Assembly: GCA_018241725.1 (NCBI GenBank)
Contig: JAFEDI010000077.1
Coordinates: 62,001 to 126,000, forward strand
Origin: Pseudomonadota bacterium
GTDB lineage: Bacteria; Pseudomonadota; Gammaproteobacteria; Burkholderiales; Rhodocyclaceae
Length of the DNA: 64,000 nt
Reading direction: 5' to 3'
Shown piece by piece: positions 1-64,000 of this stretch; position 1 is the first letter of the stretch; each line of letters opens with the position of its first letter. Position numbers and translations under genes: made by a program. The notes beneath the pieces are model-generated. The model was not told the DNA's origin. It saw nothing but the letters and a program-made list of their open reading frames with translations, and searched no databases.

Positions 1-4
1 CAGC

Positions 5-568
5 ATGCCCACCACTGACACCCTCGGCCCGGTGCTGCTGGCCCAGGCTCGCAAGGCGATTGCCGACGCCCTCGGGCAGTCCGCCCCGCCGCCGCCCGAG
101 CACCCGCAACTGAAGGAACGGGGCGCCAGCTTCGTCACTCTGACGATTGATGGAGAGTTGCGCGGCTGTATCGGCAGCCTCAACGCCCACCGTGCCCTTG
201 GCGAGGACGTACGTGTGAATGCAGTGGCCGCCGCGCTGCGTGATCCACGCTTTCCACCGCTGTCAGCAGCGGAATTCGAGCGGGTCAGCATCGAGGTTTC
301 CCTTCTCAGCGAACCGGACTTCATGGAGTTCCGTAACGAAGCGGACGCCCTTGCACAGTTGGTACCTGGCCGCGACGGCGTGATCTTTTTCAACGGCTGC
401 CAGAAAGCCACTTTCCTGCCCCAGGTGTGGGATCAACTGCCCGATCCCCGTGACTTCATGGCGGCGCTCAAGCGCAAAGCCCGCCTGCCAGCCGACTTCT
501 GGGGCCCCAACGTGATGCTGGCCCGCTACGAGGTCCGCAAATGGCACGAGGGCAGCGAAACGGAGTAG
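5..568 (+). CDS. amrA: AmmeMemoRadiSam system protein A (AMMECR1 domain)
   Basis: This is a 187-aa AMMECR1-domain protein. The family signature LRGCIG is at residues 52-57, followed by the usual alternating helices and strands to the C-terminus. AMMECR1 proteins occur in all domains of life and in bacteria are encoded with a Memo-like protein and a radical SAM enzyme; the biochemical role of the triad is not established. The next gene, 3 bp downstream on the same strand, is that radical SAM partner, so the two are almost certainly co-transcribed. The Memo partner is not in the window and may lie just left of position 1. The ATG at 5 gives a normal family length, but an upstream start cannot be excluded at the window edge. 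Confidence 0.9.
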   Translation: MPTTDTLGPVLLAQARKAIADALGQSAPPPPEHPQLKERGASFVTLTIDGELRGCIGSLNAHRALGEDVRVNAVAAALRDPRFPPLSAAEFERVSIEVSLLSEPDFMEFRNEADALAQLVPGRDGVIFFNGCQKATFLPQVWDQLPDPRDFMAALKRKARLPADFWGPNVMLARYEVRKWHEGSETE

Positions 569-571
569 ATC

Positions 572-1645
572 ATGTCCGACCATCCGGCCCGTTACTGGCA
601 CCCCATCGACGGTGGCCGCATCCAGTGCGATCTGTGCCCCCGGGACTGCCGCCTGCACGAAGGCCAGCGCGGCGCCTGCTTCGTGCGCCAGATGGTGGAC
701 GGCAAGATGGTGCTGACCACCTACGGACGTAGTTCCGGCTTCTGCATCGACCCCATCGAGAAGAAGCCGCTGAACCATTTCTACCCGGGCTCCAGCGTGT
801 TCTCCTTCGGCACCGCCGGCTGCAACCTGGCCTGCAAGTTCTGCCAGAACTGGGATATATCCAAGAGCCGCGACATGGACCGGCTGATGGACGCCGCGTC
901 GCCGGACGACATCGCCCTTGCCGCGGCCAGCCGCGGCTGCCGCAGTGTGGCCTTCACCTACAACGATCCTGTGATCTTCGCCGAATACGCGATGGACACC
1001 GCCGAGGCCTGCCACACCCGCGGCCTGGCCACCGTCGCCGTGACGGCCGGCTACATCAGCCCAGATGCCCGCCGCGACTTCTACGCGGTAATGGACGCGG
1101 CCAACGTGGACCTGAAGGGCTTCACCGAAGACTTCTATGTGCATCAGACCGGCGCCCATCTTGCACCCGTGCTCGACACCCTGCTCTACCTGCACCACGA
1201 GACACAGGTTTGGGTGGAGATCACGACACTGCTGATCCCCGGTCTCAACGACAGCGACGAGGAAATCACCGCCCTGTCGAAATGGGTCGCCGCAGAACTC
1301 GGCCCGGACGTACCCCTGCACTTCACCGCCTTCCACCCGGACTACAAGCTGGACCAGCTTCCACCGACGCCTCCGACCACCCTCCGCCGCGCCCGGCAGA
1401 TCGCCCGGAACGCCGGCCTGCACTACGTCTACACCGGCAACGTGCACGATCCGGAAGGCGGAACCACCTACTGTCCGGGCTGCGGGCAGGCCGTCATCGA
1501 GCGGGACTGGTACGCGATCCTGGCCTACCGGCTCGACGCGCAGGGCGCCTGCACGGCCTGCGGACACCGACTGGCCGGCCGTTTTGGCGAATTCCACGGC
1601 GCTTTCGGCCCGCGCCGTGTCCCAGTGCACATTCACGCTCAATAG
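572..1645 (+). CDS. amrS: AmmeMemoRadiSam system radical SAM enzyme
   Basis: This 357-aa radical SAM protein has the canonical CxxxCxxC cluster at C84, C88 and C91, which ligates the [4Fe-4S] cluster that cleaves S-adenosylmethionine. Two further cysteine groups stand out: C19/C22/C26/C36 at the N-terminus and two CxxC pairs (CPGC and CTAC) near the C-terminus. They suggest extra metal sites, zinc or auxiliary Fe-S. The family resembles pyruvate-formate-lyase-activating enzymes, but its substrate is unknown. It starts 3 bp after the AMMECR1 gene, which supports a shared transcript. The assignment to the family is secure; the reaction is not known. Confidence 0.92.
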   Translation: MSDHPARYWHPIDGGRIQCDLCPRDCRLHEGQRGACFVRQMVDGKMVLTTYGRSSGFCIDPIEKKPLNHFYPGSSVFSFGTAGCNLACKFCQNWDISKSRDMDRLMDAASPDDIALAAASRGCRSVAFTYNDPVIFAEYAMDTAEACHTRGLATVAVTAGYISPDARRDFYAVMDAANVDLKGFTEDFYVHQTGAHLAPVLDTLLYLHHETQVWVEITTLLIPGLNDSDEEITALSKWVAAELGPDVPLHFTAFHPDYKLDQLPPTPPTTLRRARQIARNAGLHYVYTGNVHDPEGGTTYCPGCGQAVIERDWYAILAYRLDAQGACTACGHRLAGRFGEFHGAFGPRRVPVHIHAQ

Positions 1646-1715
1646 GGCATGCCGCGCCCTTGCCGGGCGCCCGGCAGCGTGCCATCGTTGAGCGAAAAAC
1701 CCGCGCTGCGCCGCC

Positions 1716-2402
1716 ATGATGAAACTGCGTCAAACCCCGCTGAGCATCGCTGCCGGTCCTATCTGGCTCGAAGCCCTGCTCGCCCATTCCCCGGATGCCG
1801 AGGGGCTGGTCCTCATCGCCCAGAACTCGGTCGGCAATCACCGCGAGTCCCGTGAAGCCCATTTCGCCAAACGCCTGCAGGAGGCCGGCTTTGCCACGTT
1901 GATCTTCGACCTGCTGACCCACTACGAGGAAACCCGCGACCCGGACACCCGCTACAACGCACCGCTCCTCGGCCAGCGCATCAACCTGATCTTCGAGTGG
2001 CTACGCCACCAACCGCCGCTCGCCACGCTCCCCGCCGGCCTGGTCGCCAGCGGTACGGGCAGCGCCGCCGCGGTACGCGCGGTATCGAAGGAGCCCATGG
2101 TCGTCGATGCGCTGGTTCTGCGCGGTGGTCGCCCCGGCCTGGCCGGCATTTCACCACTGCGCCAGATCGTCTGCCCGACACGTTTCGTGGTTGGGGAAAA
2201 AGACACGGGCTTGCCGGCCTTACGCCAAGCGTTCGATCTGCTCAGCTGTACCAAGGACTGGCACGCCCTGGCCGGCACCGACGAGGATTTCCGCCAGCCC
2301 GGCGCACTGGATGACGCTGCGACGAAGGCCGCGGACTGGTTCCACCATCACCTCATCCGACAGCCCGCCACGGTAGACACCCACAAGCCCGAAGCCGGTT
2401 AG
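1716..2402 (+). CDS. alpha/beta-hydrolase-like protein with altered nucleophile motif
   Basis: This 228-aa protein resembles the dienelactone-hydrolase-like alpha/beta hydrolases. An N-terminal strand region (LVLIAQNSVGN) is followed by a segment LVLRGGRPGLAG and a GEKDTGL loop, where the family carries its acid residue, and a histidine-rich FHHHL near the end. The position of the nucleophile elbow (G-x-S-x-G) reads A-S-G-T-G, so the expected serine is a glycine. The protein may therefore be non-hydrolytic or use another residue. The start at 1716 is one of two adjacent ATG codons. It ends tail-to-tail with the GNAT gene, the two stops overlapping by 4 bp. Confidence 0.7.
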   Translation: MMKLRQTPLSIAAGPIWLEALLAHSPDAEGLVLIAQNSVGNHRESREAHFAKRLQEAGFATLIFDLLTHYEETRDPDTRYNAPLLGQRINLIFEWLRHQPPLATLPAGLVASGTGSAAAVRAVSKEPMVVDALVLRGGRPGLAGISPLRQIVCPTRFVVGEKDTGLPALRQAFDLLSCTKDWHALAGTDEDFRQPGALDDAATKAADWFHHHLIRQPATVDTHKPEAG

Positions 2403-2830
2403 CGCCGGCGCACCATGGCCTGGTGCGGCAGGCCCGCCTCCTCGTAAACATCACCCTCTGGCACGAAGCCGAAACGGGCATAAAAACCCAGCGCGTGGGT
2501 CTGCGCGCTGAGCACCAGTCGGGGCATGCCACGCCGCTCGGCCTCGTCGATCAAAGCCTGCAGAAGGACCGCGCCCACACCGTGCCCGCGCCAGTCGGCG
2601 AGCACCGCCATACGCCCGATGTGACCGTCGGGCAGCAAGCGTCCGGTGCCCACCGGCTCGTCGCCAATCAAAGCAAGCGCATGGCAGGACACGGCATCGA
2701 ATTCGTCGAGCTCCATGTCCGCCGGCACCTTCTGCTCGTCCACGAAAACCCGAAAGCGGATCGGCGTCGCCAGGGCAGCAAACTCGGGCCACTCGCCGAG
2801 TTGGACAGTGATGACAGGCCGGGTATTCAT
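2399..2830 (-). CDS. GNAT family N-acetyltransferase (ElaA-like)
   Basis: This 143-aa GNAT protein carries the acetyl-CoA-binding motif A as RGHGVGAVL, followed by the helix and the LVLSAQTHALGFYARFGF segment typical of the ElaA-like subgroup. The start at 2830 was chosen because its ATG overlaps the stop of the upstream L,D-transpeptidase gene (ATGA, 2827-2830), a standard translational-coupling arrangement. A longer in-frame extension upstream lies entirely inside that gene and is not credible. The substrate is unknown. It is the last gene of a three-gene minus-strand unit with tadA and the transpeptidase. Confidence 0.82.
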   Translation of the reverse strand: MNTRPVITVQLGEWPEFAALATPIRFRVFVDEQKVPADMELDEFDAVSCHALALIGDEPVGTGRLLPDGHIGRMAVLADWRGHGVGAVLLQALIDEAERRGMPRLVLSAQTHALGFYARFGFVPEGDVYEEAGLPHQAMVRRR

Positions 2831-3306
2831 TCTTGGATGACCACCAGCGTGCCAGCCGGAACCAGGTCGAACAGTTCCGCCACATCGCAATTGCGCATGC
2901 GTACGCAGCCGATGGACAAGGGCACCCCCATCGGCTCGGTATCCGGCGTGCCGTGGATGTAGATATAGCGCTGCATCGAATCCACCGTGCCGAGACGGTT
3001 CCGCCCCGGCTCCAGCCCCGATAGCCACAGGATCCGCGTAAGGATCCAGTCCCGCTCCGGCGTCGCTGCCGCCAGTTCGGGCGACCAGACCTCGCCGGTC
3101 GGGCGACGACCTCGAAAGGCCGCTCCGAGCGGTGCCCCGGCGCCTATGCGCGCGCGGATCACATGGCGCCCGCGCGGCGTGCGGTAGCTGCCCTTCTCCT
3201 CACCGGCGCCGTTCTTCGCGGTAGATACCGAATAACGACGGATGCATGCCCCGTCGTCACCGAACAGGGACAGAGTCTGGCTGGAAATATCGACACAAAT
3301 CCGCAT
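2827..3306 (-). CDS. L,D-transpeptidase family protein (YkuD domain), no signal peptide
   Basis: This 159-aa YkuD-domain protein has the catalytic signature complete: HGT at 118-120 and S131-x-G133-C134-x-R136, with C134 the expected nucleophile. L,D-transpeptidases cross-link peptidoglycan or attach proteins to it, normally in the periplasm. No signal peptide or membrane segment is visible from the ATG at 3306, nor from the longer possible start at 3345, so export is unexplained. The 3306 start was chosen because an AGGGTG ribosome-binding sequence precedes it and it lies just after the tadA stop. The downstream GNAT gene overlaps by 4 bp. Confidence 0.85.
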   Translation of the reverse strand: MRICVDISSQTLSLFGDDGACIRRYSVSTAKNGAGEEKGSYRTPRGRHVIRARIGAGAPLGAAFRGRRPTGEVWSPELAAATPERDWILTRILWLSGLEPGRNRLGTVDSMQRYIYIHGTPDTEPMGVPLSIGCVRMRNCDVAELFDLVPAGTLVVIQE

Positions 3307-3310
3307 GGGC

Positions 3311-3814
<504 letters not shown>

Positions 3815-3903
3815 TCAATCGGACCTAAAGCCGGGATTTTAAAACAGCATCGTGGAAAGCCTCAGCGAAACCGCACATCTCCCCCCCGTTCGGGAGGCCC
3901 GGC

Positions 3904-4391
3904 GTGACGGCCGGCCGTCGGGACGCCACCCTTCTAGCGCTCCTCCATGCCTTGCTGAGCGGCCTGGTGGTTTTCGGTAACCTGTCAGGAACGCTGCAGC
4001 CCTGGGCCATTGCAGGAACAAGCCTGTTGTTGTTCTTCGCAGCCCGCCGATACCTGACACAACAGGCGCAGGTGACCACGCCCACCGTTACGGCGATACC
4101 GGACTGGAACGACACGTCGCGGAACGGACCTCCGAACTGAGCGCCGTACTGGCCGAACTGGAATCCTTCAGCTACTCGGTATCCCACGATTTGTGCCCCC
4201 CACTGCAGGCGATCGAGGAGTACAGCACCACCATGGGCACCGACTATGCGGACAGACTCGCCACCGTCGCACGCAGCACCCACGGCATGGCAGCAAGGTG
4301 CGAGCCGAGGGAGAAACAGGCCACGGAGACACTATCCATTTTGCCCTTGACACAGGCTCTTCGCCGGCCTGAAGGCGTGCCAGGTACCTGA
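3904..4391 (+). pseudogene. decayed membrane-bound sensor histidine kinase
   Basis: From a GTG at 3904 one frame encodes about 50 residues with two hydrophobic helices ending in FFAARRYLTQQ, then stops at 4140. A second frame, open across 4095-4391, reads LERHVAERTSELSAVLAELE and then ESFSYSVSHDLCPPLQAIEE, which is unmistakably the linker and H-box of a histidine kinase (family form SHDLRAPLRAI). The H-box arginine is replaced by cysteine, and the second dimerisation helix degenerates before a stop at 4391. The ATPase domain is absent. Read together this is a frameshifted, 3'-truncated kinase remnant. A functional two-helix peptide from the first frame is possible but less likely. Confidence 0.72.
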
Positions 4392-4409
4392 CAGCCCCGG
4401 CCACTCAAG

Positions 4410-4961
4410 TCAATGAAATTCGCCCTTTGGTCGAGCTCCCATCAACATGGCCACGATCCTGTTCGGCAAGCTTTCTATCTCGGCGTTATATACCTTGACC
4501 GCTTCGACGTACCGGAACTCAGCGGTATCGATACGCCCACCGGCCTCTTCCATCTGCGCCTGAAGGTCACGGAAATTGGCATCGGCCTTTAGGGCGGGGT
4601 AGTTTTCGGACACGACCAGCAATCTGCCGACGGCCCGCGACAATTCCAGATTGCCCTTGGCAAAGTTAATCAGCACATCCTGGTCTTCCAGGGATTCAGG
4701 TGTCGCAGGCATGTGCTCAACCGTTGCATCGCGTGCTTTCGACACACGGTTCAGTGTCTCCTGCTCGTTGGGGGCGTAGGTCTGCACCGCCTGAATCAGG
4801 TTCGGCACCTGATCCAGGCGTCGCCGGCTGATCGCTATGAGCTCGGAGGCCGTCGCCAGCACTTGCTCGTCGCCGGCCTGAATCTGGTGATATCCGCAAC
4901 CGCTCATCAGAGTTGCCGCCAGCAGCAGAAATACAGCCCGTCGGGTCTGCATCAAGAACAC
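4410..4961 (-). CDS. LemA family lipoprotein
   Basis: This 183-aa protein matches the LemA family: RRLDQVPNLIQAVQTYAPNE, then VVSENYPALKADANFRDLQ and a VKVYNAEIE segment, all predicted long helices. The N-terminus MFLMQTRRAVFLLLAATLMSGC ends in a lipobox with C22, so the mature protein is probably a lipoprotein rather than the single-pass form common in the family. A second ATG at codon 4 is an equally good start. LemA proteins have no settled function. The gene stands alone, convergent with the kinase remnant. Confidence 0.85.
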   Translation of the reverse strand: MFLMQTRRAVFLLLAATLMSGCGYHQIQAGDEQVLATASELIAISRRRLDQVPNLIQAVQTYAPNEQETLNRVSKARDATVEHMPATPESLEDQDVLINFAKGNLELSRAVGRLLVVSENYPALKADANFRDLQAQMEEAGGRIDTAEFRYVEAVKVYNAEIESLPNRIVAMLMGARPKGEFH

Positions 4962-5027
4962 CTTCTGAAAATGCTGCGAGTGGCGCCATTATGCCAACCC
5001 TCGCACACAGCCCACGGACACCGATTG

Positions 5028-5861
5028 TTAAATCGGTCGCGCTACTCTGTCGGCCGCCTTCAAACCGAGCATAGTCCGCCGTGCAAAGCACAGATCCTCC
5101 CAAGCCTTTGCCTTGTCAGGGAGGTTCCGCAGCAGATAAGCCGGGTGATAAGTCACGATCACCGGTATGGAGCCGTAGGAGAACAGTTTGCCGCGCGCCG
5201 CGCCGATCTTGATTTCCTGGTTGAGCAGCGCCTGCGCCGCTGGACGGCCGAGGGCCACGATCAGGCGCGGGCGGATCAGTTCGATCTGGCGTTGCAGATA
5301 TGGGAAACACGCCGATAGTTCTGCGGTATCCGGCGTCCGGTTATGGGGCGGCCGGCATTTCACCGCATTCCCGATGTAGACGTCCTCCCCCCGCTTGAGG
5401 TCGATCGAAGCGAGCATGTTGTCGAGCAGGCGCCCAGCCTGGCCAACGAAAGGCTCGCCGCGCTCATCCTCTTCCGCCCCCGGCCCTTCACCGACGAACA
5501 ACCAGTCCGCCTTCCGGTCACCGACGCCAGGCACAGCCTGCTTGCGTCGACGGCACAAGCCGCAGGCATCGCAACTGCGGATGCGTGCCTCCAGTTCGTC
5601 CCAGTCCAGATCGCCGACACGCACGAGTGCTGCTGGCGAATCGGCTGGCCTGCGCTCCTGCTCTGGCGCCTTCATCGCGGCAGACAGCATGCTGCGGAGG
5701 GGCTGGGGCTGGGCCGGCATCATGGCAGGCAGACTCTCCAGCACGGCAGGCTGCAACACCGGCGCCGTGCCGGCTTCCTCGTGCTCATCGGACGCGCTGC
5801 GGAGTCGCCACAGGGGTGCCAACCCCATTTCCCGCAGAATGCCGTTTCTGCGCAAGTTCAT
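5028..5861 (-). CDS. uracil-DNA glycosylase, type 4 (Fe-S)
   Basis: This 277-aa protein is a family 4 uracil-DNA glycosylase, which excises uracil from DNA. The motif GEGPGAEED (from residue 124) and the PFVGQAGRLLD segment define the active site; the late TYHPAYLLR carries the second catalytic histidine motif. The four cysteines expected to bind the [4Fe-4S] cluster are C97, C100, C169 and C185. Residues 1 to about 85 are a low-complexity extension typical of proteobacterial members. It follows rimI with a 10-bp gap, so it probably belongs to the tsaB-rimI transcript. Confidence 0.92.
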   Translation of the reverse strand: MNLRRNGILREMGLAPLWRLRSASDEHEEAGTAPVLQPAVLESLPAMMPAQPQPLRSMLSAAMKAPEQERRPADSPAALVRVGDLDWDELEARIRSCDACGLCRRRKQAVPGVGDRKADWLFVGEGPGAEEDERGEPFVGQAGRLLDNMLASIDLKRGEDVYIGNAVKCRPPHNRTPDTAELSACFPYLQRQIELIRPRLIVALGRPAAQALLNQEIKIGAARGKLFSYGSIPVIVTYHPAYLLRNLPDKAKAWEDLCFARRTMLGLKAADRVARPI

Positions 5862-5871
5862 CGCGGCGCGC

Positions 5872-6324
5872 TCACAGGCGGGACCTCATCACCAACGCAT
5901 CCTCACGCCCGGACGCAGCAGGGTAATAGCCCTTGCGGCGACCGATGGTTTCGAAGCCGGCACGTTGATAGAGGGCCAGCGCCGCAGTGTTGGATGGACG
6001 CACCTCAAGGAACATCTGACGGGCGCCGTCCTGACGGGCCACGTCGCCGAGATGCTCCAGCAAGCGGCGCCCCAAGCCCTGGCGCTGACGCTCGGCCTGG
6101 ACGCTGATGTTAAGGATGTGAGCTTCGTCGAGCACCATCATCAGCACCGCATAACCTACGCGTTCCAGACCGTCGCGCATGGTCCAGCAGCTGTAACCGG
6201 AACGCATGGAGTCGGAGAAATTACCAACCGTCCAGGGATAGGGATAAAGGCGCGCATCCAGCATCGCGACCCATTCCAGGTCGGACTCCTGCATCGGCGC
6301 GAAATTCAGTCCAACAAGCGTCAC
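5872..6324 (-). CDS. rimI: ribosomal protein S18-alanine N-acetyltransferase RimI
   Basis: This 150-aa GNAT acetyltransferase acetylates the N-terminal alanine of ribosomal protein S18. The acetyl-CoA loop is visible as RQRQGLGRRLLEHL, preceded by the HILNISVQ strand and followed by LEVRPSNTAALALYQRAGF, which is diagnostic for RimI. The start codon overlaps the tsaB stop (ATGA, 6321-6324), giving translational coupling. The tsaB-rimI pairing is common and strengthens the call. Confidence 0.93.
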   Translation of the reverse strand: MTLVGLNFAPMQESDLEWVAMLDARLYPYPWTVGNFSDSMRSGYSCWTMRDGLERVGYAVLMMVLDEAHILNISVQAERQRQGLGRRLLEHLGDVARQDGARQMFLEVRPSNTAALALYQRAGFETIGRRKGYYPAASGREDALVMRSRL

Positions 6325-7013
6325 GCCCGCCCTCCGCTGGCGAGACGCTCGGCGGTGGTCATGGCCACCTTGTCGCGCACATACAAAGGGGCCGCCAGGG
6401 CCGGATCGATCGCCTCCCCTTTGGCAAAACGCACCGCAGCCAGACGCACCACGCTGGCAGCCCTGGGTATCGGCGACGGGTCGAAGCCGGTGAGGCGCTC
6501 ACCAAGGGCAGGAAGCAGTGCCGCTTCATATGCGGCGAATGCGGAGCCGAAACCGAACCAGTCCCCCTCCGCCGGCAACGCCACCGTAGCGGGAACCGCG
6601 CAGGCCGGCGCGGTCTGTTCGACCAGCACACCATCGATACGCCGGTAGGCGGCAAAGTAGACCTCGGACATCCGCGCATCCGCGGCAACGAAAATAGCCG
6701 TTTGATCACACTGATCCGCCAAGGCCTCCAGGGTGCACACCGGCACCACCGGCTTTCCCGCTCCGAGTGCCAGTCCCTGCGCCACACCACAAGCCAGTCG
6801 CAAACCCGTGAACGCGCCGGGCCCCGCGCCAAAGGCAATCGCATCGAGATCCGCCAAGCCGACGGCGGCTTCCTTCAGGAGTTCACGCACCTCGGGAAGA
6901 ATGGTCTCCGAATGGCCGGGACGGCCGGCCACGGGGCGTTCGATGAGGCGTTCTCCGTCGAGCAGTGCGACAGAGCCATATTCAGTGGAGGTTTCGAGGG
7001 CGAGGATCTTCAT
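6321..7013 (-). CDS. tsaB: tRNA threonylcarbamoyladenosine biosynthesis protein TsaB
   Basis: This 230-aa protein is a TsaB, the ASKHA-fold scaffold partner of TsaD in making t6A at position 37 of ANN-decoding tRNAs. It begins MKILALETSTEYGSVALLDG and contains GHSETILPEV and AFGAGPGAFTGLRLACGVAQG, all family hallmarks. Length is normal. It heads a minus-strand unit tsaB-rimI-uracil glycosylase, with the rimI start overlapping its stop by 4 bp. Confidence 0.95.
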   Translation of the reverse strand: MKILALETSTEYGSVALLDGERLIERPVAGRPGHSETILPEVRELLKEAAVGLADLDAIAFGAGPGAFTGLRLACGVAQGLALGAGKPVVPVCTLEALADQCDQTAIFVAADARMSEVYFAAYRRIDGVLVEQTAPACAVPATVALPAEGDWFGFGSAFAAYEAALLPALGERLTGFDPSPIPRAASVVRLAAVRFAKGEAIDPALAAPLYVRDKVAMTTAERLASGGRA

Positions 7014-7079
7014 AGGGCCCGCATTCTACCGCCCTCCGCCTCCGGAAGCAGTGTTGAAGACGCGGGCCGCTGCTCTCGA

Positions 7080-7406
7080 TCAGTCCGGACGACGATGCCG
7101 GTCGCCGTAGACATCCCGGCCCGCATCGTGAACATCGCGGCGCAACTGGCGTCGCTCCTCGGGAGACCAGCGGCGGGGATTACGATTCTCGTCGACGTCC
7201 TGACGCCGTATAGGCTCCGCAGAAAAGGCCGGCATTTCCCGCCCCTGCCGGTCTTGCGGAGCCGCATACTGGCGCAGGAAAGGTCCCAGACGCTCGTTAC
7301 CCTGGGCTGCGGCGGCCCCCGTGGCCAGCAGCCCCACAAGCAACAACCCCAGCGTCAGGCGCGAGCCTCGACCAGATTTGTTCTGCAAAGTGGTTTCATT
7401 GCACAT
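7080..7406 (-). CDS. small secreted protein of unknown function
   Basis: This 108-aa protein has an N-terminal hydrophobic segment LTLGLLLVGLLATGAAAA, which fits a signal peptide, and a highly charged C-terminal half with a SPEERRQLRRDVHDAGRDVY stretch. The charged segment is rich in Arg, Asp and Glu and resembles short periplasmic hypothetical proteins I have seen in betaproteobacteria; I know no function. The start at 7406 was chosen because it places the hydrophobic segment near the N-terminus. It lies divergent to the response-regulator gene, sharing a 196-bp intergenic region. Confidence 0.65.
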   Translation of the reverse strand: MCNETTLQNKSGRGSRLTLGLLLVGLLATGAAAAQGNERLGPFLRQYAAPQDRQGREMPAFSAEPIRRQDVDENRNPRRWSPEERRQLRRDVHDAGRDVYGDRHRRPD

Positions 7407-7602
7407 GGCGCTTATCCTAACCCGGCCGCAATCATTCAGGCATCTCCGGGAAGCGGGCCGATTTGATTCTGGCAGGCCAGGCCACCCGAGGTGCGACGCT
7501 TTGTAAGGGAATGTTAGGTCTGTCACTCCACTTACGTTTCTTTACCCACGTCTTTCGTCGTCCTGCTAGCCGGCCCGCAAACGAGCAGCTAGCATTCGAC
7601 TC

Positions 7603-8331
7603 ATGGAAAAAGAGAGCTTTCGCATCCTCGTCGTCGACGACGACCTTCGCCTGCGCGACCTGTTGAAACGTTACCTTGGCGAACAGGGCTTCAACGTCAA
7701 GACCGTCGCCGACGCAGCGCAGATGGATCGCGCGCTGCTGCGCGAACACTTCGATCTGATGGTGCTCGACCTCATGCTCCCGGGAGAGGACGGCCTGTCC
7801 ATCTGTCGGCGCCTGCGCGGCACCAACAACGGCATTCCGATCGTGATGCTCACCGCCAAGGGCGATGATGTGGACCGCATCGTCGGCCTGGAAATGGGTG
7901 CCGACGACTATCTGCCCAAGCCCTTCAACCCGCGCGAGCTGGTGGCCCGTATCAACGCTGTGCTGCGCCGCCAGCCGCAGACGCCCCCCGGCGCACCGGC
8001 AGCCGACGACGAGGACGTGCGTTTCGGCCAGATCGTCGTTCAGCTCGGCACCCGCATGCTGATCCGCAGCGGCGAGGAAACGCTACTCACTACCGGTGAA
8101 TTCGCGCTGCTCAAGGTGCTGTTGCAACATCCCCGCCAGCCCCTCTCGCGGGATCGCCTGATGGAACTGGCTCGCGGCCGCGAGTACGACGTTTTCGACC
8201 GCTCCATCGACGTGCAGATCTCCCGCCTACGCAAGCTCATCGAGGAAGACCCCGGCAAACCCCGCTACATCCAGACCGTATGGGGTTTCGGCTACGTCTT
8301 CGTGCCGGACGGCAACAAGCATTCCCAGTGA
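7603..8331 (+). CDS. ompR: OmpR-family response regulator
   Basis: This 242-aa response regulator has a receiver domain with the acidic pocket D12/D13, phosphoacceptor D56 in VLDLMLP, and conserved K106 in LPKPF. The C-terminal winged helix carries LTTGEFALLKVLLQ and the recognition region RSIDVQISRLRKLIEEDP ending in YIQTVWGFGYVF. It is closest to OmpR itself, which controls porin and envelope genes in response to osmolarity. The kinase gene starts 36 bp downstream. The partner and gene order support OmpR, but the regulon is not deducible. Confidence 0.9.
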   Translation: MEKESFRILVVDDDLRLRDLLKRYLGEQGFNVKTVADAAQMDRALLREHFDLMVLDLMLPGEDGLSICRRLRGTNNGIPIVMLTAKGDDVDRIVGLEMGADDYLPKPFNPRELVARINAVLRRQPQTPPGAPAADDEDVRFGQIVVQLGTRMLIRSGEETLLTTGEFALLKVLLQHPRQPLSRDRLMELARGREYDVFDRSIDVQISRLRKLIEEDPGKPRYIQTVWGFGYVFVPDGNKHSQ

Positions 8332-8367
8332 GACAGGGAGCGCACGCTCCTGCCCGTCCGTCGCACC

Positions 8368-9720
8368 ATGGCACCAACCCGCTACCGCACCCTGCTCCAC
8401 GCCGCCCCCCGCACGTTGCTGTGGCGCATATTCCTGGTGGTGGCGACACTGATGCTGGCCTCTGTTGCGGTGTGGTCTGCGATCTTCAGCCACTTTGACC
8501 AGGCCAGCCGAGCGCGCCAGACCGCCCAGACGGTCATCAGCATCATCAACCTGACCCGTACCGCCCTACTCAACGCCGACCCGGCACGGCGCAAAGACCT
8601 GCTGCTCGATCTGGCGACCCTGGAAGGCATCCGCATCTACCCAGCAGAAGCTCAGGACAAGGTGCAACCGCTGGAAGACACGGCGATCATGCGGATGGTC
8701 ATCACCGACGTCCGCAAACAACTCGGTGTGGAAACCCGCTTTGCGTCCGCCTGGGAAGGTCTGACGGGATTCTGGGTCAGCTTCAGGCTGGACGACGACC
8801 CACCATCCGAAAGCATGGAGTTCTGGGTCATGCTGCCTAGCGAACGGATCATCCGCCCCCACGCACTAGAGTGGATGTGGTGGGGCGCTGCAGCCCTATG
8901 CCTCGCCACGCTGGGGGCCTACATGATCGTCTCGCGCCTCAGCCTGCCTCTCAAGGCCATGGCGACCGCGGCACGTACCGTCGGCCGTGGCGAGGTTCCA
9001 CCGCAACTCAGCGAAAGCGGCCCTACCGAGTTGTCGGATCTGGCCCACGCTTTCAACCAGATGTCCCATGACCTGCAACAGCTCGATGCAGACCGGGCCC
9101 TCATCCTGGCCGGCGTGTCCCACGATCTGCGTACGCCTCTGGCACGTCTGCGCCTGGGCATCGAAATGTGCGGCGCCGATCCGGCCGACATCGACGCGAT
9201 GGTCTCCGACATCGAGGACATGGACCGCATCATCGGCCAGTTCCTGGAGTTCTCGAAACTGGATGGCGGTGAAACACTGACGATGCTCGATCTCTCCGAA
9301 CTGGCTGCCGAACTGGTCACTTTGTATGCCCGCCGCGGCTACACGCTGGAACTCCGCAGCATCGGGCACGTCACCGCAGCAGCGCGGCCACAGGCCCTCC
9401 GGCGTGCAATAACGAACCTGATCGAGAACGCACTGCGCTATGCAGGTGCGCCCCCCGAATTAGAAATCGGCTCAGACCAGGGCCGGCCGACGATCCGCGT
9501 GCTCGATCGTGGTCCGGGCATTCCGGAAGCCGATATCGAACGCGTAAAACGCCCATTCACCCGCCTCGAATCCGCCCGTAGCAACACCAAGGGATCGGGG
9601 CTCGGCTTGGCTATCGTCGACCGCATCGTCCGGGGCCAGAACGGTGAATTCCGCCTGACGCCTCGACAGGGCGGCGGGCTGACCGCGAGCATTCATCTAC
9701 GAGCCACAACAAAAGCCTGA
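8368..9720 (+). CDS. EnvZ-like sensor histidine kinase
   Basis: This 450-aa inner-membrane kinase has one transmembrane helix at about residues 18-40, a short periplasmic sensor (about 41-170), a second helix (about 171-188), a HAMP region, and a HisKA domain with the phosphorylated H252 in SHDLRTPLARL. The ATPase domain shows the N-box NLIENALRY (N354), G1 as DRGPGIP and G2 as GSGLGLAIVDRIV. It follows the ompR gene directly and should phosphorylate its product. The product is close to EnvZ in layout and length. Confidence 0.9.
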   Translation: MAPTRYRTLLHAAPRTLLWRIFLVVATLMLASVAVWSAIFSHFDQASRARQTAQTVISIINLTRTALLNADPARRKDLLLDLATLEGIRIYPAEAQDKVQPLEDTAIMRMVITDVRKQLGVETRFASAWEGLTGFWVSFRLDDDPPSESMEFWVMLPSERIIRPHALEWMWWGAAALCLATLGAYMIVSRLSLPLKAMATAARTVGRGEVPPQLSESGPTELSDLAHAFNQMSHDLQQLDADRALILAGVSHDLRTPLARLRLGIEMCGADPADIDAMVSDIEDMDRIIGQFLEFSKLDGGETLTMLDLSELAAELVTLYARRGYTLELRSIGHVTAAARPQALRRAITNLIENALRYAGAPPELEIGSDQGRPTIRVLDRGPGIPEADIERVKRPFTRLESARSNTKGSGLGLAIVDRIVRGQNGEFRLTPRQGGGLTASIHLRATTKA

Positions 9721-9766
9721 GTTGAAGCTAGAATCGATGCTATCCCGTTCTGTTGGCGCCACACCC

Positions 9767-10477
9767 ATGATCCTGTTCCGCCAGTTCTTCGATCCGAGCA
9801 GTTGCACGCTCAGCTATCTCCTGGCCGACCCATTGACCGGCGATGCGGTCATCATCGACTCGGTCAAGGAGCATGTCGGGGCCTACATCAGTTTTCTGCA
9901 GGAGCAGGAACTCCAGCTGGTCTGGGTTATGGAAACCCATGTGCATGCAGACCATATCACCGGCTCGGCCGGTCTGCGGGAAGTAAGCGGCGCCCGCAGC
10001 ATCATCAGCACCAGTGGTGGCGTTGGCTGCGCCGATCGCACGGTTGGCGACGGCGACACCATCGTCTTCGGCAACGAAGTCATCCGCGTCATTCCCACAC
10101 CGGGGCATACGCCGGGCTGTGTCACCTACCACTGGCGCGACCGGCTTTTCACGGGTGATGCCTTGATGATCGGCGGCTGCGGCCGCACCGACTTTCAGGG
10201 TGGCGACGCAGGCCAGTTGTACGACAGCATCACAGAGCGTCTGTTCACCTTCCCGGAAGAAACCCTGATCTATCCCGGCCACGATTACCGAGGCGCACGG
10301 GTATCCAGTGTCGGCCAGGAAAAAGGCAGCAATCCGCGTCTGGCCGGACGCAACCGACAAGAATTCATTGATCTGATGGCCAGTCTCGGCCTTCCCCCGC
10401 CACGCATGATGGATGAAGCCTTACCTGCAAACCTGCGTTGCGGGCATCCTGGAGAGCTGGACATCCATGGCACTTGA
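9767..10477 (+). CDS. ETHE1-like persulfide dioxygenase (MBL fold)
   Basis: This 236-aa metallo-beta-lactamase-fold protein resembles persulfide dioxygenase (ETHE1/Blh), which oxidises glutathione persulfide to sulfite. Residues 58-63 form HVHADH; H114 (PTPGHTPG), D131 and H172 (YPGHDYRG) complete the metal site. The motif GRTDFQGG at 139-146 is typical of ETHE1 proteins rather than glyoxalase II. The ATG at 9767 was chosen over an upstream TTG because the fold begins at MILFRQFFDP. Its last 11 bp overlap the start of the truncated globin gene. A rhodanese domain is absent. Confidence 0.85.
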   Translation: MILFRQFFDPSSCTLSYLLADPLTGDAVIIDSVKEHVGAYISFLQEQELQLVWVMETHVHADHITGSAGLREVSGARSIISTSGGVGCADRTVGDGDTIVFGNEVIRVIPTPGHTPGCVTYHWRDRLFTGDALMIGGCGRTDFQGGDAGQLYDSITERLFTFPEETLIYPGHDYRGARVSSVGQEKGSNPRLAGRNRQEFIDLMASLGLPPPRMMDEALPANLRCGHPGELDIHGT

Positions 10478-10865
10478 ACCTCTGACCCCCTACACCGAAC
10501 TCGGCGGTGAAGAAACCATCCGCCGCCTCGTCCATCGGTTCTATGAACTCATGGACACCCTGCCTGAAGCATGGGATGTCCGCCAGATGCACCCTGAGGA
10601 TCTGTCCGGTTCAGAAGAGAAACTCTTCAAGTACCTCACTGGCTGGCTCGGCGGACCGCCGCTCTACGAGCAGGAATTCGGCCACCCCCGCCTGCGCGCG
10701 CGCCACCTGCCCTTTGCAATCGCCAACCGGGAACGTGATCAGTGGCTGATGTGCATGGAAACCGCTTTCGACGAATGCCTCCCCCAAGGTCCGTTGAGAG
10801 ACAAGCTATGGACTGCCATCCTCGGACTCGCCGATCACATGCGCAACCGCGTCGACATCGGCTGA
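10467..10865 (+). CDS. group II truncated hemoglobin
   Basis: This 132-aa 2/2 globin has the group II pattern: the B9-B10 pair FY (F25-Y26), the [13 protein letters not shown] segment, TGWLGGP, the proximal histidine H80 in RARHLPF, and W93 at G8 (ERDQWL). Tyrosine B10 and tryptophan G8 are residues that stabilise bound oxygen in group II globins. These proteins are tied to oxygen or NO handling. The ATG at 10467 lies inside the persulfide dioxygenase gene, so translation is likely coupled. Confidence 0.92.
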
Positions 10866-10917
10866 CAGACAAGCTTCAGACAGCCTTCCCCGCCTTGCTT
10901 CCCTGATTTCCGAACTG

Positions 10918-11454
10918 ATGAAATTTCTTTTCGACCTGTTTCCGATCATCCTCTTCTTCATTGCCTACAAGTTTGCCGGCATCTTTGCTGCTACGGCAGT
11001 CGCTATCGCCGCCACCGTGGCGCAGATAGGATGGGTCTGGTTCCGCCACCGCAAAGTGGACACCATGTTGTGGGTCAGCCTTGTGATCGTCACCCTCTTC
11101 GGAGGCGCCACACTGTTCTTCCAGAACCCGACCTTTATCAAGTGGAAGCCGACCGTGCTGTACTGGTTCTTTGCCGGCTCCCTACTGTTCTCCGCACAAT
11201 TTCTTGGCAAGAACCTGATCCGCGGCCTGCTCGAGGCCCAGATGAAACTGCCCGACCCGCTGTGGGGCCGGCTCAACCTGGCCTGGGCCGCATTCTTTGG
11301 TGTGATGGGCGTCATCAATCTGTTCGTCGCCTACAACTTTTCCGAAGACACCTGGGTCAACTTCAAGCTTTTCGGCGGCATGGGCCTGATGCTCGTGTTC
11401 GTGCTGGCCCAGGGAATGCTGCTGTCCCGTTACATCGAAGAGGAACCCAAATAA
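10918..11454 (+). CDS. yciB: inner-membrane-spanning septation protein A YciB
   Basis: This 178-aa integral membrane protein begins [21 protein letters not shown] and has five predicted hydrophobic helices, with [20 protein letters not shown] and [19 protein letters not shown] typical of YciB. The family is linked to cell-envelope integrity and septation in enterobacteria and Shigella. The downstream yciI start overlaps its stop by one base (TAATG), so the yciB-yciI pair, widespread in proteobacteria, is translationally coupled here. Confidence 0.93.
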
Positions 11455-11753
11455 TGCTGTATGCCCTGATCGGCGAAGACGCCCCCAACTCCCTCGACAA
11501 GCGCATGGCTGTGCGCGCCGAGCATCTGGCACGCCTTCAGGCCCTGCAGGCGGAAGGCCGCCTCGTACTGGCCGGTCCCTGTCCGGCGGTTGATTCCCCC
11601 GACCCCGGCCCAGCCGGCTTCACCGGCAGCGTGATCGTCGCCGAATTCCCCTCGCTGGCCGACGCTGAAGCCTGGGCCGCTACCGACCCCTACGCCACCA
11701 CCGGCGTCTTCGTGCGATGCACCGTCAAGCCCTTCAAGAAGGTCCTGCCGTGA
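11454..11753 (+). CDS. yciI: YciI family protein
   Basis: This 99-aa YciI-like protein has the fold signature [21 protein letters not shown], in which the family's conserved His-Asp pair region precedes R21-A-E-H, followed by [10 protein letters not shown] and [17 protein letters not shown]. YciI proteins are small ferredoxin-like-fold enzymes of unclear activity. The gene is coupled to yciB upstream and to bolA downstream. It is about the usual size. Confidence 0.9.
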
Positions 11754-12013
11754 GCGTCATGGACGAGATCCGCCAACGCCTTGCCGTGCTGGCGCCGTCT
11801 GCCATCGAGCTGATCGATGACAGCCATCTGCACGCCGGCCATGCGGGTGCGCGTTCCGGCGGCGGGCACTACCGCCTCGCCATCGTGTCAGCAGCTTTCA
11901 GTGGCAAGAACACCGTTGCCCGCCACCGCCTGATTTACGACACACTCGGCGACCTGATGCGCCGTGAAATCCATGCCTTGGCCATACAGGCCAGGACGCC
12001 CGACGAAAGTTGA
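11750..12013 (+). CDS. bolA: BolA family protein
   Basis: This protein of 87 aa (84 from the ATG at 11759) belongs to the BolA family, which pairs with monothiol glutaredoxins in iron-sulfur cluster handling and also affects envelope gene expression. The class II KH-like core is visible as [15 protein letters not shown] with the conserved histidines, and [21 protein letters not shown] with the helix-turn region. The GTG at 11750 overlaps the yciI stop (GTGA) and is preferred for coupling. It is followed by a parvulin gene 32 bp away. Confidence 0.9.
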
Positions 12014-12045
12014 ATTTCAACCCGCTCCACCAGCAAGGAAAACTG

Positions 12046-12825
12046 ATGAAGATCATCCCGAGCCGCCTGGCTCTGTCCCTCATCGCAGCCACCATCGCGA
12101 TTCCCGCCTTTGCCCAAAACGTGGCAACGGTCAACGGCACGGCCATTCCCCAGGCACGCGCCGACGTGATGATCTCCGAGCAGAAGTCCCAGGGTGCGCC
12201 CGACTCCGAGCAACTGCGCAACGCCGTGAAGGAAGAGCTTGTCCGCCGCGAAGTGCTCGCCCAGGAAGCCCGCAAAAAGGGTTTCGAGAAGTCCGCAGCC
12301 GTACAAGCGCAGGTCGAATTGGCCCGCCAGGCCGTGCTGATTCGCGCCTACCTGCAAGACTTCGTGAAGAGTCATCCGGTCACCGATGGCGAAGTGAAGG
12401 CCGAATACGACAAGATCAAGTCACAGCTGGGCGACAAGGAATACAAGGCACGCCACATCCTCGTCGAGAAGGAAGACGAGGCCAAGGCCATCATCGCCAA
12501 GCTCGAAAAGGGTGAAAAATTCGAGGATCTGGCCAAACAGTCCAAGGACCCCGGCTCCAAGGACAAAGGTGGCGATCTTGGTTGGGCCAACCCCGCTGGC
12601 TTCGTCAAGCCCTTTTCCGACGCCCTGACCAAACTTGAAAAGGGTAAATTCACCACCACCCCGGTGAAGACGAATTTTGGTTATCACGTCATCAAGCTGG
12701 AAGATAGCCGCGCGCTGAAGGCGCCGACCTTCGATGAAGTGAAGGGGCAGATCAAGCAACGCCTCGAGCAACAACGCGTGGAGCACCACATTGCCGAACT
12801 GCGCAGCAAGGCAACGGTCAAGTAA
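12046..12825 (+). CDS. periplasmic parvulin-type peptidyl-prolyl isomerase
   Basis: This 259-aa protein has a signal peptide (about residues 1-24, ending IPAFAQN), an N-terminal helical chaperone region, and one parvulin domain: KARHILVEKEDEAKAIIAK, SKDPGSKDKGGDLGW and TNFGYHVIKLED. It resembles the PrsA/SurA-like extracytoplasmic foldases found in betaproteobacteria. The ATG at 12046 is preceded by AAGGA at a good distance. It is the last gene before a strong terminator at 12845-12874. Confidence 0.9.
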   Translation: MKIIPSRLALSLIAATIAIPAFAQNVATVNGTAIPQARADVMISEQKSQGAPDSEQLRNAVKEELVRREVLAQEARKKGFEKSAAVQAQVELARQAVLIRAYLQDFVKSHPVTDGEVKAEYDKIKSQLGDKEYKARHILVEKEDEAKAIIAKLEKGEKFEDLAKQSKDPGSKDKGGDLGWANPAGFVKPFSDALTKLEKGKFTTTPVKTNFGYHVIKLEDSRALKAPTFDEVKGQIKQRLEQQRVEHHIAELRSKATVK

Positions 12826-12844
12826 TACCCGCCACGCTGACAAC

Positions 12845-12874
12845 AAAAAGCCGACGGTTTCCCGTCGGCTTTTT
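12845..12874. terminator. bidirectional intrinsic terminator
   Basis: The arms AAAAAGCCGACGG (12845-12857) and CCGTCGGCTTTTT (12862-12874) enclose a TTTC loop, with more T residues after. The symmetric A and T tracts allow it to work in both directions: for the parvulin gene on the plus strand and for purA, which ends about 100 bp away on the minus strand. Confidence 0.88.
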
Positions 12875-12972
12875 GTTTGTATTCCGTCCTGACGCTCCGG
12901 CTTGCCGTAAGCAACTGGCCCGGATGCCCTCCGCCACGGATGGCAAGGCCCGGGCCAGGCCGGAAACGTTGA

Positions 12973-15445
<2,473 letters not shown>

Positions 15446-15456
15446 GGGGTAGCGCC

Positions 15457-15642
15457 TTACGAAAAAACGAATAGAACAACGAGGCCCAGCAGCATGGAGC
15501 CGAGGCCAACAAAACGGATCTGCCCGTCCGCCATGCGGACAAGACGGGCGAAAGTCTCCCTCCACAGGGCTGGCGCGACAAAGGGCACAACGCCTTCAAG
15601 CACCAGCATCAGTGCGAAGGCGAGGATGAGGGAACGCCCCAT
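15457..15642 (-). CDS. DUF2065 family small membrane protein
   Basis: This 61-aa protein has two hydrophobic helices (about 4-22 and 43-61) joined by a charged [16 protein letters not shown] loop, matching DUF2065. These proteins are nearly always encoded directly after hflC in beta- and gammaproteobacteria, as here, with only 5 bp between. The function is not known; a role with the HflKC membrane assembly is a guess from position. Confidence 0.88.
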
Positions 15643-15647
15643 TATTA

Positions 15648-16559
15648 TTACTTCTTGCTCTTCCCGGACTCGCTGCTGGCCGCAGCGGCCCGCCCACCTG
15701 GACTCTTGAGATACTTGAAGAATTCGGAGTTCGGTTCGACGACCACCACATCCGACTTGCTCTTGAAGCTGTTCCGGTAAGCCTCGAGGCTGCGGTAGAA
15801 GGCAAAGAACTCGGGACTCTGACCAAAAGCCTGCGCATAGATCGCGGAAGCCTTGGCATCACCCTCCCCCTTGACCTTCTGCGCATCGCGGTAAGCTTCG
15901 GCGATGATCACTTCCCGTTGCTTGTCCGCGTCGGCCTTGATTTTCTCCGCCTCGGCGCCGCCTTGGGAACGCAGTTCGTTAGCCACCCGCTTCCGCTCTG
16001 CCTCCATGCGTCGATAAACAGACTCGGAAACCTCTACCGGCAAGTCTACGCGCTTGAGGCGGACATCGACGATCTGCACGCCGATCTTGCGGGCATCAAG
16101 GTCGGCCTTCACGCGCATCTCGTCCATGATCTTCTCCCTCTCACCGGAAACGACCTCATGCACAGTGCGCTTGCCGAACTCTTCGCGCAGACCGGCGTTA
16201 ACCGTCTGTTCGAGGCGCGTGCGGGCGCGCGTCTCATCGCCACCAACCGAAACATAGTAGAGCTTCGGGTCGACGATCCGCCACTTCACGAATAGGTCAA
16301 CCAGGACGTTCTTCTTTTCCGACGTGATAAAACGCTCCGGCTCGGAGGTATCCATCGTCAGGATTCGCTTGTCAAAATAGCGGACGTTCTGGATCAGGGG
16401 GATCTTGAAATGCAGGCCCGGCTCGCTGATCTGCCCCTTCACCTCGCCGAGTTGGAAGACCAACGCATGTTGGCGTTGATCGACCGAAAACAAGGACATG
16501 GACAACACGGCCACACCGAACAGGGCAGCACCGAAAATCAATGGCAGTCGTTCACGCAT
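15648..16559 (-). CDS. hflC: protease modulator HflC
   Basis: This 303-aa stomatin/prohibitin-family membrane protein has an N-terminal membrane anchor (about 7-26), an SPFH/band-7 domain and a long C-terminal coiled region with ERKRVANELRSQGGAEAEKI. With HflK it forms a large ring-like assembly around FtsH and limits its proteolysis. Its start overlaps the hflK stop (TGATG at 16557-16561). The C-terminus ends in a lysine/serine-rich tail. Confidence 0.95.
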   Translation of the reverse strand: MRERLPLIFGAALFGVAVLSMSLFSVDQRQHALVFQLGEVKGQISEPGLHFKIPLIQNVRYFDKRILTMDTSEPERFITSEKKNVLVDLFVKWRIVDPKLYYVSVGGDETRARTRLEQTVNAGLREEFGKRTVHEVVSGEREKIMDEMRVKADLDARKIGVQIVDVRLKRVDLPVEVSESVYRRMEAERKRVANELRSQGGAEAEKIKADADKQREVIIAEAYRDAQKVKGEGDAKASAIYAQAFGQSPEFFAFYRSLEAYRNSFKSKSDVVVVEPNSEFFKYLKSPGGRAAAASSESGKSKK

Positions 16560-17824
16560 CAGCGCTCTCCCCGCTCACGGTTACGAGTAGCCTCACGGGT
16601 GCGGGACTCTCCCAACAAAGCATCGGCACGCGGGGGAGCAATATTGCTCTCGGTCGTCGGTGAGGACACTGGACGACTGCTCTGTACCGGCTCGGCCGCC
16701 GGCGTAGCAGCCGGCACTGTCGTCTGCTGGATCAGCTTGTCCAGCGGCAGATACAGCAGATTCCCACTGCTGCGGGCATCCACCATGACCTTGGAGGTGT
16801 TGGAGAAGATCTGCTGCATGGTATCGATGTACATGCGTTGACGCGTGACTTCCGGCGCCTTCGCATATTCGGTGTAAACCTGCTTGAAGCGCGACGCATC
16901 ACCTTCGGCTTGAGCTACGACCCGCCCCTTGTAGGCGTCCGCCTCCTCAATGAGACGGGAGGCGGCACCACGGGCACGCGGAATCACGTCGTTGGCATAG
17001 GCCTGACCTTCGTTCTTCTGGCGCTCGCGATCCTGGCCGGCCTTCACCGCATCGTCGAAGGCGGCTTGGACCTGCTCCGGAGGCTGGGCATTCTGCATCG
17101 TCACTTTGCTGACCTGGATACCGGTCGAATAGCGATCGAGGATGTCCTGAGTCAGCTTCTGGGCGCTGGCGGCAACCTGTTCGCGGCCTTCATAGAGCAC
17201 GAAATCCATCTTGCTCTTGCCGACGATCTCGCGCACCGCAGTCTCCGCGGCCTGGATCACCGAATCATCGGAGTTTCGGTTGTTAAACAGATACTGCTGC
17301 GGATCCTTCAGAATGTACTGCACCGCGAACTGGATGTTCACGATGTTCTCATCGTCCGTCAGCATCAGGGCTTCCTTGAGCACCTTGTTACGCTCAGAAC
17401 CGCGGTAGCCGATCTCGACCGTGCGCACACCGGTCAGGTTGACCAGTTCATGGGTCTGGATGGGGTAAGGCAGGCGCCAGCGCAGGCCTGGCTCCGTGGC
17501 TTCCTGGAAGCGGCCGAATTGCAGCACGATGCCGCGCTGGCTCGCATCGACAATGTAGAAGCCGCTGGCCAGCCACACAACGACTGCAAAAGCCGCGATC
17601 AGGCCGATGCCACCGCCGAACTGACGCATGTTGAAATCGGGATTGCGATTGCCCCCGTCTCCGCCCGATCCATTGCCACGGCCGGACTCACGCCCGAACA
17701 TGCCGGACAGGCGCCGGTTAAAGTCGCGCCAGAGTTCCTCCAGATCGGGAGGTCCCTGGTTTCCATCGCCACCGCCGCGGTTGTCGCCGCCGCGGTTACC
17801 CCATTTGGGATCGTTGAGAGACAT
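16559..17824 (-). CDS. hflK: FtsH protease activity modulator HflK
   Basis: This 421-aa SPFH-domain protein opens with a Gly/Asn/Arg-rich cytoplasmic stretch (MSLNDPKWGNRGGDN and on), followed by one membrane helix at about 80-98 and the band-7 core (SQRGIVLQFGRFQE, IQFAVQYILKDPQ). It partners HflC. The ATG at 17824 opens the canonical N-terminus; a six-residue extension is possible but not family-like. The Pro/Thr-rich C-terminal tail (about 370-421) is variable among homologues. Confidence 0.95.
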   Translation of the reverse strand: MSLNDPKWGNRGGDNRGGGDGNQGPPDLEELWRDFNRRLSGMFGRESGRGNGSGGDGGNRNPDFNMRQFGGGIGLIAAFAVVVWLASGFYIVDASQRGIVLQFGRFQEATEPGLRWRLPYPIQTHELVNLTGVRTVEIGYRGSERNKVLKEALMLTDDENIVNIQFAVQYILKDPQQYLFNNRNSDDSVIQAAETAVREIVGKSKMDFVLYEGREQVAASAQKLTQDILDRYSTGIQVSKVTMQNAQPPEQVQAAFDDAVKAGQDRERQKNEGQAYANDVIPRARGAASRLIEEADAYKGRVVAQAEGDASRFKQVYTEYAKAPEVTRQRMYIDTMQQIFSNTSKVMVDARSSGNLLYLPLDKLIQQTTVPAATPAAEPVQSSRPVSSPTTESNIAPPRADALLGESRTREATRNRERGER

Positions 17825-17881
17825 GAGAATGCCTGTGATCACGGTAAAAATCCGCTCCGGGAAGGTGATGGGAAGGATTCT

Positions 17882-19015
17882 TCAGACTGAACCCTGAGTT
17901 TCCGACGTGGCAGCCAATGACGCCTTGTGAGCAAGTGCGATATCGGAAAGCACCTGCCTCAGCAAATCGAGCCCCTCACCCGTCCTGGCGCTAAGCAAAA
18001 CGCGCGAGATATTACCACACGCATCCCGCTGGACCTCCGGACTGGCCAGAGTCGCGTCAATCTTGTTCCAGATCTGGATCTGGGGGAGGCTGCCGGCACC
18101 GATTTCCTCAAGCACCGCATTGACCGCCGCAATCTGCCCTTCCCTGTCTTCACTCGAGGAATCCACGACGTGCAGCAGAACGTCAGCTGCCACCGTTTCT
18201 TCGAGCGTGGCGTGGAAAGCCGCGACGAGGGAATGGGGAAGATCGCGAATGAATCCGACCGTGTCCGAGAGCACTATGTTCCCAGCATCCCCAAGAAAAA
18301 GTCGTCGTGACGTGGTGTCCAGCGTGGCGAACAGCTGATCTGCCGCGTAAGCACCAGCCTTGGTCAGCGCATTGAACAGTGTGGACTTGCCTGCATTGGT
18401 ATATCCCACCAGAGACACGGTCAGCACGTCACGGCGCTCTCGCGCACGGCGACGCACACCCCGTTGACGCTCCAGCTGGGTCAGGCGGGACTTCAGCAAC
18501 TTCACGCGCTCACCGAGCAGGCGGCGGTCGGTTTCAAGCTGCTTCTCGCCGGGCCCGCGCAGGCCGATACCGCCCTTCTGACGCTCCAGGTGAGTCCACC
18601 CCCTGACCAGCCGCGTGGAAAGGTGCTGCAACTGGGCCAGTTCGACCTGCAGCTTGCCCTCGTGGCTCTTGGCACGTAACGCAAAGATGTCGAGAATCAA
18701 CGCTGATCGATCGATGACGCGGCGCTCCAGCACGCGCTCGAGATTGCGCTGCTGTGCCGCCGAAATGTCATGATTGAAAATGACGATGTCGGCGTCGTTG
18801 AGCTGCGCGGCCATCCGGATCTCTTCGGCTTTGCCCTTGCCGATGTAAAGCGCCGGATCAGGGGCCTGTCTACGGCACTGGACGATACCGACCACGCAGG
18901 CGCCGGCACTGCCGGCCAACAGGCCGATTTCGGACAAGCGCTCCTCGATACTGCCCTGACCGAAATCGACCTGTATCAGGAGCGCGCGGGTTCCCGCGGA
19001 AGGTCGGTCAAACAC
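17882..19015 (-). CDS. hflX: ribosome-associated GTPase HflX
   Basis: This 377-aa GTPase has the HflX N-terminal domain with DPALYIGKGKAEEI, the arginine-rich coiled segment RRLLGERVKLLKSRL, and the G domain with P-loop GYTNAGKSTLFNAL, switch DTTSRR, DTVGFIRDLPH and NKID. HflX splits stalled ribosomes in stress. It starts at GTG 19015 (no ATG fits the family start). The position between hfq and hflK is the canonical one. Confidence 0.95.
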   Translation of the reverse strand: MFDRPSAGTRALLIQVDFGQGSIEERLSEIGLLAGSAGACVVGIVQCRRQAPDPALYIGKGKAEEIRMAAQLNDADIVIFNHDISAAQQRNLERVLERRVIDRSALILDIFALRAKSHEGKLQVELAQLQHLSTRLVRGWTHLERQKGGIGLRGPGEKQLETDRRLLGERVKLLKSRLTQLERQRGVRRRARERRDVLTVSLVGYTNAGKSTLFNALTKAGAYAADQLFATLDTTSRRLFLGDAGNIVLSDTVGFIRDLPHSLVAAFHATLEETVAADVLLHVVDSSSEDREGQIAAVNAVLEEIGAGSLPQIQIWNKIDATLASPEVQRDACGNISRVLLSARTGEGLDLLRQVLSDIALAHKASLAATSETQGSV

Positions 19016-19066
19016 ACGGAAACCCAGATCGGAGTAGGCCGCATGGCGGCCGGAAGGTCACGGAAC

Positions 19067-19309
19067 TCAGCTCGCAGCCTCGTTCTGTTCCTGCTGGATG
19101 TTGACGGGACGGGCCGGCACGACGGTGGAAATGGCGTGCTTATAGACCATCTGGGTCACCGTGTTCTTCAGGAGAACAACATACTGGTCGAAAGACTCGA
19201 CCTGCCCCTGCAGCTTGATGCCGTTCACGAGATAGATCGAAACGGGGACGTGTTCACGACGCAGGGCGTTGAGAAATGGATCTTGCAGGAGTTGCCCCTT
19301 ATTGCTCAT
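19067..19309 (-). CDS. hfq: RNA chaperone Hfq
   Basis: This 80-aa Sm-like protein forms the hexameric ring that pairs small RNAs with mRNAs. Sm1 is seen as [20 protein letters not shown] and [20 protein letters not shown]; Sm2 holds the YKHAIST signature that builds the uridine-binding pore. The C-terminal tail is short (about 12 residues), as common in betaproteobacteria. The small RNA candidate at 28615-28722 would be a natural client. Confidence 0.98.
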
Positions 19310-19340
19310 GTCATAACCTCTATGGTTTTAGTTTGGAATA

Positions 19341-19346
19341 ATTATA
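19341..19346 (-). promoter_or_regulatory. hfq promoter -10 element
   Basis: The minus strand reads a perfect TATAAT here, 32 bp upstream of the hfq ATG. The -35 position 17-18 bp further upstream matches poorly. The 100-bp der-hfq gap is otherwise AT-richer than its surroundings, so hfq probably has its own promoter within the long operon. Confidence 0.6.
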
Positions 19347-19409
19347 GAGCCTTTTGCTGCACCGCCGCATCAGGCAGGCATCGGCTCGCAGGTGTGGAGA
19401 ACAGGTTAC

Positions 19410-20738
19410 TCAGTCTTTATTCGCGTAGGGGTTGTGCGATGACTTGAATTGTATCCGCAATGGCGTCCCCTGCAATTTGAACGCTTCCTGGAAAGTCCGC
19501 TCCAGGTAGCGGATGTAAGACGCCGACACGTCATCCAGGGCACTGCCGTGAATCACGATCACCGGGGGATTCATGCCACCTTGGTGCGCATAGCGCATCT
19601 TCGGACGGAACCCGCCGTGCCTTGGCGGCTGTTGACGCAGCACGGCGTCGAGCAACAGACGCGTCAGTTTAGGCGTGGACAGCTTGGTCATCGCCGCCTC
19701 GTAGGCGCCATCGACGCACTTGAGCATCGGCACGATGCCTTGCCCCTTCAAAGCCGAGACATACAGGAAACGCGCAAACCCAAGGAAGGGCAGCTTGCGG
19801 GCAATATCTTCCTTGACCCGCTGACGACGGTAGTCGTCGATGGCATCCCATTTGTTGACGGCGACCACCAGCGCACGGCCGGCTTCGACGACAAAACCGC
19901 CGATATGGGCATCCTGCTCGGAAATCTCCTGACTGGCATCGAGTACAAGCACCACCACGTTGGACTGCTCAACCGCCTGTAGGGTCTTGATGACCGAGAA
20001 TTTCTCGACAGCCTCGAAAACCTTGCCGCGCTTGCGCAGGCCTGCCGTGTCGATGAGGGTGTACTTCCGGCCATTGCGCTCGAACGGCACCTCGATCGCA
20101 TCCCGCGTGGTGCCGGGCATGTCAAAGGCGATGACACGCTCTTCGCCGATCAAGGTATTGACCAGCGTGGATTTGCCCACATTGGGACGGCCGACAATGG
20201 CCACGCGGGGCCCTTTGCCGGCGTCCTCGTCATCTTCCGGATCCGCTGGGAAATTCTCGAGGATCAGTTCCATCAGCGCATTGACGTTGTCACCATGGGC
20301 CGAGGAAATGCACAGCGGGTCACCGAGGCCGAGCGCATGGAATTCAGCCGATACCATCGAGCGGTTCATGCCCTCTGCCTTGTTGACGACCAGAAAGGTC
20401 GGGCGGCCGGCCCGGCGCAGCCGGGTGGCGATCTGCTCGTCGTGGGGCGTCAGGCCGGCACGGGCATCCACCATGAACAGCAACGCATCGGCTTCGGCGA
20501 TGGCCTGCTCCGCCTGCTTGGCCATTTCGTGGACGATGCCTTCCTTCGCCACCGGATCGAAACCCGCGGTATCGACAACAAGGAACTCCCGTTCAGCAGC
20601 ACGGCCGAGGCCGTAGCGACGGTCGCGGGTCAGGCCCGGAAAATCCGCCACCAGCGCATCGCGGGTCTTGGTCAGGCGGTTGAACAAGGTCGACTTACCC
20701 ACATTGGGGCGTCCAACCAGGACAAGGGTGGGTTTCAC
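19410..20738 (-). CDS. der: ribosome biogenesis GTPase Der (EngA)
   Basis: This 442-aa protein has two tandem GTPase domains and a KH-like C-terminus, needed for 50S assembly. The first P-loop is [14 protein letters not shown] (8-21), the second [14 protein letters not shown] near residue 185; both DTAG and NK motifs (NKAE, NKWD) are present. It begins with GTG at 20738. bamB is 15 bp upstream of it in transcript order, the normal bamB-der linkage. Confidence 0.97.
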
Positions 20739-20753
20739 GCTTCAGCGACTCCG

Positions 20754-21893
20754 TTATTGCACGCCGAGGGCGTAGATTGTGCCATTCTGGGTTTGCACCA
20801 CGACCTCGCCACCCGCACGCTGCAGATCGGCGGCAATGGCGCTGGACACGACTCGGGCCCGACCGACCAGCGCTCCGTCCTCGCGGCGCAGCACGTGGAC
20901 ATCACCGAAACCATCGCCGACGATCACATATGCACCGACAACACGCGGCCGCCCCGGAGAACGCCCGACAAGTTGGTCCTGCTTCCAGGCACTTGCCCCA
21001 TTGGTGACGTCGAGGGCATGCACCGCGCCCTTTTCGTCGGTCACGAAGACATGGCGGTCATCAAGGTCGAGACCACGGGAACTGGACAGGTCGCGCGTCC
21101 ACAGCGTGGAGCCATTGGACATGTCAAAGCAGGCGACCCGCCCCTGATAAGCCACCGCGCAAGTCGCACGGGCACTCATCACCGGCAGGCTGGTGATGTC
21201 CGCCACGCGCTCAAGCTCCGTCGCCCCACGCGGAATGGCGACGGTACCTTCCCACATCAGGGAGCCGTTGGCCACGTTCACCGCAGCCAGCTTGCCGCCG
21301 GGGAAGCCCGCCAGGATCAGCTTGTCATCCAACACCACGCCAGCCGAACTACGCAAGGCCAGCGCCGGAGTTGCCCGCTGGTATACCCAGCGCTGCTTGC
21401 CGGTGCTCGGCTCGAGGCCGAACAAGCGGCTGTCGGCACTCCGTACGACGACGATACTGTCCGAAACAGCGGGCGCTGCAAGCACCTCGGCATTGACCTT
21501 CGCTTTCCAGCGGACTTGGCCGGTGGCACCATCCAAGGCGATCACGTCGCCCTTCGGCGACGCAACCAGCACGAGCTGTCCGTCGCTGCCAACCCCGCCC
21601 GACACAGTGACGCCCACGTCGGTTTTCCAGACGGTCTTCCCGCCCTGGAGCTTCACGACCTTGCCGTCACGCCCGGCGGCAAATACCACATCGCCGGACA
21701 ATGCGGGTTGCAGCACAAAAGACCCTGAATCGCCGACGCTCGCCCGCCAGACCTCGGCAGTACGAACCGGATTGCTCAGGGGCTTGAGCGCCGGCAGCTT
21801 GCCGTCACCCGATACAAAGGGGTTCCATGTGGAGCATGCGGCCAGACTCAGGGACGCCAGAACCGCGACAAAACCCGGACGAAGCCTGTTCAT
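20754..21893 (-). CDS. bamB: outer membrane assembly lipoprotein BamB
   Basis: This 379-aa protein is the BamB beta-propeller of the BAM complex, which inserts beta-barrel proteins into the outer membrane. The signal peptide ends in a lipobox with C20 (LSLAAC). Repeated blade motifs such as VVFAAGRDGKVVKLQGGKTVW, IALDGATGQVRWK and AAVNVANGSLMWEG are PQQ-like propeller blades. Its ATG overlaps the upstream yfgM stop by 4 bp (21890-21893). Confidence 0.95.
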   Translation of the reverse strand: MNRLRPGFVAVLASLSLAACSTWNPFVSGDGKLPALKPLSNPVRTAEVWRASVGDSGSFVLQPALSGDVVFAAGRDGKVVKLQGGKTVWKTDVGVTVSGGVGSDGQLVLVASPKGDVIALDGATGQVRWKAKVNAEVLAAPAVSDSIVVVRSADSRLFGLEPSTGKQRWVYQRATPALALRSSAGVVLDDKLILAGFPGGKLAAVNVANGSLMWEGTVAIPRGATELERVADITSLPVMSARATCAVAYQGRVACFDMSNGSTLWTRDLSSSRGLDLDDRHVFVTDEKGAVHALDVTNGASAWKQDQLVGRSPGRPRVVGAYVIVGDGFGDVHVLRREDGALVGRARVVSSAIAADLQRAGGEVVVQTQNGTIYALGVQ

Positions 21894-22543
21894 TGAGCAC
21901 CCCCGAGCGCATCCAGCTTGGCCTGGGCAATCTCGCGCAGGGTCGCAGCCTCAACCTTGGACGCCGCGCCAAGCGCGTCCACCGCAGCCTTGTAGGCGGT
22001 GCGAGCCTCCGCCGGCTTTCCTTGGGCGACCAGGATGTCTCCCTTCAGATCGGCATATCGGGCGGCCAGGTTTTCGTCGGGCACGGAACTCAGCTGAGCC
22101 AAGGCTTCGTCGTATGCCTTGTCATCCAGCAAAACGGTAGCCAGGCGCAGCTTCGCCAAGCCCCGCAGCGCAGGGTCGTTGGCCTTTTCAGCAGCCCAGG
22201 ACAGTGGCACCCGAGCGTTCTTCAGATCGCCCGCCTCCACCTGAGCCTTGGCGGACAACAGAGCCGCAAGATCGGCGTAGGCCGTACCGCTGTACTTCTC
22301 GATCAGCGTGCCAGCGGCCTCACGGGCCTTCTGGGCATTGTGCTCGGCAGCCGCCTGTTGGACAGCCTCGTACAGCGTAGCTGCTTCCGCACTCTGCTTG
22401 CCGACGTACCAGTTCCAGCCCTGCCAAATCACCGATGCCAGCGCGGCGACGATCGCCAGCGCCGTCACGAGCTTGCCGTATTGTTCCCACCAGCCCTTAA
22501 TCTGGGAAAGCTGTTCTTGTTCTTCGAGGTCAAATGCTGCCAT
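21890..22543 (-). CDS. YfgM-like tetratricopeptide membrane protein
   Basis: This 217-aa protein has a short cytoplasmic start ([20 protein letters not shown]), one transmembrane helix at about 22-40 and a periplasmic TPR-like domain, matching YfgM. In E. coli YfgM joins the PpiD-SecYEG chaperone network; a ppiD gene is present in this window at 59540-61444. Its start lies 14 bp inside the hisS 3' end and its stop overlaps bamB, so the genes are tightly coupled. Confidence 0.9.
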
Positions 22544-23825
22544 CGTCTTCTTCCGATTCGATTAGGCGATCCGCCAGGGTTTCGGGGAGCACTTCCATGG
22601 GAACACGAAGCTGTTCGCCACCGTCGCGCAAGGGCTTGAGACTGACTTCACCAACCGCGGCCTCATCATCGCCGATCACTACGGCAAATGGCGCACCGGA
22701 CGCATCGGCCCGTTTCATCTGGGACTTGAAGCTGCCGCCACCGCAATGCTGGGTCACGGAGAAACCGGTGCCACGCAGCATCTCGGAAACCCGGAAAGCG
22801 GCGCGCTGCGCCGCCTCGCCGGCGTGGACGAGGTAGACGTCGGGCACGACGCGCTCTGCCTGGCCGCCACTCTCCTGCCACAGGGCAAGCAGACGCTCGA
22901 CACCCATAGCAAAGCCCGCCGCCGGCGCTGGCTTGCCGCCCAGCTGGGCGACGAGACCATCGTAACGGCCACCCGCGCAGATGGTGCCCTGGGCACCAAG
23001 CCGGGTCGTGACCCACTCGAAAACGGTGCGGTTGTAGTAGTCCAGCCCCCGCACCAGCCGATGGTTGATGCGATAAGGCAGGCCGGCATCCTTCAGCACG
23101 GCCTGGACGCCCTCGAAGTGCTTGATCGACTCCTCGCCGAGGAAATCGGCCAGCTTGGGCGCGCCTTCCACGATGTCCTGCAGATCCGGATTCTTGGTGT
23201 CGAGGATACGGAGCGGATTGGTGTACAGACGGCGCTTGCCGTCTTCATCCAGCCGGGCCTGGTGCTGTTCCAGGTAAGTGATGAGGGCCGCCCGGTGGGC
23301 TGCCCGCTCCTCGCTGCTACCGAGCGAATTGATCTCCAGCTTTACATCGTCGAGACCAAGGTCATCCCACAGCCGCGCGCACATCAGGATGTGCTCCGCG
23401 TCGATATCCGGTCCCTCGAAGCCCAGCGCCTCGACACCGACCTGGTGGAACTGGCGATAGCGCCCCTTCTGGGGACGCTCGTGGCGGAACATCGGACCGT
23501 GGTAATACAGTCGGCGCGGCTGGCTGAACAGCAGATTGTGCTGGATCGCCGCCCTCACGCAGGACGCAGTGCCTTCCGGTCGCAGGGTGAGATGCTCGCC
23601 ATTGAGGGCGTCTTCGAAGGAATACATTTCCTTCTCGACGATGTCCGTGACCTCGCCGATGGCCCGCTTGAACAGCGGGGTCGGCTCGACCAGCGGCATG
23701 CGGATCGGGCGATAGCCGTAGCTATGCAGCCAGTTGCGGACGATTTCTTCGAATTGTTCCCAGATTTCTGCTTCGTCGGGCAGGATGTCGTTCATCCCGC
23801 GCACGGCCTGGAGGGTCTTGCTCAT
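22530..23825 (-). CDS. hisS: histidyl-tRNA synthetase
   Basis: This 431-aa class II synthetase charges tRNA-His. Motif 2 is seen as [20 protein letters not shown], the histidine-binding HisA motif as [15 protein letters not shown], and the C-terminal anticodon domain follows residue 330. Length is typical. The ATG at 23825 gives [16 protein letters not shown], the standard start. It follows ispG by 30 bp. Confidence 0.97.
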
Positions 23826-23855
23826 GATTCCTTTTGTTTTTCTGTAACGCGCGGA

Positions 23856-25106
23856 TCAGGCCGCGGCGCCCTTGCGGGGATAAGTGCGGGCCACATAGTT
23901 CTCGATGATGGCCTTGAATTCATTGGCGATGTTGTCGCCCCGGAGGGTAAGGGTCTTCACCCCGTCCTCGAACACCGGCGCCGCCGGCGACTCGCCGGTG
24001 CCCGGCAGGGAAATGCCGATATTCGCATGCTTGCTCTCACCCGGGCCATTCACGATACAGCCCATTACCGCCAGACTCATGTTCTCGACGCCATCGTACT
24101 GATCGCGCCAGATCGGCATGTTGTCGCGCACGAAGGACTGCACATCGGACGCCAGTTCCTGGAACAGGGTGCTGGTGGTGCGGCCGCAACCCGGACAGGC
24201 GGTGACCATCGGGGTGAAGGCGCGCAGGCCCATCGTCTGCAGGATCTCCTGCGCGACGATAACTTCCTGGGTCCGGCTACCATTGGGCTCTGGTGTCAGG
24301 GACACCCGGATCGTGTCGCCGATGCCTTCCTGCAGCAGCACGGCCAGGGCCGCCGTCGACGCCACGATGCCTTTCGAGCCCATGCCGGCTTCCGTCAAGC
24401 CCAGGTGCAGCGGGTAATCGCACTTGGCAGCCATGTCGCGGTAAACGGCGATCAGGTCCTGCACGCTGCTGACCTTGGCGGACAGGATGATTTTGTTGCC
24501 GGCCAGCCCGTACTCCTCGGCCTTCGCTGCGGACTCCAGCGCCGACGTGACCAGTGCCTCGCGCATCACCGCGCCGGCGTCCCGCGGCACGGCACGCTTG
24601 GCGTTCTCATCCATGATGCGCGCCAGCACGGACTGGTCGAGGCTGCCCCAGTTGACGCCGATCCGCACCGGCTTGTCGTACTTGCAGGCCATTTCGACGA
24701 TGGATGCGAACTGGGTATCGCGCTTGGCGCCCTGCCCCACGTTGCCCGGATTGATGCGTAGCTTGTCGAGCGCTTCCGCGCAGGCCGGGTTGTCGGCCAG
24801 CAGCTTGTGGCCGTTGTAGTGGAAATCGCCGACCAGCGGAACGTCGAGGTTCATGGCCAGCAACTTCTCGCGGATCTTCGGCACGGCCTTGGCTGCTTCG
24901 TCGTTATTGACGGTGATCCGGACGAGCTCGGAACCGGCACGCGCCAGTTGGGCCACCTGCATCGTGGTCGCGAAATCGTCGGCGGTGTCCGTATTGGTCA
25001 TCGACTGCACGACGACGGGTGCCCCAGAGCCAATCGACACATGGCCGACGCGAACCTGGCGGGTCTGACGACGGGCGCAAGCGCGCCCTGAAAGTAGTAG
25101 ATCCAT
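23856..25106 (-). CDS. ispG: 4-hydroxy-3-methylbut-2-enyl-diphosphate synthase (flavodoxin)
   Basis: This 416-aa [4Fe-4S] enzyme carries out the penultimate step of the MEP isoprenoid pathway. It has the N-terminal TIM-barrel ([28 protein letters not shown]), a central [13 protein letters not shown] linker and the cluster motif [17 protein letters not shown], with the third cysteine and its glutamate in [11 protein letters not shown]. The insert typical of betaproteobacterial forms is modest. It lies between rodZ and hisS in the conserved order. Confidence 0.96.
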
Positions 25107-25118
25107 AAATGCGCCTGA

Positions 25119-26108
25119 TTATTCGAGCTTGAGACGAGCCACCGTCACCTTGGTGTCGTGAGTCAGATCCACGGGCGCACCATTGCGCTGCAACTTGACA
25201 TAACGGGCATTGCCCACCACCAGGGAAAACGGAGCATTGCCGCTCACTTCACGGCGTACGCCGGCCTTGCCCAATTGGGACAACAGAATCTTGCCGTTTC
25301 GATCCTTCACCTCGACCCACGCATCCTGAGAAAACTCGAAAACGAGCTGATCGGCTCCACTCTCCCCAGCCGGCTTGACTGGCCTGGCCGGCGTAGCTTC
25401 CACAGCTTTCTCAGCCGGGGGCTGCGACGGGGTGGTGGGGGTTGGAACCACGACTGCTGGGGCCTGAGCAACAGGTGCTACAACCGGCGCAACACCTTCG
25501 CGGGACTCTGCGCCAGGAGGCGGCACGACCTGAGACGTGGCGGTTTCGGAGGGCTGGACGGGCGCGGGAGGCACCACAGCCGGCAGCGCATTCTGCGCCT
25601 GAGGTGCCGGCGCCCCCTGCTCCCCTTCCGTGGTCACGGACGGCACCTGCACCGTCACGTCATCCACCGCCTTCTTCTGCGTATCGAAATACCAACCGGC
25701 TACAACCACGCCAAACAGGCCCGCAGCGGCCAGTACACCAGGCAGAATGGATTTCCGGAAGCGACCACGCCCCACCTGCGGGATGTCTCCGTGGGCGTTC
25801 GAAGCGGGCGTCAGTTCCACTGACGCCCCATCGCCGGGTCGATCCACATGGGCCAACAGGGGCGCCACATCCAGCTTCAACAGGCGTGCGTAATTGCGCA
25901 GGAAGCCCCGGGTGAAGGCGGGGCCGGGCAGATCGTCAAAACGCCCAGCCTCCAGCGCATCAACTTGCCGAACGTTGAGTTTCAGCGCATTCGCCACTTC
26001 GGCGAGGCTGAAACCTTGCGCCTCGCGAGCAAGACGCAAGGTTTCTCCCACGGAGATGTCAGTCACAACCGGTGCTGCCGAAGACGGAAGTGCATGAGGA
26101 TCTGTCAC
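25119..26108 (-). CDS. rodZ: cytoskeletal protein RodZ
   Basis: This 329-aa protein links MreB to the cell envelope. It has an N-terminal helix-turn-helix (ETLRLAREAQGFSLAEVANAL), one transmembrane helix (about 150-170), a Pro/Ala/Val-rich periplasmic linker (about 180-250) and a C-terminal DUF4115 beta domain ending TKVTVARLKLE. The GTG at 26108 overlaps the pilW stop (GTGA at 26105-26108), which decides the start. An ATG start further upstream would lie inside pilW. Confidence 0.92.
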   Translation of the reverse strand: MTDPHALPSSAAPVVTDISVGETLRLAREAQGFSLAEVANALKLNVRQVDALEAGRFDDLPGPAFTRGFLRNYARLLKLDVAPLLAHVDRPGDGASVELTPASNAHGDIPQVGRGRFRKSILPGVLAAAGLFGVVVAGWYFDTQKKAVDDVTVQVPSVTTEGEQGAPAPQAQNALPAVVPPAPVQPSETATSQVVPPPGAESREGVAPVVAPVAQAPAVVVPTPTTPSQPPAEKAVEATPARPVKPAGESGADQLVFEFSQDAWVEVKDRNGKILLSQLGKAGVRREVSGNAPFSLVVGNARYVKLQRNGAPVDLTHDTKVTVARLKLE

Positions 26109-26896
26109 TGGTACTGCCCTTGCAAGAAAGCCTGATACTCTGGCGACTCCGGGAAACGGCGCCGCAACTGCTGGACGAAGCCCGCCTCGGCAGTCCTGTT
26201 CCCCAGCCGGCGTTCGATGCGGATCGCCAGCCACAGACTCTCCGCAGTCGGCTCTCCCCCCTGATTCAACACAGCAAGGTAATGCTTCGACGCCTCATAA
26301 GCCCCGCGCCGGTATGTAATTTCGGCCAGATGAAACAGGGCCTGCATGTTGCCGTTATCCGCCTCCAGCGCGCGTTGAAACAGCTGCTCGGCGGCGGCAT
26401 CGTTCTTCAGCCGGAGCTGACACAGGCCAGCGTTGGCATACGCCCGGGTCGGCGTCTGGTAATACGGGTTGCGCGCTGCCCTGGTGAGCAACTCCAGCCC
26501 TGAAGTCTCATTGCCAGTGGAACACAGGAACCAGCCATAACTATTCATGATCTCCGGGTCACCGGGGGCCAGCCGCATCGCGTACTCGAAGCTGCTCGCT
26601 GCGATCTGGTTCTCCTGAAGGAACATGTGCACCATGCCCATCAACTGGAAGGCCGGCGCATAACCCGAATCGTAGTTGGTTGCGGCTCGCGCTTCGTCAA
26701 GTGCGACACCATACCGGCCAACCTGAAAATAAGCCTGCCCCAACTCGACGTGGATCTTGGCCTTGCGCCGGGCATCCGTAGTCGCCGGCTGATCGATCAC
26801 CGGGCGCTCGAGCTTGTCCGTTTCAGCAGACGGCAAGGGTGCGACGCACCCGCTGAGCAAGAGCGTCAACAATCCCAACGCACACCAGCTACGCAT
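26105..26896 (-). CDS. pilW: type IV pilus biogenesis/stability protein PilW (PilF)
   Basis: This 263-aa outer-membrane lipoprotein has a lipobox at C17 (LLLSGC) and about six TPR repeats, for example ARRKAKIHVELGQAYFQVGR and APAFQLMGMVHMFLQEN. PilF/PilW pilots the secretin PilQ for type IV pili. No other pilus gene is in the window; its location next to rlmN and rodZ is the conserved one. Its ATG overlaps the rlmN stop (TGATG). Confidence 0.92.
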   Translation of the reverse strand: MRSWCALGLLTLLLSGCVAPLPSAETDKLERPVIDQPATTDARRKAKIHVELGQAYFQVGRYGVALDEARAATNYDSGYAPAFQLMGMVHMFLQENQIAASSFEYAMRLAPGDPEIMNSYGWFLCSTGNETSGLELLTRAARNPYYQTPTRAYANAGLCQLRLKNDAAAEQLFQRALEADNGNMQALFHLAEITYRRGAYEASKHYLAVLNQGGEPTAESLWLAIRIERRLGNRTAEAGFVQQLRRRFPESPEYQAFLQGQYQ

Positions 26897-27999
26897 CAGG
26901 AGCGCACCTCCACGACCGGTACAACTCGGGTGGCCGTCCGGCGCGTCTTGTCCTTGACCTGCCCGGCCAGTTGCCCACAGGCCGCATCCACGTCATCGCC
27001 ACGGGTCTTGCGGGTGGTCGTCACGATGCCCGCATCGATGAGGATCTCGGCAAATTGTTTGATTCGCGGCGCAGGGGAACGATCAAAGCCCGAGTTAGGG
27101 AACGGATTGAAAGGAATTAGATTGAACTTGCACGGCACATCGCGGGTCAGCGCGATCAATTCCCTGGCATGGGCATCGGAATCATTTACGCCATCGAGCA
27201 TGACATACTCGAAAGTGATGAAGTCCCGCGGCGCCTTTTCCAGGTAGCGTCGACAGGCGGCCATCAGTTCGCGCAGCGGGTACTTCTGGTTGATCGGCAC
27301 CAACCTGTCGCGCAGCGCATCGTTGGACGCATGCAGCGACACCGCCAGCGCGGTCGGGCAGGCGTCGCGCAGTCGATCCATGGCCGGCACGATGCCGGAA
27401 GTGGACACGGTGACACGCCGCCGGGAAAGTCCGTAGGCATTGTCGTCGAGCATCAGCTTGAGCGCCGAGACGACATTGTCGAAATTGGCGAGGGGCTCGC
27501 CCATACCCATCATCACGACGTTGCTGATGACCCGCTCGCCGTCGCCGTTGGCGCCCAGCATGCGGTTGGCCAGCCACAACTGGCCGATGATCTCGGCGGC
27601 CGTGAGATTGCGGTTGAAACCCTGTTTACCGGTCGAGCAGAACGCGCAGTCGAGCGCGCAGCCAGCCTGAGACGAGATGCACAAGGTCCCGCGGTTGGTC
27701 TCGGGAATGAACACCGTTTCCACCGCATTGCTGTTGCCCACGTCGAGCAGCCACTTGCGCGTACCGTCCGTTGAAACGCTGTCGCGCACCGGCACGGGGG
27801 GCATGACGCAGGCCGTCGCTGCGAGCTTGGCCCGCAGCGACTTGGCGACGTCGGTCATCTGCTCGAAGTCGGTTTCTCCGAAACGATGGACCCAACGGAG
27901 CACCTGCTTGGCGCGAAACGGCTTCTCACCCTGCTGGACGAACCATTCGGTGAGGGCTTCGGCATCGAAATCGAGAAGATTGACCACGTGTATTTCCAT
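26896..27999 (-). CDS. rlmN: 23S rRNA/tRNA (adenine-C2) methyltransferase RlmN
   Basis: This 367-aa radical SAM enzyme methylates A2503 of 23S rRNA and A37 of some tRNAs. The CxxxCxxC cluster is [20 protein letters not shown], and [17 protein letters not shown] is the SAM/GGEP-like segment. The two reactive cysteines expected by family are present in the N-terminal half and near [13 protein letters not shown] at the end. It begins the run to pilW and rodZ. Confidence 0.96.
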
Positions 28000-28004
28000 C
28001 CAGA

Positions 28005-28035
28005 CCAGCGGGACGGACGAGTTCCGCCCCGCTGG
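28005..28035 (-). other. hairpin between ndk and rlmN
   Basis: The arms CCAGCGGG (28005-28012) and CCCGCTGG (28028-28035) bracket an inner CGGA/TTCCG pairing. No T-run follows in the minus direction, so it looks like a stabilising or attenuating hairpin rather than an intrinsic terminator. Confidence 0.4.
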
Positions 28036-28044
28036 TAGAGATCA

Positions 28045-28470
28045 TCAACGGCTGTAAACGTTCATGCCCGGGAAGAAGAAGGCGACTTCCACGGCTGCGG
28101 TTTCAGGAGCGTCGGAGCCATGCACAGCGTTGGCATCGATGGACTCGGCAAAGTCGGCGCGGATGGTGCCGGGAGCAGCCTTCTTCGGGTCGGTGGCACC
28201 CATCAGCTCACGGTTCTTGGCGATGGCGTCCTCACCTTCCAGGGCCTGGATCATCACGGGGCCGGAGGTCATGAAGGAGACCAGATCCTTGAAGAAGGGG
28301 CGCTCTTTGTGAACAGCGTAGAACTCGCCGGCTTCACGCTCGGACAGATAGGCCAGCTTGGCGGCAACGATCTTGAGGCCGGCGGCTTCGAAACGGGCGT
28401 AGATCTGGCCGATCACGTTCTTGGCGACGGCATCGGGCTTGATGATGGAGAGGGTGCGTTCAATAGCCAT
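28045..28470 (-). CDS. ndk: nucleoside-diphosphate kinase
   Basis: This 141-aa enzyme transfers the terminal phosphate among nucleoside triphosphates. It starts [18 protein letters not shown] and carries the catalytic histidine in [12 protein letters not shown]. Length is exactly typical. It precedes rlmN by 45 bp in the same direction. Upstream lies the 338-bp ndk-ccoS gap that holds the candidate small RNA and its terminator. Confidence 0.97.
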
Positions 28471-28614
28471 GTTGCTAGCTCCAGTGAGACAAAGGATGGT
28501 CGAAAAACCGAAAGCTTGGAATTTTAGCAGGTTGGTGCGTCAATTCGGCTTTTTTCGGCTCACAGGACAGAACGGGAGCGAAGACGGCGCGGAGCGGCAG
28601 GCAGATCAAGAAGC

Positions 28615-28642
28615 AAAAAAAAAGGGTGCGCATCGCGCACCC
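28615..28642 (-). terminator. intrinsic terminator of the candidate small RNA
   Basis: Arms of eight base pairs (GGGTGCGC at 28624-28631 and GCGCACCC at 28635-28642) close a three-base loop, and nine T residues follow in the minus direction (28623-28615). It would also end any read-through from ccoI-ccoS. Confidence 0.85.
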
Positions 28643-28722
28643 CCAACCCCAACAGAGAGACTTCAGCCTGGACCGTGATCCAGGAGGCGCCCGGTATTAC
28701 TTGTTGTTTGCGCCTTGAACTT
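28615..28722 (-). ncRNA. candidate FNR/Anr-regulated small RNA
   Basis: A short transcription unit with no credible ORF is read on the minus strand. It has an FNR-type palindrome at 28758-28771, a -10-like CATACT (28735-28730) at the position expected for a class II promoter, a predicted start near 28722, a hairpin with arms CCTGGA/TCCAGG (28667-28684), and a strong terminator with nine T residues (28642-28615). The predicted RNA is about 108 nt and contains a CCUCC stretch that could pair with ribosome-binding sites. Its architecture is like E. coli FnrS and Neisseria AniS, but I see no sequence similarity to either. It lies just downstream of ccoS. No expression evidence is available. Confidence 0.6.
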
Positions 28723-28729
28723 GGGACGA

Positions 28730-28771
28730 AGTATGAAAGAACTCTGCGGAAGCAGTCTTGACCTGCGTCAA
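28730..28771 (-). promoter_or_regulatory. FNR/Anr box and class II promoter of the candidate small RNA
   Basis: TTGACCTGCGTCAA at 28758-28771 is a TTGAC-N4-GTCAA palindrome, one base per half from the FNR consensus TTGAT-N4-ATCAA. Its centre is 41.5 bp from the predicted start near 28723, and CATACT (4 of 6 to TATAAT) sits at -12 to -7. In the plus direction no -10 lies at the right distance, so the site points at the minus strand. Confidence 0.62.
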
Positions 28772-28808
28772 AAACCCTTCACATGGAGGGGTGACTCGAA
28801 CCGTAAAA

Positions 28809-29000
28809 TCATGCCCCTTCCTTGTCCTTGTCGACAGACCCACGCGGCGCCGGCTGCGGCGTATCGTCGTCACTGACAACCCGGTAGCCCGGCCCCTCGA
28901 GATCGTCGAACTGACCGCTGCGAACGGACCACCAGAAGATCATCCCGATCAGGAAAACGAGCAGCACGGACATAGGAATCAGCAGGTACAGGCTTTCCAT
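28809..29000 (-). CDS. ccoS: cbb3-type cytochrome oxidase assembly protein CcoS
   Basis: This 63-aa single-pass membrane protein begins MESLYLLIPMSVLLVFLIG and continues FWWSVRSGQFDDLEGPGYRV, the defining CcoS sequence. It is needed for cofactor insertion into cbb3 oxidase. The ATG at 29000 gives the family N-terminus. It lies 13 bp after ccoI. The oxidase structural genes (ccoNOQP) are not in the window. Confidence 0.93.
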   Translation of the reverse strand: MESLYLLIPMSVLLVFLIGMIFWWSVRSGQFDDLEGPGYRVVSDDDTPQPAPRGSVDKDKEGA

Positions 29001-29013
29001 GGCACAAAGGCTT

Positions 29014-31476
29014 TCAGTTGGCCTTCCGCCGTTGAAGACGAAGGGCATTCAAGACGACGAACAAGGAACTGGCGGACATGCCGATGCCAGCCATCCAGGG
29101 CGTCACAAGGCCGGACATGGCCAGTGGCACCGCAGTGAAATTGTAGGCGAAGGACCACCACAGGTTCTGCCGGATGATGCGCAGCGCCCGCCGCGAGAGC
29201 CCGACACCGTCTGCCAGCGCCCCCAGGCGCGCGCCGAGCAGCACGATGTCCGCCTGGTTGCGGGCCAGGTCCGTGCCGCCGCCCATGGCGATCGACACCT
29301 GGGCCTGGGCCAGCACCGGCGCGTCGTTCACGCCATCGCCGACCATTGCCACCACCTTACCGCCATGCTGCAGCCGGGTTAGCTCGACATGTTTGTCCTC
29401 CGGCGTCATGCCGCCAACCGCACGGGAAACGCCCAGACGCGTGCCGAGCTCGACAACCGTGGCCGGCGTGTCCCCACTGAAGATCGACAGGTCGATCCCC
29501 TGGCCGCGCAAGGCCTCAAAGGTGGCAGGACAATCCTCCCGCAGCCCATCACTGAGCGCAAAGCCCGCAATCCAGCCGGACGACGACCCCAAGGCCACGA
29601 CGGTCCGACCCGAGCGTTCGTCCTCCAGCAGGGCCGTGGGAATCGGCGTACCCGTCAGTTCGGCCACGAAGGCGGGGCGGCCGATCCGATGGAGCACACC
29701 AGCAAGCTCGCCAGCCACCCCCTGTCCGGTCGTGGCCCTGATGGCCGCGACCGCAGCCCCTGGAGCCGTCGCGCTTGCCAACCGGATGGCCGTTGCAACG
29801 GGATGCTCAGCCCCCTGCTCCAGCCCCGCCGCCACGGCTAGAGCCTCTTGCTCGGAGAGCTCGCCGAGCAGACGTACCTGCTCGACCCGCATCGCCCCAT
29901 AAGTCAGGGTGCCCGTCTTGTCGAAGACAAAATGCTGCGCCTTTGCCAGTGCCTCGACCGCGTGGCCACGTGTCACCAGCACCCCCATGCGCGCCAACGC
30001 GTCGGTCGCTACCGTCAGAGCCACCGGGGTGGCCAGGGACAGCGCGCACGGGCAGCTGACCACCAGCACCGACACGAAGACCCACAGCGCCCGATCCGGA
30101 TCGAACCACCACCAGCCGGCCGCGGTGAGCGTCGCCAGGACCAGCAACACGATGATGAACCAGGCCGCCACCTGGTCGGCCTGCTGCACCACCCGCGGCT
30201 TCTCGGCCGATGCGCGTTCCATCAGCTGGCGGATCGCCGCCAGGCGGGTATGTTCGCCGGTGCGGGTGACGCGCACGCACAGCGGACTGGTGACGTTGAT
30301 GCTGCCCCCCGTCACCTCATTGCCGGGCACCTTGGGCACCGGCCTGCTCTCACCGGTCAGTAGCGCCTCATTAGCTTCGCTGCGCCCCTCGACGACTACG
30401 CCGTCCGCCGGCACCGCTTCGCCCGGCTTGACGCGGATCACATCCCCCGTCAACAGCTGGGATACCGGAACCTTCTCACCATCCGGAGACGGGTAGACCG
30501 GCAGGCGCTCGGCGAAGGCCGGCAAGGCCTTGCCCATCTCCTCGACGCCGCGCACCGCCTTCTGGCGCGCCAGCATTTCCACGTAGCGGCCACACAGCAG
30601 GAAGAAGACGAACATCGTCACCGAATCGAAATACACCTCACCCTTGCCGGTCACCGTCGCCCAGCAACTGGCCAGGAAGGCCGCCCCTACCCCCAGCGCA
30701 ACCGGCACATCCATGCCCAGCCGGCGCAGGCGGATGTCGCGGATCGCGTGGCTGAAGAACGGCGCGGCGGAATACAGCACGACGGGCGCGGTCAGGATCA
30801 GGCTCGCCCAGCGCATCAGCTGCTCGATGTCTGCGGTCATGTCACCCGCCTCGGCGATGTACACCGGGAAGGCATACATCATGACCTGCATCATGCCGAA
30901 GCCGGCCACGAACAAGCGCCACAGGGCGGAGCGGCGCTCCCTCTGGGAAATCTGCTCGGAGCGCGCCGCATCATAGGGATAGGCGCGGTAGCCGATCGCG
31001 TGAATGGCCGCCAGAATATCGGACAGCTTGATGCGCCGCTCATCCCAGCGCACGCGTGCACGGCGCGTCGCGTAGTTGATGTCCACCGCTGTCACGCCGG
31101 GCTGGTGGGCCACATGTTGCTCGTTCAGCCAGATGCAGGCGGCGCAAGTGATACCTTCGAGGATCAGCGCCGCCTCGCGTTCGTGCTCACCGATGGGCTT
31201 GACGAAACCCTGCTGAAAATCCGGGTGGTCGAACAGCCCAAGGTCCTTCAGCTCGTCCGGCATCGCCTCGCGGGCCTGCTCGGGCATCGCGTCACGGCGC
31301 TTGTAGTAATCGACGAGGCCGCTGCTGACGATGGACTCGGCCACCGCCTGGCAGCCGGTACAGCACATGTGGTGCTGAACGCCCTCGATATCGACGGGGA
31401 GATCTACATCTGCGGGAATGGGGAGCCCGCAGTGGTAGCAATCATGCTCGGGCAAAACAGGGGAAGGGGACGACAA
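29014..31476 (-). CDS. ccoI: copper-translocating P-type ATPase CcoI (FixI)
   Basis: This 820-aa P1B-type ATPase loads copper for cbb3 oxidase assembly. An N-terminal cysteine-rich metal-binding region (CYHC, MCCTGC) precedes an HMA domain with GITCAACIWLNEQH. The transporter core has the CPC motif in SCPCALSLATP, phosphorylated D in FDKTGTLT, SEPP-like actuator LTGESRPV and hinge GDGVNDAPVL. The apparent start is TTG at 31476; no in-frame ATG or GTG starts closer to the family N-terminus, and GAGG lies just upstream. It is followed by ccoS, the usual partner. Confidence 0.94.
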   Translation of the reverse strand: MSSPSPVLPEHDCYHCGLPIPADVDLPVDIEGVQHHMCCTGCQAVAESIVSSGLVDYYKRRDAMPEQAREAMPDELKDLGLFDHPDFQQGFVKPIGEHEREAALILEGITCAACIWLNEQHVAHQPGVTAVDINYATRRARVRWDERRIKLSDILAAIHAIGYRAYPYDAARSEQISQRERRSALWRLFVAGFGMMQVMMYAFPVYIAEAGDMTADIEQLMRWASLILTAPVVLYSAAPFFSHAIRDIRLRRLGMDVPVALGVGAAFLASCWATVTGKGEVYFDSVTMFVFFLLCGRYVEMLARQKAVRGVEEMGKALPAFAERLPVYPSPDGEKVPVSQLLTGDVIRVKPGEAVPADGVVVEGRSEANEALLTGESRPVPKVPGNEVTGGSINVTSPLCVRVTRTGEHTRLAAIRQLMERASAEKPRVVQQADQVAAWFIIVLLVLATLTAAGWWWFDPDRALWVFVSVLVVSCPCALSLATPVALTVATDALARMGVLVTRGHAVEALAKAQHFVFDKTGTLTYGAMRVEQVRLLGELSEQEALAVAAGLEQGAEHPVATAIRLASATAPGAAVAAIRATTGQGVAGELAGVLHRIGRPAFVAELTGTPIPTALLEDERSGRTVVALGSSSGWIAGFALSDGLREDCPATFEALRGQGIDLSIFSGDTPATVVELGTRLGVSRAVGGMTPEDKHVELTRLQHGGKVVAMVGDGVNDAPVLAQAQVSIAMGGGTDLARNQADIVLLGARLGALADGVGLSRRALRIIRQNLWWSFAYNFTAVPLAMSGLVTPWMAGIGMSASSLFVVLNALRLQRRKAN

Positions 31477-31540
31477 CGAAGGCCTCGCACAGGACTCGCC
31501 GGCGACCGGACAGTGGCCACCAGGAAAACACGCCTTTTAT

Positions 31541-31561
31541 CACAAAGCCGCCCCCGGCGGC
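31541..31561 (-). terminator. weak terminator-like hairpin between dctP and ccoI
   Basis: GCCGCC (31547-31552) and GGCGGC (31556-31561) pair around a CCC loop, followed on the minus strand by TTTGTG. The T-run is short, so termination would be partial. Confidence 0.35.
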
Positions 31562-31595
31562 GAACCACCCGACGCCCGGACGACGGGCAGACGAA

Positions 31596-32600
31596 CTACA
31601 GCCGCGACGGATCGAAACCGGTTTCCCGGTAGATCGAGCGGATCAGGTCGCTGCCGATGCGGGCCTCCATCTTCTGATGAACCGGCAGCATGGCCTTCTT
31701 GAAGGCCAGGCGCTCTTCCTTGTTGGGCACATAGACCTGCACCTTGCCGCTCTTCCTGATCGCCTCCAGCGCCTTGTCGTTCTCTTCCTTGGCGATCCGG
31801 TTGGCGTAGATCGTCGCTTCCCGCATCGCCTGCTCGAGCTGGCCCCGTACATCGGCGGGCAGGCCGTCCCAGAAGCGCTTGTTGGCGATGACCGCATAGC
31901 CGAGGTAGCCGTGATTGGTTACCGTCAGGTACTTCTGCACCTCGTGCATCTTCTGGGTGTAGGTATTCGAATGAGGATTTTCGGTGCCGTCGACGACGCC
32001 GGTCTTCAGACCCTGGTACACCTCCGAGAAAGCCATCACCTGCGGCAGGCCGCCAACGGCGCGGATCTCTTCTTCCAGCACCTTCGACGACTGGATGCGC
32101 AGCTTCTTGCCGCGCAGGTCGGCCGGCGTCCGGATCGGCGTGTTCGCGGAGAAGGACTTGAAGCCGTTGTCCCAGTACGCCAGGCCGACGATGCCCTTCG
32201 ATTCGAGCTTTTTCAGGATGCTCGCTCCCACCGGCCCCTGGGTCACCCGGTGCAGGTCGGCGTAGTCGTCGAAGATGTAGGGCAGGTCGAAGACCTCAAA
32301 CTCTTTCACCCCCAGCGGGCCGAACTTGGCCAGGGACGGCGCCAGCATCTGAACAACGCCCAGCTGCAGGGCTTCGAGTTCTTCCTTATCCTTGTACAGC
32401 GTGCTGTTCGGGTAGACCTCCACCTTGACCTTGCCGCGGGTCAGCTCTTCCGCACGCTTCTTGAAATACTCGGAGGCCTTGCCCTTTGGGGTGTCCGCTG
32501 CCACCACGTGGCTGAACTTGATCACAATGGGCGCCTGGGCGGTGGCCATCGCGCACATCCCCATGGCGAGCAGGCCGAACAGCAGGCTAAGCAAACGCAT
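31596..32600 (-). CDS. dctP: TRAP transporter substrate-binding protein DctP
   Basis: This 334-aa periplasmic binding protein of C4-dicarboxylate TRAP transporters has a signal peptide (MRLLSLLFGLLAMGMCAMATAQ) and the family segments IVIKFSHVVAADTPKGKASE, GLKTGVVDGTENP and the conserved arginine region KKLRIQSSKVLEEE that binds the carboxylate. The ATG at 32600 was chosen because GGAG lies 7-10 bp upstream; longer starts lack one. The membrane subunits dctQ and dctM are not adjacent. The divergent kinase/regulator pair at 32778 likely controls it. Confidence 0.93.
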   Translation of the reverse strand: MRLLSLLFGLLAMGMCAMATAQAPIVIKFSHVVAADTPKGKASEYFKKRAEELTRGKVKVEVYPNSTLYKDKEELEALQLGVVQMLAPSLAKFGPLGVKEFEVFDLPYIFDDYADLHRVTQGPVGASILKKLESKGIVGLAYWDNGFKSFSANTPIRTPADLRGKKLRIQSSKVLEEEIRAVGGLPQVMAFSEVYQGLKTGVVDGTENPHSNTYTQKMHEVQKYLTVTNHGYLGYAVIANKRFWDGLPADVRGQLEQAMREATIYANRIAKEENDKALEAIRKSGKVQVYVPNKEERLAFKKAMLPVHQKMEARIGSDLIRSIYRETGFDPSRL

Positions 32601-32642
32601 TCGAATCTCCATCATCGGCAGTCGAGGCGGCATGGTACATGA

Positions 32643-32674
32643 GCCGCAATTCCGGCAGACTGCATTGCCGCAAT
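32643..32674. repeat. direct repeat GCCGCAAT in the dctP-dctS intergenic region
   Basis: GCCGCAAT occurs at 32643-32650 and 32667-32674, 24 bp apart, inside the 177-bp divergent region. Spacing of just over two helical turns fits a regulator-binding site, perhaps for the DctR-like protein, but nothing else supports this. Confidence 0.35.
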
Positions 32675-32777
32675 GTTGAAGACAGCACCAACAGACTCAA
32701 TTGTGGTCATCCGCAGTGTGGAAACATCGAATGGCTCAAAACTGCCAGTCCGGCGATAACCAGAAATCCTCCCGTTC

Positions 32778-34754
32778 GTGATTCTCAACCCCTTGCCCCC
32801 GTCGAATTCAGCCCCTCCTCCTCCGAGCTGGTACTGGAGCCTGCCCTATGCCGCCGTGGCCCTGTTCATTGCCACGATGGCGGCATTGCTGTGGCTGACC
32901 CACCGCCAGGACGCCGAAGAGCAGCGCGCCACGCTGATCAACGACGTGCTGTGGATGGAGCAGAACCTGTCCTTCCAGTTCGAGCGCAATGACGCGCAAC
33001 TGACCCAGCTCGGCCCCGCCCTGCTGGGCAGCGGCCGCCCGAACTCCACGGCCGAGGCCCGCATCAAGCAGGCCCTGGACCCGGAGAGCGGCCTGATCCG
33101 CGTACTATGGCTTGACCCCAGCGGACGTGTGAAGGGCTCGGAACCGCCCTACACCGACAGCCATCTGGTCGGCGAAGCCTCAGGCACATTTCCATCATCG
33201 TCCACGTATCGTCTTGCCCGCTCCCTCGGTCGGCCGGTGTACAGCGAGGCCTACGCCGTCCTCGACAACCAGACCCAGTTCGAGGCCCACGTCCCGATCT
33301 TCGACGGAGGCCGTTACCTGGGCTCGGTTGTCGGTGTCTATTCATTGAACAGTTTGCTGGCCCGGCAGATTCCTTGGTGGTTCTCCGAACGCTACCGGGT
33401 TTCGGTCAGCAACAACCTGGGCACCGAGATTGCCGCCAAGTCCAAGGTTTCGCCGCTGTCCACTCTCAACTACGAGATCCCCTTCGAACCGCCTGGCCAC
33501 GGACTTACCGTCAACGTCACCGCCTACCAGAGCGAGGTGCGCTGGATTCCGCTGCTGCTAATGGGCTCCCTCGGAGTGCTCGGCGCGGCCATCGTATGGA
33601 GCCTGTGGCAGCTGCGTCGCCACATGAAGCGCCGTCAGCAGGCGGAACAGGCCCTCAGTGCAGAACATGCCTTCCGCAAGGCGATGGAGGATTCCCTCAA
33701 CACGGGCATGCGCGCCCGTGACCTGAGCGGCAAGATCACGTACGTGAACCCGGCTTTCTGCCGCATGGTCGGCTGGAACGCCGATGAGCTTGTTGGCCTG
33801 ATGCCCCCGATGCCTTACTGGGCTCCGGAAGCCCTGGTACGCACCCGCGCCGTGCACGAACTGGTGCTGGGCGGCAATGCGCCGCCCCAGGGTATGGAGA
33901 TTCGCCTGATGCGCCGCAACGGCGAGCGCTTCGACGCCCTGCTCATCGAAGCACCGCTGATCGACTCCAACGGCAAGCACATCGGCTGGATGGGTTCGGT
34001 GGTGGATGTCACCGAGCAGAAGCGCGCCCAGGAACTCGCCCGCCAGCAGCAAGAGCGCCTGCAGGCCACCGCCCGCCTGGTCACCATGGGCGAGATGGCC
34101 TCGACCCTCGCCCATGAACTCAACCAGCCGCTCGCCGCGATCTCCAGCTACAACACCGGCTGCCTGAACATGCTCGGCAACGGCGACCTGCCGAAGAAGG
34201 AATTGACGACCATCCTCGAGAAAATCGGCAAGCAGGCCCAGCGGGCCGGGCAGATCATCCGGCGGGTGCATACCTTCGTGCGGCGCAGCGAGCCCAAGTT
34301 CGAACCGGTGGACGTGAACACCATCCTGCGGGAAGCCGTCGGGCTGGTGGAGCCGGACGCCGACCGGCGCGGCGTCCTCATCGAGCTGGAACTGGAAGAC
34401 AACCTGCCCTGCGTCGAGGCGGACCCGGTGATGATTGAGCAGGTCGCCGTCAACCTGATCCGCAACGGCATGGACGCGATGGCGGACAATCCACGCGAAT
34501 CCCGCCGCCTGCTGATCCGGACCCAACGCCAGAACGGCACGCTGGTCTGCGACGTGGCCGACCGGGGCGCCGGCATCCCTCCCGAAGTCGCAGAAAAGCT
34601 GTTCGCCCCCTTCTTCACGACCAAGGCCGAAGGCATGGGCATCGGGCTCAACATCTGCCGCTCGATCGCCGAACTCCACCGGGGCCGCCTGAACTTCGAG
34701 AACAACCCGGGCGGTGGTACGATTTTCCACTTCTCCCTGCCGATCCCGTCATGA
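32778..34754 (+). CDS. DctS-like PAS sensor histidine kinase
   Basis: This 658-aa kinase has two membrane helices (about 22-41 and 256-278) bracketing a periplasmic sensor, then a PAS domain (about 296-415), a coiled linker, and a histidine kinase core with H446 in TLAHELNQPLAAI, N-box NLIRNGMDAM, and late GMGIGLNICRSI. This layout is that of the Rhodobacter DctS and FixL-type kinases. It begins with GTG at 32778 with no better alternative. The dctR-like gene overlaps its stop by 4 bp (34751-34754), and the divergent dctP is the likely target. Confidence 0.88.
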   Translation: MILNPLPPSNSAPPPPSWYWSLPYAAVALFIATMAALLWLTHRQDAEEQRATLINDVLWMEQNLSFQFERNDAQLTQLGPALLGSGRPNSTAEARIKQALDPESGLIRVLWLDPSGRVKGSEPPYTDSHLVGEASGTFPSSSTYRLARSLGRPVYSEAYAVLDNQTQFEAHVPIFDGGRYLGSVVGVYSLNSLLARQIPWWFSERYRVSVSNNLGTEIAAKSKVSPLSTLNYEIPFEPPGHGLTVNVTAYQSEVRWIPLLLMGSLGVLGAAIVWSLWQLRRHMKRRQQAEQALSAEHAFRKAMEDSLNTGMRARDLSGKITYVNPAFCRMVGWNADELVGLMPPMPYWAPEALVRTRAVHELVLGGNAPPQGMEIRLMRRNGERFDALLIEAPLIDSNGKHIGWMGSVVDVTEQKRAQELARQQQERLQATARLVTMGEMASTLAHELNQPLAAISSYNTGCLNMLGNGDLPKKELTTILEKIGKQAQRAGQIIRRVHTFVRRSEPKFEPVDVNTILREAVGLVEPDADRRGVLIELELEDNLPCVEADPVMIEQVAVNLIRNGMDAMADNPRESRRLLIRTQRQNGTLVCDVADRGAGIPPEVAEKLFAPFFTTKAEGMGIGLNICRSIAELHRGRLNFENNPGGGTIFHFSLPIPS

Positions 34755-35383
34755 GCACGCCCCTCGCCCACATTGTCGACGACGACGAAGCCATCCGCGA
34801 CGCCCTCACCTGGTTGTTCCGGACCCGTGAAGTGGCCAGTGCCGAATGGAGCTCCGCCGAGGAGTTCCTGGCCGCCTGGCAGCCGGACTGGCGCGGCTGC
34901 ATCGTACTGGACATCCGCATGCGGGAAATGAGTGGCCTGGAGTGTTTCGACGTACTGCAGGAGCAGGGTAATACCCTGCCGGTCATCTTCCTGACCGGCC
35001 ACGGCGACGTACCGATGGCGGTCGGTGCCCTGAAGAAAGGCGCTTTCGATTTCCTCGAGAAGCCGTTCGAAGACAACGCGCTGGTGGACGTGGTCATCCG
35101 CGCGCTGGCCAAGGATGCCAAGCGCCAGGCCAGCCAGGCCAGCCAGGCTTCGGTTGCAAACCATCTGGCCCTGCTCACCCCGCGGGAGCAGGAAGTCATG
35201 AATCTCGTGCTGGCCGGCAAGTTCAACAAGGTCATTGCCGACGAATTGAACATCTCGATGCGCACCGTCGAAGTGCACCGGGCGCGCGTTTTCGAAAAGA
35301 TGGGGGTGCGATCCGCCGTCGAGCTGGCCCAATTGCTGGCGCCGAGCCGTGAAAAAGGGTCCGGCAGCTCAGGGGAACACTGA
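34751..35383 (+). CDS. DctR/FixJ-family response regulator
   Basis: This 210-aa regulator has a receiver domain with D11/D12 and phosphoacceptor D54 (VLDIRMREM), T81-like TGHGDVPMAV and K of EKPFEDN, then a LuxR-type helix-turn-helix: LTPREQEVMNLVLAGKFNKV and IADELNISMRTVEVHRARVF. The interdomain linker contains QAS repeats encoded by a near-perfect 9-bp tandem repeat. It overlaps the kinase gene and is convergent, by 15 bp, with tilS. Confidence 0.9.
   Translation: MSTPLAHIVDDDEAIRDALTWLFRTREVASAEWSSAEEFLAAWQPDWRGCIVLDIRMREMSGLECFDVLQEQGNTLPVIFLTGHGDVPMAVGALKKGAFDFLEKPFEDNALVDVVIRALAKDAKRQASQASQASVANHLALLTPREQEVMNLVLAGKFNKVIADELNISMRTVEVHRARVFEKMGVRSAVELAQLLAPSREKGSGSSGEH
35126..35152 (+). 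repeat. 9-bp tandem repeat in the DctR-like linker
   Basis: CAGGCCAGC is repeated at 35126-35134 and 35135-35143, with an imperfect third copy to 35152. It encodes repeated Gln-Ala-Ser units between the receiver and DNA-binding domains and keeps the frame, so copy number could vary without truncating the protein. Confidence 0.7.
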
Positions 35384-36689
35384 CCAGCGCGGCAGAATGC
35401 CGGCCGCCCCTGGTGGACAGGCGAATTCGGCCGCCACGCCAACTCCGGCGATCCACGCCAGACGCTCCTCCACCCACAGCATCGGAACCGCATCCCGCAG
35501 CCAGGGGGGAATGCCCGCCTCCTGCCACAGGTTTTTCAGGCTGCGGGAAGCCCCACCGGCATTCAGACGCATGCGCGCCCCGGCCGCCCTATGCCCAACC
35601 CGGCACGGCGCCGCCATGACAAGATCGGCTGCCAGCCCCTGACCGGACACAGCGCAGAAATCCAGCACGCCGCCGGCCCATGGCAAGGCAGCTTCGCCAC
35701 GCCACGGGCGGAAGTCGGCCACTTCGGCCGGCACGGTCGCCGCCTCCAGCCACCAGTGCTGCCGATAGACGCACAGCGCAACCTCGCCCAACAGGATCCT
35801 CGAACCGGACACGGCAGCGTCCTCGCGGAACTGCCGCTCCGCCTCCCGCAGCCGCGCCTCGTCAGGCATTGGCGTACCCGCCTTGATCAGCAGGCGCCGC
35901 AGCAGATTGCGCAAACGGGCCGAGGACAAGCCGAGCGCCGGCGCACGCAGCATCTGCATGCATCCCGGAATGCGCAGCTTCTCGAGATCGCTGTCCGCCA
36001 GTTCCTCCAGTAGCCCTTCCGCCTCGCCGGCCAGCCGCCCCAAGCGGGCGAGATTGGCCGACGCGCCGGCGAAACGTCCATTCAGTTGCGGCAGGATTTC
36101 CTTGCGCAGGAAATTGCGGGAAAACGCCGTATCGGTGTTGCTGGGATCATCCACCCAGCGCAGGCCATGCCGCTCCGCATACGCATGCAGCGCAGAGCGT
36201 GGAACGTCCAGCAGCGGGCGCCAGATTCGGCCACCCGCACCGACATGGACGAAATCGCTCATGCCCGCCAGGCCCTTGACGCCGCTACCGCGCAACGCCC
36301 GGAAAAGAACGGTCTCGGCCTGGTCATCCCGGTGGTGGGCCAGGGCCAGCACACCGCCGCCCAGGCCATCCAGCAGCGCAGCCCGGCGCACTTCCCGCGC
36401 GGCAGCCTCCAGCCCGCCCGGATGCGCCCGATCCACCTGAACTTCACGAACCGCCAGCGGCACCGAAAGGGGTGCGCACAGCTCGGCGCAGATGTCGCCC
36501 CACACTTCGGAGCCCGCCACCAAGCCGTGGCGGACATGCACGGCGCCCACCTCGATTCCGAGCTCACCCTGCAAACCGGCAAGCACATGCGTCAGCACGG
36601 AGGAATCGAGGCCACCGCTCAACCCGACCCGGACCGGGCCGGGTACGAGGAAGAGTTGCCGCCAGCTCGCGGCAACCCGGGCTGCAAGC

Positions 36690-36703
<14 letters not shown>
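35369..36703 (-). CDS. tilS: tRNA(Ile)-lysidine synthase
   Basis: This 444-aa N-type ATP pyrophosphatase converts C34 of tRNA-Ile2 to lysidine so that it reads AUA. The PP-loop SGGLDS is at 29-34, followed by [27 protein letters not shown] and the [16 protein letters not shown] segment. The C-terminal domain is complete. The likely start is TTG 36703, which overlaps the accA end by 14 bp, a coupled arrangement; no ATG or GTG fits. It converges with the response-regulator gene. Confidence 0.93.
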
Positions 36704-37658
<955 letters not shown>

Positions 37659-37818
37659 CCGGTCAAACTCATAGAAATTTTTGCCATTTTACCCTATCGA
37701 CTCCCGTGACGGGCGCCACACCCCGGTCGGCCCTGTTTTTACTGCAAAAATCGCATTGCTGCACAGCGCAATAAGCCGCTAACATCGCCCCTCTTTTCGG
37801 CTCGCCCCACCATTCCAA

Positions 37819-39366
37819 ATGGCTTCGATGAACCTCCTCCGCGCCCTCGTCACGGTCAGCGGAATGACCCTGCTGTCGCGAATCCTGGGTTTCGTGCGCG
37901 ATTTCGTGCAGGCCCGCGCCTTTGGCGCCGGCATAGAGATGGATGCCTTCGTCGTCGCCTTCCGTCTGCCCAACTTGCTGCGCCGCATGTTCGCGGAGGG
38001 CGCCTTCTCCCAGGCCTTCGTGCCCATCCTGGCGGAATACAAGAACAAGCGTGGCCCCGACGAAACCCACCGCCTGATCAACCACGTCGCCAGCGCTCTC
38101 GGCCTTGTCGTGCTGATCGTATCGATCCTGGGCGCGCTGGCCTCGCCGGCCATCATCTACGCCACTGCCCCCGGCTTCTCGGAAAACGTGGAGAAGTTCG
38201 AGCTGACCGTCCAGCTCACCCGCATCACCTTCCCCTACATCTTCTTCATGTCGCTGGTGGCCCTTGCCGGCGGCGTACTCAATACCTGGAGCCGCTTCGC
38301 GATCCCGGCCTTCACGCCGGTGCTGCTGAACCTGTCCTTCATCTTCATGGCGCTGTTCGCCGCCCCCTACTTCCACCCACCGATCCTGGTGCTCGGCTGG
38401 GCCGTCTTCATCGGCGGACTCGCCCAGGTCGTGTTGCAGCTGCGCCCACTGGCCAAAATCGGCATGCTGCCGCGCTTTTCACTTGACTTTTCCGACCCCG
38501 GCGTACGGCGCATCCTCAAGCTGATGGCGCCGGCCATCCTCGGCGTATCGGTCAGCCAGATCTCCCTGCTGATCAACACGGTCTTCGCGTCCTTCCTGCC
38601 GAGCGGCAGCGTATCCTGGCTGTATTATGCAGACCGCCTGATGGAATTCCCGTCCGGCATGCTCGGCGTGGCGCTGGGCACCATCCTGCTGCCCAGCCTC
38701 TCGAAGATGCATGCCGACGAAAAGCCGGCCGAATTCTCCGCACTGCTGGACTGGGGCCTGCGCCTGACCCTGCTGCTGACACTCCCCGCCGCTGTCGGCC
38801 TCGCATTGCTGGCCGTACCGCTGATCAGCACGCTGTTCCACCATGGAGCCTTCAGTGCCAACGACGTCCTGCAGACGCGGACCGCACTGGTCGCCTACAG
38901 CCTCGGGCTGACCGGGCTGATCCTCGTCAAGGTACTCGCCCCCGCCTTCTATTCCCGCCAGGACGTCCGCACGCCGGTGCGTATCGGCGTCATGTCGCTG
39001 ATCATCACCCAGTTGATGAACCTGATCTTCATTGGCCCCTTCCAGCATGCCGGCCTGGCCCTGTCCATCGGTCTGGCCTCCTGCTTCAACGCCACTCTGC
39101 TTTACCGCGGTCTGCGCGCCCGCGAAATCTATAGCCCCCAGCCGGGCTGGGGTGCCTTCGGCGCCAAACTGTCCATCGCGCTGTTGGTCCTCGCTACCGG
39201 CATCTACTTCACCGCCGGACCCGACAGCCTGTGGCTGCATGCCAGCAGCCTCGAACGGGTTATCCGCCTATCGGCGCTGATCTGCGGCGGTATCTCCGTG
39301 TATTTCGCCATCCTGTTCGCCCTCGGCTTCCGGCTGACCGATTTCCGTCGGCGCAGCGCGACCTGA
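37819..39366 (+). CDS. murJ: lipid II flippase MurJ
   Basis: This 515-aa polytopic membrane protein (about 14 helices) flips lipid II during peptidoglycan synthesis. MNLLRALVTVSGMTLLSRIL with GFVRDFVQARAFGAG is the family start, and the arginine/aspartate residues in the central cavity region (NLLRRMFAEGAFSQAFVPIL) are conserved. It is an isolated plus-strand gene; a 160-bp region separates it from accA. Confidence 0.96.
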   Translation: MASMNLLRALVTVSGMTLLSRILGFVRDFVQARAFGAGIEMDAFVVAFRLPNLLRRMFAEGAFSQAFVPILAEYKNKRGPDETHRLINHVASALGLVVLIVSILGALASPAIIYATAPGFSENVEKFELTVQLTRITFPYIFFMSLVALAGGVLNTWSRFAIPAFTPVLLNLSFIFMALFAAPYFHPPILVLGWAVFIGGLAQVVLQLRPLAKIGMLPRFSLDFSDPGVRRILKLMAPAILGVSVSQISLLINTVFASFLPSGSVSWLYYADRLMEFPSGMLGVALGTILLPSLSKMHADEKPAEFSALLDWGLRLTLLLTLPAAVGLALLAVPLISTLFHHGAFSANDVLQTRTALVAYSLGLTGLILVKVLAPAFYSRQDVRTPVRIGVMSLIITQLMNLIFIGPFQHAGLALSIGLASCFNATLLYRGLRAREIYSPQPGWGAFGAKLSIALLVLATGIYFTAGPDSLWLHASSLERVIRLSALICGGISVYFAILFALGFRLTDFRRRSAT

Positions 39367-39415
39367 GTACAAACCTGGCTACAATCGTCCACACCATTCC
39401 GGGAGCCGAACGAAG

Positions 39416-40045
39416 ATGAAGATACACAGCGACAGTTTTACCGATGGCAGCATGATTCCGGGCCAGTTCGCCTTCTGCGTGCCCGCGACGGAAGGGCACG
39501 TCAGCCTCAGCACCAACCGCAATCCACATCTCGCCTGGAGCGATGCGCCCGCCGGCACCCGCTCCTTCGTGCTGATCTGCCATGACCCGGATGTCCCGAG
39601 CCGCGGCGACGATGTGAATCAGGAAGGGCGCTCCGTACCAGCCGACCTGCCCCGCGTGGACTTCTTCCACTGGGCCCTGATCGACCTGCCGGTCTCAGTC
39701 ACCCACATTGCCGAAGGCGCGCACTCCAGCGCCGTCACACCCAACGGCAAGCCCGGCCCGGACCTGCCCGACGGCAGCCGCCATGGCGTCAACGACTACA
39801 CCGGCTGGTTCGCCAGCGACGAGCAGATGAAGGGCAACTACTTCGGCTACGACGGCCCCTGCCCGCCATGGAACGACTCCATCCCGCACCACTACGTCTT
39901 CACGGTGTACGCGCTGGACATTCCGCACCTGCCTGTCGAAGGCATCTTCAGCGGACAGCAGGTGCGTGACGCCATCACCGGGCACATCCTCGACCAGGCC
40001 AGCCTCACCGGCACCTACAGCCTCAACCCCGCAATCCCGGCCTGA
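39416..40045 (+). CDS. YbhB/YbcL (PEBP) family protein
   Basis: This 209-aa protein has the phosphatidylethanolamine-binding fold: SLSTNRNPHLAWSDAPAGTR, FVLICHDPDVP, VDFFHWALIDLP, GYDGPCPPWNDSIPHHYVFTVYALD. These give the anion-binding pocket (the DPDxP and GPCPP motifs). It is cytoplasmic as no signal is seen. The bacterial function is unclear; a homologue regulates kinases in eukaryotes. It may be co-transcribed with murJ. Confidence 0.9.
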   Translation: MKIHSDSFTDGSMIPGQFAFCVPATEGHVSLSTNRNPHLAWSDAPAGTRSFVLICHDPDVPSRGDDVNQEGRSVPADLPRVDFFHWALIDLPVSVTHIAEGAHSSAVTPNGKPGPDLPDGSRHGVNDYTGWFASDEQMKGNYFGYDGPCPPWNDSIPHHYVFTVYALDIPHLPVEGIFSGQQVRDAITGHILDQASLTGTYSLNPAIPA

Positions 40046-40095
40046 TCCACCCGTGCGGCCTCCCATCGAGGGGGGGCGCCCCGGGCCGGGCCGGA

Positions 40096-41352
40096 TCAAA
40101 CCTTGTAAGCAGGTAGACTCGCCGCCATCAAGGGCAGATTCAGGTGCAAGTGCAGGTAATCGGGCAAGCCGTTCCTGAACGGCGGCCAGTCCTCACCGGC
40201 AATCAACGGGCTGCACCAGGTCTTGAACGCCTCGGTCACGCCGAAGCCGTCCACCGCGATGAACTCCGGCGGTAGGGTACGCTCCAGATTGGCCACCTGC
40301 TCGAAGGGCTGCAGATTGGTCCGCCAGCGATAGGGCCGGTCCAGCACCCGATCGATACCGACAACACCCCGCTCGCCGGCCAGCGCCCGCCGTACAGCCG
40401 CCTTGCCAACGGCAAAAGCCTGGGCCGTATCCGTACGCGATGCCAGGTGTCGCGCAGAGCGTTGCAGATAATCGGCCAGCGCGTAATGCACCTTGTAACC
40501 AAGGCAGGAATGGATGCGCTCCGCCACCACTTCCCCAGCCCCGCCCAACTGGACGTAGCCCTTCTGATTGCGATCGAGCATGGCCAGGATCTGTCCGTCC
40601 GGGCCACGAATACCCTCAGCCACGACGATCGCGCAGGCACCGATGCGCTCGACGATCTCCTTCACTCGAGCCAGGAAGGCTGCTTCATCGAAGGGCACCT
40701 CGGGCAGCAGGATCAGATGCGGCGCCGCATCCTCCTCTTCCGCCGCCAGCGCGCAGGCCGCAGCCAACCAACCGGCGTTGCGCCCCATGACCTCCAGCAC
40801 GAAGGCGCGCCCAGCGCCGGTCGTCATCGCGGCGAGATCAAGTCCGACTTCCCGGATCGAAGTTGCCAGATACTTGGCCGCCGAACCGTACCCCGGACAA
40901 CAGTCGGTCAACACGATGTCGTTATCGACCGTCTTCGGCACCCCTACCACGGTCAGGGGATAGCCGCGCAGGTCTGCCGCAACCTGGATCTGGCGGCAGG
41001 TTTCCATCGACCCGTTGCCGCCGTTGTAGAGAAAGAAAGCGACATCATGGGCCGCCAGCACATCGAACAAGCGGTCGTACTGGGCCGGATTGCGCTCCAG
41101 CACATCCAGGTCGAATCGGCAGGACCCGAAAGCACCGCCCGGCGTCGCGCGCAGGCGGGCCAGGTCGGCATCGGACAAGGCCGCCGTGTCCAACAAGGTT
41201 TCCCGCAACACGCCCAGGATGCCGTTGCGGGCGGCCAACACACGGCCAACCGCATTGCCGGCCTGGCGTGCGGTCGCAATCACACCGGCCGCCGATGCAT
41301 TGATGACCGCAGTCACGCCGCCCGATTGCGCATAGAGCAGATTCTTCGCCAT
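40096..41352 (-). CDS. 6-phosphofructokinase, PPi-type clade
   Basis: This 418-aa enzyme belongs to the long PFK clade that often uses pyrophosphate. The motif PKTVDNDIVLTDCCPGYGS at 139 on carries the lysine seen in PPi-dependent enzymes (ATP enzymes have Gly), while GGNGS at 111-115 carries glycine where most PPi enzymes have aspartate. MGRNAGWLAAACALA forms the sugar-phosphate site. Donor choice is therefore unsettled. It neighbours adk in the same direction, separated by adk's terminator. Confidence 0.88.
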   Translation of the reverse strand: MAKNLLYAQSGGVTAVINASAAGVIATARQAGNAVGRVLAARNGILGVLRETLLDTAALSDADLARLRATPGGAFGSCRFDLDVLERNPAQYDRLFDVLAAHDVAFFLYNGGNGSMETCRQIQVAADLRGYPLTVVGVPKTVDNDIVLTDCCPGYGSAAKYLATSIREVGLDLAAMTTGAGRAFVLEVMGRNAGWLAAACALAAEEEDAAPHLILLPEVPFDEAAFLARVKEIVERIGACAIVVAEGIRGPDGQILAMLDRNQKGYVQLGGAGEVVAERIHSCLGYKVHYALADYLQRSARHLASRTDTAQAFAVGKAAVRRALAGERGVVGIDRVLDRPYRWRTNLQPFEQVANLERTLPPEFIAVDGFGVTEAFKTWCSPLIAGEDWPPFRNGLPDYLHLHLNLPLMAASLPAYKV

Positions 41353-41381
41353 CCAGGTCCCTTCCCCCGAACTACACCGCC

Positions 41382-41410
41382 AAAAAACAAAGGCCGGCTT
41401 GAAGCCGGCC
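41382..41410 (-). terminator. adk intrinsic terminator
   Basis: The arms GGCCGGC (41392-41398) and GCCGGCC (41404-41410) enclose five bases, with a T-rich tract after them on the minus strand (TTTGTTTTTT). It lies 23 bp after the adk stop, between adk and the phosphofructokinase gene. Confidence 0.88.
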
Positions 41411-41433
41411 CTTTGCGAGTGCGAACTGGGCGC

Positions 41434-42908
<1,475 letters not shown>

Positions 42909-42909
42909 G

Positions 42910-43098
42910 TCAGCGGGACTGGGCGATTTCTTCGTCGGTCAGCGGCCGCGCTTCTTCCTCCAGCATCACCGGGATGCCATCGCGAATCGGGTAAGCCAGG
43001 CGGGCGCTGATGCTCCACAACTCTTGCTTGTCCTTGTGGAAGTCGAGCGGACCTTTGGTAATCGGGCACACCAGGATTTCAAGCAGTCGGGGGTCCAT
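42910..43098 (-). CDS. Trm112 family protein
   Basis: This 62-aa protein has [20 protein letters not shown] and [20 protein letters not shown], the Trm112/YcaR signature. It retains only the first cysteine of the zinc site. The family is found between lpxK and kdsB across proteobacteria; eukaryotic homologues activate methyltransferases. The 5' end overlaps the lpxK 3' end by 20 bp. Confidence 0.88.
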
Positions 43099-44089
43099 CG
43101 AGCTTCTCCACAATCAGTTCCGCCGCGCCCGGCGCAACTTGCGCGCGGACCGGCCACACCCAGCTGTCGGCCGGGGCGAAAGGCGCGCATTTTACCGCAT
43201 CCTTCTCGGTCATCAGAAGCACATCGCCATCGGAAATTCCGAGATCGGCCGCAGTGAACACGTGATGGTCGGGAAATGGGCGCCGCAGAATGCTCAAGCC
43301 CAGCCCTTCGAGCTGGCTGAAGAAGCGCTCCGGGCGTCCGATGCCTGCCATCGCATGGATCCGGCGGCCACGGAAGGCGGCCGCCTCGCAACGCTCTTCA
43401 CGCCGCCCGAGCCGCTCGAACAGCGAACCGGCCAGCCCGAACTGGAACACCGGCACCGGGCGGACCTTTGCGGACAAGCCTTCCGACAAGGCACCGTGGG
43501 CCAGCACCAGCCCGGCTTCGCGCACTCGCCCCAGGCCTTCCCGTAGAGGCCCGGCCGGCAAACGCAAGCAATTTCCGAGTGTGGCTTCGTCCACCACCAC
43601 CACTTCCAGATCCCGTGCCAGACGGTAATGCTGGAGGCCATCGTCGGCAATCAGCACATTTACATCCGGATGAGCCTGAAGCAAGGCCTGCCCTGCCGCC
43701 GGGCGATCACGCCCGACGAAGACCGGACAGCCCGAGCGGGACGCCATCATCACCGGTTCGTCACCGAAGCGGGCCGGATCGCCATCGACCGGCACCGCGG
43801 CCACGCCTTCGACCGACCCACCGTAACCACGACTGACGATACCCGGCTTGAAGCCCCGGCGGCGCAAGAGCTCCACCAGCCACAGCGCGACGGGTGTCTT
43901 GCCACTTCCGCCGACGGCCACATTGCCAACGACGATGACCCGCACCGGTAGGCGGACGGACTTCAGGACGCCCAACGCAAAGAGCCGGCGACGCAAGCCC
44001 GCCAGCAATGCAAACAGCAGGGAAAGAGGAAAGAGGCTCCATGCGAGCGCCCCTCGGCTCTGCCAGAATCCGGGGGCGCTACGTGGCAT
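43079..44089 (-). CDS. lpxK: tetraacyldisaccharide 4'-kinase LpxK
   Basis: This 336-aa inner-membrane P-loop kinase adds the 4'-phosphate to lipid A. An N-terminal membrane-anchoring helix (about 15-30) is followed by the Walker A region [20 protein letters not shown] and the catalytic [13 protein letters not shown]-terminal [15 protein letters not shown] matches the family. It lies after exbB-exbD in the same orientation. Confidence 0.95.
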
Positions 44090-44103
44090 GAATTACTGCA
44101 GAC

Positions 44104-44526
44104 TCAGTGCTGAGCAGCCTGAGTGGCGAAGGAAATGTGAATCAGCCCGGCCTGCTGCGCCGCCTGCATCACGTCGATGACACGCTGATGGATCGCCTTC
44201 GCATCCGCGTTGATGATGACCACCGGATCCTTGGCATTGGCGGGTGCCACGGCACGCAGCGCGGCGGCAATGGCGGCTACGTCGGTACCACTGACTGGAC
44301 GCTTGTTGACAACCACCTCACCGCCGGCGGTGACGGCCACGTTGATCTCGACCGGCTTGTCATCGCTGACCTGGGCGTCCGCTGTGGGCAAGTTGATCTC
44401 CAGCCCGGCAAAACGCGAATAGGTCGTGGTGAGCATCAGAAAGATGATGATCACCAGCAGCACATCAATCATCGGAATCAGGTTGATTTCCGGCTCCTCG
44501 CGGGAGCGGCCACGACTGAAGTTCAT
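44104..44526 (-). CDS. exbD: ExbD/TolR-family biopolymer transport protein
   Basis: This 140-aa protein has one transmembrane helix (about 17-37) starting with the conserved aspartate in INLIPMIDVLLVIIIFLML. The periplasmic part includes INLPTADAQ and VVIINADAKAIHQRVIDVMQ. With ExbB it forms the proton channel that energises TonB; the Asp is the proton relay. The exbB gene is 10 bp upstream. No tonB is adjacent. Confidence 0.92.
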   Translation of the reverse strand: MNFSRGRSREEPEINLIPMIDVLLVIIIFLMLTTTYSRFAGLEINLPTADAQVSDDKPVEINVAVTAGGEVVVNKRPVSGTDVAAIAAALRAVAPANAKDPVVIINADAKAIHQRVIDVMQAAQQAGLIHISFATQAAQH

Positions 44527-44536
44527 GGCTGGTGCC

Positions 44537-45142
44537 TCAACGACGCTCGCCGTGGATCAGTTCGACGAGACGGATGGCCTGCTGCTCCATCTCGATCACC
44601 AGGCCATCGACGGTGGCGCGGAAATGGCGCCAGAAGATCATGCTCGGAATCGCGATAACCAGGCCGAACCCGGTGTTGTAGAGCGCGATGGAGATACCGT
44701 GGGCCAGTTGCTGGGGATTGGAGCCGCCGGGAGCCTGGGATCCGAAGATCTCGATCATGCCGACGACCGTGCCGAACAGGCCCATCAGCGGGCTGATCGA
44801 TGCAATGGTGCCGAGGGTGGTCAGGAAACGCTCCAGATCGTGGGTTACCGCGCGACCGGTTTCCTCGATGGACTCCTTCATCACATCACGCGGGCTGCGC
44901 ACGTTGCGCAGACCTGCGGCCAGAACACGCCCCAAAGGGGAGCTGAGCGCCACGCGGTTCAGCATCTCCGGCGTCACGCCGCTCTGACGCATTTCGGCGA
45001 CGACTTTGTCCACCAGGCCATCGGGCAGGATTTTGCTGCGACGCAGCGTGATGAGCCGCTCAATGATCAAGGCCACGGCCACGATCGAAGCAAACAACAA
45101 GGGCCAGATCGGCCAGCCGGCAGCTTGAAGAATGGCGAACAC
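44537..45142 (-). CDS. exbB: ExbB/MotA/TolQ-family proton channel protein
   Basis: This 201-aa three-helix membrane protein begins at GTG 45142, preceded by AGGAG, with the first helix at about 10-28. The conserved TM2-TM3 motifs are present: TIASISPLMGLFGTVVGMIE and SIALYNTGFGLVIAIPSMIF. It pairs with the next gene, exbD, in the TonB energising complex. lpxK, Trm112 and kdsB follow in the same direction. Confidence 0.93.
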   Translation of the reverse strand: MFAILQAAGWPIWPLLFASIVAVALIIERLITLRRSKILPDGLVDKVVAEMRQSGVTPEMLNRVALSSPLGRVLAAGLRNVRSPRDVMKESIEETGRAVTHDLERFLTTLGTIASISPLMGLFGTVVGMIEIFGSQAPGGSNPQQLAHGISIALYNTGFGLVIAIPSMIFWRHFRATVDGLVIEMEQQAIRLVELIHGERR

Positions 45143-45222
45143 GCGAACGCTCCTGAGAATCGGACGAAGCCCATGACTCTAACCTGCCCCAGGTTGCAGA
45201 GCAACACATGGAGCGTGTCAGA

Positions 45223-45257
45223 CAATCCACAAATTCTGTGGATAACTTTGTGGATTG
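45223..45257. promoter_or_regulatory. DnaA-box cluster in a palindrome (exbB-xseA gap)
   Basis: A perfect DnaA box TGTGGATAA (reverse of TTATCCACA) at 45237-45245 is centred in an inverted repeat with arms CAATCCACAAA (45223-45233) and TTTGTGGATTG (45247-45257), each of which holds a 7/9 box. AT-rich sequence follows to about 45365. Replication genes are absent nearby, so this is probably regulatory or a DnaA titration site rather than the chromosome origin. Confidence 0.5.
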
Positions 45258-45440
45258 ATGCCAAGGGCGGGCGCTAAACCCGTAGTTTGTAAGGGTTTTT
45301 AGTGGTCGGGTCAAAAATGAGGCGACATACACATATGTTATAAATCAATCACTTACAAGTTTATCGGCAAGTCAAGGGCCTGAACTGGATTTTTTTGCCC
45401 CGCCATGGGCAGGATGTGGATTCCGTTAGAATCCGCCCCC

Positions 45441-46799
45441 ATGAACACCCCGCAAAGCAGCACCAAAGTCAACTCCGGCGAAGTCGTTTCCGTGTCCTGG
45501 CTCAACCGCGCGGCCCGCGAAGCGCTGGAAGGCAGCTTCCCGCTACTGTGGGTCGCCGGCGAGGTTTCGACCCTCACCCGCGCCGCCTCCGGGCATGTGT
45601 ACTTCACCCTCAAGGACGACCAGGCACAGGTGCGTTGCACCATGTGGCGCAACCGCGCGCAGTTGCTCGGCTTCCGCCTGGAGCACGGCATGCGCGTCGA
45701 AGTACGGGCCCTGGTGACGCTGTTCGAAGCCCGCGGGGATTACCAGCTGAATGTCGAGTCCATTCGCCAGGCCGGCATCGGTAATCTCTATGAGGCCTTC
45801 CTGCGTCTGAAGGCACGCCTGGAGGCGGAAGGTTTGTTCGACCTGGCGGGCAAGCGTCCGCTACCACGCTTTCCACAAGGTATTGCGGTCGTCACGTCTC
45901 CCCAGGCCGCTGCGTGGCGCGACGTGACTGCCGCACTGGCGCGCCGGGCGCCGCACGTTCGGCTCAGCCTGTATCCAAGTCTGGTCCAGGGGGCCGACGC
46001 GCCCGCCCAGATCGTCGCAGCCATCCGCCAGGCCGGCCTCCGCGCCCGGCAGGACGGCAACGATGTGCTTTTGCTGGTACGTGGCGGCGGCAGCCTGGAA
46101 GACCTCGCGGCCTTCAACGACGAAAGCGTCGCCCGGGCCGTTCGCGCGTGTCCCTTGCCGGTAGTGGTCGGCGTCGGCCACGAGACCGACGTGAGCATTG
46201 CAGACTTCGCTGCCGACCTGCGTGCGGCCACGCCGACCGCGGCAGCCGAGCTGGTCAGCGCCGGCTATGTAGAAGCACGGGATGGACTGGAACAATTGGC
46301 GCACCGCCTCAAGCGGGCGATGGAGCGACGCATGGAAAACGCCGCCCAGCGCCTCGACCGGACCGCCGCGCGCCTGATCCACCCCCGCCAGCGCCTGCAC
46401 GCCAGCCGGCTGCAGCTGGAGAATCTGCAGCAACGCCTGCAGGCCCGCATCACCCGGCAGATTGCGGCCCAACGGACGCGGGTCACCACACTGGAACTGC
46501 GCCTAGCCGCCCGCAGGCCCGATCTGGCCAGCCGGCAACAGAAGCTGAACATGCTGGAGCAAGGACTGCAGCGTGCCACGCACAAGCTGCTCGCCGACCG
46601 ACGAATGCAACTCAACACCCTGAACCAACATCTTGCCCACCTCGATCCCCGCGGCGTCCTGTCCCGCGGCTACAGCATCACGCGGGACGCCTCGGGGCAG
46701 ATCGTTCGCTCCGTCAAGGGGCTGGCACCAGGAGATCTCATCAGCGTCGAACTCCACGACGGCGTCGTAGATGCAAAGGTAGACAAGCATTCCGGCTAG
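45441..46799 (+). CDS. xseA: exodeoxyribonuclease VII large subunit
   Basis: This 452-aa nuclease subunit begins SVSWLNRAAREALEGSFPLL, with an N-terminal OB fold (LWVAGEVSTLTRAASGHVYF) and the catalytic domain with VLLLVRGGGSLEDLAAFNDE, VVVGVGHETDVSIADFAADL and RAATPTAAAELV. The C-terminal coiled-coil region is long and Gln/Arg rich. Exonuclease VII degrades single-stranded DNA; xseB is not in the window. The ATG at 45441 was chosen for the family start. Confidence 0.95.
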   Translation: MNTPQSSTKVNSGEVVSVSWLNRAAREALEGSFPLLWVAGEVSTLTRAASGHVYFTLKDDQAQVRCTMWRNRAQLLGFRLEHGMRVEVRALVTLFEARGDYQLNVESIRQAGIGNLYEAFLRLKARLEAEGLFDLAGKRPLPRFPQGIAVVTSPQAAAWRDVTAALARRAPHVRLSLYPSLVQGADAPAQIVAAIRQAGLRARQDGNDVLLLVRGGGSLEDLAAFNDESVARAVRACPLPVVVGVGHETDVSIADFAADLRAATPTAAAELVSAGYVEARDGLEQLAHRLKRAMERRMENAAQRLDRTAARLIHPRQRLHASRLQLENLQQRLQARITRQIAAQRTRVTTLELRLAARRPDLASRQQKLNMLEQGLQRATHKLLADRRMQLNTLNQHLAHLDPRGVLSRGYSITRDASGQIVRSVKGLAPGDLISVELHDGVVDAKVDKHSG

Positions 46800-46855
46800 T
46801 TGCGGTGCAAAATAGCGGATGGAACCGGCGACCGGATGAGGTACGCCGAGGCCGA

Positions 46856-46891
46856 TTGTGCAGAGAATCCAATCCCGACTAGAATAGTCGG
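46856..46891 (+). promoter_or_regulatory. sodB promoter overlapped by an IscR-like operator
   Basis: TTGTGC (46856-46861), an 18-bp spacer and TAGAAT (46880-46885) form a sigma70 promoter. A perfect inverted repeat CCGACTA-GAA-TAGTCGG (46875-46891) covers its -10. It matches the known IscR type 1 consensus (YYGACTRWWWYAGTCRR) at nearly every position, so an Rrf2-family Fe-S sensor would block the polymerase. Confidence 0.7.
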
Positions 46892-46918
46892 ACAATTTCC
46901 TACACCCCGGAGAAACAA

Positions 46919-47506
46919 ATGGCTCATACCCTGCCCGAACTGCCCTTCGCCAAGAACGCCCTGGCTCCCCACATTTCCGAAGAAACCTTCGAATACCACT
47001 ACGGCAAGCACCACCAAGCCTATGTGACCAACCTGAACAACCTCATCCCGGGCACCGAGTACGAAAACCTGTCCGTCGAAGAGACCTTCCTGAAGGCCCC
47101 TGCCGGCGGCATCTACAACAACGCCGCCCAGGTCTGGAACCACACCTTCTTCTGGAGCTCCCTCAAGCCGAACGGCGGCGGCGCTCCGGCTGGCGCGCTG
47201 GCTGACGCCATCAACGCCAAGTGGGGCTCCTTCGACGAGTTCAAGAAGGCCTTCCAGGCTTCCGCCGTCGGCAACTTCGGTTCCGGCTGGACCTGGCTGG
47301 TCAAGAAGGCCGACGGCTCCGTCGACATCGTCAACACCGGCGCTGCCGGCAACCCGCTGAAGAGCGGCGAAGGCAAGCCCCTGCTGACCATCGACGTGTG
47401 GGAACACGCCTACTACATCGACTACCGCAATGCCCGTCCCAAGTTCGTGGAAACCTTCCTGAACAGTCTGGCCAACTGGGACTTCGCTGCCGCCAACTTC
47501 GCCTGA
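46919..47506 (+). CDS. sodB: superoxide dismutase [Fe]
   Basis: This 195-aa iron superoxide dismutase begins MAHTLPELPFAKNALAPHIS; metal ligands lie in HYGKHHQAYV, WNHTFFW and VWEHAYYIDYRN. The GSGWTWLV and AAGNPL segments are typical of the Fe form. It is followed by a strong terminator at 47564-47608, and its promoter holds an IscR-like operator. Confidence 0.96.
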   Translation: MAHTLPELPFAKNALAPHISEETFEYHYGKHHQAYVTNLNNLIPGTEYENLSVEETFLKAPAGGIYNNAAQVWNHTFFWSSLKPNGGGAPAGALADAINAKWGSFDEFKKAFQASAVGNFGSGWTWLVKKADGSVDIVNTGAAGNPLKSGEGKPLLTIDVWEHAYYIDYRNARPKFVETFLNSLANWDFAAANFA

Positions 47507-47563
47507 TCGCGAAGCGGCTGCAGCCACCGGGAGCCTGGTGACCTGATAGGTCGCTGCTCCCGG

Positions 47564-47608
47564 AACAGCCCCGACACCGGCTCACGCCGTGTCGGGGCTG
47601 TTCTTTTT
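47564..47608 (+). terminator. sodB intrinsic terminator
   Basis: Arms of 14 bases (AACAGCCCCGACAC at 47564-47577 and GTGTCGGGGCTGTT at 47589-47602) pair perfectly around an 11-base loop and are followed by T residues to 47608. Confidence 0.93.
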
Positions 47609-47642
47609 GAGCACGTATTGAAGCGTGGAAGTGTGGCTTGTT

Positions 47643-47672
47643 GGGTTAACTGTATTTATATACAGTTAACCC
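47643..47672 (+). promoter_or_regulatory. LexA (SOS) box directly adjacent to the dnaE2 start
   Basis: CTGTATTTATATACAG (47650-47665) fits CTGT-N8-ACAG. It is embedded in a 30-bp palindrome with arms GGGTTAACTGTAT and ATACAGTTAACCC around TTAT. The palindrome ends at 47672, the base before the dnaE2 ATG, and no ribosome-binding sequence fits between, so the mRNA may be leaderless. Confidence 0.88.
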
Positions 47673-50600
47673 ATGCCCCAACAGGATCCTCCCGCTTTTG
47701 CCGAGCTCTGTGCCCGCTCCAACTTCAGCTTCCAGACCGGCGCCTCCCACCCGGAGGAGCTTGTCGAACAGGCCGCGGCCCTCGGCTATACCGCGCTGGC
47801 GCTGGCCGACGAATGCTCCATAGCCGGCGTCGTGCGGGCTTACGCTGCCTGGCAGGCGCGCAAGGAGCGGCTGCAGCTGATCGTCGGAACCCGCATCCAG
47901 CTGGACGACGGCCCGCAGCTCGTGCTGCTCGCCGAGAACCGGCTGGGTTACGGCCAGCTGTGCCGCCTCATCAGCCACGGCCGGCTGGCGACAGAAAAAG
48001 GCCAGTACCAGCTGCACCGGCACGATCTGAACGGCGACTTCGACCACTGCCTGGCCCTGCTGATTCCGCCGGACGCCGTATCCACCACACTCACGGACGA
48101 AGCCCGCTGGCTGGCTGCCCTTTTCCCTGGCAGGGCCTGGATCGCCGCCCTCCTCCCGATGGGCGCCGACGACCGCCGCCGACAGGCGTGGATCAGCGCA
48201 TCAGCACACGCCGCCGGCATCCCGGTCGCCAGCACCTGCGCACCTCTGATGCACCACCCGTCGCGCCAGCCCGTGGCCGATGTGTTGAGTGCACTGCGCC
48301 ATCATTGCAGCCTCGACGAGGCCGGCTACCGGCTGGCTGCCAATGCCGAACTCCACCTGCAGAGCCGCCAGCGCCTCGCCCGCCGTCACCCGCCGGAATG
48401 GCTGGCCGAAACCCTGGTGATCGCAGCTCGCTGCCACTGCCCGCTCGGCGAACTGGGCTACGAATATCCGGAGGAAATCGTGCCTTCCGGCGCCACGGCA
48501 GGATCCCACCTGCGCGAGCTGGTGGACGCCGGTCTGCGGCACCGTTACCCGCCGGCCGCGGACGAGCTGGATCAGGTCCCTGCCCAGATTCGCGCCCAGG
48601 CCGACAAGGAGCTCGCACTGATCATCGATCTCGGGTACGAGGCCTTCTTCCTCACCGTTGAGGACATCGTCCGCTTCGCCCGTAGCAAGAAGATCCTGTG
48701 TCAGGGCCGCGGTTCGGCGGCCAACTCGGTGGTGTGCTACGCGCTGGGCATCACCGCGGTCACGCCGGAGGACGGGCATCTGCTCTTCGAGCGCTTCGTG
48801 TCGAAGGAGCGCCGGGAACCGCCCGACATCGACGTGGACTTCGAACACGACCGGCGCGAGGAGGTCATCCAGTACATCTACCGCAAATACGGTCGGGACC
48901 GGGCCGCCCTGGCCGCCACAGTGATCCGCTACCGTCCCCGCAGCGCCCTCCGTGATGCGGGCCGTGCCCTCGGCTTTGATCTCGGCCAACTGGAACAGCT
49001 CAGCCGCCGCCTGGCCTGGTGGGACGGCAGCCGGGTGGCACCGGAACGCCTGCGCGAAGCCGGCCTCGACCCGGACGCCCCACGCACGCAACTGCTGCTC
49101 AAAGTCGCCAACACACTCGTCGGCTTCCCCCGTCACCTGTCCCAGCACGTCGGCGGCTTCGTGATTTCCCGCGGACCGCTGGCTGAACTGGTCCCGGTCG
49201 AAAACGCCGCCATGACCGAACGCACAGTCATTCAGTGGGACAAGGACGACCTGGAAACCCTCGGGCTGCTGAAAGTGGACGTGCTGGCCCTCGGCATGCT
49301 GTCGGCGATCCGCCGCAGCCTGGACCTCATCTCCCGCTGGCGCGGCCGCTCCTTCACGGTAGCCGACATCCCGCGGGAGCAGGCCCCCGTCTACGACATG
49401 TTGTGCGAAGCCGACGCCATGGGCGTCTTCCAGGTGGAGTCCCGGGCCCAGCTGAGCATGCTGCCCCGCCTGAGGCCCCGTACCTACTACGATCTGGTCG
49501 TCGAGGTGGCCATCGTCCGGCCCGGGCCGATCCAGGGCGGCATGGTCCATCCCTACCTGCAGGCGCGGGAAAAGGTAGCCCGTCAGGAGCCCATCGACTA
49601 CCCGCAGCCGGAGATCGAGCCGGTCCTGTCCCGCACCTACGGCGTGCCAATCTTCCAGGAGCAGGTCATGCAACTGGCGATGGTCGCTGCCGGCTTCAGC
49701 CCCGGCGACGCCGATCAACTGCGCCGTTCCATGGGCGCCTGGGGACGCAAAGGCGACCTGCAGCACTATCAGGAGCGCCTGACGACCGGCATGCTTGATC
49801 GCGGGTACCCGCGGGAATTCGCCGAGGCGCTGTGCCGGCAGATCCAGGGCTTCGGCAGCTACGGTTTCCCGGAATCCCACGCGGCCAGCTTCGCACTGCT
49901 GGTCTATGTTTCCGCCTGGCTCAAACGGTTTGAGCCAGCAGCCTTCCTGTGCGGCCTCCTCAACAGCCAGCCGATGGGCTTCTACGGGCCGTCCCAACTG
50001 ATCCAGGATGCCCGTCGCCACCATGTCGAAGTCCGGCCGGCCGATGTCGGCGCCAGCGAGTGGGAGTGCACGCAGGAAGCCTCCAGCAGCGCCCCGGACA
50101 TCCCCGCTGCCCGCCTCGGTCTGCGCCTCGTCAAGGGCTTCAATGCCGCCGCCGCAGAGCGCATCGTCGCCACCAGGCAGGACGGTGCCTTCCTGTCGGT
50201 GGACGACCTCACACGCCGGGCCGGACTCGATCCCGAAGAACTCCGCGCGTTGGCATCCGCCGGTGCCCTCGCCAGCCTGGCCGGCCACCGGCGCCAGGCC
50301 TGGTGGGCCGCCAGCGGCGCCCAGGCAGCTCCCGGCCTGCTCCACCAGGTGCCGCTGGCCGACGACAGCCTCGCCCTGCCCGCCCCCAGCGAAACCCAGG
50401 ATCTGATCGCCGACTATGCGCGCCTGGGTTTCAGCCTGGGGCGGCATCCACTGCTCTTCCTGCGCCCCCGCTTACGGGCCGAACGCTTCCTGACCGCGAC
50501 AGAGATTTCCAACTGCCCGGACCGCAAGCTGGCCCGGGCAATTGGCATCGTCACCTGCCGCCAGCGTCCGGGCACGGCCAAGGGCACGATGTTCGTCACC

Positions 50601-50807
50601 ATCGAAGACGAAACCGGCTGGATCAACGTCATCGTCCGGCCCGAACTCCTTGAGGCCGAAAGACGCATCCTGCTGGGCACCAGCCTGCTCGGCGTCTATG
50701 GACAGATCGCCCGCCAGGGCAAGGTGGTGCACCTGCACGCCAAACGAGTCGTAGACCGCTCCGCGCTGCTTGGACAGTTGGCCCCCAAGAGCCGGGACTT
50801 TCATTGA
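47673..50807 (+). CDS. dnaE2: error-prone DNA polymerase DnaE2
   Basis: This 1044-aa C-family polymerase alpha subunit has an N-terminal PHP domain (FAELCARSNFSFQTGASHPEE), the palm with RGSAANSVVCYALGIT and PDIDVDFEHDRREEVIQYIY, and a late OB-fold region (GIVTCRQRPGTAKGTMFVTI). DnaE2 carries out damage-induced mutagenic synthesis with ImuA and ImuB. It is shorter than replicative DnaE1 (about 1160), as expected. Its operator is an SOS box, and neither imuA nor imuB is adjacent. Confidence 0.93.
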   Translation: MPQQDPPAFAELCARSNFSFQTGASHPEELVEQAAALGYTALALADECSIAGVVRAYAAWQARKERLQLIVGTRIQLDDGPQLVLLAENRLGYGQLCRLISHGRLATEKGQYQLHRHDLNGDFDHCLALLIPPDAVSTTLTDEARWLAALFPGRAWIAALLPMGADDRRRQAWISASAHAAGIPVASTCAPLMHHPSRQPVADVLSALRHHCSLDEAGYRLAANAELHLQSRQRLARRHPPEWLAETLVIAARCHCPLGELGYEYPEEIVPSGATAGSHLRELVDAGLRHRYPPAADELDQVPAQIRAQADKELALIIDLGYEAFFLTVEDIVRFARSKKILCQGRGSAANSVVCYALGITAVTPEDGHLLFERFVSKERREPPDIDVDFEHDRREEVIQYIYRKYGRDRAALAATVIRYRPRSALRDAGRALGFDLGQLEQLSRRLAWWDGSRVAPERLREAGLDPDAPRTQLLLKVANTLVGFPRHLSQHVGGFVISRGPLAELVPVENAAMTERTVIQWDKDDLETLGLLKVDVLALGMLSAIRRSLDLISRWRGRSFTVADIPREQAPVYDMLCEADAMGVFQVESRAQLSMLPRLRPRTYYDLVVEVAIVRPGPIQGGMVHPYLQAREKVARQEPIDYPQPEIEPVLSRTYGVPIFQEQVMQLAMVAAGFSPGDADQLRRSMGAWGRKGDLQHYQERLTTGMLDRGYPREFAEALCRQIQGFGSYGFPESHAASFALLVYVSAWLKRFEPAAFLCGLLNSQPMGFYGPSQLIQDARRHHVEVRPADVGASEWECTQEASSSAPDIPAARLGLRLVKGFNAAAAERIVATRQDGAFLSVDDLTRRAGLDPEELRALASAGALASLAGHRRQAWWAASGAQAAPGLLHQVPLADDSLALPAPSETQDLIADYARLGFSLGRHPLLFLRPRLRAERFLTATEISNCPDRKLARAIGIVTCRQRPGTAKGTMFVTIEDETGWINVIVRPELLEAERRILLGTSLLGVYGQIARQGKVVHLHAKRVVDRSALLGQLAPKSRDFH

Positions 50808-50866
50808 ATCCCATCGCCTTTTCGCGGTCTCATTCAAACGAAGATTCCACCTCGCCCGGAGTGCCC

Positions 50867-51517
50867 ATGCGTTTCCGCCCCCTGTCCGTAGTGACATTTC
50901 TCGTACCCTGCATGCTCCTCCTGACGGGTTGCGCGACCAGCACCATCAAGTCCAGCTGGCGGGACACCAGCATGCCCGCCGTCACTCCACGCAAGATTGC
51001 CGTCTTCGTCTCCGTGAAGGACGACGAAAACCTGCGCATGATGGCCGAGAACCGGATCGTCCAGCGCATGCCCAGGAGCCTGCAGGCCACCGCCGGACAT
51101 CTGCTCGATCTCGAACCCCGGCCCGAAACCGACAGCGTTCGCCGGCACCTGATCGAAGGCGGATTCGACAGCGCCCTCATCGCCCGCCTGGTGTCCGTGG
51201 ACAAGACACAGACCGTCGTTCCCCCGCAGACCCAGTTCGGACCCGACCCCTTCTTCTGGCGGATGGGGCCTTACTATCGGCCCTACTACAACCCCTTCTT
51301 CACCTACTACCCTTACACCTACGAAACCCCGGGCTACACCGTCGACACCACCCGCGTCGTCGTCGAGACCCTGCTGTACCACCTGCCGGATGCCAAGCCG
51401 GTATGGTCGGCAGTCAGCGAATCCGTCAATCCGGAATCGTCCATCCGCCTCGTGGACGAACTGATCGACCTGCTCGGCAAGCGCCTCAGGGACGAAGGGC
51501 TGCTACCGCCAGACTGA
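50867..51517 (+). CDS. DUF4136-like lipoprotein
   Basis: This 216-aa lipoprotein has a lipobox at C22 (MLLLTGC), then a domain with SSWRDTSMPAVTPRKIAVFV and late DAKPVWSAVSES with NPESSIRLVDELIDLLGKRL, matching the DUF4136 pattern. An aromatic run rich in Tyr, Pro and Phe (about residues 126-152) is distinctive. The function is unknown. It lies 59 bp after dnaE2 in the same direction but ahead of the Fur-box promoter, so membership of the downstream operon is unlikely. Confidence 0.75.
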   Translation: MRFRPLSVVTFLVPCMLLLTGCATSTIKSSWRDTSMPAVTPRKIAVFVSVKDDENLRMMAENRIVQRMPRSLQATAGHLLDLEPRPETDSVRRHLIEGGFDSALIARLVSVDKTQTVVPPQTQFGPDPFFWRMGPYYRPYYNPFFTYYPYTYETPGYTVDTTRVVVETLLYHLPDAKPVWSAVSESVNPESSIRLVDELIDLLGKRLRDEGLLPPD

Positions 51518-51576
51518 GAGCGAGCCACTTTTTTCTTCCTGAGCAGCACAAAACACCCCTATTCAGGTCAGGGGCA

Positions 51577-51635
51577 TTGACCATTTCGGGTTCCAGCCTT
51601 AACATAGGATTCATTCTCATTTGCGAATGAATCCT
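51577..51635 (+). promoter_or_regulatory. sigma70 promoter with Fur-box-like palindrome
   Basis: TTGACC (51577-51582), a 17-bp spacer and TAACAT (51600-51605) form a near-consensus promoter. Immediately after it, AGGATTCATTC (51606-51616) and GAATGAATCCT (51625-51635) make a perfect 11-bp inverted repeat around TCATTTGC. The minus strand of this site reads GCAAATGAGAATGA, close to a Fur-box half. The location over +1 fits repression. Confidence 0.65.
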
Positions 51636-51764
51636 GTTTTACATTCGCAAACGCAAGCCAGCCAAGCGATTAGACCCGCCCAGCCAGCCAGCGAAGAGGA
51701 CACAGCCTGCCCGGCCATCAGGCCGCCCAGGTCACTGCCGACGCCGACTGACTGGAGCCCTTCG

Positions 51765-52958
51765 ATGCACCGCCTCGCCCGGATTACCCTATCCCTATCC
51801 ATGACCCTGCTGCTTGTGGCCTGTGGTGGAGGCGGAGGAGGAAGCAGCGGGGGAAGCGGCACAGACACCGCAACGAGCAACCTGTCCGCAGCCGCCCAAC
51901 TCGGCGAAAAGCTGTTCAACGACCCGATCCTGTCGAGCACCGGCGCCATGTCCTGCGCCACCTGCCACGTCAAGGCCAACCACTACGCTGCCACCGACAG
52001 CCGCTCGGTGCCCGCCGGTGCGGATGCCGGCCACGAAGCCGGGCGTCAGGCCCCGTCGCTCAAGTACCTCAAATTCAATACGGCCTTCTACTTCGCCAAG
52101 GACGGCACACCGACCAGTGGCTTCACCTGGGACGGCCGCGCCAACACCCTAGGCGATCAGGCTTCGGGCCCCCTCCTCAACCCGAACGAGATGGCCAACA
52201 CCAGCGCCGACGACGTGGTCGCCAAACTCAAGCGCTCCACCAATGCCGCGGAATTCATGAAGGTCTTTGGCAGCGACATCTTCAGCCGCCCCGCCGACGC
52301 CTTCGCCCGCCTGCAATACGCGCTCCAGCAGTATCAGCTGGAAGACGCCGATTTCGCCCCGTTCAGCAGCAAGTTCGACCTATGGCTCGCCGGCAAGGCC
52401 CAGCTCACCGACGCGGAGATGCGCGGCTGGGCCCTGTTCAACGACCCGAACAAGGGCAACTGCACAGCCTGCCACGTCGGCACCTCTGCGGACGGCCATC
52501 CCCCGCTGTTCACCGACTTCACCTATGACACGCTCGGCGTGCCGCGCAACATGGACATCAACGCCAACGCCGATGCCAGCTACTACGACCTCGGCCTGTG
52601 CGGCCCGGTGCGCACCGATCTGTCCGCCCGCACCGACCTGTGCGGCGCCTTCCGGGTGCCAACCCTGCGCAACATCGCAAAGACCGGCCCTTACTTCCAC
52701 AACGGCGCCATCAAGACCCTCACCGACGCGGTTCGCTTCTACGTCCGTCGCGACACCAACCCCGAGGAGTGGTACCCCACCGACACCAGTGGCACGGTGC
52801 AGAAGTTCAACGACCTACCCGCTGCCTACCGCAAGAACGTGAATACCGTCGAGGTGCCGTACAACCGGAAGCCCGGCGACTCCCCTGCCCTCACCGAGAG
52901 CGAGATTGCCGACCTGGTGACCTTCCTGAACACCCTGACCGACGGCTACGCTCCCTGA
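51765..52958 (+). CDS. di-heme cytochrome c peroxidase family lipoprotein
   Basis: This 397-aa protein has a lipobox at C20 (LLLVAC) followed by a Gly/Ser-rich tether and the bacterial di-heme cytochrome c peroxidase/MauG-like fold. Heme motifs are CATCH (C64-H68) and CTACH (C233-H237). The distal segment LRNIAKTGPYFHNGAIKTLT is a family hallmark. The start at 51765 follows GGAG at 51754 and gives a signal sequence. It follows the Fur-like promoter and precedes the porin, so it is the first gene of the redox cluster. Confidence 0.88.
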   Translation: MHRLARITLSLSMTLLLVACGGGGGGSSGGSGTDTATSNLSAAAQLGEKLFNDPILSSTGAMSCATCHVKANHYAATDSRSVPAGADAGHEAGRQAPSLKYLKFNTAFYFAKDGTPTSGFTWDGRANTLGDQASGPLLNPNEMANTSADDVVAKLKRSTNAAEFMKVFGSDIFSRPADAFARLQYALQQYQLEDADFAPFSSKFDLWLAGKAQLTDAEMRGWALFNDPNKGNCTACHVGTSADGHPPLFTDFTYDTLGVPRNMDINANADASYYDLGLCGPVRTDLSARTDLCGAFRVPTLRNIAKTGPYFHNGAIKTLTDAVRFYVRRDTNPEEWYPTDTSGTVQKFNDLPAAYRKNVNTVEVPYNRKPGDSPALTESEIADLVTFLNTLTDGYAP

Positions 52959-53011
52959 GCCCATACCGATTTCCACATTGACGCCTGCTTGCTGATTCCG
53001 GAGAAACGACG

Positions 53012-54364
53012 ATGAAGAGCACCCCGATCTGTCTGGCCCTCGCGGCCCTGTTTGCCACCGGCAGCGCTCATGCCGCCACCGACACCGAGCTGATGGCCAG
53101 GCTCGAACGCCTCGCTGCCGAACTCGAAGCCGTCAAGGCTGAGCTGAAGACCGTCAAGGCCCAGGCAACGGCCAACCAGGCTCCAGTTGCAGCCACCACC
53201 GCCTCTGCGGCTCCGGTTCCAGTTGCCGTCCCGAGCCCCGCCGCGGCACCTGCGCAGGCCTACCAGGCGCCGCTGGCCGTCAGCAGCTCCAGCGGCCAGA
53301 CCAGCTTCTTCGGTTACGGCGAAGTCAATTACAACCGCCCCTTCCGCGATCAGAGCAACACCCAGATGGACGTCCGTCGCGCTGTGCTCGGCGTGACTCA
53401 CCAGGCTTCCGAGCGCACCCGCATCGTCGCCGAATTCGAGTTCGAGCACGCCATCGCCTCCTCCTCCGATCAAGGCGAGGCCGAAGTCGAACAGCTCTAC
53501 GTCGAGCACCGTCTCAATGACAACGTCGGCCTGAAGGGCGGCCTGTTCCTGATCCCCCTCGGCTTCATGAATTTGAGCCACGAACCCACCTCCTACTACG
53601 GCGTGGAACGCAACTTCGTCGAAACGGCCATCATCCCGACTACCTGGCGCGAGGTCGGCATGTCCGCCTTCGGCGTGACCGATGCCGGACTGCGCTGGGA
53701 CGTCGGCCTCACCAGCGGCTTCGACCTCAACAAGTGGGACGGCACCAGCACCGAGGGCAAGGAGTCGCCCCTCGGGGCCCTGCACCAGGAAGGCCAGCTC
53801 GCCAAGGCCAACAACCTGTCGGCCTACGGCGCCGTCAGCTGGCGCGGCACCCCCGGCCTGGACGTGGGCGCCGGCGTATTCTCGGGCAAGGTCTCCCACA
53901 AGAACACCGCTGCGGACAGCACCAAGGCCGGCCTCTACGCTCCCGATGCCCGAGTGACCCTGTGGGACACCCACGCGCGCTGGACGCCCGGCAAGTGGGA
54001 TCTGTCCGCCCTGTACGCCCGCGGCACCATCACCGACACCAGCGAGTTCAACCTGCAATTCGCCGGCGGCACCCTGGTGCCCAAGTCCTTCTACGGCTGG
54101 TACACCCAGGCTGCCTACAAACTGTGGGAAGGCGGCGAATACCGTCTGAGCCCTTTCGCGCGCTACGAGGTGTTCAACACGGCGGCCAACTACGCGGCCA
54201 TGCCGGCGGGCCTGGAAACCGACTCCCAGCGTGACGAGAAAGTCGTCACCGTCGGTGCCAACCTGCGTGTCGGCGACAACGTGGTGCTGAAGGCCGACGT
54301 GCAGCGCTTCCAGCTGGAGCGCACCCGCGATCGCCTGAACCTGGGCATCGGCTATCAGTTCTGA
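53012..54364 (+). CDS. porin of the OprO/OprP-like (phosphate-selective) family
   Basis: This 450-aa outer-membrane protein has a signal peptide (MKSTPICLALAALFATGSAHA), a coiled-coil of about 40 residues (TELMARLERLAAELEAVKAE), an Ala/Pro/Val-rich linker and a long beta-barrel domain ending in phenylalanine (NLGIGYQF), as outer-membrane barrels do. It resembles OprO/P porins, but phosphate selectivity is not deducible. It follows the di-heme protein with a 53-bp gap in the same direction. Confidence 0.85.
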   Translation: MKSTPICLALAALFATGSAHAATDTELMARLERLAAELEAVKAELKTVKAQATANQAPVAATTASAAPVPVAVPSPAAAPAQAYQAPLAVSSSSGQTSFFGYGEVNYNRPFRDQSNTQMDVRRAVLGVTHQASERTRIVAEFEFEHAIASSSDQGEAEVEQLYVEHRLNDNVGLKGGLFLIPLGFMNLSHEPTSYYGVERNFVETAIIPTTWREVGMSAFGVTDAGLRWDVGLTSGFDLNKWDGTSTEGKESPLGALHQEGQLAKANNLSAYGAVSWRGTPGLDVGAGVFSGKVSHKNTAADSTKAGLYAPDARVTLWDTHARWTPGKWDLSALYARGTITDTSEFNLQFAGGTLVPKSFYGWYTQAAYKLWEGGEYRLSPFARYEVFNTAANYAAMPAGLETDSQRDEKVVTVGANLRVGDNVVLKADVQRFQLERTRDRLNLGIGYQF

Positions 54365-54396
54365 TCCGGAGACGAACGCGGTATCCTCCCACCCTG

Positions 54397-54427
54397 CCCG
54401 GCGGCTCTCCCCGACCCGCCGGGTTTT
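54397..54427 (+). terminator. terminator-like hairpin between the porin and FMN-binding genes
   Basis: The arms CCCGGCGG (54397-54404) and CCGCCGGG (54416-54423) are followed by TTTTGTG. It could partially terminate transcription after the porin, lowering expression of the FMN-binding protein and ApbE. Confidence 0.55.
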
Positions 54428-54447
54428 GTGCTTTCAACGAAGGAACA

Positions 54448-55017
54448 ATGATGAGCAAGTCCTGTGACAGCTGGAGCACGGTCTCCCTCGTCAGCCTGGC
54501 CAGCGCCGGCCTGAGCGCCCTCTGTCCCCCCGCCGTCGAAGCGGCCCAGTACATGAGCGTCGAGCAGGCCGAAAAGGCGGCCTTTCCCGACGCTGACCGT
54601 TTCGATGCGCGTACGCTGCGCCTGACGCCCGAACAACTCCACAGCCTCGACGCCGTGGCCAGCGTGCGCCAGCGCGGGGAAGTCCGGCAGATCGATGCCT
54701 GGGCGGGCAACAAGCTGCTCGGCACGCTCTACGTGGACGATGTGCTGGGCAAGGTCGAATGGGTCACCTACGCGGTGGCGATCGGCGCCGACGGCGCGGT
54801 CCGTTCCCTGGAGATTCTCGAGTACCGCGAGACCCACGGCTACGAGGTCCGCATGCCGAGCTGGCGCAAGCAGTTCGCCGGTCGCCGCCTGGAGACACCC
54901 TTCCATTTCGGTGACGACATCAAGAACATCAGCGGCGCCACCCTGTCCTGCTCCCACCTTACCGCTGGTGTTCAGCGCCTTCTGGCATTGCACGCCCAGC
55001 TCGCCAAATCTCGATGA
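54448..55017 (+). CDS. exported FMN-binding domain protein (flavinylation substrate)
   Basis: This 189-aa protein has a signal peptide ending at about residue 33 and one FMN-binding domain like those of RnfG and NqrC. The attachment motif SGAT is at 162-165 in NISGATLSCSHL, with T165 the expected site of covalent FMN. THGYEVRMPSWRKQF is typical of the domain. The ApbE that would load FMN is encoded immediately downstream with a 4-bp overlap. The start is either of two ATG codons at 54448 or 54451. Confidence 0.88.
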   Translation: MMSKSCDSWSTVSLVSLASAGLSALCPPAVEAAQYMSVEQAEKAAFPDADRFDARTLRLTPEQLHSLDAVASVRQRGEVRQIDAWAGNKLLGTLYVDDVLGKVEWVTYAVAIGADGAVRSLEILEYRETHGYEVRMPSWRKQFAGRRLETPFHFGDDIKNISGATLSCSHLTAGVQRLLALHAQLAKSR

Positions 55018-55940
55018 GCACCTGCACCTTGCGACGGATCCGTCCGTGGCTGGGGACTTATGTACATATCGACGTAACGGCGGCGAATGACCGCGTCGCC
55101 GAAACGGCGCTGCACGCCGCATTCGAGGAAATCGCGGCCGTTCACCAGGCAATGAGCTTCCACTCGCCGGACAGCGACGTATCTCGGCTGAACCGGGAAG
55201 CCCATCTGCACCCCGTGGCCGTGAGCGCCGGCACCCAGGCCGTGCTCCTTGCAGCCCGCCGCTTCGCACAGCTGTCCAGCGGTCTCTTCGACCCGACGAT
55301 CGCCCCGGCGCTGGTGCAGTGCGGGATGCTGCCCAGCCCCACGGCACCCGATGCCGACAAGGAAGCGGGCTGGGAAGACATCGAGATCGACGAAGGCGGC
55401 AGCGTACGCTTCCGGCGCCCCCTATGGATCGACTTGGGCGGCATCGCCAAGGGCTACGCTGTCGACCGGGCGATCGACGCCCTGGAACACCTCGGTGTGC
55501 ACAATGCCTGCGTGAATGCTGGTGGCGACCTCCGCCATTTCAGCCGCCAGGGACAACGCCATCCGCTGGCAGTCCGGCATCCGGACGACGCATCCCGGTC
55601 CGTCCCCCTCGGCCACATTGCAAACAAGGCGGTTGCCAGTTCGGGCAACTTCCTCCTCGGGCGCAACGGCGGTCAAATGGACGCGTCGCCCATTGTTCAT
55701 CCCTGCCACGGCGTTGCACAATCTCGCCCGCGCAGTGTGACGGTGATTGCCGGTACCTGCTGTGAGGCCGACGCGCTGACCAAGATCGTCAGTCTGCTTG
55801 GCCGGGATGCCAGCCCCTTGTTGGTCGAACTGGGCGCCAGCGCCGCCATTATCGAGGCGCCGGATACCCTCCAGGCCAGCCCCGGCTTCTGGTCCGCGCT
55901 GGGCCATGGCGCCCCCTTAGGACAGCCCCTTCATGCATGA
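55014..55940 (+). CDS. apbE: FAD:protein FMN transferase ApbE
   Basis: This 308-aa enzyme attaches FMN to exported proteins using FAD. The N-terminal LGTYVHIDV and FHSPDSDVSRLNREA segments, the DLGGIAKGYAVDRAIDAL region, the NAGGDLR loop and the C-terminal ADALTKIVSLLG are family motifs. No lipobox is seen, so a cytoplasmic or unusual export form is possible. The stop overlaps the next gene by 8 bp and its start overlaps the FMN protein's stop. Confidence 0.92.
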   Translation: MSTCTLRRIRPWLGTYVHIDVTAANDRVAETALHAAFEEIAAVHQAMSFHSPDSDVSRLNREAHLHPVAVSAGTQAVLLAARRFAQLSSGLFDPTIAPALVQCGMLPSPTAPDADKEAGWEDIEIDEGGSVRFRRPLWIDLGGIAKGYAVDRAIDALEHLGVHNACVNAGGDLRHFSRQGQRHPLAVRHPDDASRSVPLGHIANKAVASSGNFLLGRNGGQMDASPIVHPCHGVAQSRPRSVTVIAGTCCEADALTKIVSLLGRDASPLLVELGASAAIIEAPDTLQASPGFWSALGHGAPLGQPLHA

Positions 55941-56397
55941 ACATCCGCACTCACGCCCCCGCAAGGCCGTCCGACCGGGGCGCAGACAACGCCACGCCGT
56001 CCACCTGAGCACCCTGCTGCTGCTGGGGAGCGGCATCGCCTGGATGCTGGCCCACTACCTGCTGCCGTTGCCGGAAGATGCCGCCCGCCATCCCGTTGAA
56101 CCCTGGGCGATGCGCGTACATGGCGCCGCAGCCATGCTCGGCCTGGCCGTGCTGGGCAGCATCTGGACGACCCACGTACAGCCCGCTTGGCACCGGGGCA
56201 CCCATCGACTATCGGGTGGCAGCCTGTTCCTGCTGTGGGCCGTCCTTATTCTTAGTGGCTACGGCTTGTACTACCTTGCCGATGAATCGCAACGAGCGAC
56301 AAGCAGCTGGATCCATATGAGTAGCGGAATGCTTCTGCCCTTCGGCCTGCTGCTGCACATCATTCAAGCCGTCAGGGCACGCAAGCGCCCGGTTTGA
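55933..56397 (+). CDS. four-helix membrane protein, DUF4405-like
   Basis: This 154-aa membrane protein has predicted helices at about 23-45, 63-80, 95-117 and 128-148. Histidines within or near the helices (H24, H41, H63, H133 and H142) could bind heme b. Four-helix proteins of this kind accompany ApbE and FMN-binding proteins and may pass electrons from quinol to flavin. The DUF4405 assignment is by topology and His pattern only. It ends 11 bp before the convergent solute-binding protein gene. Confidence 0.62.
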   Translation: MHEHPHSRPRKAVRPGRRQRHAVHLSTLLLLGSGIAWMLAHYLLPLPEDAARHPVEPWAMRVHGAAAMLGLAVLGSIWTTHVQPAWHRGTHRLSGGSLFLLWAVLILSGYGLYYLADESQRATSSWIHMSSGMLLPFGLLLHIIQAVRARKRPV

Positions 56398-56408
56398 GCA
56401 GCTCCAGC

Positions 56409-58580
56409 TCAACTTCCATCAGCCGCGGCCTGCTCGCGCCGACGGTAGTGCACGACTGCGGGCGTGACAAGCGCAACCCCCAACACCACAACCAGGATTA
56501 AAGGCCATAGGACGGGGGTATTCCACTCCGCACGCTTCCGTTCCCTGGCCTCCACATCAATACGCTGGTACTTCAGCGTATTGCGGATGATTTTTCCGGG
56601 CTTCCGGTTGTAGACCCAGCCGTGCTGCAGCGTGTAGGCCTTTTCGTAAAAGCCCCAGACCCAGGGCGCGTCATGCTGCAGGATGGCCAGCATGCGCTCG
56701 ATGATGGCGGTGCGCTCAGGGCCGTCCGGCATTGCCTTCATGCGATCGAACAGACGATCGTATTCTGGGTTCTCGTAATTCGACGCATTCTCCCCCTGGC
56801 TCTTGACCTTACCCTGGGCTCCATGGAGCAGGAACAGGAAGTTCTCCGGATCGGGATAATCGGCGTTCCAACCCCAATAGAAGAGTTGGGCGTTGCCCTT
56901 GCGGATCTTGTCCTGGAAGCGGTTGTAATCGGTCGCCCTGACCACCAGTTGGATATCCAGCTTCTTCAGTTGCTTGGAGAGCCAGTCGACGGAGGACTTG
57001 TCTCCCAGGCCGGTACCGGTGGTGTCGAGGTTGATCACCAGCGGTTCGCCAGTCTTCTCATCCCGCCCACCCGGATACCCCGCCTCGACAAGCAGGCGGC
57101 GAGCCTCATCCACAGACTTGCGGCTGGGTTTGCCATCGACCCAGTCATAGACATACGGGTTAATCCCGGCCTTGCCCTCCCGATACCCCGAAATGCCCGG
57201 CGGAATCGGATGCATGGCTGGCAAGCCACGTCCATTCAGGAATACGGAGATGAACTCCTCTTGGTCGATGGCGATCGACAGGGCCAGCCGAAGCTTGCGG
57301 GCCCGTTCGCCATTGCCGCCCACAACCGGGTCGAGCATGTTGAAGCCCATGTACATCACGCTCGGTGCCACCGATGTATTGAGCTTGATGCCCTTGGCCG
57401 CCATCTCGTCGGACAAGGTCACATCGCCTTGCCCCCCCATCTGTACCGCCTGATCGAAGTTGTCCGACGAAACGCCGGATGCATCGTAGTAGCCCTGCAG
57501 GAATTTGTTCCAGTACGGGATGCTCTCTTTCTCCCGGGTAAACACCACCTTATCGACGAACGGCATCACCTTGCCACAGTCGGCGAGCAAGCCCGCCTCT
57601 CGATCCCCCCGCTCTCCATCACAGGGATAGGTCTCCCCATGGAAATTCGGATTTCGAGCCAACACCATGCGCGCATTGGGATTGTTCTCCAACAACATGT
57701 AAGGCCCGGTCCCAACCGGCCACCAATCCAGCGTCAGATTGCGTTCCGCCATACCAGGCTGGGAGAAGAATCGATCGGCTTCATACGGAAGCGGTGCAAA
57801 GAAACTCATGGCCAGCCAGTAGGGAAACTGAGGGTACGTTCCCTTGATGCTGATCCGATAGGTGTAACGATCAACCACCTCGATGCCGCTCAAAGGGTAG
57901 CGGCGCAGATCGATCCATCCCCCTGGCGGAGAAATCCGACCCGCCTTCTCATCGGCCAGCAGGCGCGCCTGCAGATCCTTCAGACCAATAATGTAATCGC
58001 TCATCAACTCGAGCACTGGTGAATGCAGGCGAGGGTGAGCCAGACGCTTGATCTGATACACGAAATCATCAGCGGTCAGCTCACGCGTACCTGTCTCCGG
58101 AAAATCACCGAGCCCACGCTTCTCTGCAAGGTCCTGTTCCCGCAGCCTCCAATAAACAGGCTCGCCTTTCGCGTCCGCTGCAAAAGCCGGGTGAGGCTGG
58201 TAGCGAATCCCAGGCCGGATGTGAATCTCGTACTCGCTGCGCGCAATCCTGGCCGGATCGCTGCCCTTTGGCAAAAGATGTCCCTCCACATCGTATTCGC
58301 GAAGCACCGGCATCTGTGCGGCAGCCATCGGCTCCAACTGGAAGGGGCGCTTCAAATAGTGGTACTGCAGCGGCGGCTCGTAGATCTGGCTCAGGAAAAT
58401 CGCCTCGTCTTCACTGTAGGACTGCACTGGGTCCAGATGCTTGGGACGCTGGGTGAACGCCGTGTAGAGGATGTTCTGCCCTCGCTCCGCAGCAGGGTAC
58501 GGGTCGTTCCATACCTGGCCACACCCCACACTCACGAGAGCGAATAAGACCAGACAGAAATGAGAAATTGTCGTACGCAT
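56409..58580 (-). CDS. ABC-type peptide/solute-binding protein with C-terminal membrane helix
   Basis: This 723-aa family 5 extracellular solute-binding protein has a lipobox in LVSVGC after a short hydrophobic segment and the SBP-5 fold: SRSEYEIHIRPGIRYQPHP-like ligand lobe, LALSIAIDQEEFISVFLNG and NAQLFYWGWNADYPDPENF. An extra C-terminal transmembrane helix (about residues 691-712) ending HYRRREQ is unusual for a binding protein. The ATG at 58580 is the start nearest the lipobox. No permease or ATPase gene is adjacent. Confidence 0.85.
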   Translation of the reverse strand: MRTTISHFCLVLFALVSVGCGQVWNDPYPAAERGQNILYTAFTQRPKHLDPVQSYSEDEAIFLSQIYEPPLQYHYLKRPFQLEPMAAAQMPVLREYDVEGHLLPKGSDPARIARSEYEIHIRPGIRYQPHPAFAADAKGEPVYWRLREQDLAEKRGLGDFPETGTRELTADDFVYQIKRLAHPRLHSPVLELMSDYIIGLKDLQARLLADEKAGRISPPGGWIDLRRYPLSGIEVVDRYTYRISIKGTYPQFPYWLAMSFFAPLPYEADRFFSQPGMAERNLTLDWWPVGTGPYMLLENNPNARMVLARNPNFHGETYPCDGERGDREAGLLADCGKVMPFVDKVVFTREKESIPYWNKFLQGYYDASGVSSDNFDQAVQMGGQGDVTLSDEMAAKGIKLNTSVAPSVMYMGFNMLDPVVGGNGERARKLRLALSIAIDQEEFISVFLNGRGLPAMHPIPPGISGYREGKAGINPYVYDWVDGKPSRKSVDEARRLLVEAGYPGGRDEKTGEPLVINLDTTGTGLGDKSSVDWLSKQLKKLDIQLVVRATDYNRFQDKIRKGNAQLFYWGWNADYPDPENFLFLLHGAQGKVKSQGENASNYENPEYDRLFDRMKAMPDGPERTAIIERMLAILQHDAPWVWGFYEKAYTLQHGWVYNRKPGKIIRNTLKYQRIDVEARERKRAEWNTPVLWPLILVVVLGVALVTPAVVHYRRREQAAADGS

Positions 58581-58641
58581 GGCACTAAGTCTAACGGATA
58601 CCCCCTCGGTCCGCGGCAACGCACGTGCGAGAAGCATCCGT

Positions 58642-58668
58642 TATAATCGAGAGGTTATTCACTGGAGA
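58642..58668 (+). promoter_or_regulatory. fabI promoter -10 and ribosome-binding site
   Basis: A perfect TATAAT lies at 58642-58647 and GGAGA at 58664-58668, 8 bp before the fabI ATG. No clear -35 is seen. Confidence 0.65.
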
Positions 58669-58676
58669 CACCTTAC

Positions 58677-59468
58677 ATGGGCTTTCTCGCCGGCAAACGC
58701 ATTCTCATCACCGGATTGCTGTCCAACCGCTCGATTTCCTACGGGATCGCCAAAGCCATGCACCGGGAAGGTGCCGAACTTGCGTTTACCTATCAGAACG
58801 AACGCTTCGTCGAACGGGTTTCCAAGATGGCCGCCGAGTTTGGCAGCTCACTGGTTTATCCCTGCGATGTGCAGAACGACGACGAAATTGCCAAGTTGTT
58901 CGCCGACCTCGGCGCGCAATGGGACAGCCTGGACGGCCTCGTTCACTCCATCGCCTTCGCACCCAGTGAAGCCCTAGAGGGAGACTTCTTGGACAACGCC
59001 AGCCGCGAGGCCTTCCGGATCTCCCAGGAAGTCAGCGCCTACAGCTTTCCGGCACTGGCCAAGGCCGCCCGACCGTTGATGAAAGGACGCAATGGGTCGC
59101 TGCTCACCCTGTCCTATCTGGGCGCAGTACGCACCATGCCCAACTACAACATCATGGGTCTGGCCAAAGCCAGCCTCGAGGCAGCAGTTCGCTACATGGC
59201 CGTGAGCCTCGGACCTGAAGGTACGCGCGTCAATGCCATTTCCGCAGGCCCGATCAAGACGCTTGCAGCCTCCGGTATCGGCAGTTTCGGAAAGCTGCTG
59301 GCCTTCAATGAACGCAACGCACCGCTGCGCCGCAACGTGACCATCGAAGAAGTTGGCAACGTCGCCGCATTCCTGTGCTCGGACTTGGCAAGCGGCGTCA
59401 CCGGGGAAATCATGTACGTGGATGGTGGCTTCAACACCACGGCTTTGGGGAATCCAGACCAAGGCTGA
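58677..59468 (+). CDS. fabI: enoyl-[acyl-carrier-protein] reductase FabI
   Basis: This 263-aa NADH-dependent reductase of the short-chain family makes the last reduction of fatty acid elongation. It begins [20 protein letters not shown] and [19 protein letters not shown]; the catalytic site is in [20 protein letters not shown] (Y, Y and K spaced as in FabI). Length is typical. It has its own promoter and a strong terminator after it. Confidence 0.96.
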
Positions 59469-59476
59469 TCGCCACC

Positions 59477-59525
59477 GGTAGAAATAAAAAAGCCCTTGTT
59501 AAACAAGGGCTTTTTTATTTCTACC
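59477..59525. terminator. perfect 23-bp inverted repeat, bidirectional terminator
   Basis: Arms at 59477-59499 and 59503-59525 are perfect reverse complements around a three-base TAA loop, with a GC core AAGCCCTTGT flanked by A/T tracts. It serves both convergent genes, fabI and ppiD. Confidence 0.93.
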
Positions 59526-59539
59526 GCACGGGCATCCGA

Positions 59540-61444
59540 TTACTTCTCTTTCGCCGGCTCCAGCGCTGCCATGTTGATCTTCACGTCATAACGCTTGCGC
59601 AGGGCGGCAACGTACGCAGAGAAGTCCTGCTCAGCCAGGATCCGCGAATATTGCTGACGCAAGGCATCAAGACGCGGGTCACTCTCAGCCAGGGTTGGAC
59701 GACTGACCTTCTCGATGCGGAAGATGGTATATCCAGCCCCCGGCACCTGAGCTCCGACGTAACTCGGGAGCTTGTCTACCGGAGCACGGAACACCGCCCT
59801 TACTGCATCCGGCGGCAAGTCCTGAGCGCCCCGCAGCAAAGCGTGGGACGCCCCCCACGCCAGTTCAAGCGAGTCGCCCTTAACGAGTTTGGCAAGCTTG
59901 GCAGCACCATCTGCCTCCGCCAGCTTGCTGGCCTCCTCGTTGATGAGCACCTTGGCGATATCGGCCTTCACCTCTTCAAACGGGCGAATGGACGACGGCT
60001 TGAACTCCAGTACCCGGGCAGCCACCATGGTTCCGCTGCCAACATCAACGGCTTCCGTGTTGCGCTTGTTCTTGATGCTATCCTCGGAAAAGAGTGCCGC
60101 GGCAAGCTTAGGATTATCAAACGGCGGCGCCACCTTGCCTTCCCGCGCGAACCAGTCGGTAGTACGGATCTGCAGCTTGAACTTCTCGGCCGCCGGCTTG
60201 AGGCTATCCGCCTGCTCATAGACCGTATTGCTGAACCCATCGACCAACTCGGCAAACTTCTTCGCTGCCTCCGTGCGCTTGAGCTCCGTTGCGATCTCGC
60301 TTTTGACTTCGTCAAAGGCGCGCACCTTCTCTGCCTTCACGCCAGTCAGCCGAATGATGTGAAAACCGAAGTCCGACTGCACGACACCCGACACATCGCC
60401 TTCCTTGGCTAACGCAAAAACCGCCTCCTCAAAGGGCTTGACCATTGCACCGCGGGCGAAATAGCCGAGATCTCCCCCCTTATCCGCCGACCCCGGATCC
60501 TGGGAATTCTCCTTGGCCAGCTTCGCAAACTCAGCGGGGCTTGCCTTGACCTGCTTGAGCAACCCTTCCGCTTTGTCTTTGGCTGCCTTCAAGGCGGCTT
60601 CGCCAGCTGCTTTATCGGCTTTAATCAGAATGTGACTCGCACGACGCTCCTCGCCTTGACGGAAACGCTCGGGATGGGCGTCATACTCCTTACGGAGATC
60701 TGCATCACTGGGAAGCAACTGGGAGGCCAGTTCGTCCTGATTGAGAACAAGGTACTCAGCCCGGACTTGGGCCGGCACTTCAAAACGCTTCCGGTTCGCT
60801 TCGTAGAACTTACGCTCGGCATCCTCGGGGAGCTTAACTGATGCTGCATAATCTGCAGCTCCCAGTCGCACCTCGCTAATCTGACGCTCCTCCTGCTGAA
60901 CAGAGTAGACACCCTCAGCAGACTTGTGCGACACGAGGACACCTTCGGCCACGACACCGATCACCTGTTGCAAGGCCAGATCCTGACGCAAACGTGCCTC
61001 AAACACGGCCTGCGTCATCCCCTGTGCCTTCAGCACAGCCTCATAGCGAGGCAGGGAAAACTGCCCGTTATCCTGAAAGGCGGCAATCGATGTAATAGTG
61101 TCACGAACACGTTGATCCGATACCATCACATGCTTCTTGGCCAGATCAAGCGCAAGCAGACGCTGATTCACCAGGTTATCCAGTACGGCACGACGCGCCT
61201 CCGCCGTCTCCATCATCGCTGGATTGAAATTAGCCCCCAGAGCCGCACGCATGCGCTCCTGCTGCTCATGAAGCGCCTGCTGGAACTCAGCCTGGCCGAT
61301 GGCTGAGCCCCCAACGGTTGCAAGCTCGCCACCACCGCTCATGTTGCGAACATAGGAATCCACCCCCCAAAAAGCGAAGGGCAACGTAATTAGGAGCAGA
61401 AAAACCTGAACGATCTTCTTGTTGTTGCGTACAGCATCAAACAT
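59540..61444 (-). CDS. ppiD: peptidylprolyl isomerase PpiD
   Basis: This 634-aa membrane-anchored periplasmic chaperone has a helix at about 12-32 (VFLLLITLPFAFWGVDSYV), a SurA-like N-terminal domain, a parvulin domain (RRASHILIKADKAAGEAALK, SQDPGSADKGGDLGYFARG, SDFGFHIIRLTGVK) and a C-terminal domain. It helps outer-membrane protein folding at SecYEG, where YfgM joins it. It lies in the hupB-ppiD neighbourhood known from proteobacteria. Confidence 0.94.
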   Translation of the reverse strand: MFDAVRNNKKIVQVFLLLITLPFAFWGVDSYVRNMSGGGELATVGGSAIGQAEFQQALHEQQERMRAALGANFNPAMMETAEARRAVLDNLVNQRLLALDLAKKHVMVSDQRVRDTITSIAAFQDNGQFSLPRYEAVLKAQGMTQAVFEARLRQDLALQQVIGVVAEGVLVSHKSAEGVYSVQQEERQISEVRLGAADYAASVKLPEDAERKFYEANRKRFEVPAQVRAEYLVLNQDELASQLLPSDADLRKEYDAHPERFRQGEERRASHILIKADKAAGEAALKAAKDKAEGLLKQVKASPAEFAKLAKENSQDPGSADKGGDLGYFARGAMVKPFEEAVFALAKEGDVSGVVQSDFGFHIIRLTGVKAEKVRAFDEVKSEIATELKRTEAAKKFAELVDGFSNTVYEQADSLKPAAEKFKLQIRTTDWFAREGKVAPPFDNPKLAAALFSEDSIKNKRNTEAVDVGSGTMVAARVLEFKPSSIRPFEEVKADIAKVLINEEASKLAEADGAAKLAKLVKGDSLELAWGASHALLRGAQDLPPDAVRAVFRAPVDKLPSYVGAQVPGAGYTIFRIEKVSRPTLAESDPRLDALRQQYSRILAEQDFSAYVAALRKRYDVKINMAALEPAKEK

Positions 61445-61498
61445 GCGGGGTCCTTAGTTACTACGCTTATTGGCAAGCGACTCTCGGCTGGAGAATAC

Positions 61499-61528
61499 AA
61501 AAAAGGCGAACCTCAGTTCGCCCTTTTT
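61499..61528 (-). terminator. intrinsic terminator upstream of ppiD
   Basis: GGCGAAC (61505-61511) and GTTCGCC (61516-61522) pair around CTCA, with A and T tracts on both sides. It ends minus-strand transcription coming from the tRNA region, about 55 bp before the ppiD start. The 160 bp between it and the next terminator holds no gene. Confidence 0.8.
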
Positions 61529-61689
61529 CTCGCCTTACATTCGTGTGATCGCCGTTTGAGCGAATACGGCAGGGAACGAGGAGCATGCCAGCCCAACGTT
61601 CAATCAAACCGTAGCCACTGCATGACTGGCCGAGTCTACATGCAGGAATCGTAGGGGACAAGGCCCAATGAATGGTGAAGACAAAAAAG

Positions 61690-61717
61690 AAAAAGGCCAC
61701 TTATCGTGACCTTTTTT
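61690..61717 (-). terminator. terminator after tRNA-Asp
   Basis: The minus strand forms an imperfect hairpin (AAAAAAGGTCAC and GTGGCCTTTTT with one mismatch) followed by T residues, 22 bp past the tRNA-Asp 3' end. It would end the hupB-tRNA transcript. Confidence 0.7.
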
Positions 61718-61739
61718 CATATGAAAACCTTGATTTTGT

Positions 61740-61816
61740 TGGCGGAGTGGACGGGACTCGAACCCGCGACCCCCGGCGTGACAGGCCGGTATTCTAACCA
61801 ACTGAACTACCACTCC
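61740..61816 (-). tRNA. tRNA-Asp (GTC)
   Basis: This 77-nt tRNA has encoded CCA. The acceptor arm GGAGTGG pairs with CCACTCC, the anticodon loop is CTGTCAC giving GTC, and the T-loop is GTTCGAGTC. It lies 25 bp after tRNA-Val in the same direction. Confidence 0.97.
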
Positions 61817-61841
61817 ATTTCGACTCCAGCCATCAAGTGAC

Positions 61842-61917
61842 TGGTGGGTGCTGACGGGGTCGAACCGCCGACATTCGCCTTGTAAGGGCGACGCTCTACC
61901 AACTGAGCTAAGCACCC
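61842..61917 (-). tRNA. tRNA-Val (TAC)
   Basis: This 76-nt tRNA has encoded CCA, a GGGTGCT acceptor arm, anticodon loop CTTACAA giving TAC, and T-loop GTTCGACCC. It starts 33 bp after the hupB stop with no terminator in between, so it may be processed from a hupB transcript. Confidence 0.97.
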
Positions 61918-61950
61918 GGACATCGAAGACTTCTCGAAATCAAGAGCTAG

Positions 61951-62223
61951 TCATTGTAGTGCATCTTTCAATGCTTTACCAGGCCTAAATTTAGGAATTC
62001 TTGCCGATCCAATCTTGATCGCGGCACCTGTCCGCGGATTTCTGCCACTTCGTGCGGCACGCTCCCCTACGTGGAAGGTCCCAAAACCCACCAGGGTTAC
62101 CGTCCCACCCTTTTTCAAGGTTTGCTTGACTGCACCAATAGCAGCATCCAACGCTCGCCCCGCAGCAGCTTTCGAAATGTCGGCACCAACAGCGATTTGG
62201 TCGATCAGTTCGGATTTGTTCAT
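61951..62223 (-). CDS. hupB: DNA-binding protein HU-beta
   Basis: This 90-aa histone-like protein compacts and bends DNA. It begins [20 protein letters not shown] and has [19 protein letters not shown] with the conserved arginine/proline arm. A strong promoter lies upstream (62320-62349). The tRNA-Val gene follows at 33 bp and no terminator is seen between. Confidence 0.97.
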
Positions 62224-62319
62224 ACAAGCCCCCTCGTTATCAGACAAACAAACAGGAAACCCCGACGACAAATGCTGGCGCAATATTGCGAGACCGCGGA
62301 TGCGCACAGAGATTGATTC

Positions 62320-62349
62320 TATATAGCGCGCTAAAAATCAGGATGTCAA
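62320..62349 (-). promoter_or_regulatory. hupB promoter
   Basis: On the minus strand a perfect TTGACA (62349-62344), an 18-bp spacer and TATATA (62325-62320) form a strong sigma70 promoter about 100 bp upstream of hupB. Confidence 0.75.
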
Positions 62350-62399
62350 GACAAGAGCCATGAAGACACCATCAGCGATGCTCAGCTCCCATCTCGGAA

Positions 62400-62433
62400 A
62401 TGCAAAAGACCGCGCAAGCGCGGTCTTTTGCAT
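62400..62433. terminator. rpsT terminator
   Basis: Arms of 15 bases (62400-62414 and 62419-62433) pair perfectly, with GACCGCG/CGCGGTC at the core and A/T tracts outside. It follows the rpsT stop by about 60 bp on the minus strand and could also act on the plus strand. Confidence 0.88.
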
Positions 62434-62493
62434 ACATACGTTGCTCTGCAATGCATGCCCTTCGAGGGGCATGCCGCACATCAATCGATATGT

Positions 62494-62772
62494 TTAAGCT
62501 GCAGCAACAGCACCCATCGCCTTGATGGAGGCGGACAGGCGGCTCTTGTGACGAGCGGCCTTGTTCTTGTGGATGATTTTCTTGTCAGCGATGCTGTCGA
62601 TGGTACGCTGGGAAACCACAAAAACTTGCTGAGCCACTTGCTTGTCACCAGCCACGACTGCCTTGCGAACAGCCTTAATAGCGGTGCGCAGACGCGAACG
62701 CAGGCTCATGTTGAGGGCGCGGGCCTTGACTGCTTGACGGGCGCGCTTACGGGCTTGTGCCGAGTTGGCCAT
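62494..62772 (-). CDS. rpsT: 30S ribosomal protein S20
   Basis: This 92-aa basic protein begins [20 protein letters not shown] and has [17 protein letters not shown] and [19 protein letters not shown], the S20 hallmarks. The length matches, rich in Lys, Arg and Ala. It binds 16S rRNA early in 30S assembly. The terminator at 62400-62433 follows. Confidence 0.98.
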
Positions 62773-62866
62773 CTTTGAGTAATCCTAAAATAAATGCATT
62801 AAAGGCGGGATTTTAATGGCAAGCGTGTTCTTCTTGCAAGGCCTTTCGAACCTTTCCCAAAACGAA

Positions 62867-62896
62867 AATGCCCCGCACGTTCCCGTGCGGGGCATT
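62867..62896 (-). terminator. thiolase terminator
   Basis: Arms AATGCCCCGCACG (62867-62879) and CGTGCGGGGCATT (62884-62896) pair perfectly around TTCC, with TTTTCGTTTT after it on the minus strand. It lies 16 bp after the thiolase stop. Confidence 0.88.
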
Positions 62897-62912
62897 ATAA
62901 CTACCTGAAAAC

Positions 62913-64000
62913 TCAGATGCGCTCGAAGATCGTTGCGATACCCTGCCCGCCGCCGATACACATGGTCACCAGCGCATAACGGCCGCCGATGCGCTCAAGT
63001 TCGTACAGAGCCTTGGTCGCGATGAAGGCGCCGGAGCACCCAACCGGGTGGCCCAGGGCGATCGCCCCACCGTTCGGGTTCGTCTTCGCCGGGTCCAGAC
63101 CAAGAACCTTCGAGACCGCCAGAGCTTGCGCGGCGAACGCTTCGTTCGACTCGATGACATCCATCTGGTCCAGGGACAGGCCAGCCTTCTTGAGTGCAAG
63201 ACGCGAGGCCGGGATCGGACCTTCGCCCATGACGTCGTTCGGCACGCCAGCAACCGCGTAGGACACGAGGCGTGCGATCGGCTTGTAACCCGCATTGACC
63301 GCCGTGGAACCATCAGCCAGCACAAAGAACGCAGCACCGTCGTTGATGCCGGACGCGTTGCCGGCAGTCACCGTACCGTCCTTCTTGAACGCCGGCTTCA
63401 TCTTGGCCAGGGACTCCATCGTCGTCCCACGCTTGACATGCTCGTCGGTATCGAAGACGACCTCGCCCTTACGAGTTTGCTTGACGATCGGGACGATCTG
63501 CGACTTGAAGCGACCTTCATCGATCGCCAGCGCAGCGCGGCGCTGGGACTCGACGGCAAACGCGTCCTGCTCTTCACGGCTGATACCGTGCTTGGCAGCC
63601 AGGTTCTCGGCGGTGATACCCATGTGGCCAACGCCAAACGGATCGGTCAGGACCGCGACCATGCTGTCGATAGCCTTGGTGTCGCCCATGCGTGCGCCCG
63701 AACGCAGCGCCGGCATCAGGTAGGCAGCCTTGGACATGACCTCGACGCCGCCACCAACGCCATAATCAGCATCGCCGAGCAGGATGTTCTGAGCAGTAGT
63801 GACGATACCCTGCAGACCCGAGGAACACAGACGGCCAACCTGCATCGCGACCGACTCCATCGGCAAGCCTGCCTGAATGGAAGCCACTCGAGGCACGTAA
63901 GCGTAACGGGAATCAGTAGGCATGCAGTTGCCCACGGTGACATAGTTGATCAACTGAGGATCCACGCCCGATCGGACAACCGACTCCTTCATCACGATGC
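62913..64000 (-). CDS. acetyl-CoA C-acyltransferase (thiolase), 5' end off the window
   Basis: This thiolase is incomplete at the right edge: the frame is open to position 64000 and about 30 N-terminal residues of the usual 390 are missing. The acyl-accepting cysteine lies in GRLCSSGLQG; the catalytic HisCys pair is seen in ALGHPVGCSGA and CIGGGQGIA. It is close to acetyl-CoA acetyltransferases of the PhaA/BktB kind used in beta-oxidation or polyhydroxyalkanoate synthesis. An internal ATG at 63995 is not the true start. Confidence 0.92.
   Translation of the reverse strand, partial: IVMKESVVRSGVDPQLINYVTVGNCMPTDSRYAYVPRVASIQAGLPMESVAMQVGRLCSSGLQGIVTTAQNILLGDADYGVGGGVEVMSKAAYLMPALRSGARMGDTKAIDSMVAVLTDPFGVGHMGITAENLAAKHGISREEQDAFAVESQRRAALAIDEGRFKSQIVPIVKQTRKGEVVFDTDEHVKRGTTMESLAKMKPAFKKDGTVTAGNASGINDGAAFFVLADGSTAVNAGYKPIARLVSYAVAGVPNDVMGEGPIPASRLALKKAGLSLDQMDVIESNEAFAAQALAVSKVLGLDPAKTNPNGGAIALGHPVGCSGAFIATKALYELERIGGRYALVTMCIGGGQGIATIFERI

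Follow-up and report, generated by a model that had tools for sequence, protein, structure and literature searches.

A conserved family of FNR-boxed candidate small RNAs beside ccoS in Rhodocyclaceae, with complementary sites at the start codons of oxygen-linked genes

FnrS of enterobacteria is an FNR-activated, trans-acting small RNA (sRNA) with targets in oxidative metabolism, sodB among them (PMC10993149, available sections), and AniS of Neisseria is a betaproteobacterial sRNA that is controlled by FNR and induced in anoxia (PMC4423775, in part). SorX and SorY of Rhodobacter belong to the oxidative-stress response, SorX being processed from a 3′ UTR (PMC6238624, in part), and for S17 of Bordetella and the bdhR1 'toxic sRNA' in betaproteobacteria, the accessible part of PMC11722255 describes a perfectly conserved 27-nt stretch that masks ribosome-binding sites. 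Here we analysed a 64-kb stretch of Rhodocyclaceae DNA (the window), on whose minus strand the initial annotation had proposed an FNR-dependent, FnrS-like sRNA. The element very probably encodes a trans-acting, FNR-activated sRNA that occludes ribosome-binding sites, as FnrS and AniS do.

The sequence elements of that proposal are all present on the minus strand. An FNR/Anr-type palindrome, TTGAC-N4-GTCAA (28758-28771), has its centre about 41.5 bp upstream of the predicted start, which is the class II position, and TTGAYNNNNRTCAA occurs once in the window, at this palindrome (0.13 expected). The -10 element CATACT (28735-28730, read from the sequence) occupies positions -12 to -7 given a transcription start at 28723 or 28722, and the predicted RNA of about 108 nt (28615-28722) would run from this putative promoter to an intrinsic terminator (28615-28642) composed of a perfect 8-bp stem, GGGTGCGC-GAT-GCGCACCC (28642-28624), and nine T residues (28623-28615). 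The hairpin seen earlier (28667-28684) was recovered by sequence and folding, but the account of a single hairpin was incomplete, a 5′ hairpin (28685-28715, with 28715-28710 pairing with 28690-28685) having been overlooked; the A-rich loop of the latter is a possible Hfq contact. The candidate pairing region, UCUCUCUGUUGGGGUUGGGG (28641-28660), extends at its 3′ end into the terminator stem. An FNR box at the class II position before the RNA, and an unpaired seed with an intrinsic terminator and U-run, are features looked for in FNR-dependent sRNAs, and both were found. The neighbours named initially were confirmed as well: ccoS (28809-29048, minus strand; TIGR00847, 67.6 bits) is preceded by a gene for a heavy-metal P-type ATPase (29014-31476, minus strand; TIGR01525/TIGR01511), called ccoI from its position, and hfq lies within the window (19067-19309, Pfam Hfq). 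Downstream of the RNA lies ndk (confirmed by NCBIfam), the window also contains sodB (46919-47500, plus strand, Pfam), and its genome encodes an FNR with C-x2-C-x5-C, one further Cys and an ETVSR helix (E-x-x-S-R). Taken on its own, this single sequence is weak evidence: its folding z-score is -1.56, a terminator scan found two against 1.6 expected, and no sigma-70 promoter was called by the scan's rule. Chance was excluded because the element is conserved in relatives.

A BLAST-type search with 191 bases matched 29 of 60 genomes, namely the window's own, 20 of the 22 other genomes of the same genus and 8 of 13 from other genera of Rhodocyclaceae; none of 24 from other families of the order matched. 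The similarity narrows to a core about 50 nt long, consisting of UCUCUCUGUUGGGGUUGGGG and the terminator, and core plus terminator were found in at least 119 stretches of named genomes, which among the matches listed include Azoarcus, Thauera, Aromatoleum, Dechloromonas, Azonexus, Zoogloea, Accumulibacter, Sulfuritalea, Denitromonas, Uliginosibacterium and Hydrogenophilus. Built from 37 sequences and applied with a cut-off of E <= 0.001, a covariance model of the 3′ core matched 160 of 199 sampled Rhodocyclaceae genomes in 50 of 62 genera, mostly with one copy per genome. CTCTGTTGGGGTTGGGG is unchanged in 163 of 168 unique copies, which partly reflects selection, the copies having been found by that sequence; an unpaired stretch of 18 nt is nearly invariant, the hairpins drift, and the predicted RNA length in 165 relatives has a median of 97 nt (range 68-207). 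The variable 5′ half speaks against a conserved peptide. In an order sample of 299 genomes, in-family model matches scored 66-70 bits and all others at most 35 bits, and a phylum sample of 397 genomes gave three non-family matches of 31-35 bits. Homology of the non-family matches was rejected on these scores (<=35 bits) and, for the three phylum loci, on the lack of an exact FNR palindrome. The remaining 39 of the 199 family genomes include whole genera (for example g6, g205 and g211) with neither the RNA nor complementary sites.

Consistent with the initial claim that no homologue had been described, no Rfam family reached its gathering score at the locus, and at eight further relatives' loci none did besides a tRNA; nor did literature searches in the open PubMed Central library list a paper on this RNA. 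Unlike FnrS, which gave no Rfam match at the window locus even at E 10, the RNA described here lies beside ccoS, has another pairing region and has longer complementary sites. AniS (RF02274) has in common with it a pyrimidine stretch, a G-run and a terminator, but scores 17.0 bits against a gathering score of 50 and has another seed. AniS-like loci in other families of the order (L444, L445 and L449), which are weak matches of the covariance model (L444 scores 37.6 bits as AniS against the cut-off of 50), are not beside ccoS; 173-247 nt before the core they carry exact FNR palindromes, with a small ORF between in L444. SorX (RF02784) and SorY (RF02651) have the stretch CUC(C/U)CUGUUGG before the terminator in common with the RNA (region of 28657-28651 in the window), but reach only 22.6 and 21.5 bits against gathering scores of 46.6 and 111. 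The phylum-level match L507, which has no FNR box, also shows this stretch ahead of a terminator near position 1500 (CTCTCCTGTTGGGTCTGGG), a resemblance that may reflect convergence or distant kinship. S17/bdhR1, compared by description rather than by alignment, likewise has a conserved pairing stretch over ribosome-binding sites in betaproteobacteria, but as presented in the accessible part of PMC11722255, S17 lies beside coq7, is processed and is not FNR-linked; RF02278 (bdhR1) was not among the Rfam matches at the loci examined.

The FNR box proved to be a constant companion of the RNA. Of 168 unique copies, 165 have 170 nt or more of DNA before them, and an exact TTGAY-N4-RTCAA lies within 220 nt upstream in every one of these, compared with 52 of 20,000 random 220-nt windows (0.26%) taken away from the RNA in the named loci. 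In 112 of the 165, a -10-like hexamer starts at the class II spacing, 28-29 nt beyond the centre of the box; it lies at another distance in 11 and was not found by rule in 42. Where 900 nt or more of upstream sequence is available, the genes for CcoS and the P-type ATPase precede the RNA in 137 of 140 copies (exceptions L123, L134 and L142), and a median of 12 nt separates the stop codon of ccoS from the box. The conserved block of FNR box, hairpin and terminator in relatives, for which the initial annotation had suggested a covariance search, was thus found. Since the terminator stands just past ccoS, and the box overlaps the end of ccoS in 52 of the 137, the element could be no more than the 3′ end of the ccoI-ccoS transcript, consisting of a conserved 3′ UTR and its terminator. 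This is improbable, because an FNR palindrome separates ccoS from the RNA in 165 of 165 copies, the 18-nt unpaired stretch stays almost invariant while the hairpins drift, and complementary sites occur at start codons elsewhere; the terminator may nevertheless serve both the ccoI-ccoS transcript and the sRNA. Nor do we give much credence to an FNR-controlled promoter with an attenuator of the downstream gene, here ndk. This gene does follow the RNA in 19 of 21 genus loci, but the downstream gene varies, and in seven loci of other genera (L022-L028) no ndk was found behind the RNA and ccoS remains, so that the reading is extremely unlikely.

RNAalifold predicted two 5′ hairpins and the terminator for 21 genus sequences, and in 6 of 23 predicted pairs both partners have changed without loss of pairing. 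In the 5′ hairpin, this holds for four of six predicted pairs, the sixth pair being broken in 3 of 21 sequences; in the second hairpin, two of three consensus pairs changed on both sides, one of which is broken in 6 of 21. The pairing region and the terminator are invariant in the genus and therefore uninformative on structure there, and a pseudo-stem within the seed in model R1 was disbelieved, the prediction resting on invariant columns. The covarying hairpins, together with the FNR palindrome in every one of the 165 copies, support the FNR-dependent, FnrS-like sRNA proposed at the outset.

Pairing is likely to involve UCUCUGUUGGGGUUGGGG, a nearly invariant stretch that precedes the terminator, and not CCUCC (28687-28683), the stretch initially suggested, which varies among relatives; the invariant segment is 28660-28641. 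When the core was searched with one mismatch in an order-wide sample of 399 genomes, the matches formed two groups: in Rhodocyclaceae, eight matches besides the RNA were found in 15 matching genomes, all eight antisense to start regions, and in other families there were five one-mismatch matches, one of which (L032) lies before an ATG under the rule described below. Allowing no more than one mismatch, CCCCAACCCCAACRGA was matched 296 times in the 199 family genomes. The 160 RNA-positive genomes held 294, corresponding to 140 beyond one per genome (reversed-pattern control, 29), and the 39 RNA-negative genomes, 19 of them assigned by elimination, held two (control, 6). The difference between positive and negative genomes has a Fisher p of 1.4e-8, not corrected for kinship; because the genomes are related, such p-values overstate independence.

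We inspected 80 of the 296 matches, mostly from genomes with several matches among those listed, which comprised 21 RNA copies and 59 sites; the eight sites of the order-wide sample brought the number to 67. Of the 67 sites, 50 are followed at 3-45 nt (median 12) by the ATG of an ORF of 60 aa or more, compared with 23.3% of random positions and 10 of 67 on the opposite strand, and exact-match sites obeyed this rule in 19 of 21 cases. When a Shine-Dalgarno-like tetramer was required in addition, 43 of 67 sense, 3 of 67 antisense and 6 of 332 shifted positions qualified. The 50 sites represent 36 distinct genes, nine of which recur in two to four genomes, and their median duplex energy is -34.9 kcal/mol; by a simple rule, 26 of them overlap the Shine-Dalgarno-like tetramer and the others only abut it. 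The 17 sites that fail the ATG rule include GTG starts (L321 and L322) and three 3′ UTR sites. As several of the matched leaders are generally C/A-rich and a C-rich stretch could bind another factor, the repeated CCCCAACCCCAAC might be a protein-binding site, in DNA or RNA, shared by chance rather than a pairing target. This is highly improbable, given that the sites are nearly absent from the 39 RNA-negative genomes although the reversed-pattern control is equal, that their strand and distance to the ATG are fixed, and that shuffled seeds fail on sodB (below). Pairing with the sRNA is the reading that we retain, and the data argue for a real, previously uncurated family of FNR-boxed sRNAs whose pairing code is strongly supported at the sequence level.

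Long sites are few in the genus of the window, the clear one being in the pirin leader (CCCCAACCCCAACGGAGACCATCATG), which is seen in the window's own genome and two close species (L064 and L071) and, from a pattern match alone, in a third species (G020). Other sites in the own genome were not above background, and two-mismatch sites in the genus, with counts near the reversed-pattern control, were dropped as evidence. The short pattern CCCCAACRG occurs 39 times in the own genome against 19 in the control, many of them inside genes; its occurrences before ATG are mostly ordinary Shine-Dalgarno sequence or intragenic and were not used as evidence, and the same applies to CCCAACNGAG before ATG (61 family genomes, 40 stretches read). 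Two genes at L357-L359 (G000:C2:35660-36796), which from their sequence we take to be cobalamin-biosynthesis-like, have CCCCAAC(A/G)G shortly before the ATG and could be weak targets in the own genome.

Predicted targets were identified by Pfam or NCBIfam. They comprise SodB (L335) and SodC (L338 and L342), DsrC/TusE (L343 and L347), a YfhL-type ferredoxin (L288), a 2Fe-2S protein (L301), tartrate dehydratase alpha (L058; Fumerase in L292 and L315), LytB/IspH (L289), cytochrome bd subunit I (cydA, L051), isocitrate lyase (L350), pirin (L057, own genome), Phasin_2 (L052), acyl-CoA dehydrogenase (L308), a shikimate dehydrogenase-like protein (L293), DUF2282 (L316), SelO (L295), LrgA (L320) and TctC (L356), besides a partial NifB-like protein (L280) below its cut-off and WrbA/flavodoxin-like proteins (L314 and L323) below the NCBIfam cut-offs; the scanned targets L054, L290, L306 and L325 gave no Pfam or NCBIfam match. 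Most of the recurrent predicted targets would belong to respiration, superoxide defence, Fe-S proteins and carbon-storage or TCA-side metabolism, and the AroE-like and transport targets fit no obvious theme.

Because FnrS is reported to target sodB (PMC10993149, in part), we tested sodB leaders of the family; a search of 61 genomes yielded 30 loci, 24 of them with a start by rule. Computed pairing of the seed with the leaders of 20 RNA-positive genomes averaged -22.3 kcal/mol, against -17.7 kcal/mol for 112 control leaders (p 6e-6), and none of 300 shuffled seeds reached the sodB difference (against 80 of the control leaders). The leaders of four RNA-negative genomes averaged -17.7 kcal/mol (p 0.02 against the positives). 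Two RNA-positive leaders are weak (-13.9 and -13.8 kcal/mol), and that of the window itself is modest (-21.8 kcal/mol; 13% of the controls are equally good). By computed pairing, the RNA is thus predicted to bind the leaders of oxidative genes, sodB among them, as looked for in an FnrS-like regulon, and the target common to both suggests convergence of unrelated RNAs on a single logic. It appears to be of the same kind as FnrS and AniS and new by sequence, locus and regulon.

In the mechanism that we propose, FNR with its 4Fe-4S cluster would bind the palindrome at -41.5 as oxygen falls, and transcription would begin just past ccoS and stop at the intrinsic terminator. The unpaired UCUCUCUGUUGGGGUUGGGG would pair with CCCCAACCCCAAC(A/G)GA(GA) in the 5′ leaders of target mRNAs, the duplex covering or abutting the ribosome-binding site, and the most likely outcome is translational repression in anoxic cells. 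Hfq probably takes part, as the terminator and the occurrence of hfq suggest. The targets would be mainly oxygen-, superoxide- and Fe-S-linked functions that are useless or iron-costly without oxygen. CydA is activated by FNR/Arc in other bacteria, and repression of every target is therefore not obvious. What is known of the anoxic switch of denitrifying, phosphorus-accumulating and aromatic-degrading bacteria such as Zoogloea, Thauera, Azoarcus, Aromatoleum, Dechloromonas and Accumulibacter is, to our knowledge, limited to transcription factors, and the RNA would be the oxygen-responsive sRNA of this major group, with a near-invariant seed and long sites that would make its regulon readable from genomes and open to direct testing.

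A bolder version, which we regard as possible but doubtful, is that the RNA is an independently evolved counterpart of FnrS whose near-invariant seed of about 20 nt pairs almost end to end (at least 16 nt) with oxygen, ROS and Fe-S start regions family-wide, and which some lineages titrate through sponges in the 3′ UTRs of ahpF and of a peroxiredoxin gene. No shared anti-seed was present in 20 ahpC-type 3′ regions, some frames of which were misread, and a general ahpC 3′-UTR sponge was rejected; the sponge idea draws on three loci only. In the 3′ UTR of ahpF (TIGR03140 at L305, L311 similar), an anti-seed with one mismatch stands directly before an intrinsic terminator at L305:500 (plus strand) and L311:485 (minus strand), and the 3′ UTR of a PRK15000-like peroxiredoxin gene holds an exact anti-seed immediately ahead of an intrinsic terminator at L345:500 (plus strand). 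These sites are possible 3′-UTR sponges of the sRNA, through which peroxide stress would, if the bolder version is true, lift the anoxic repression.
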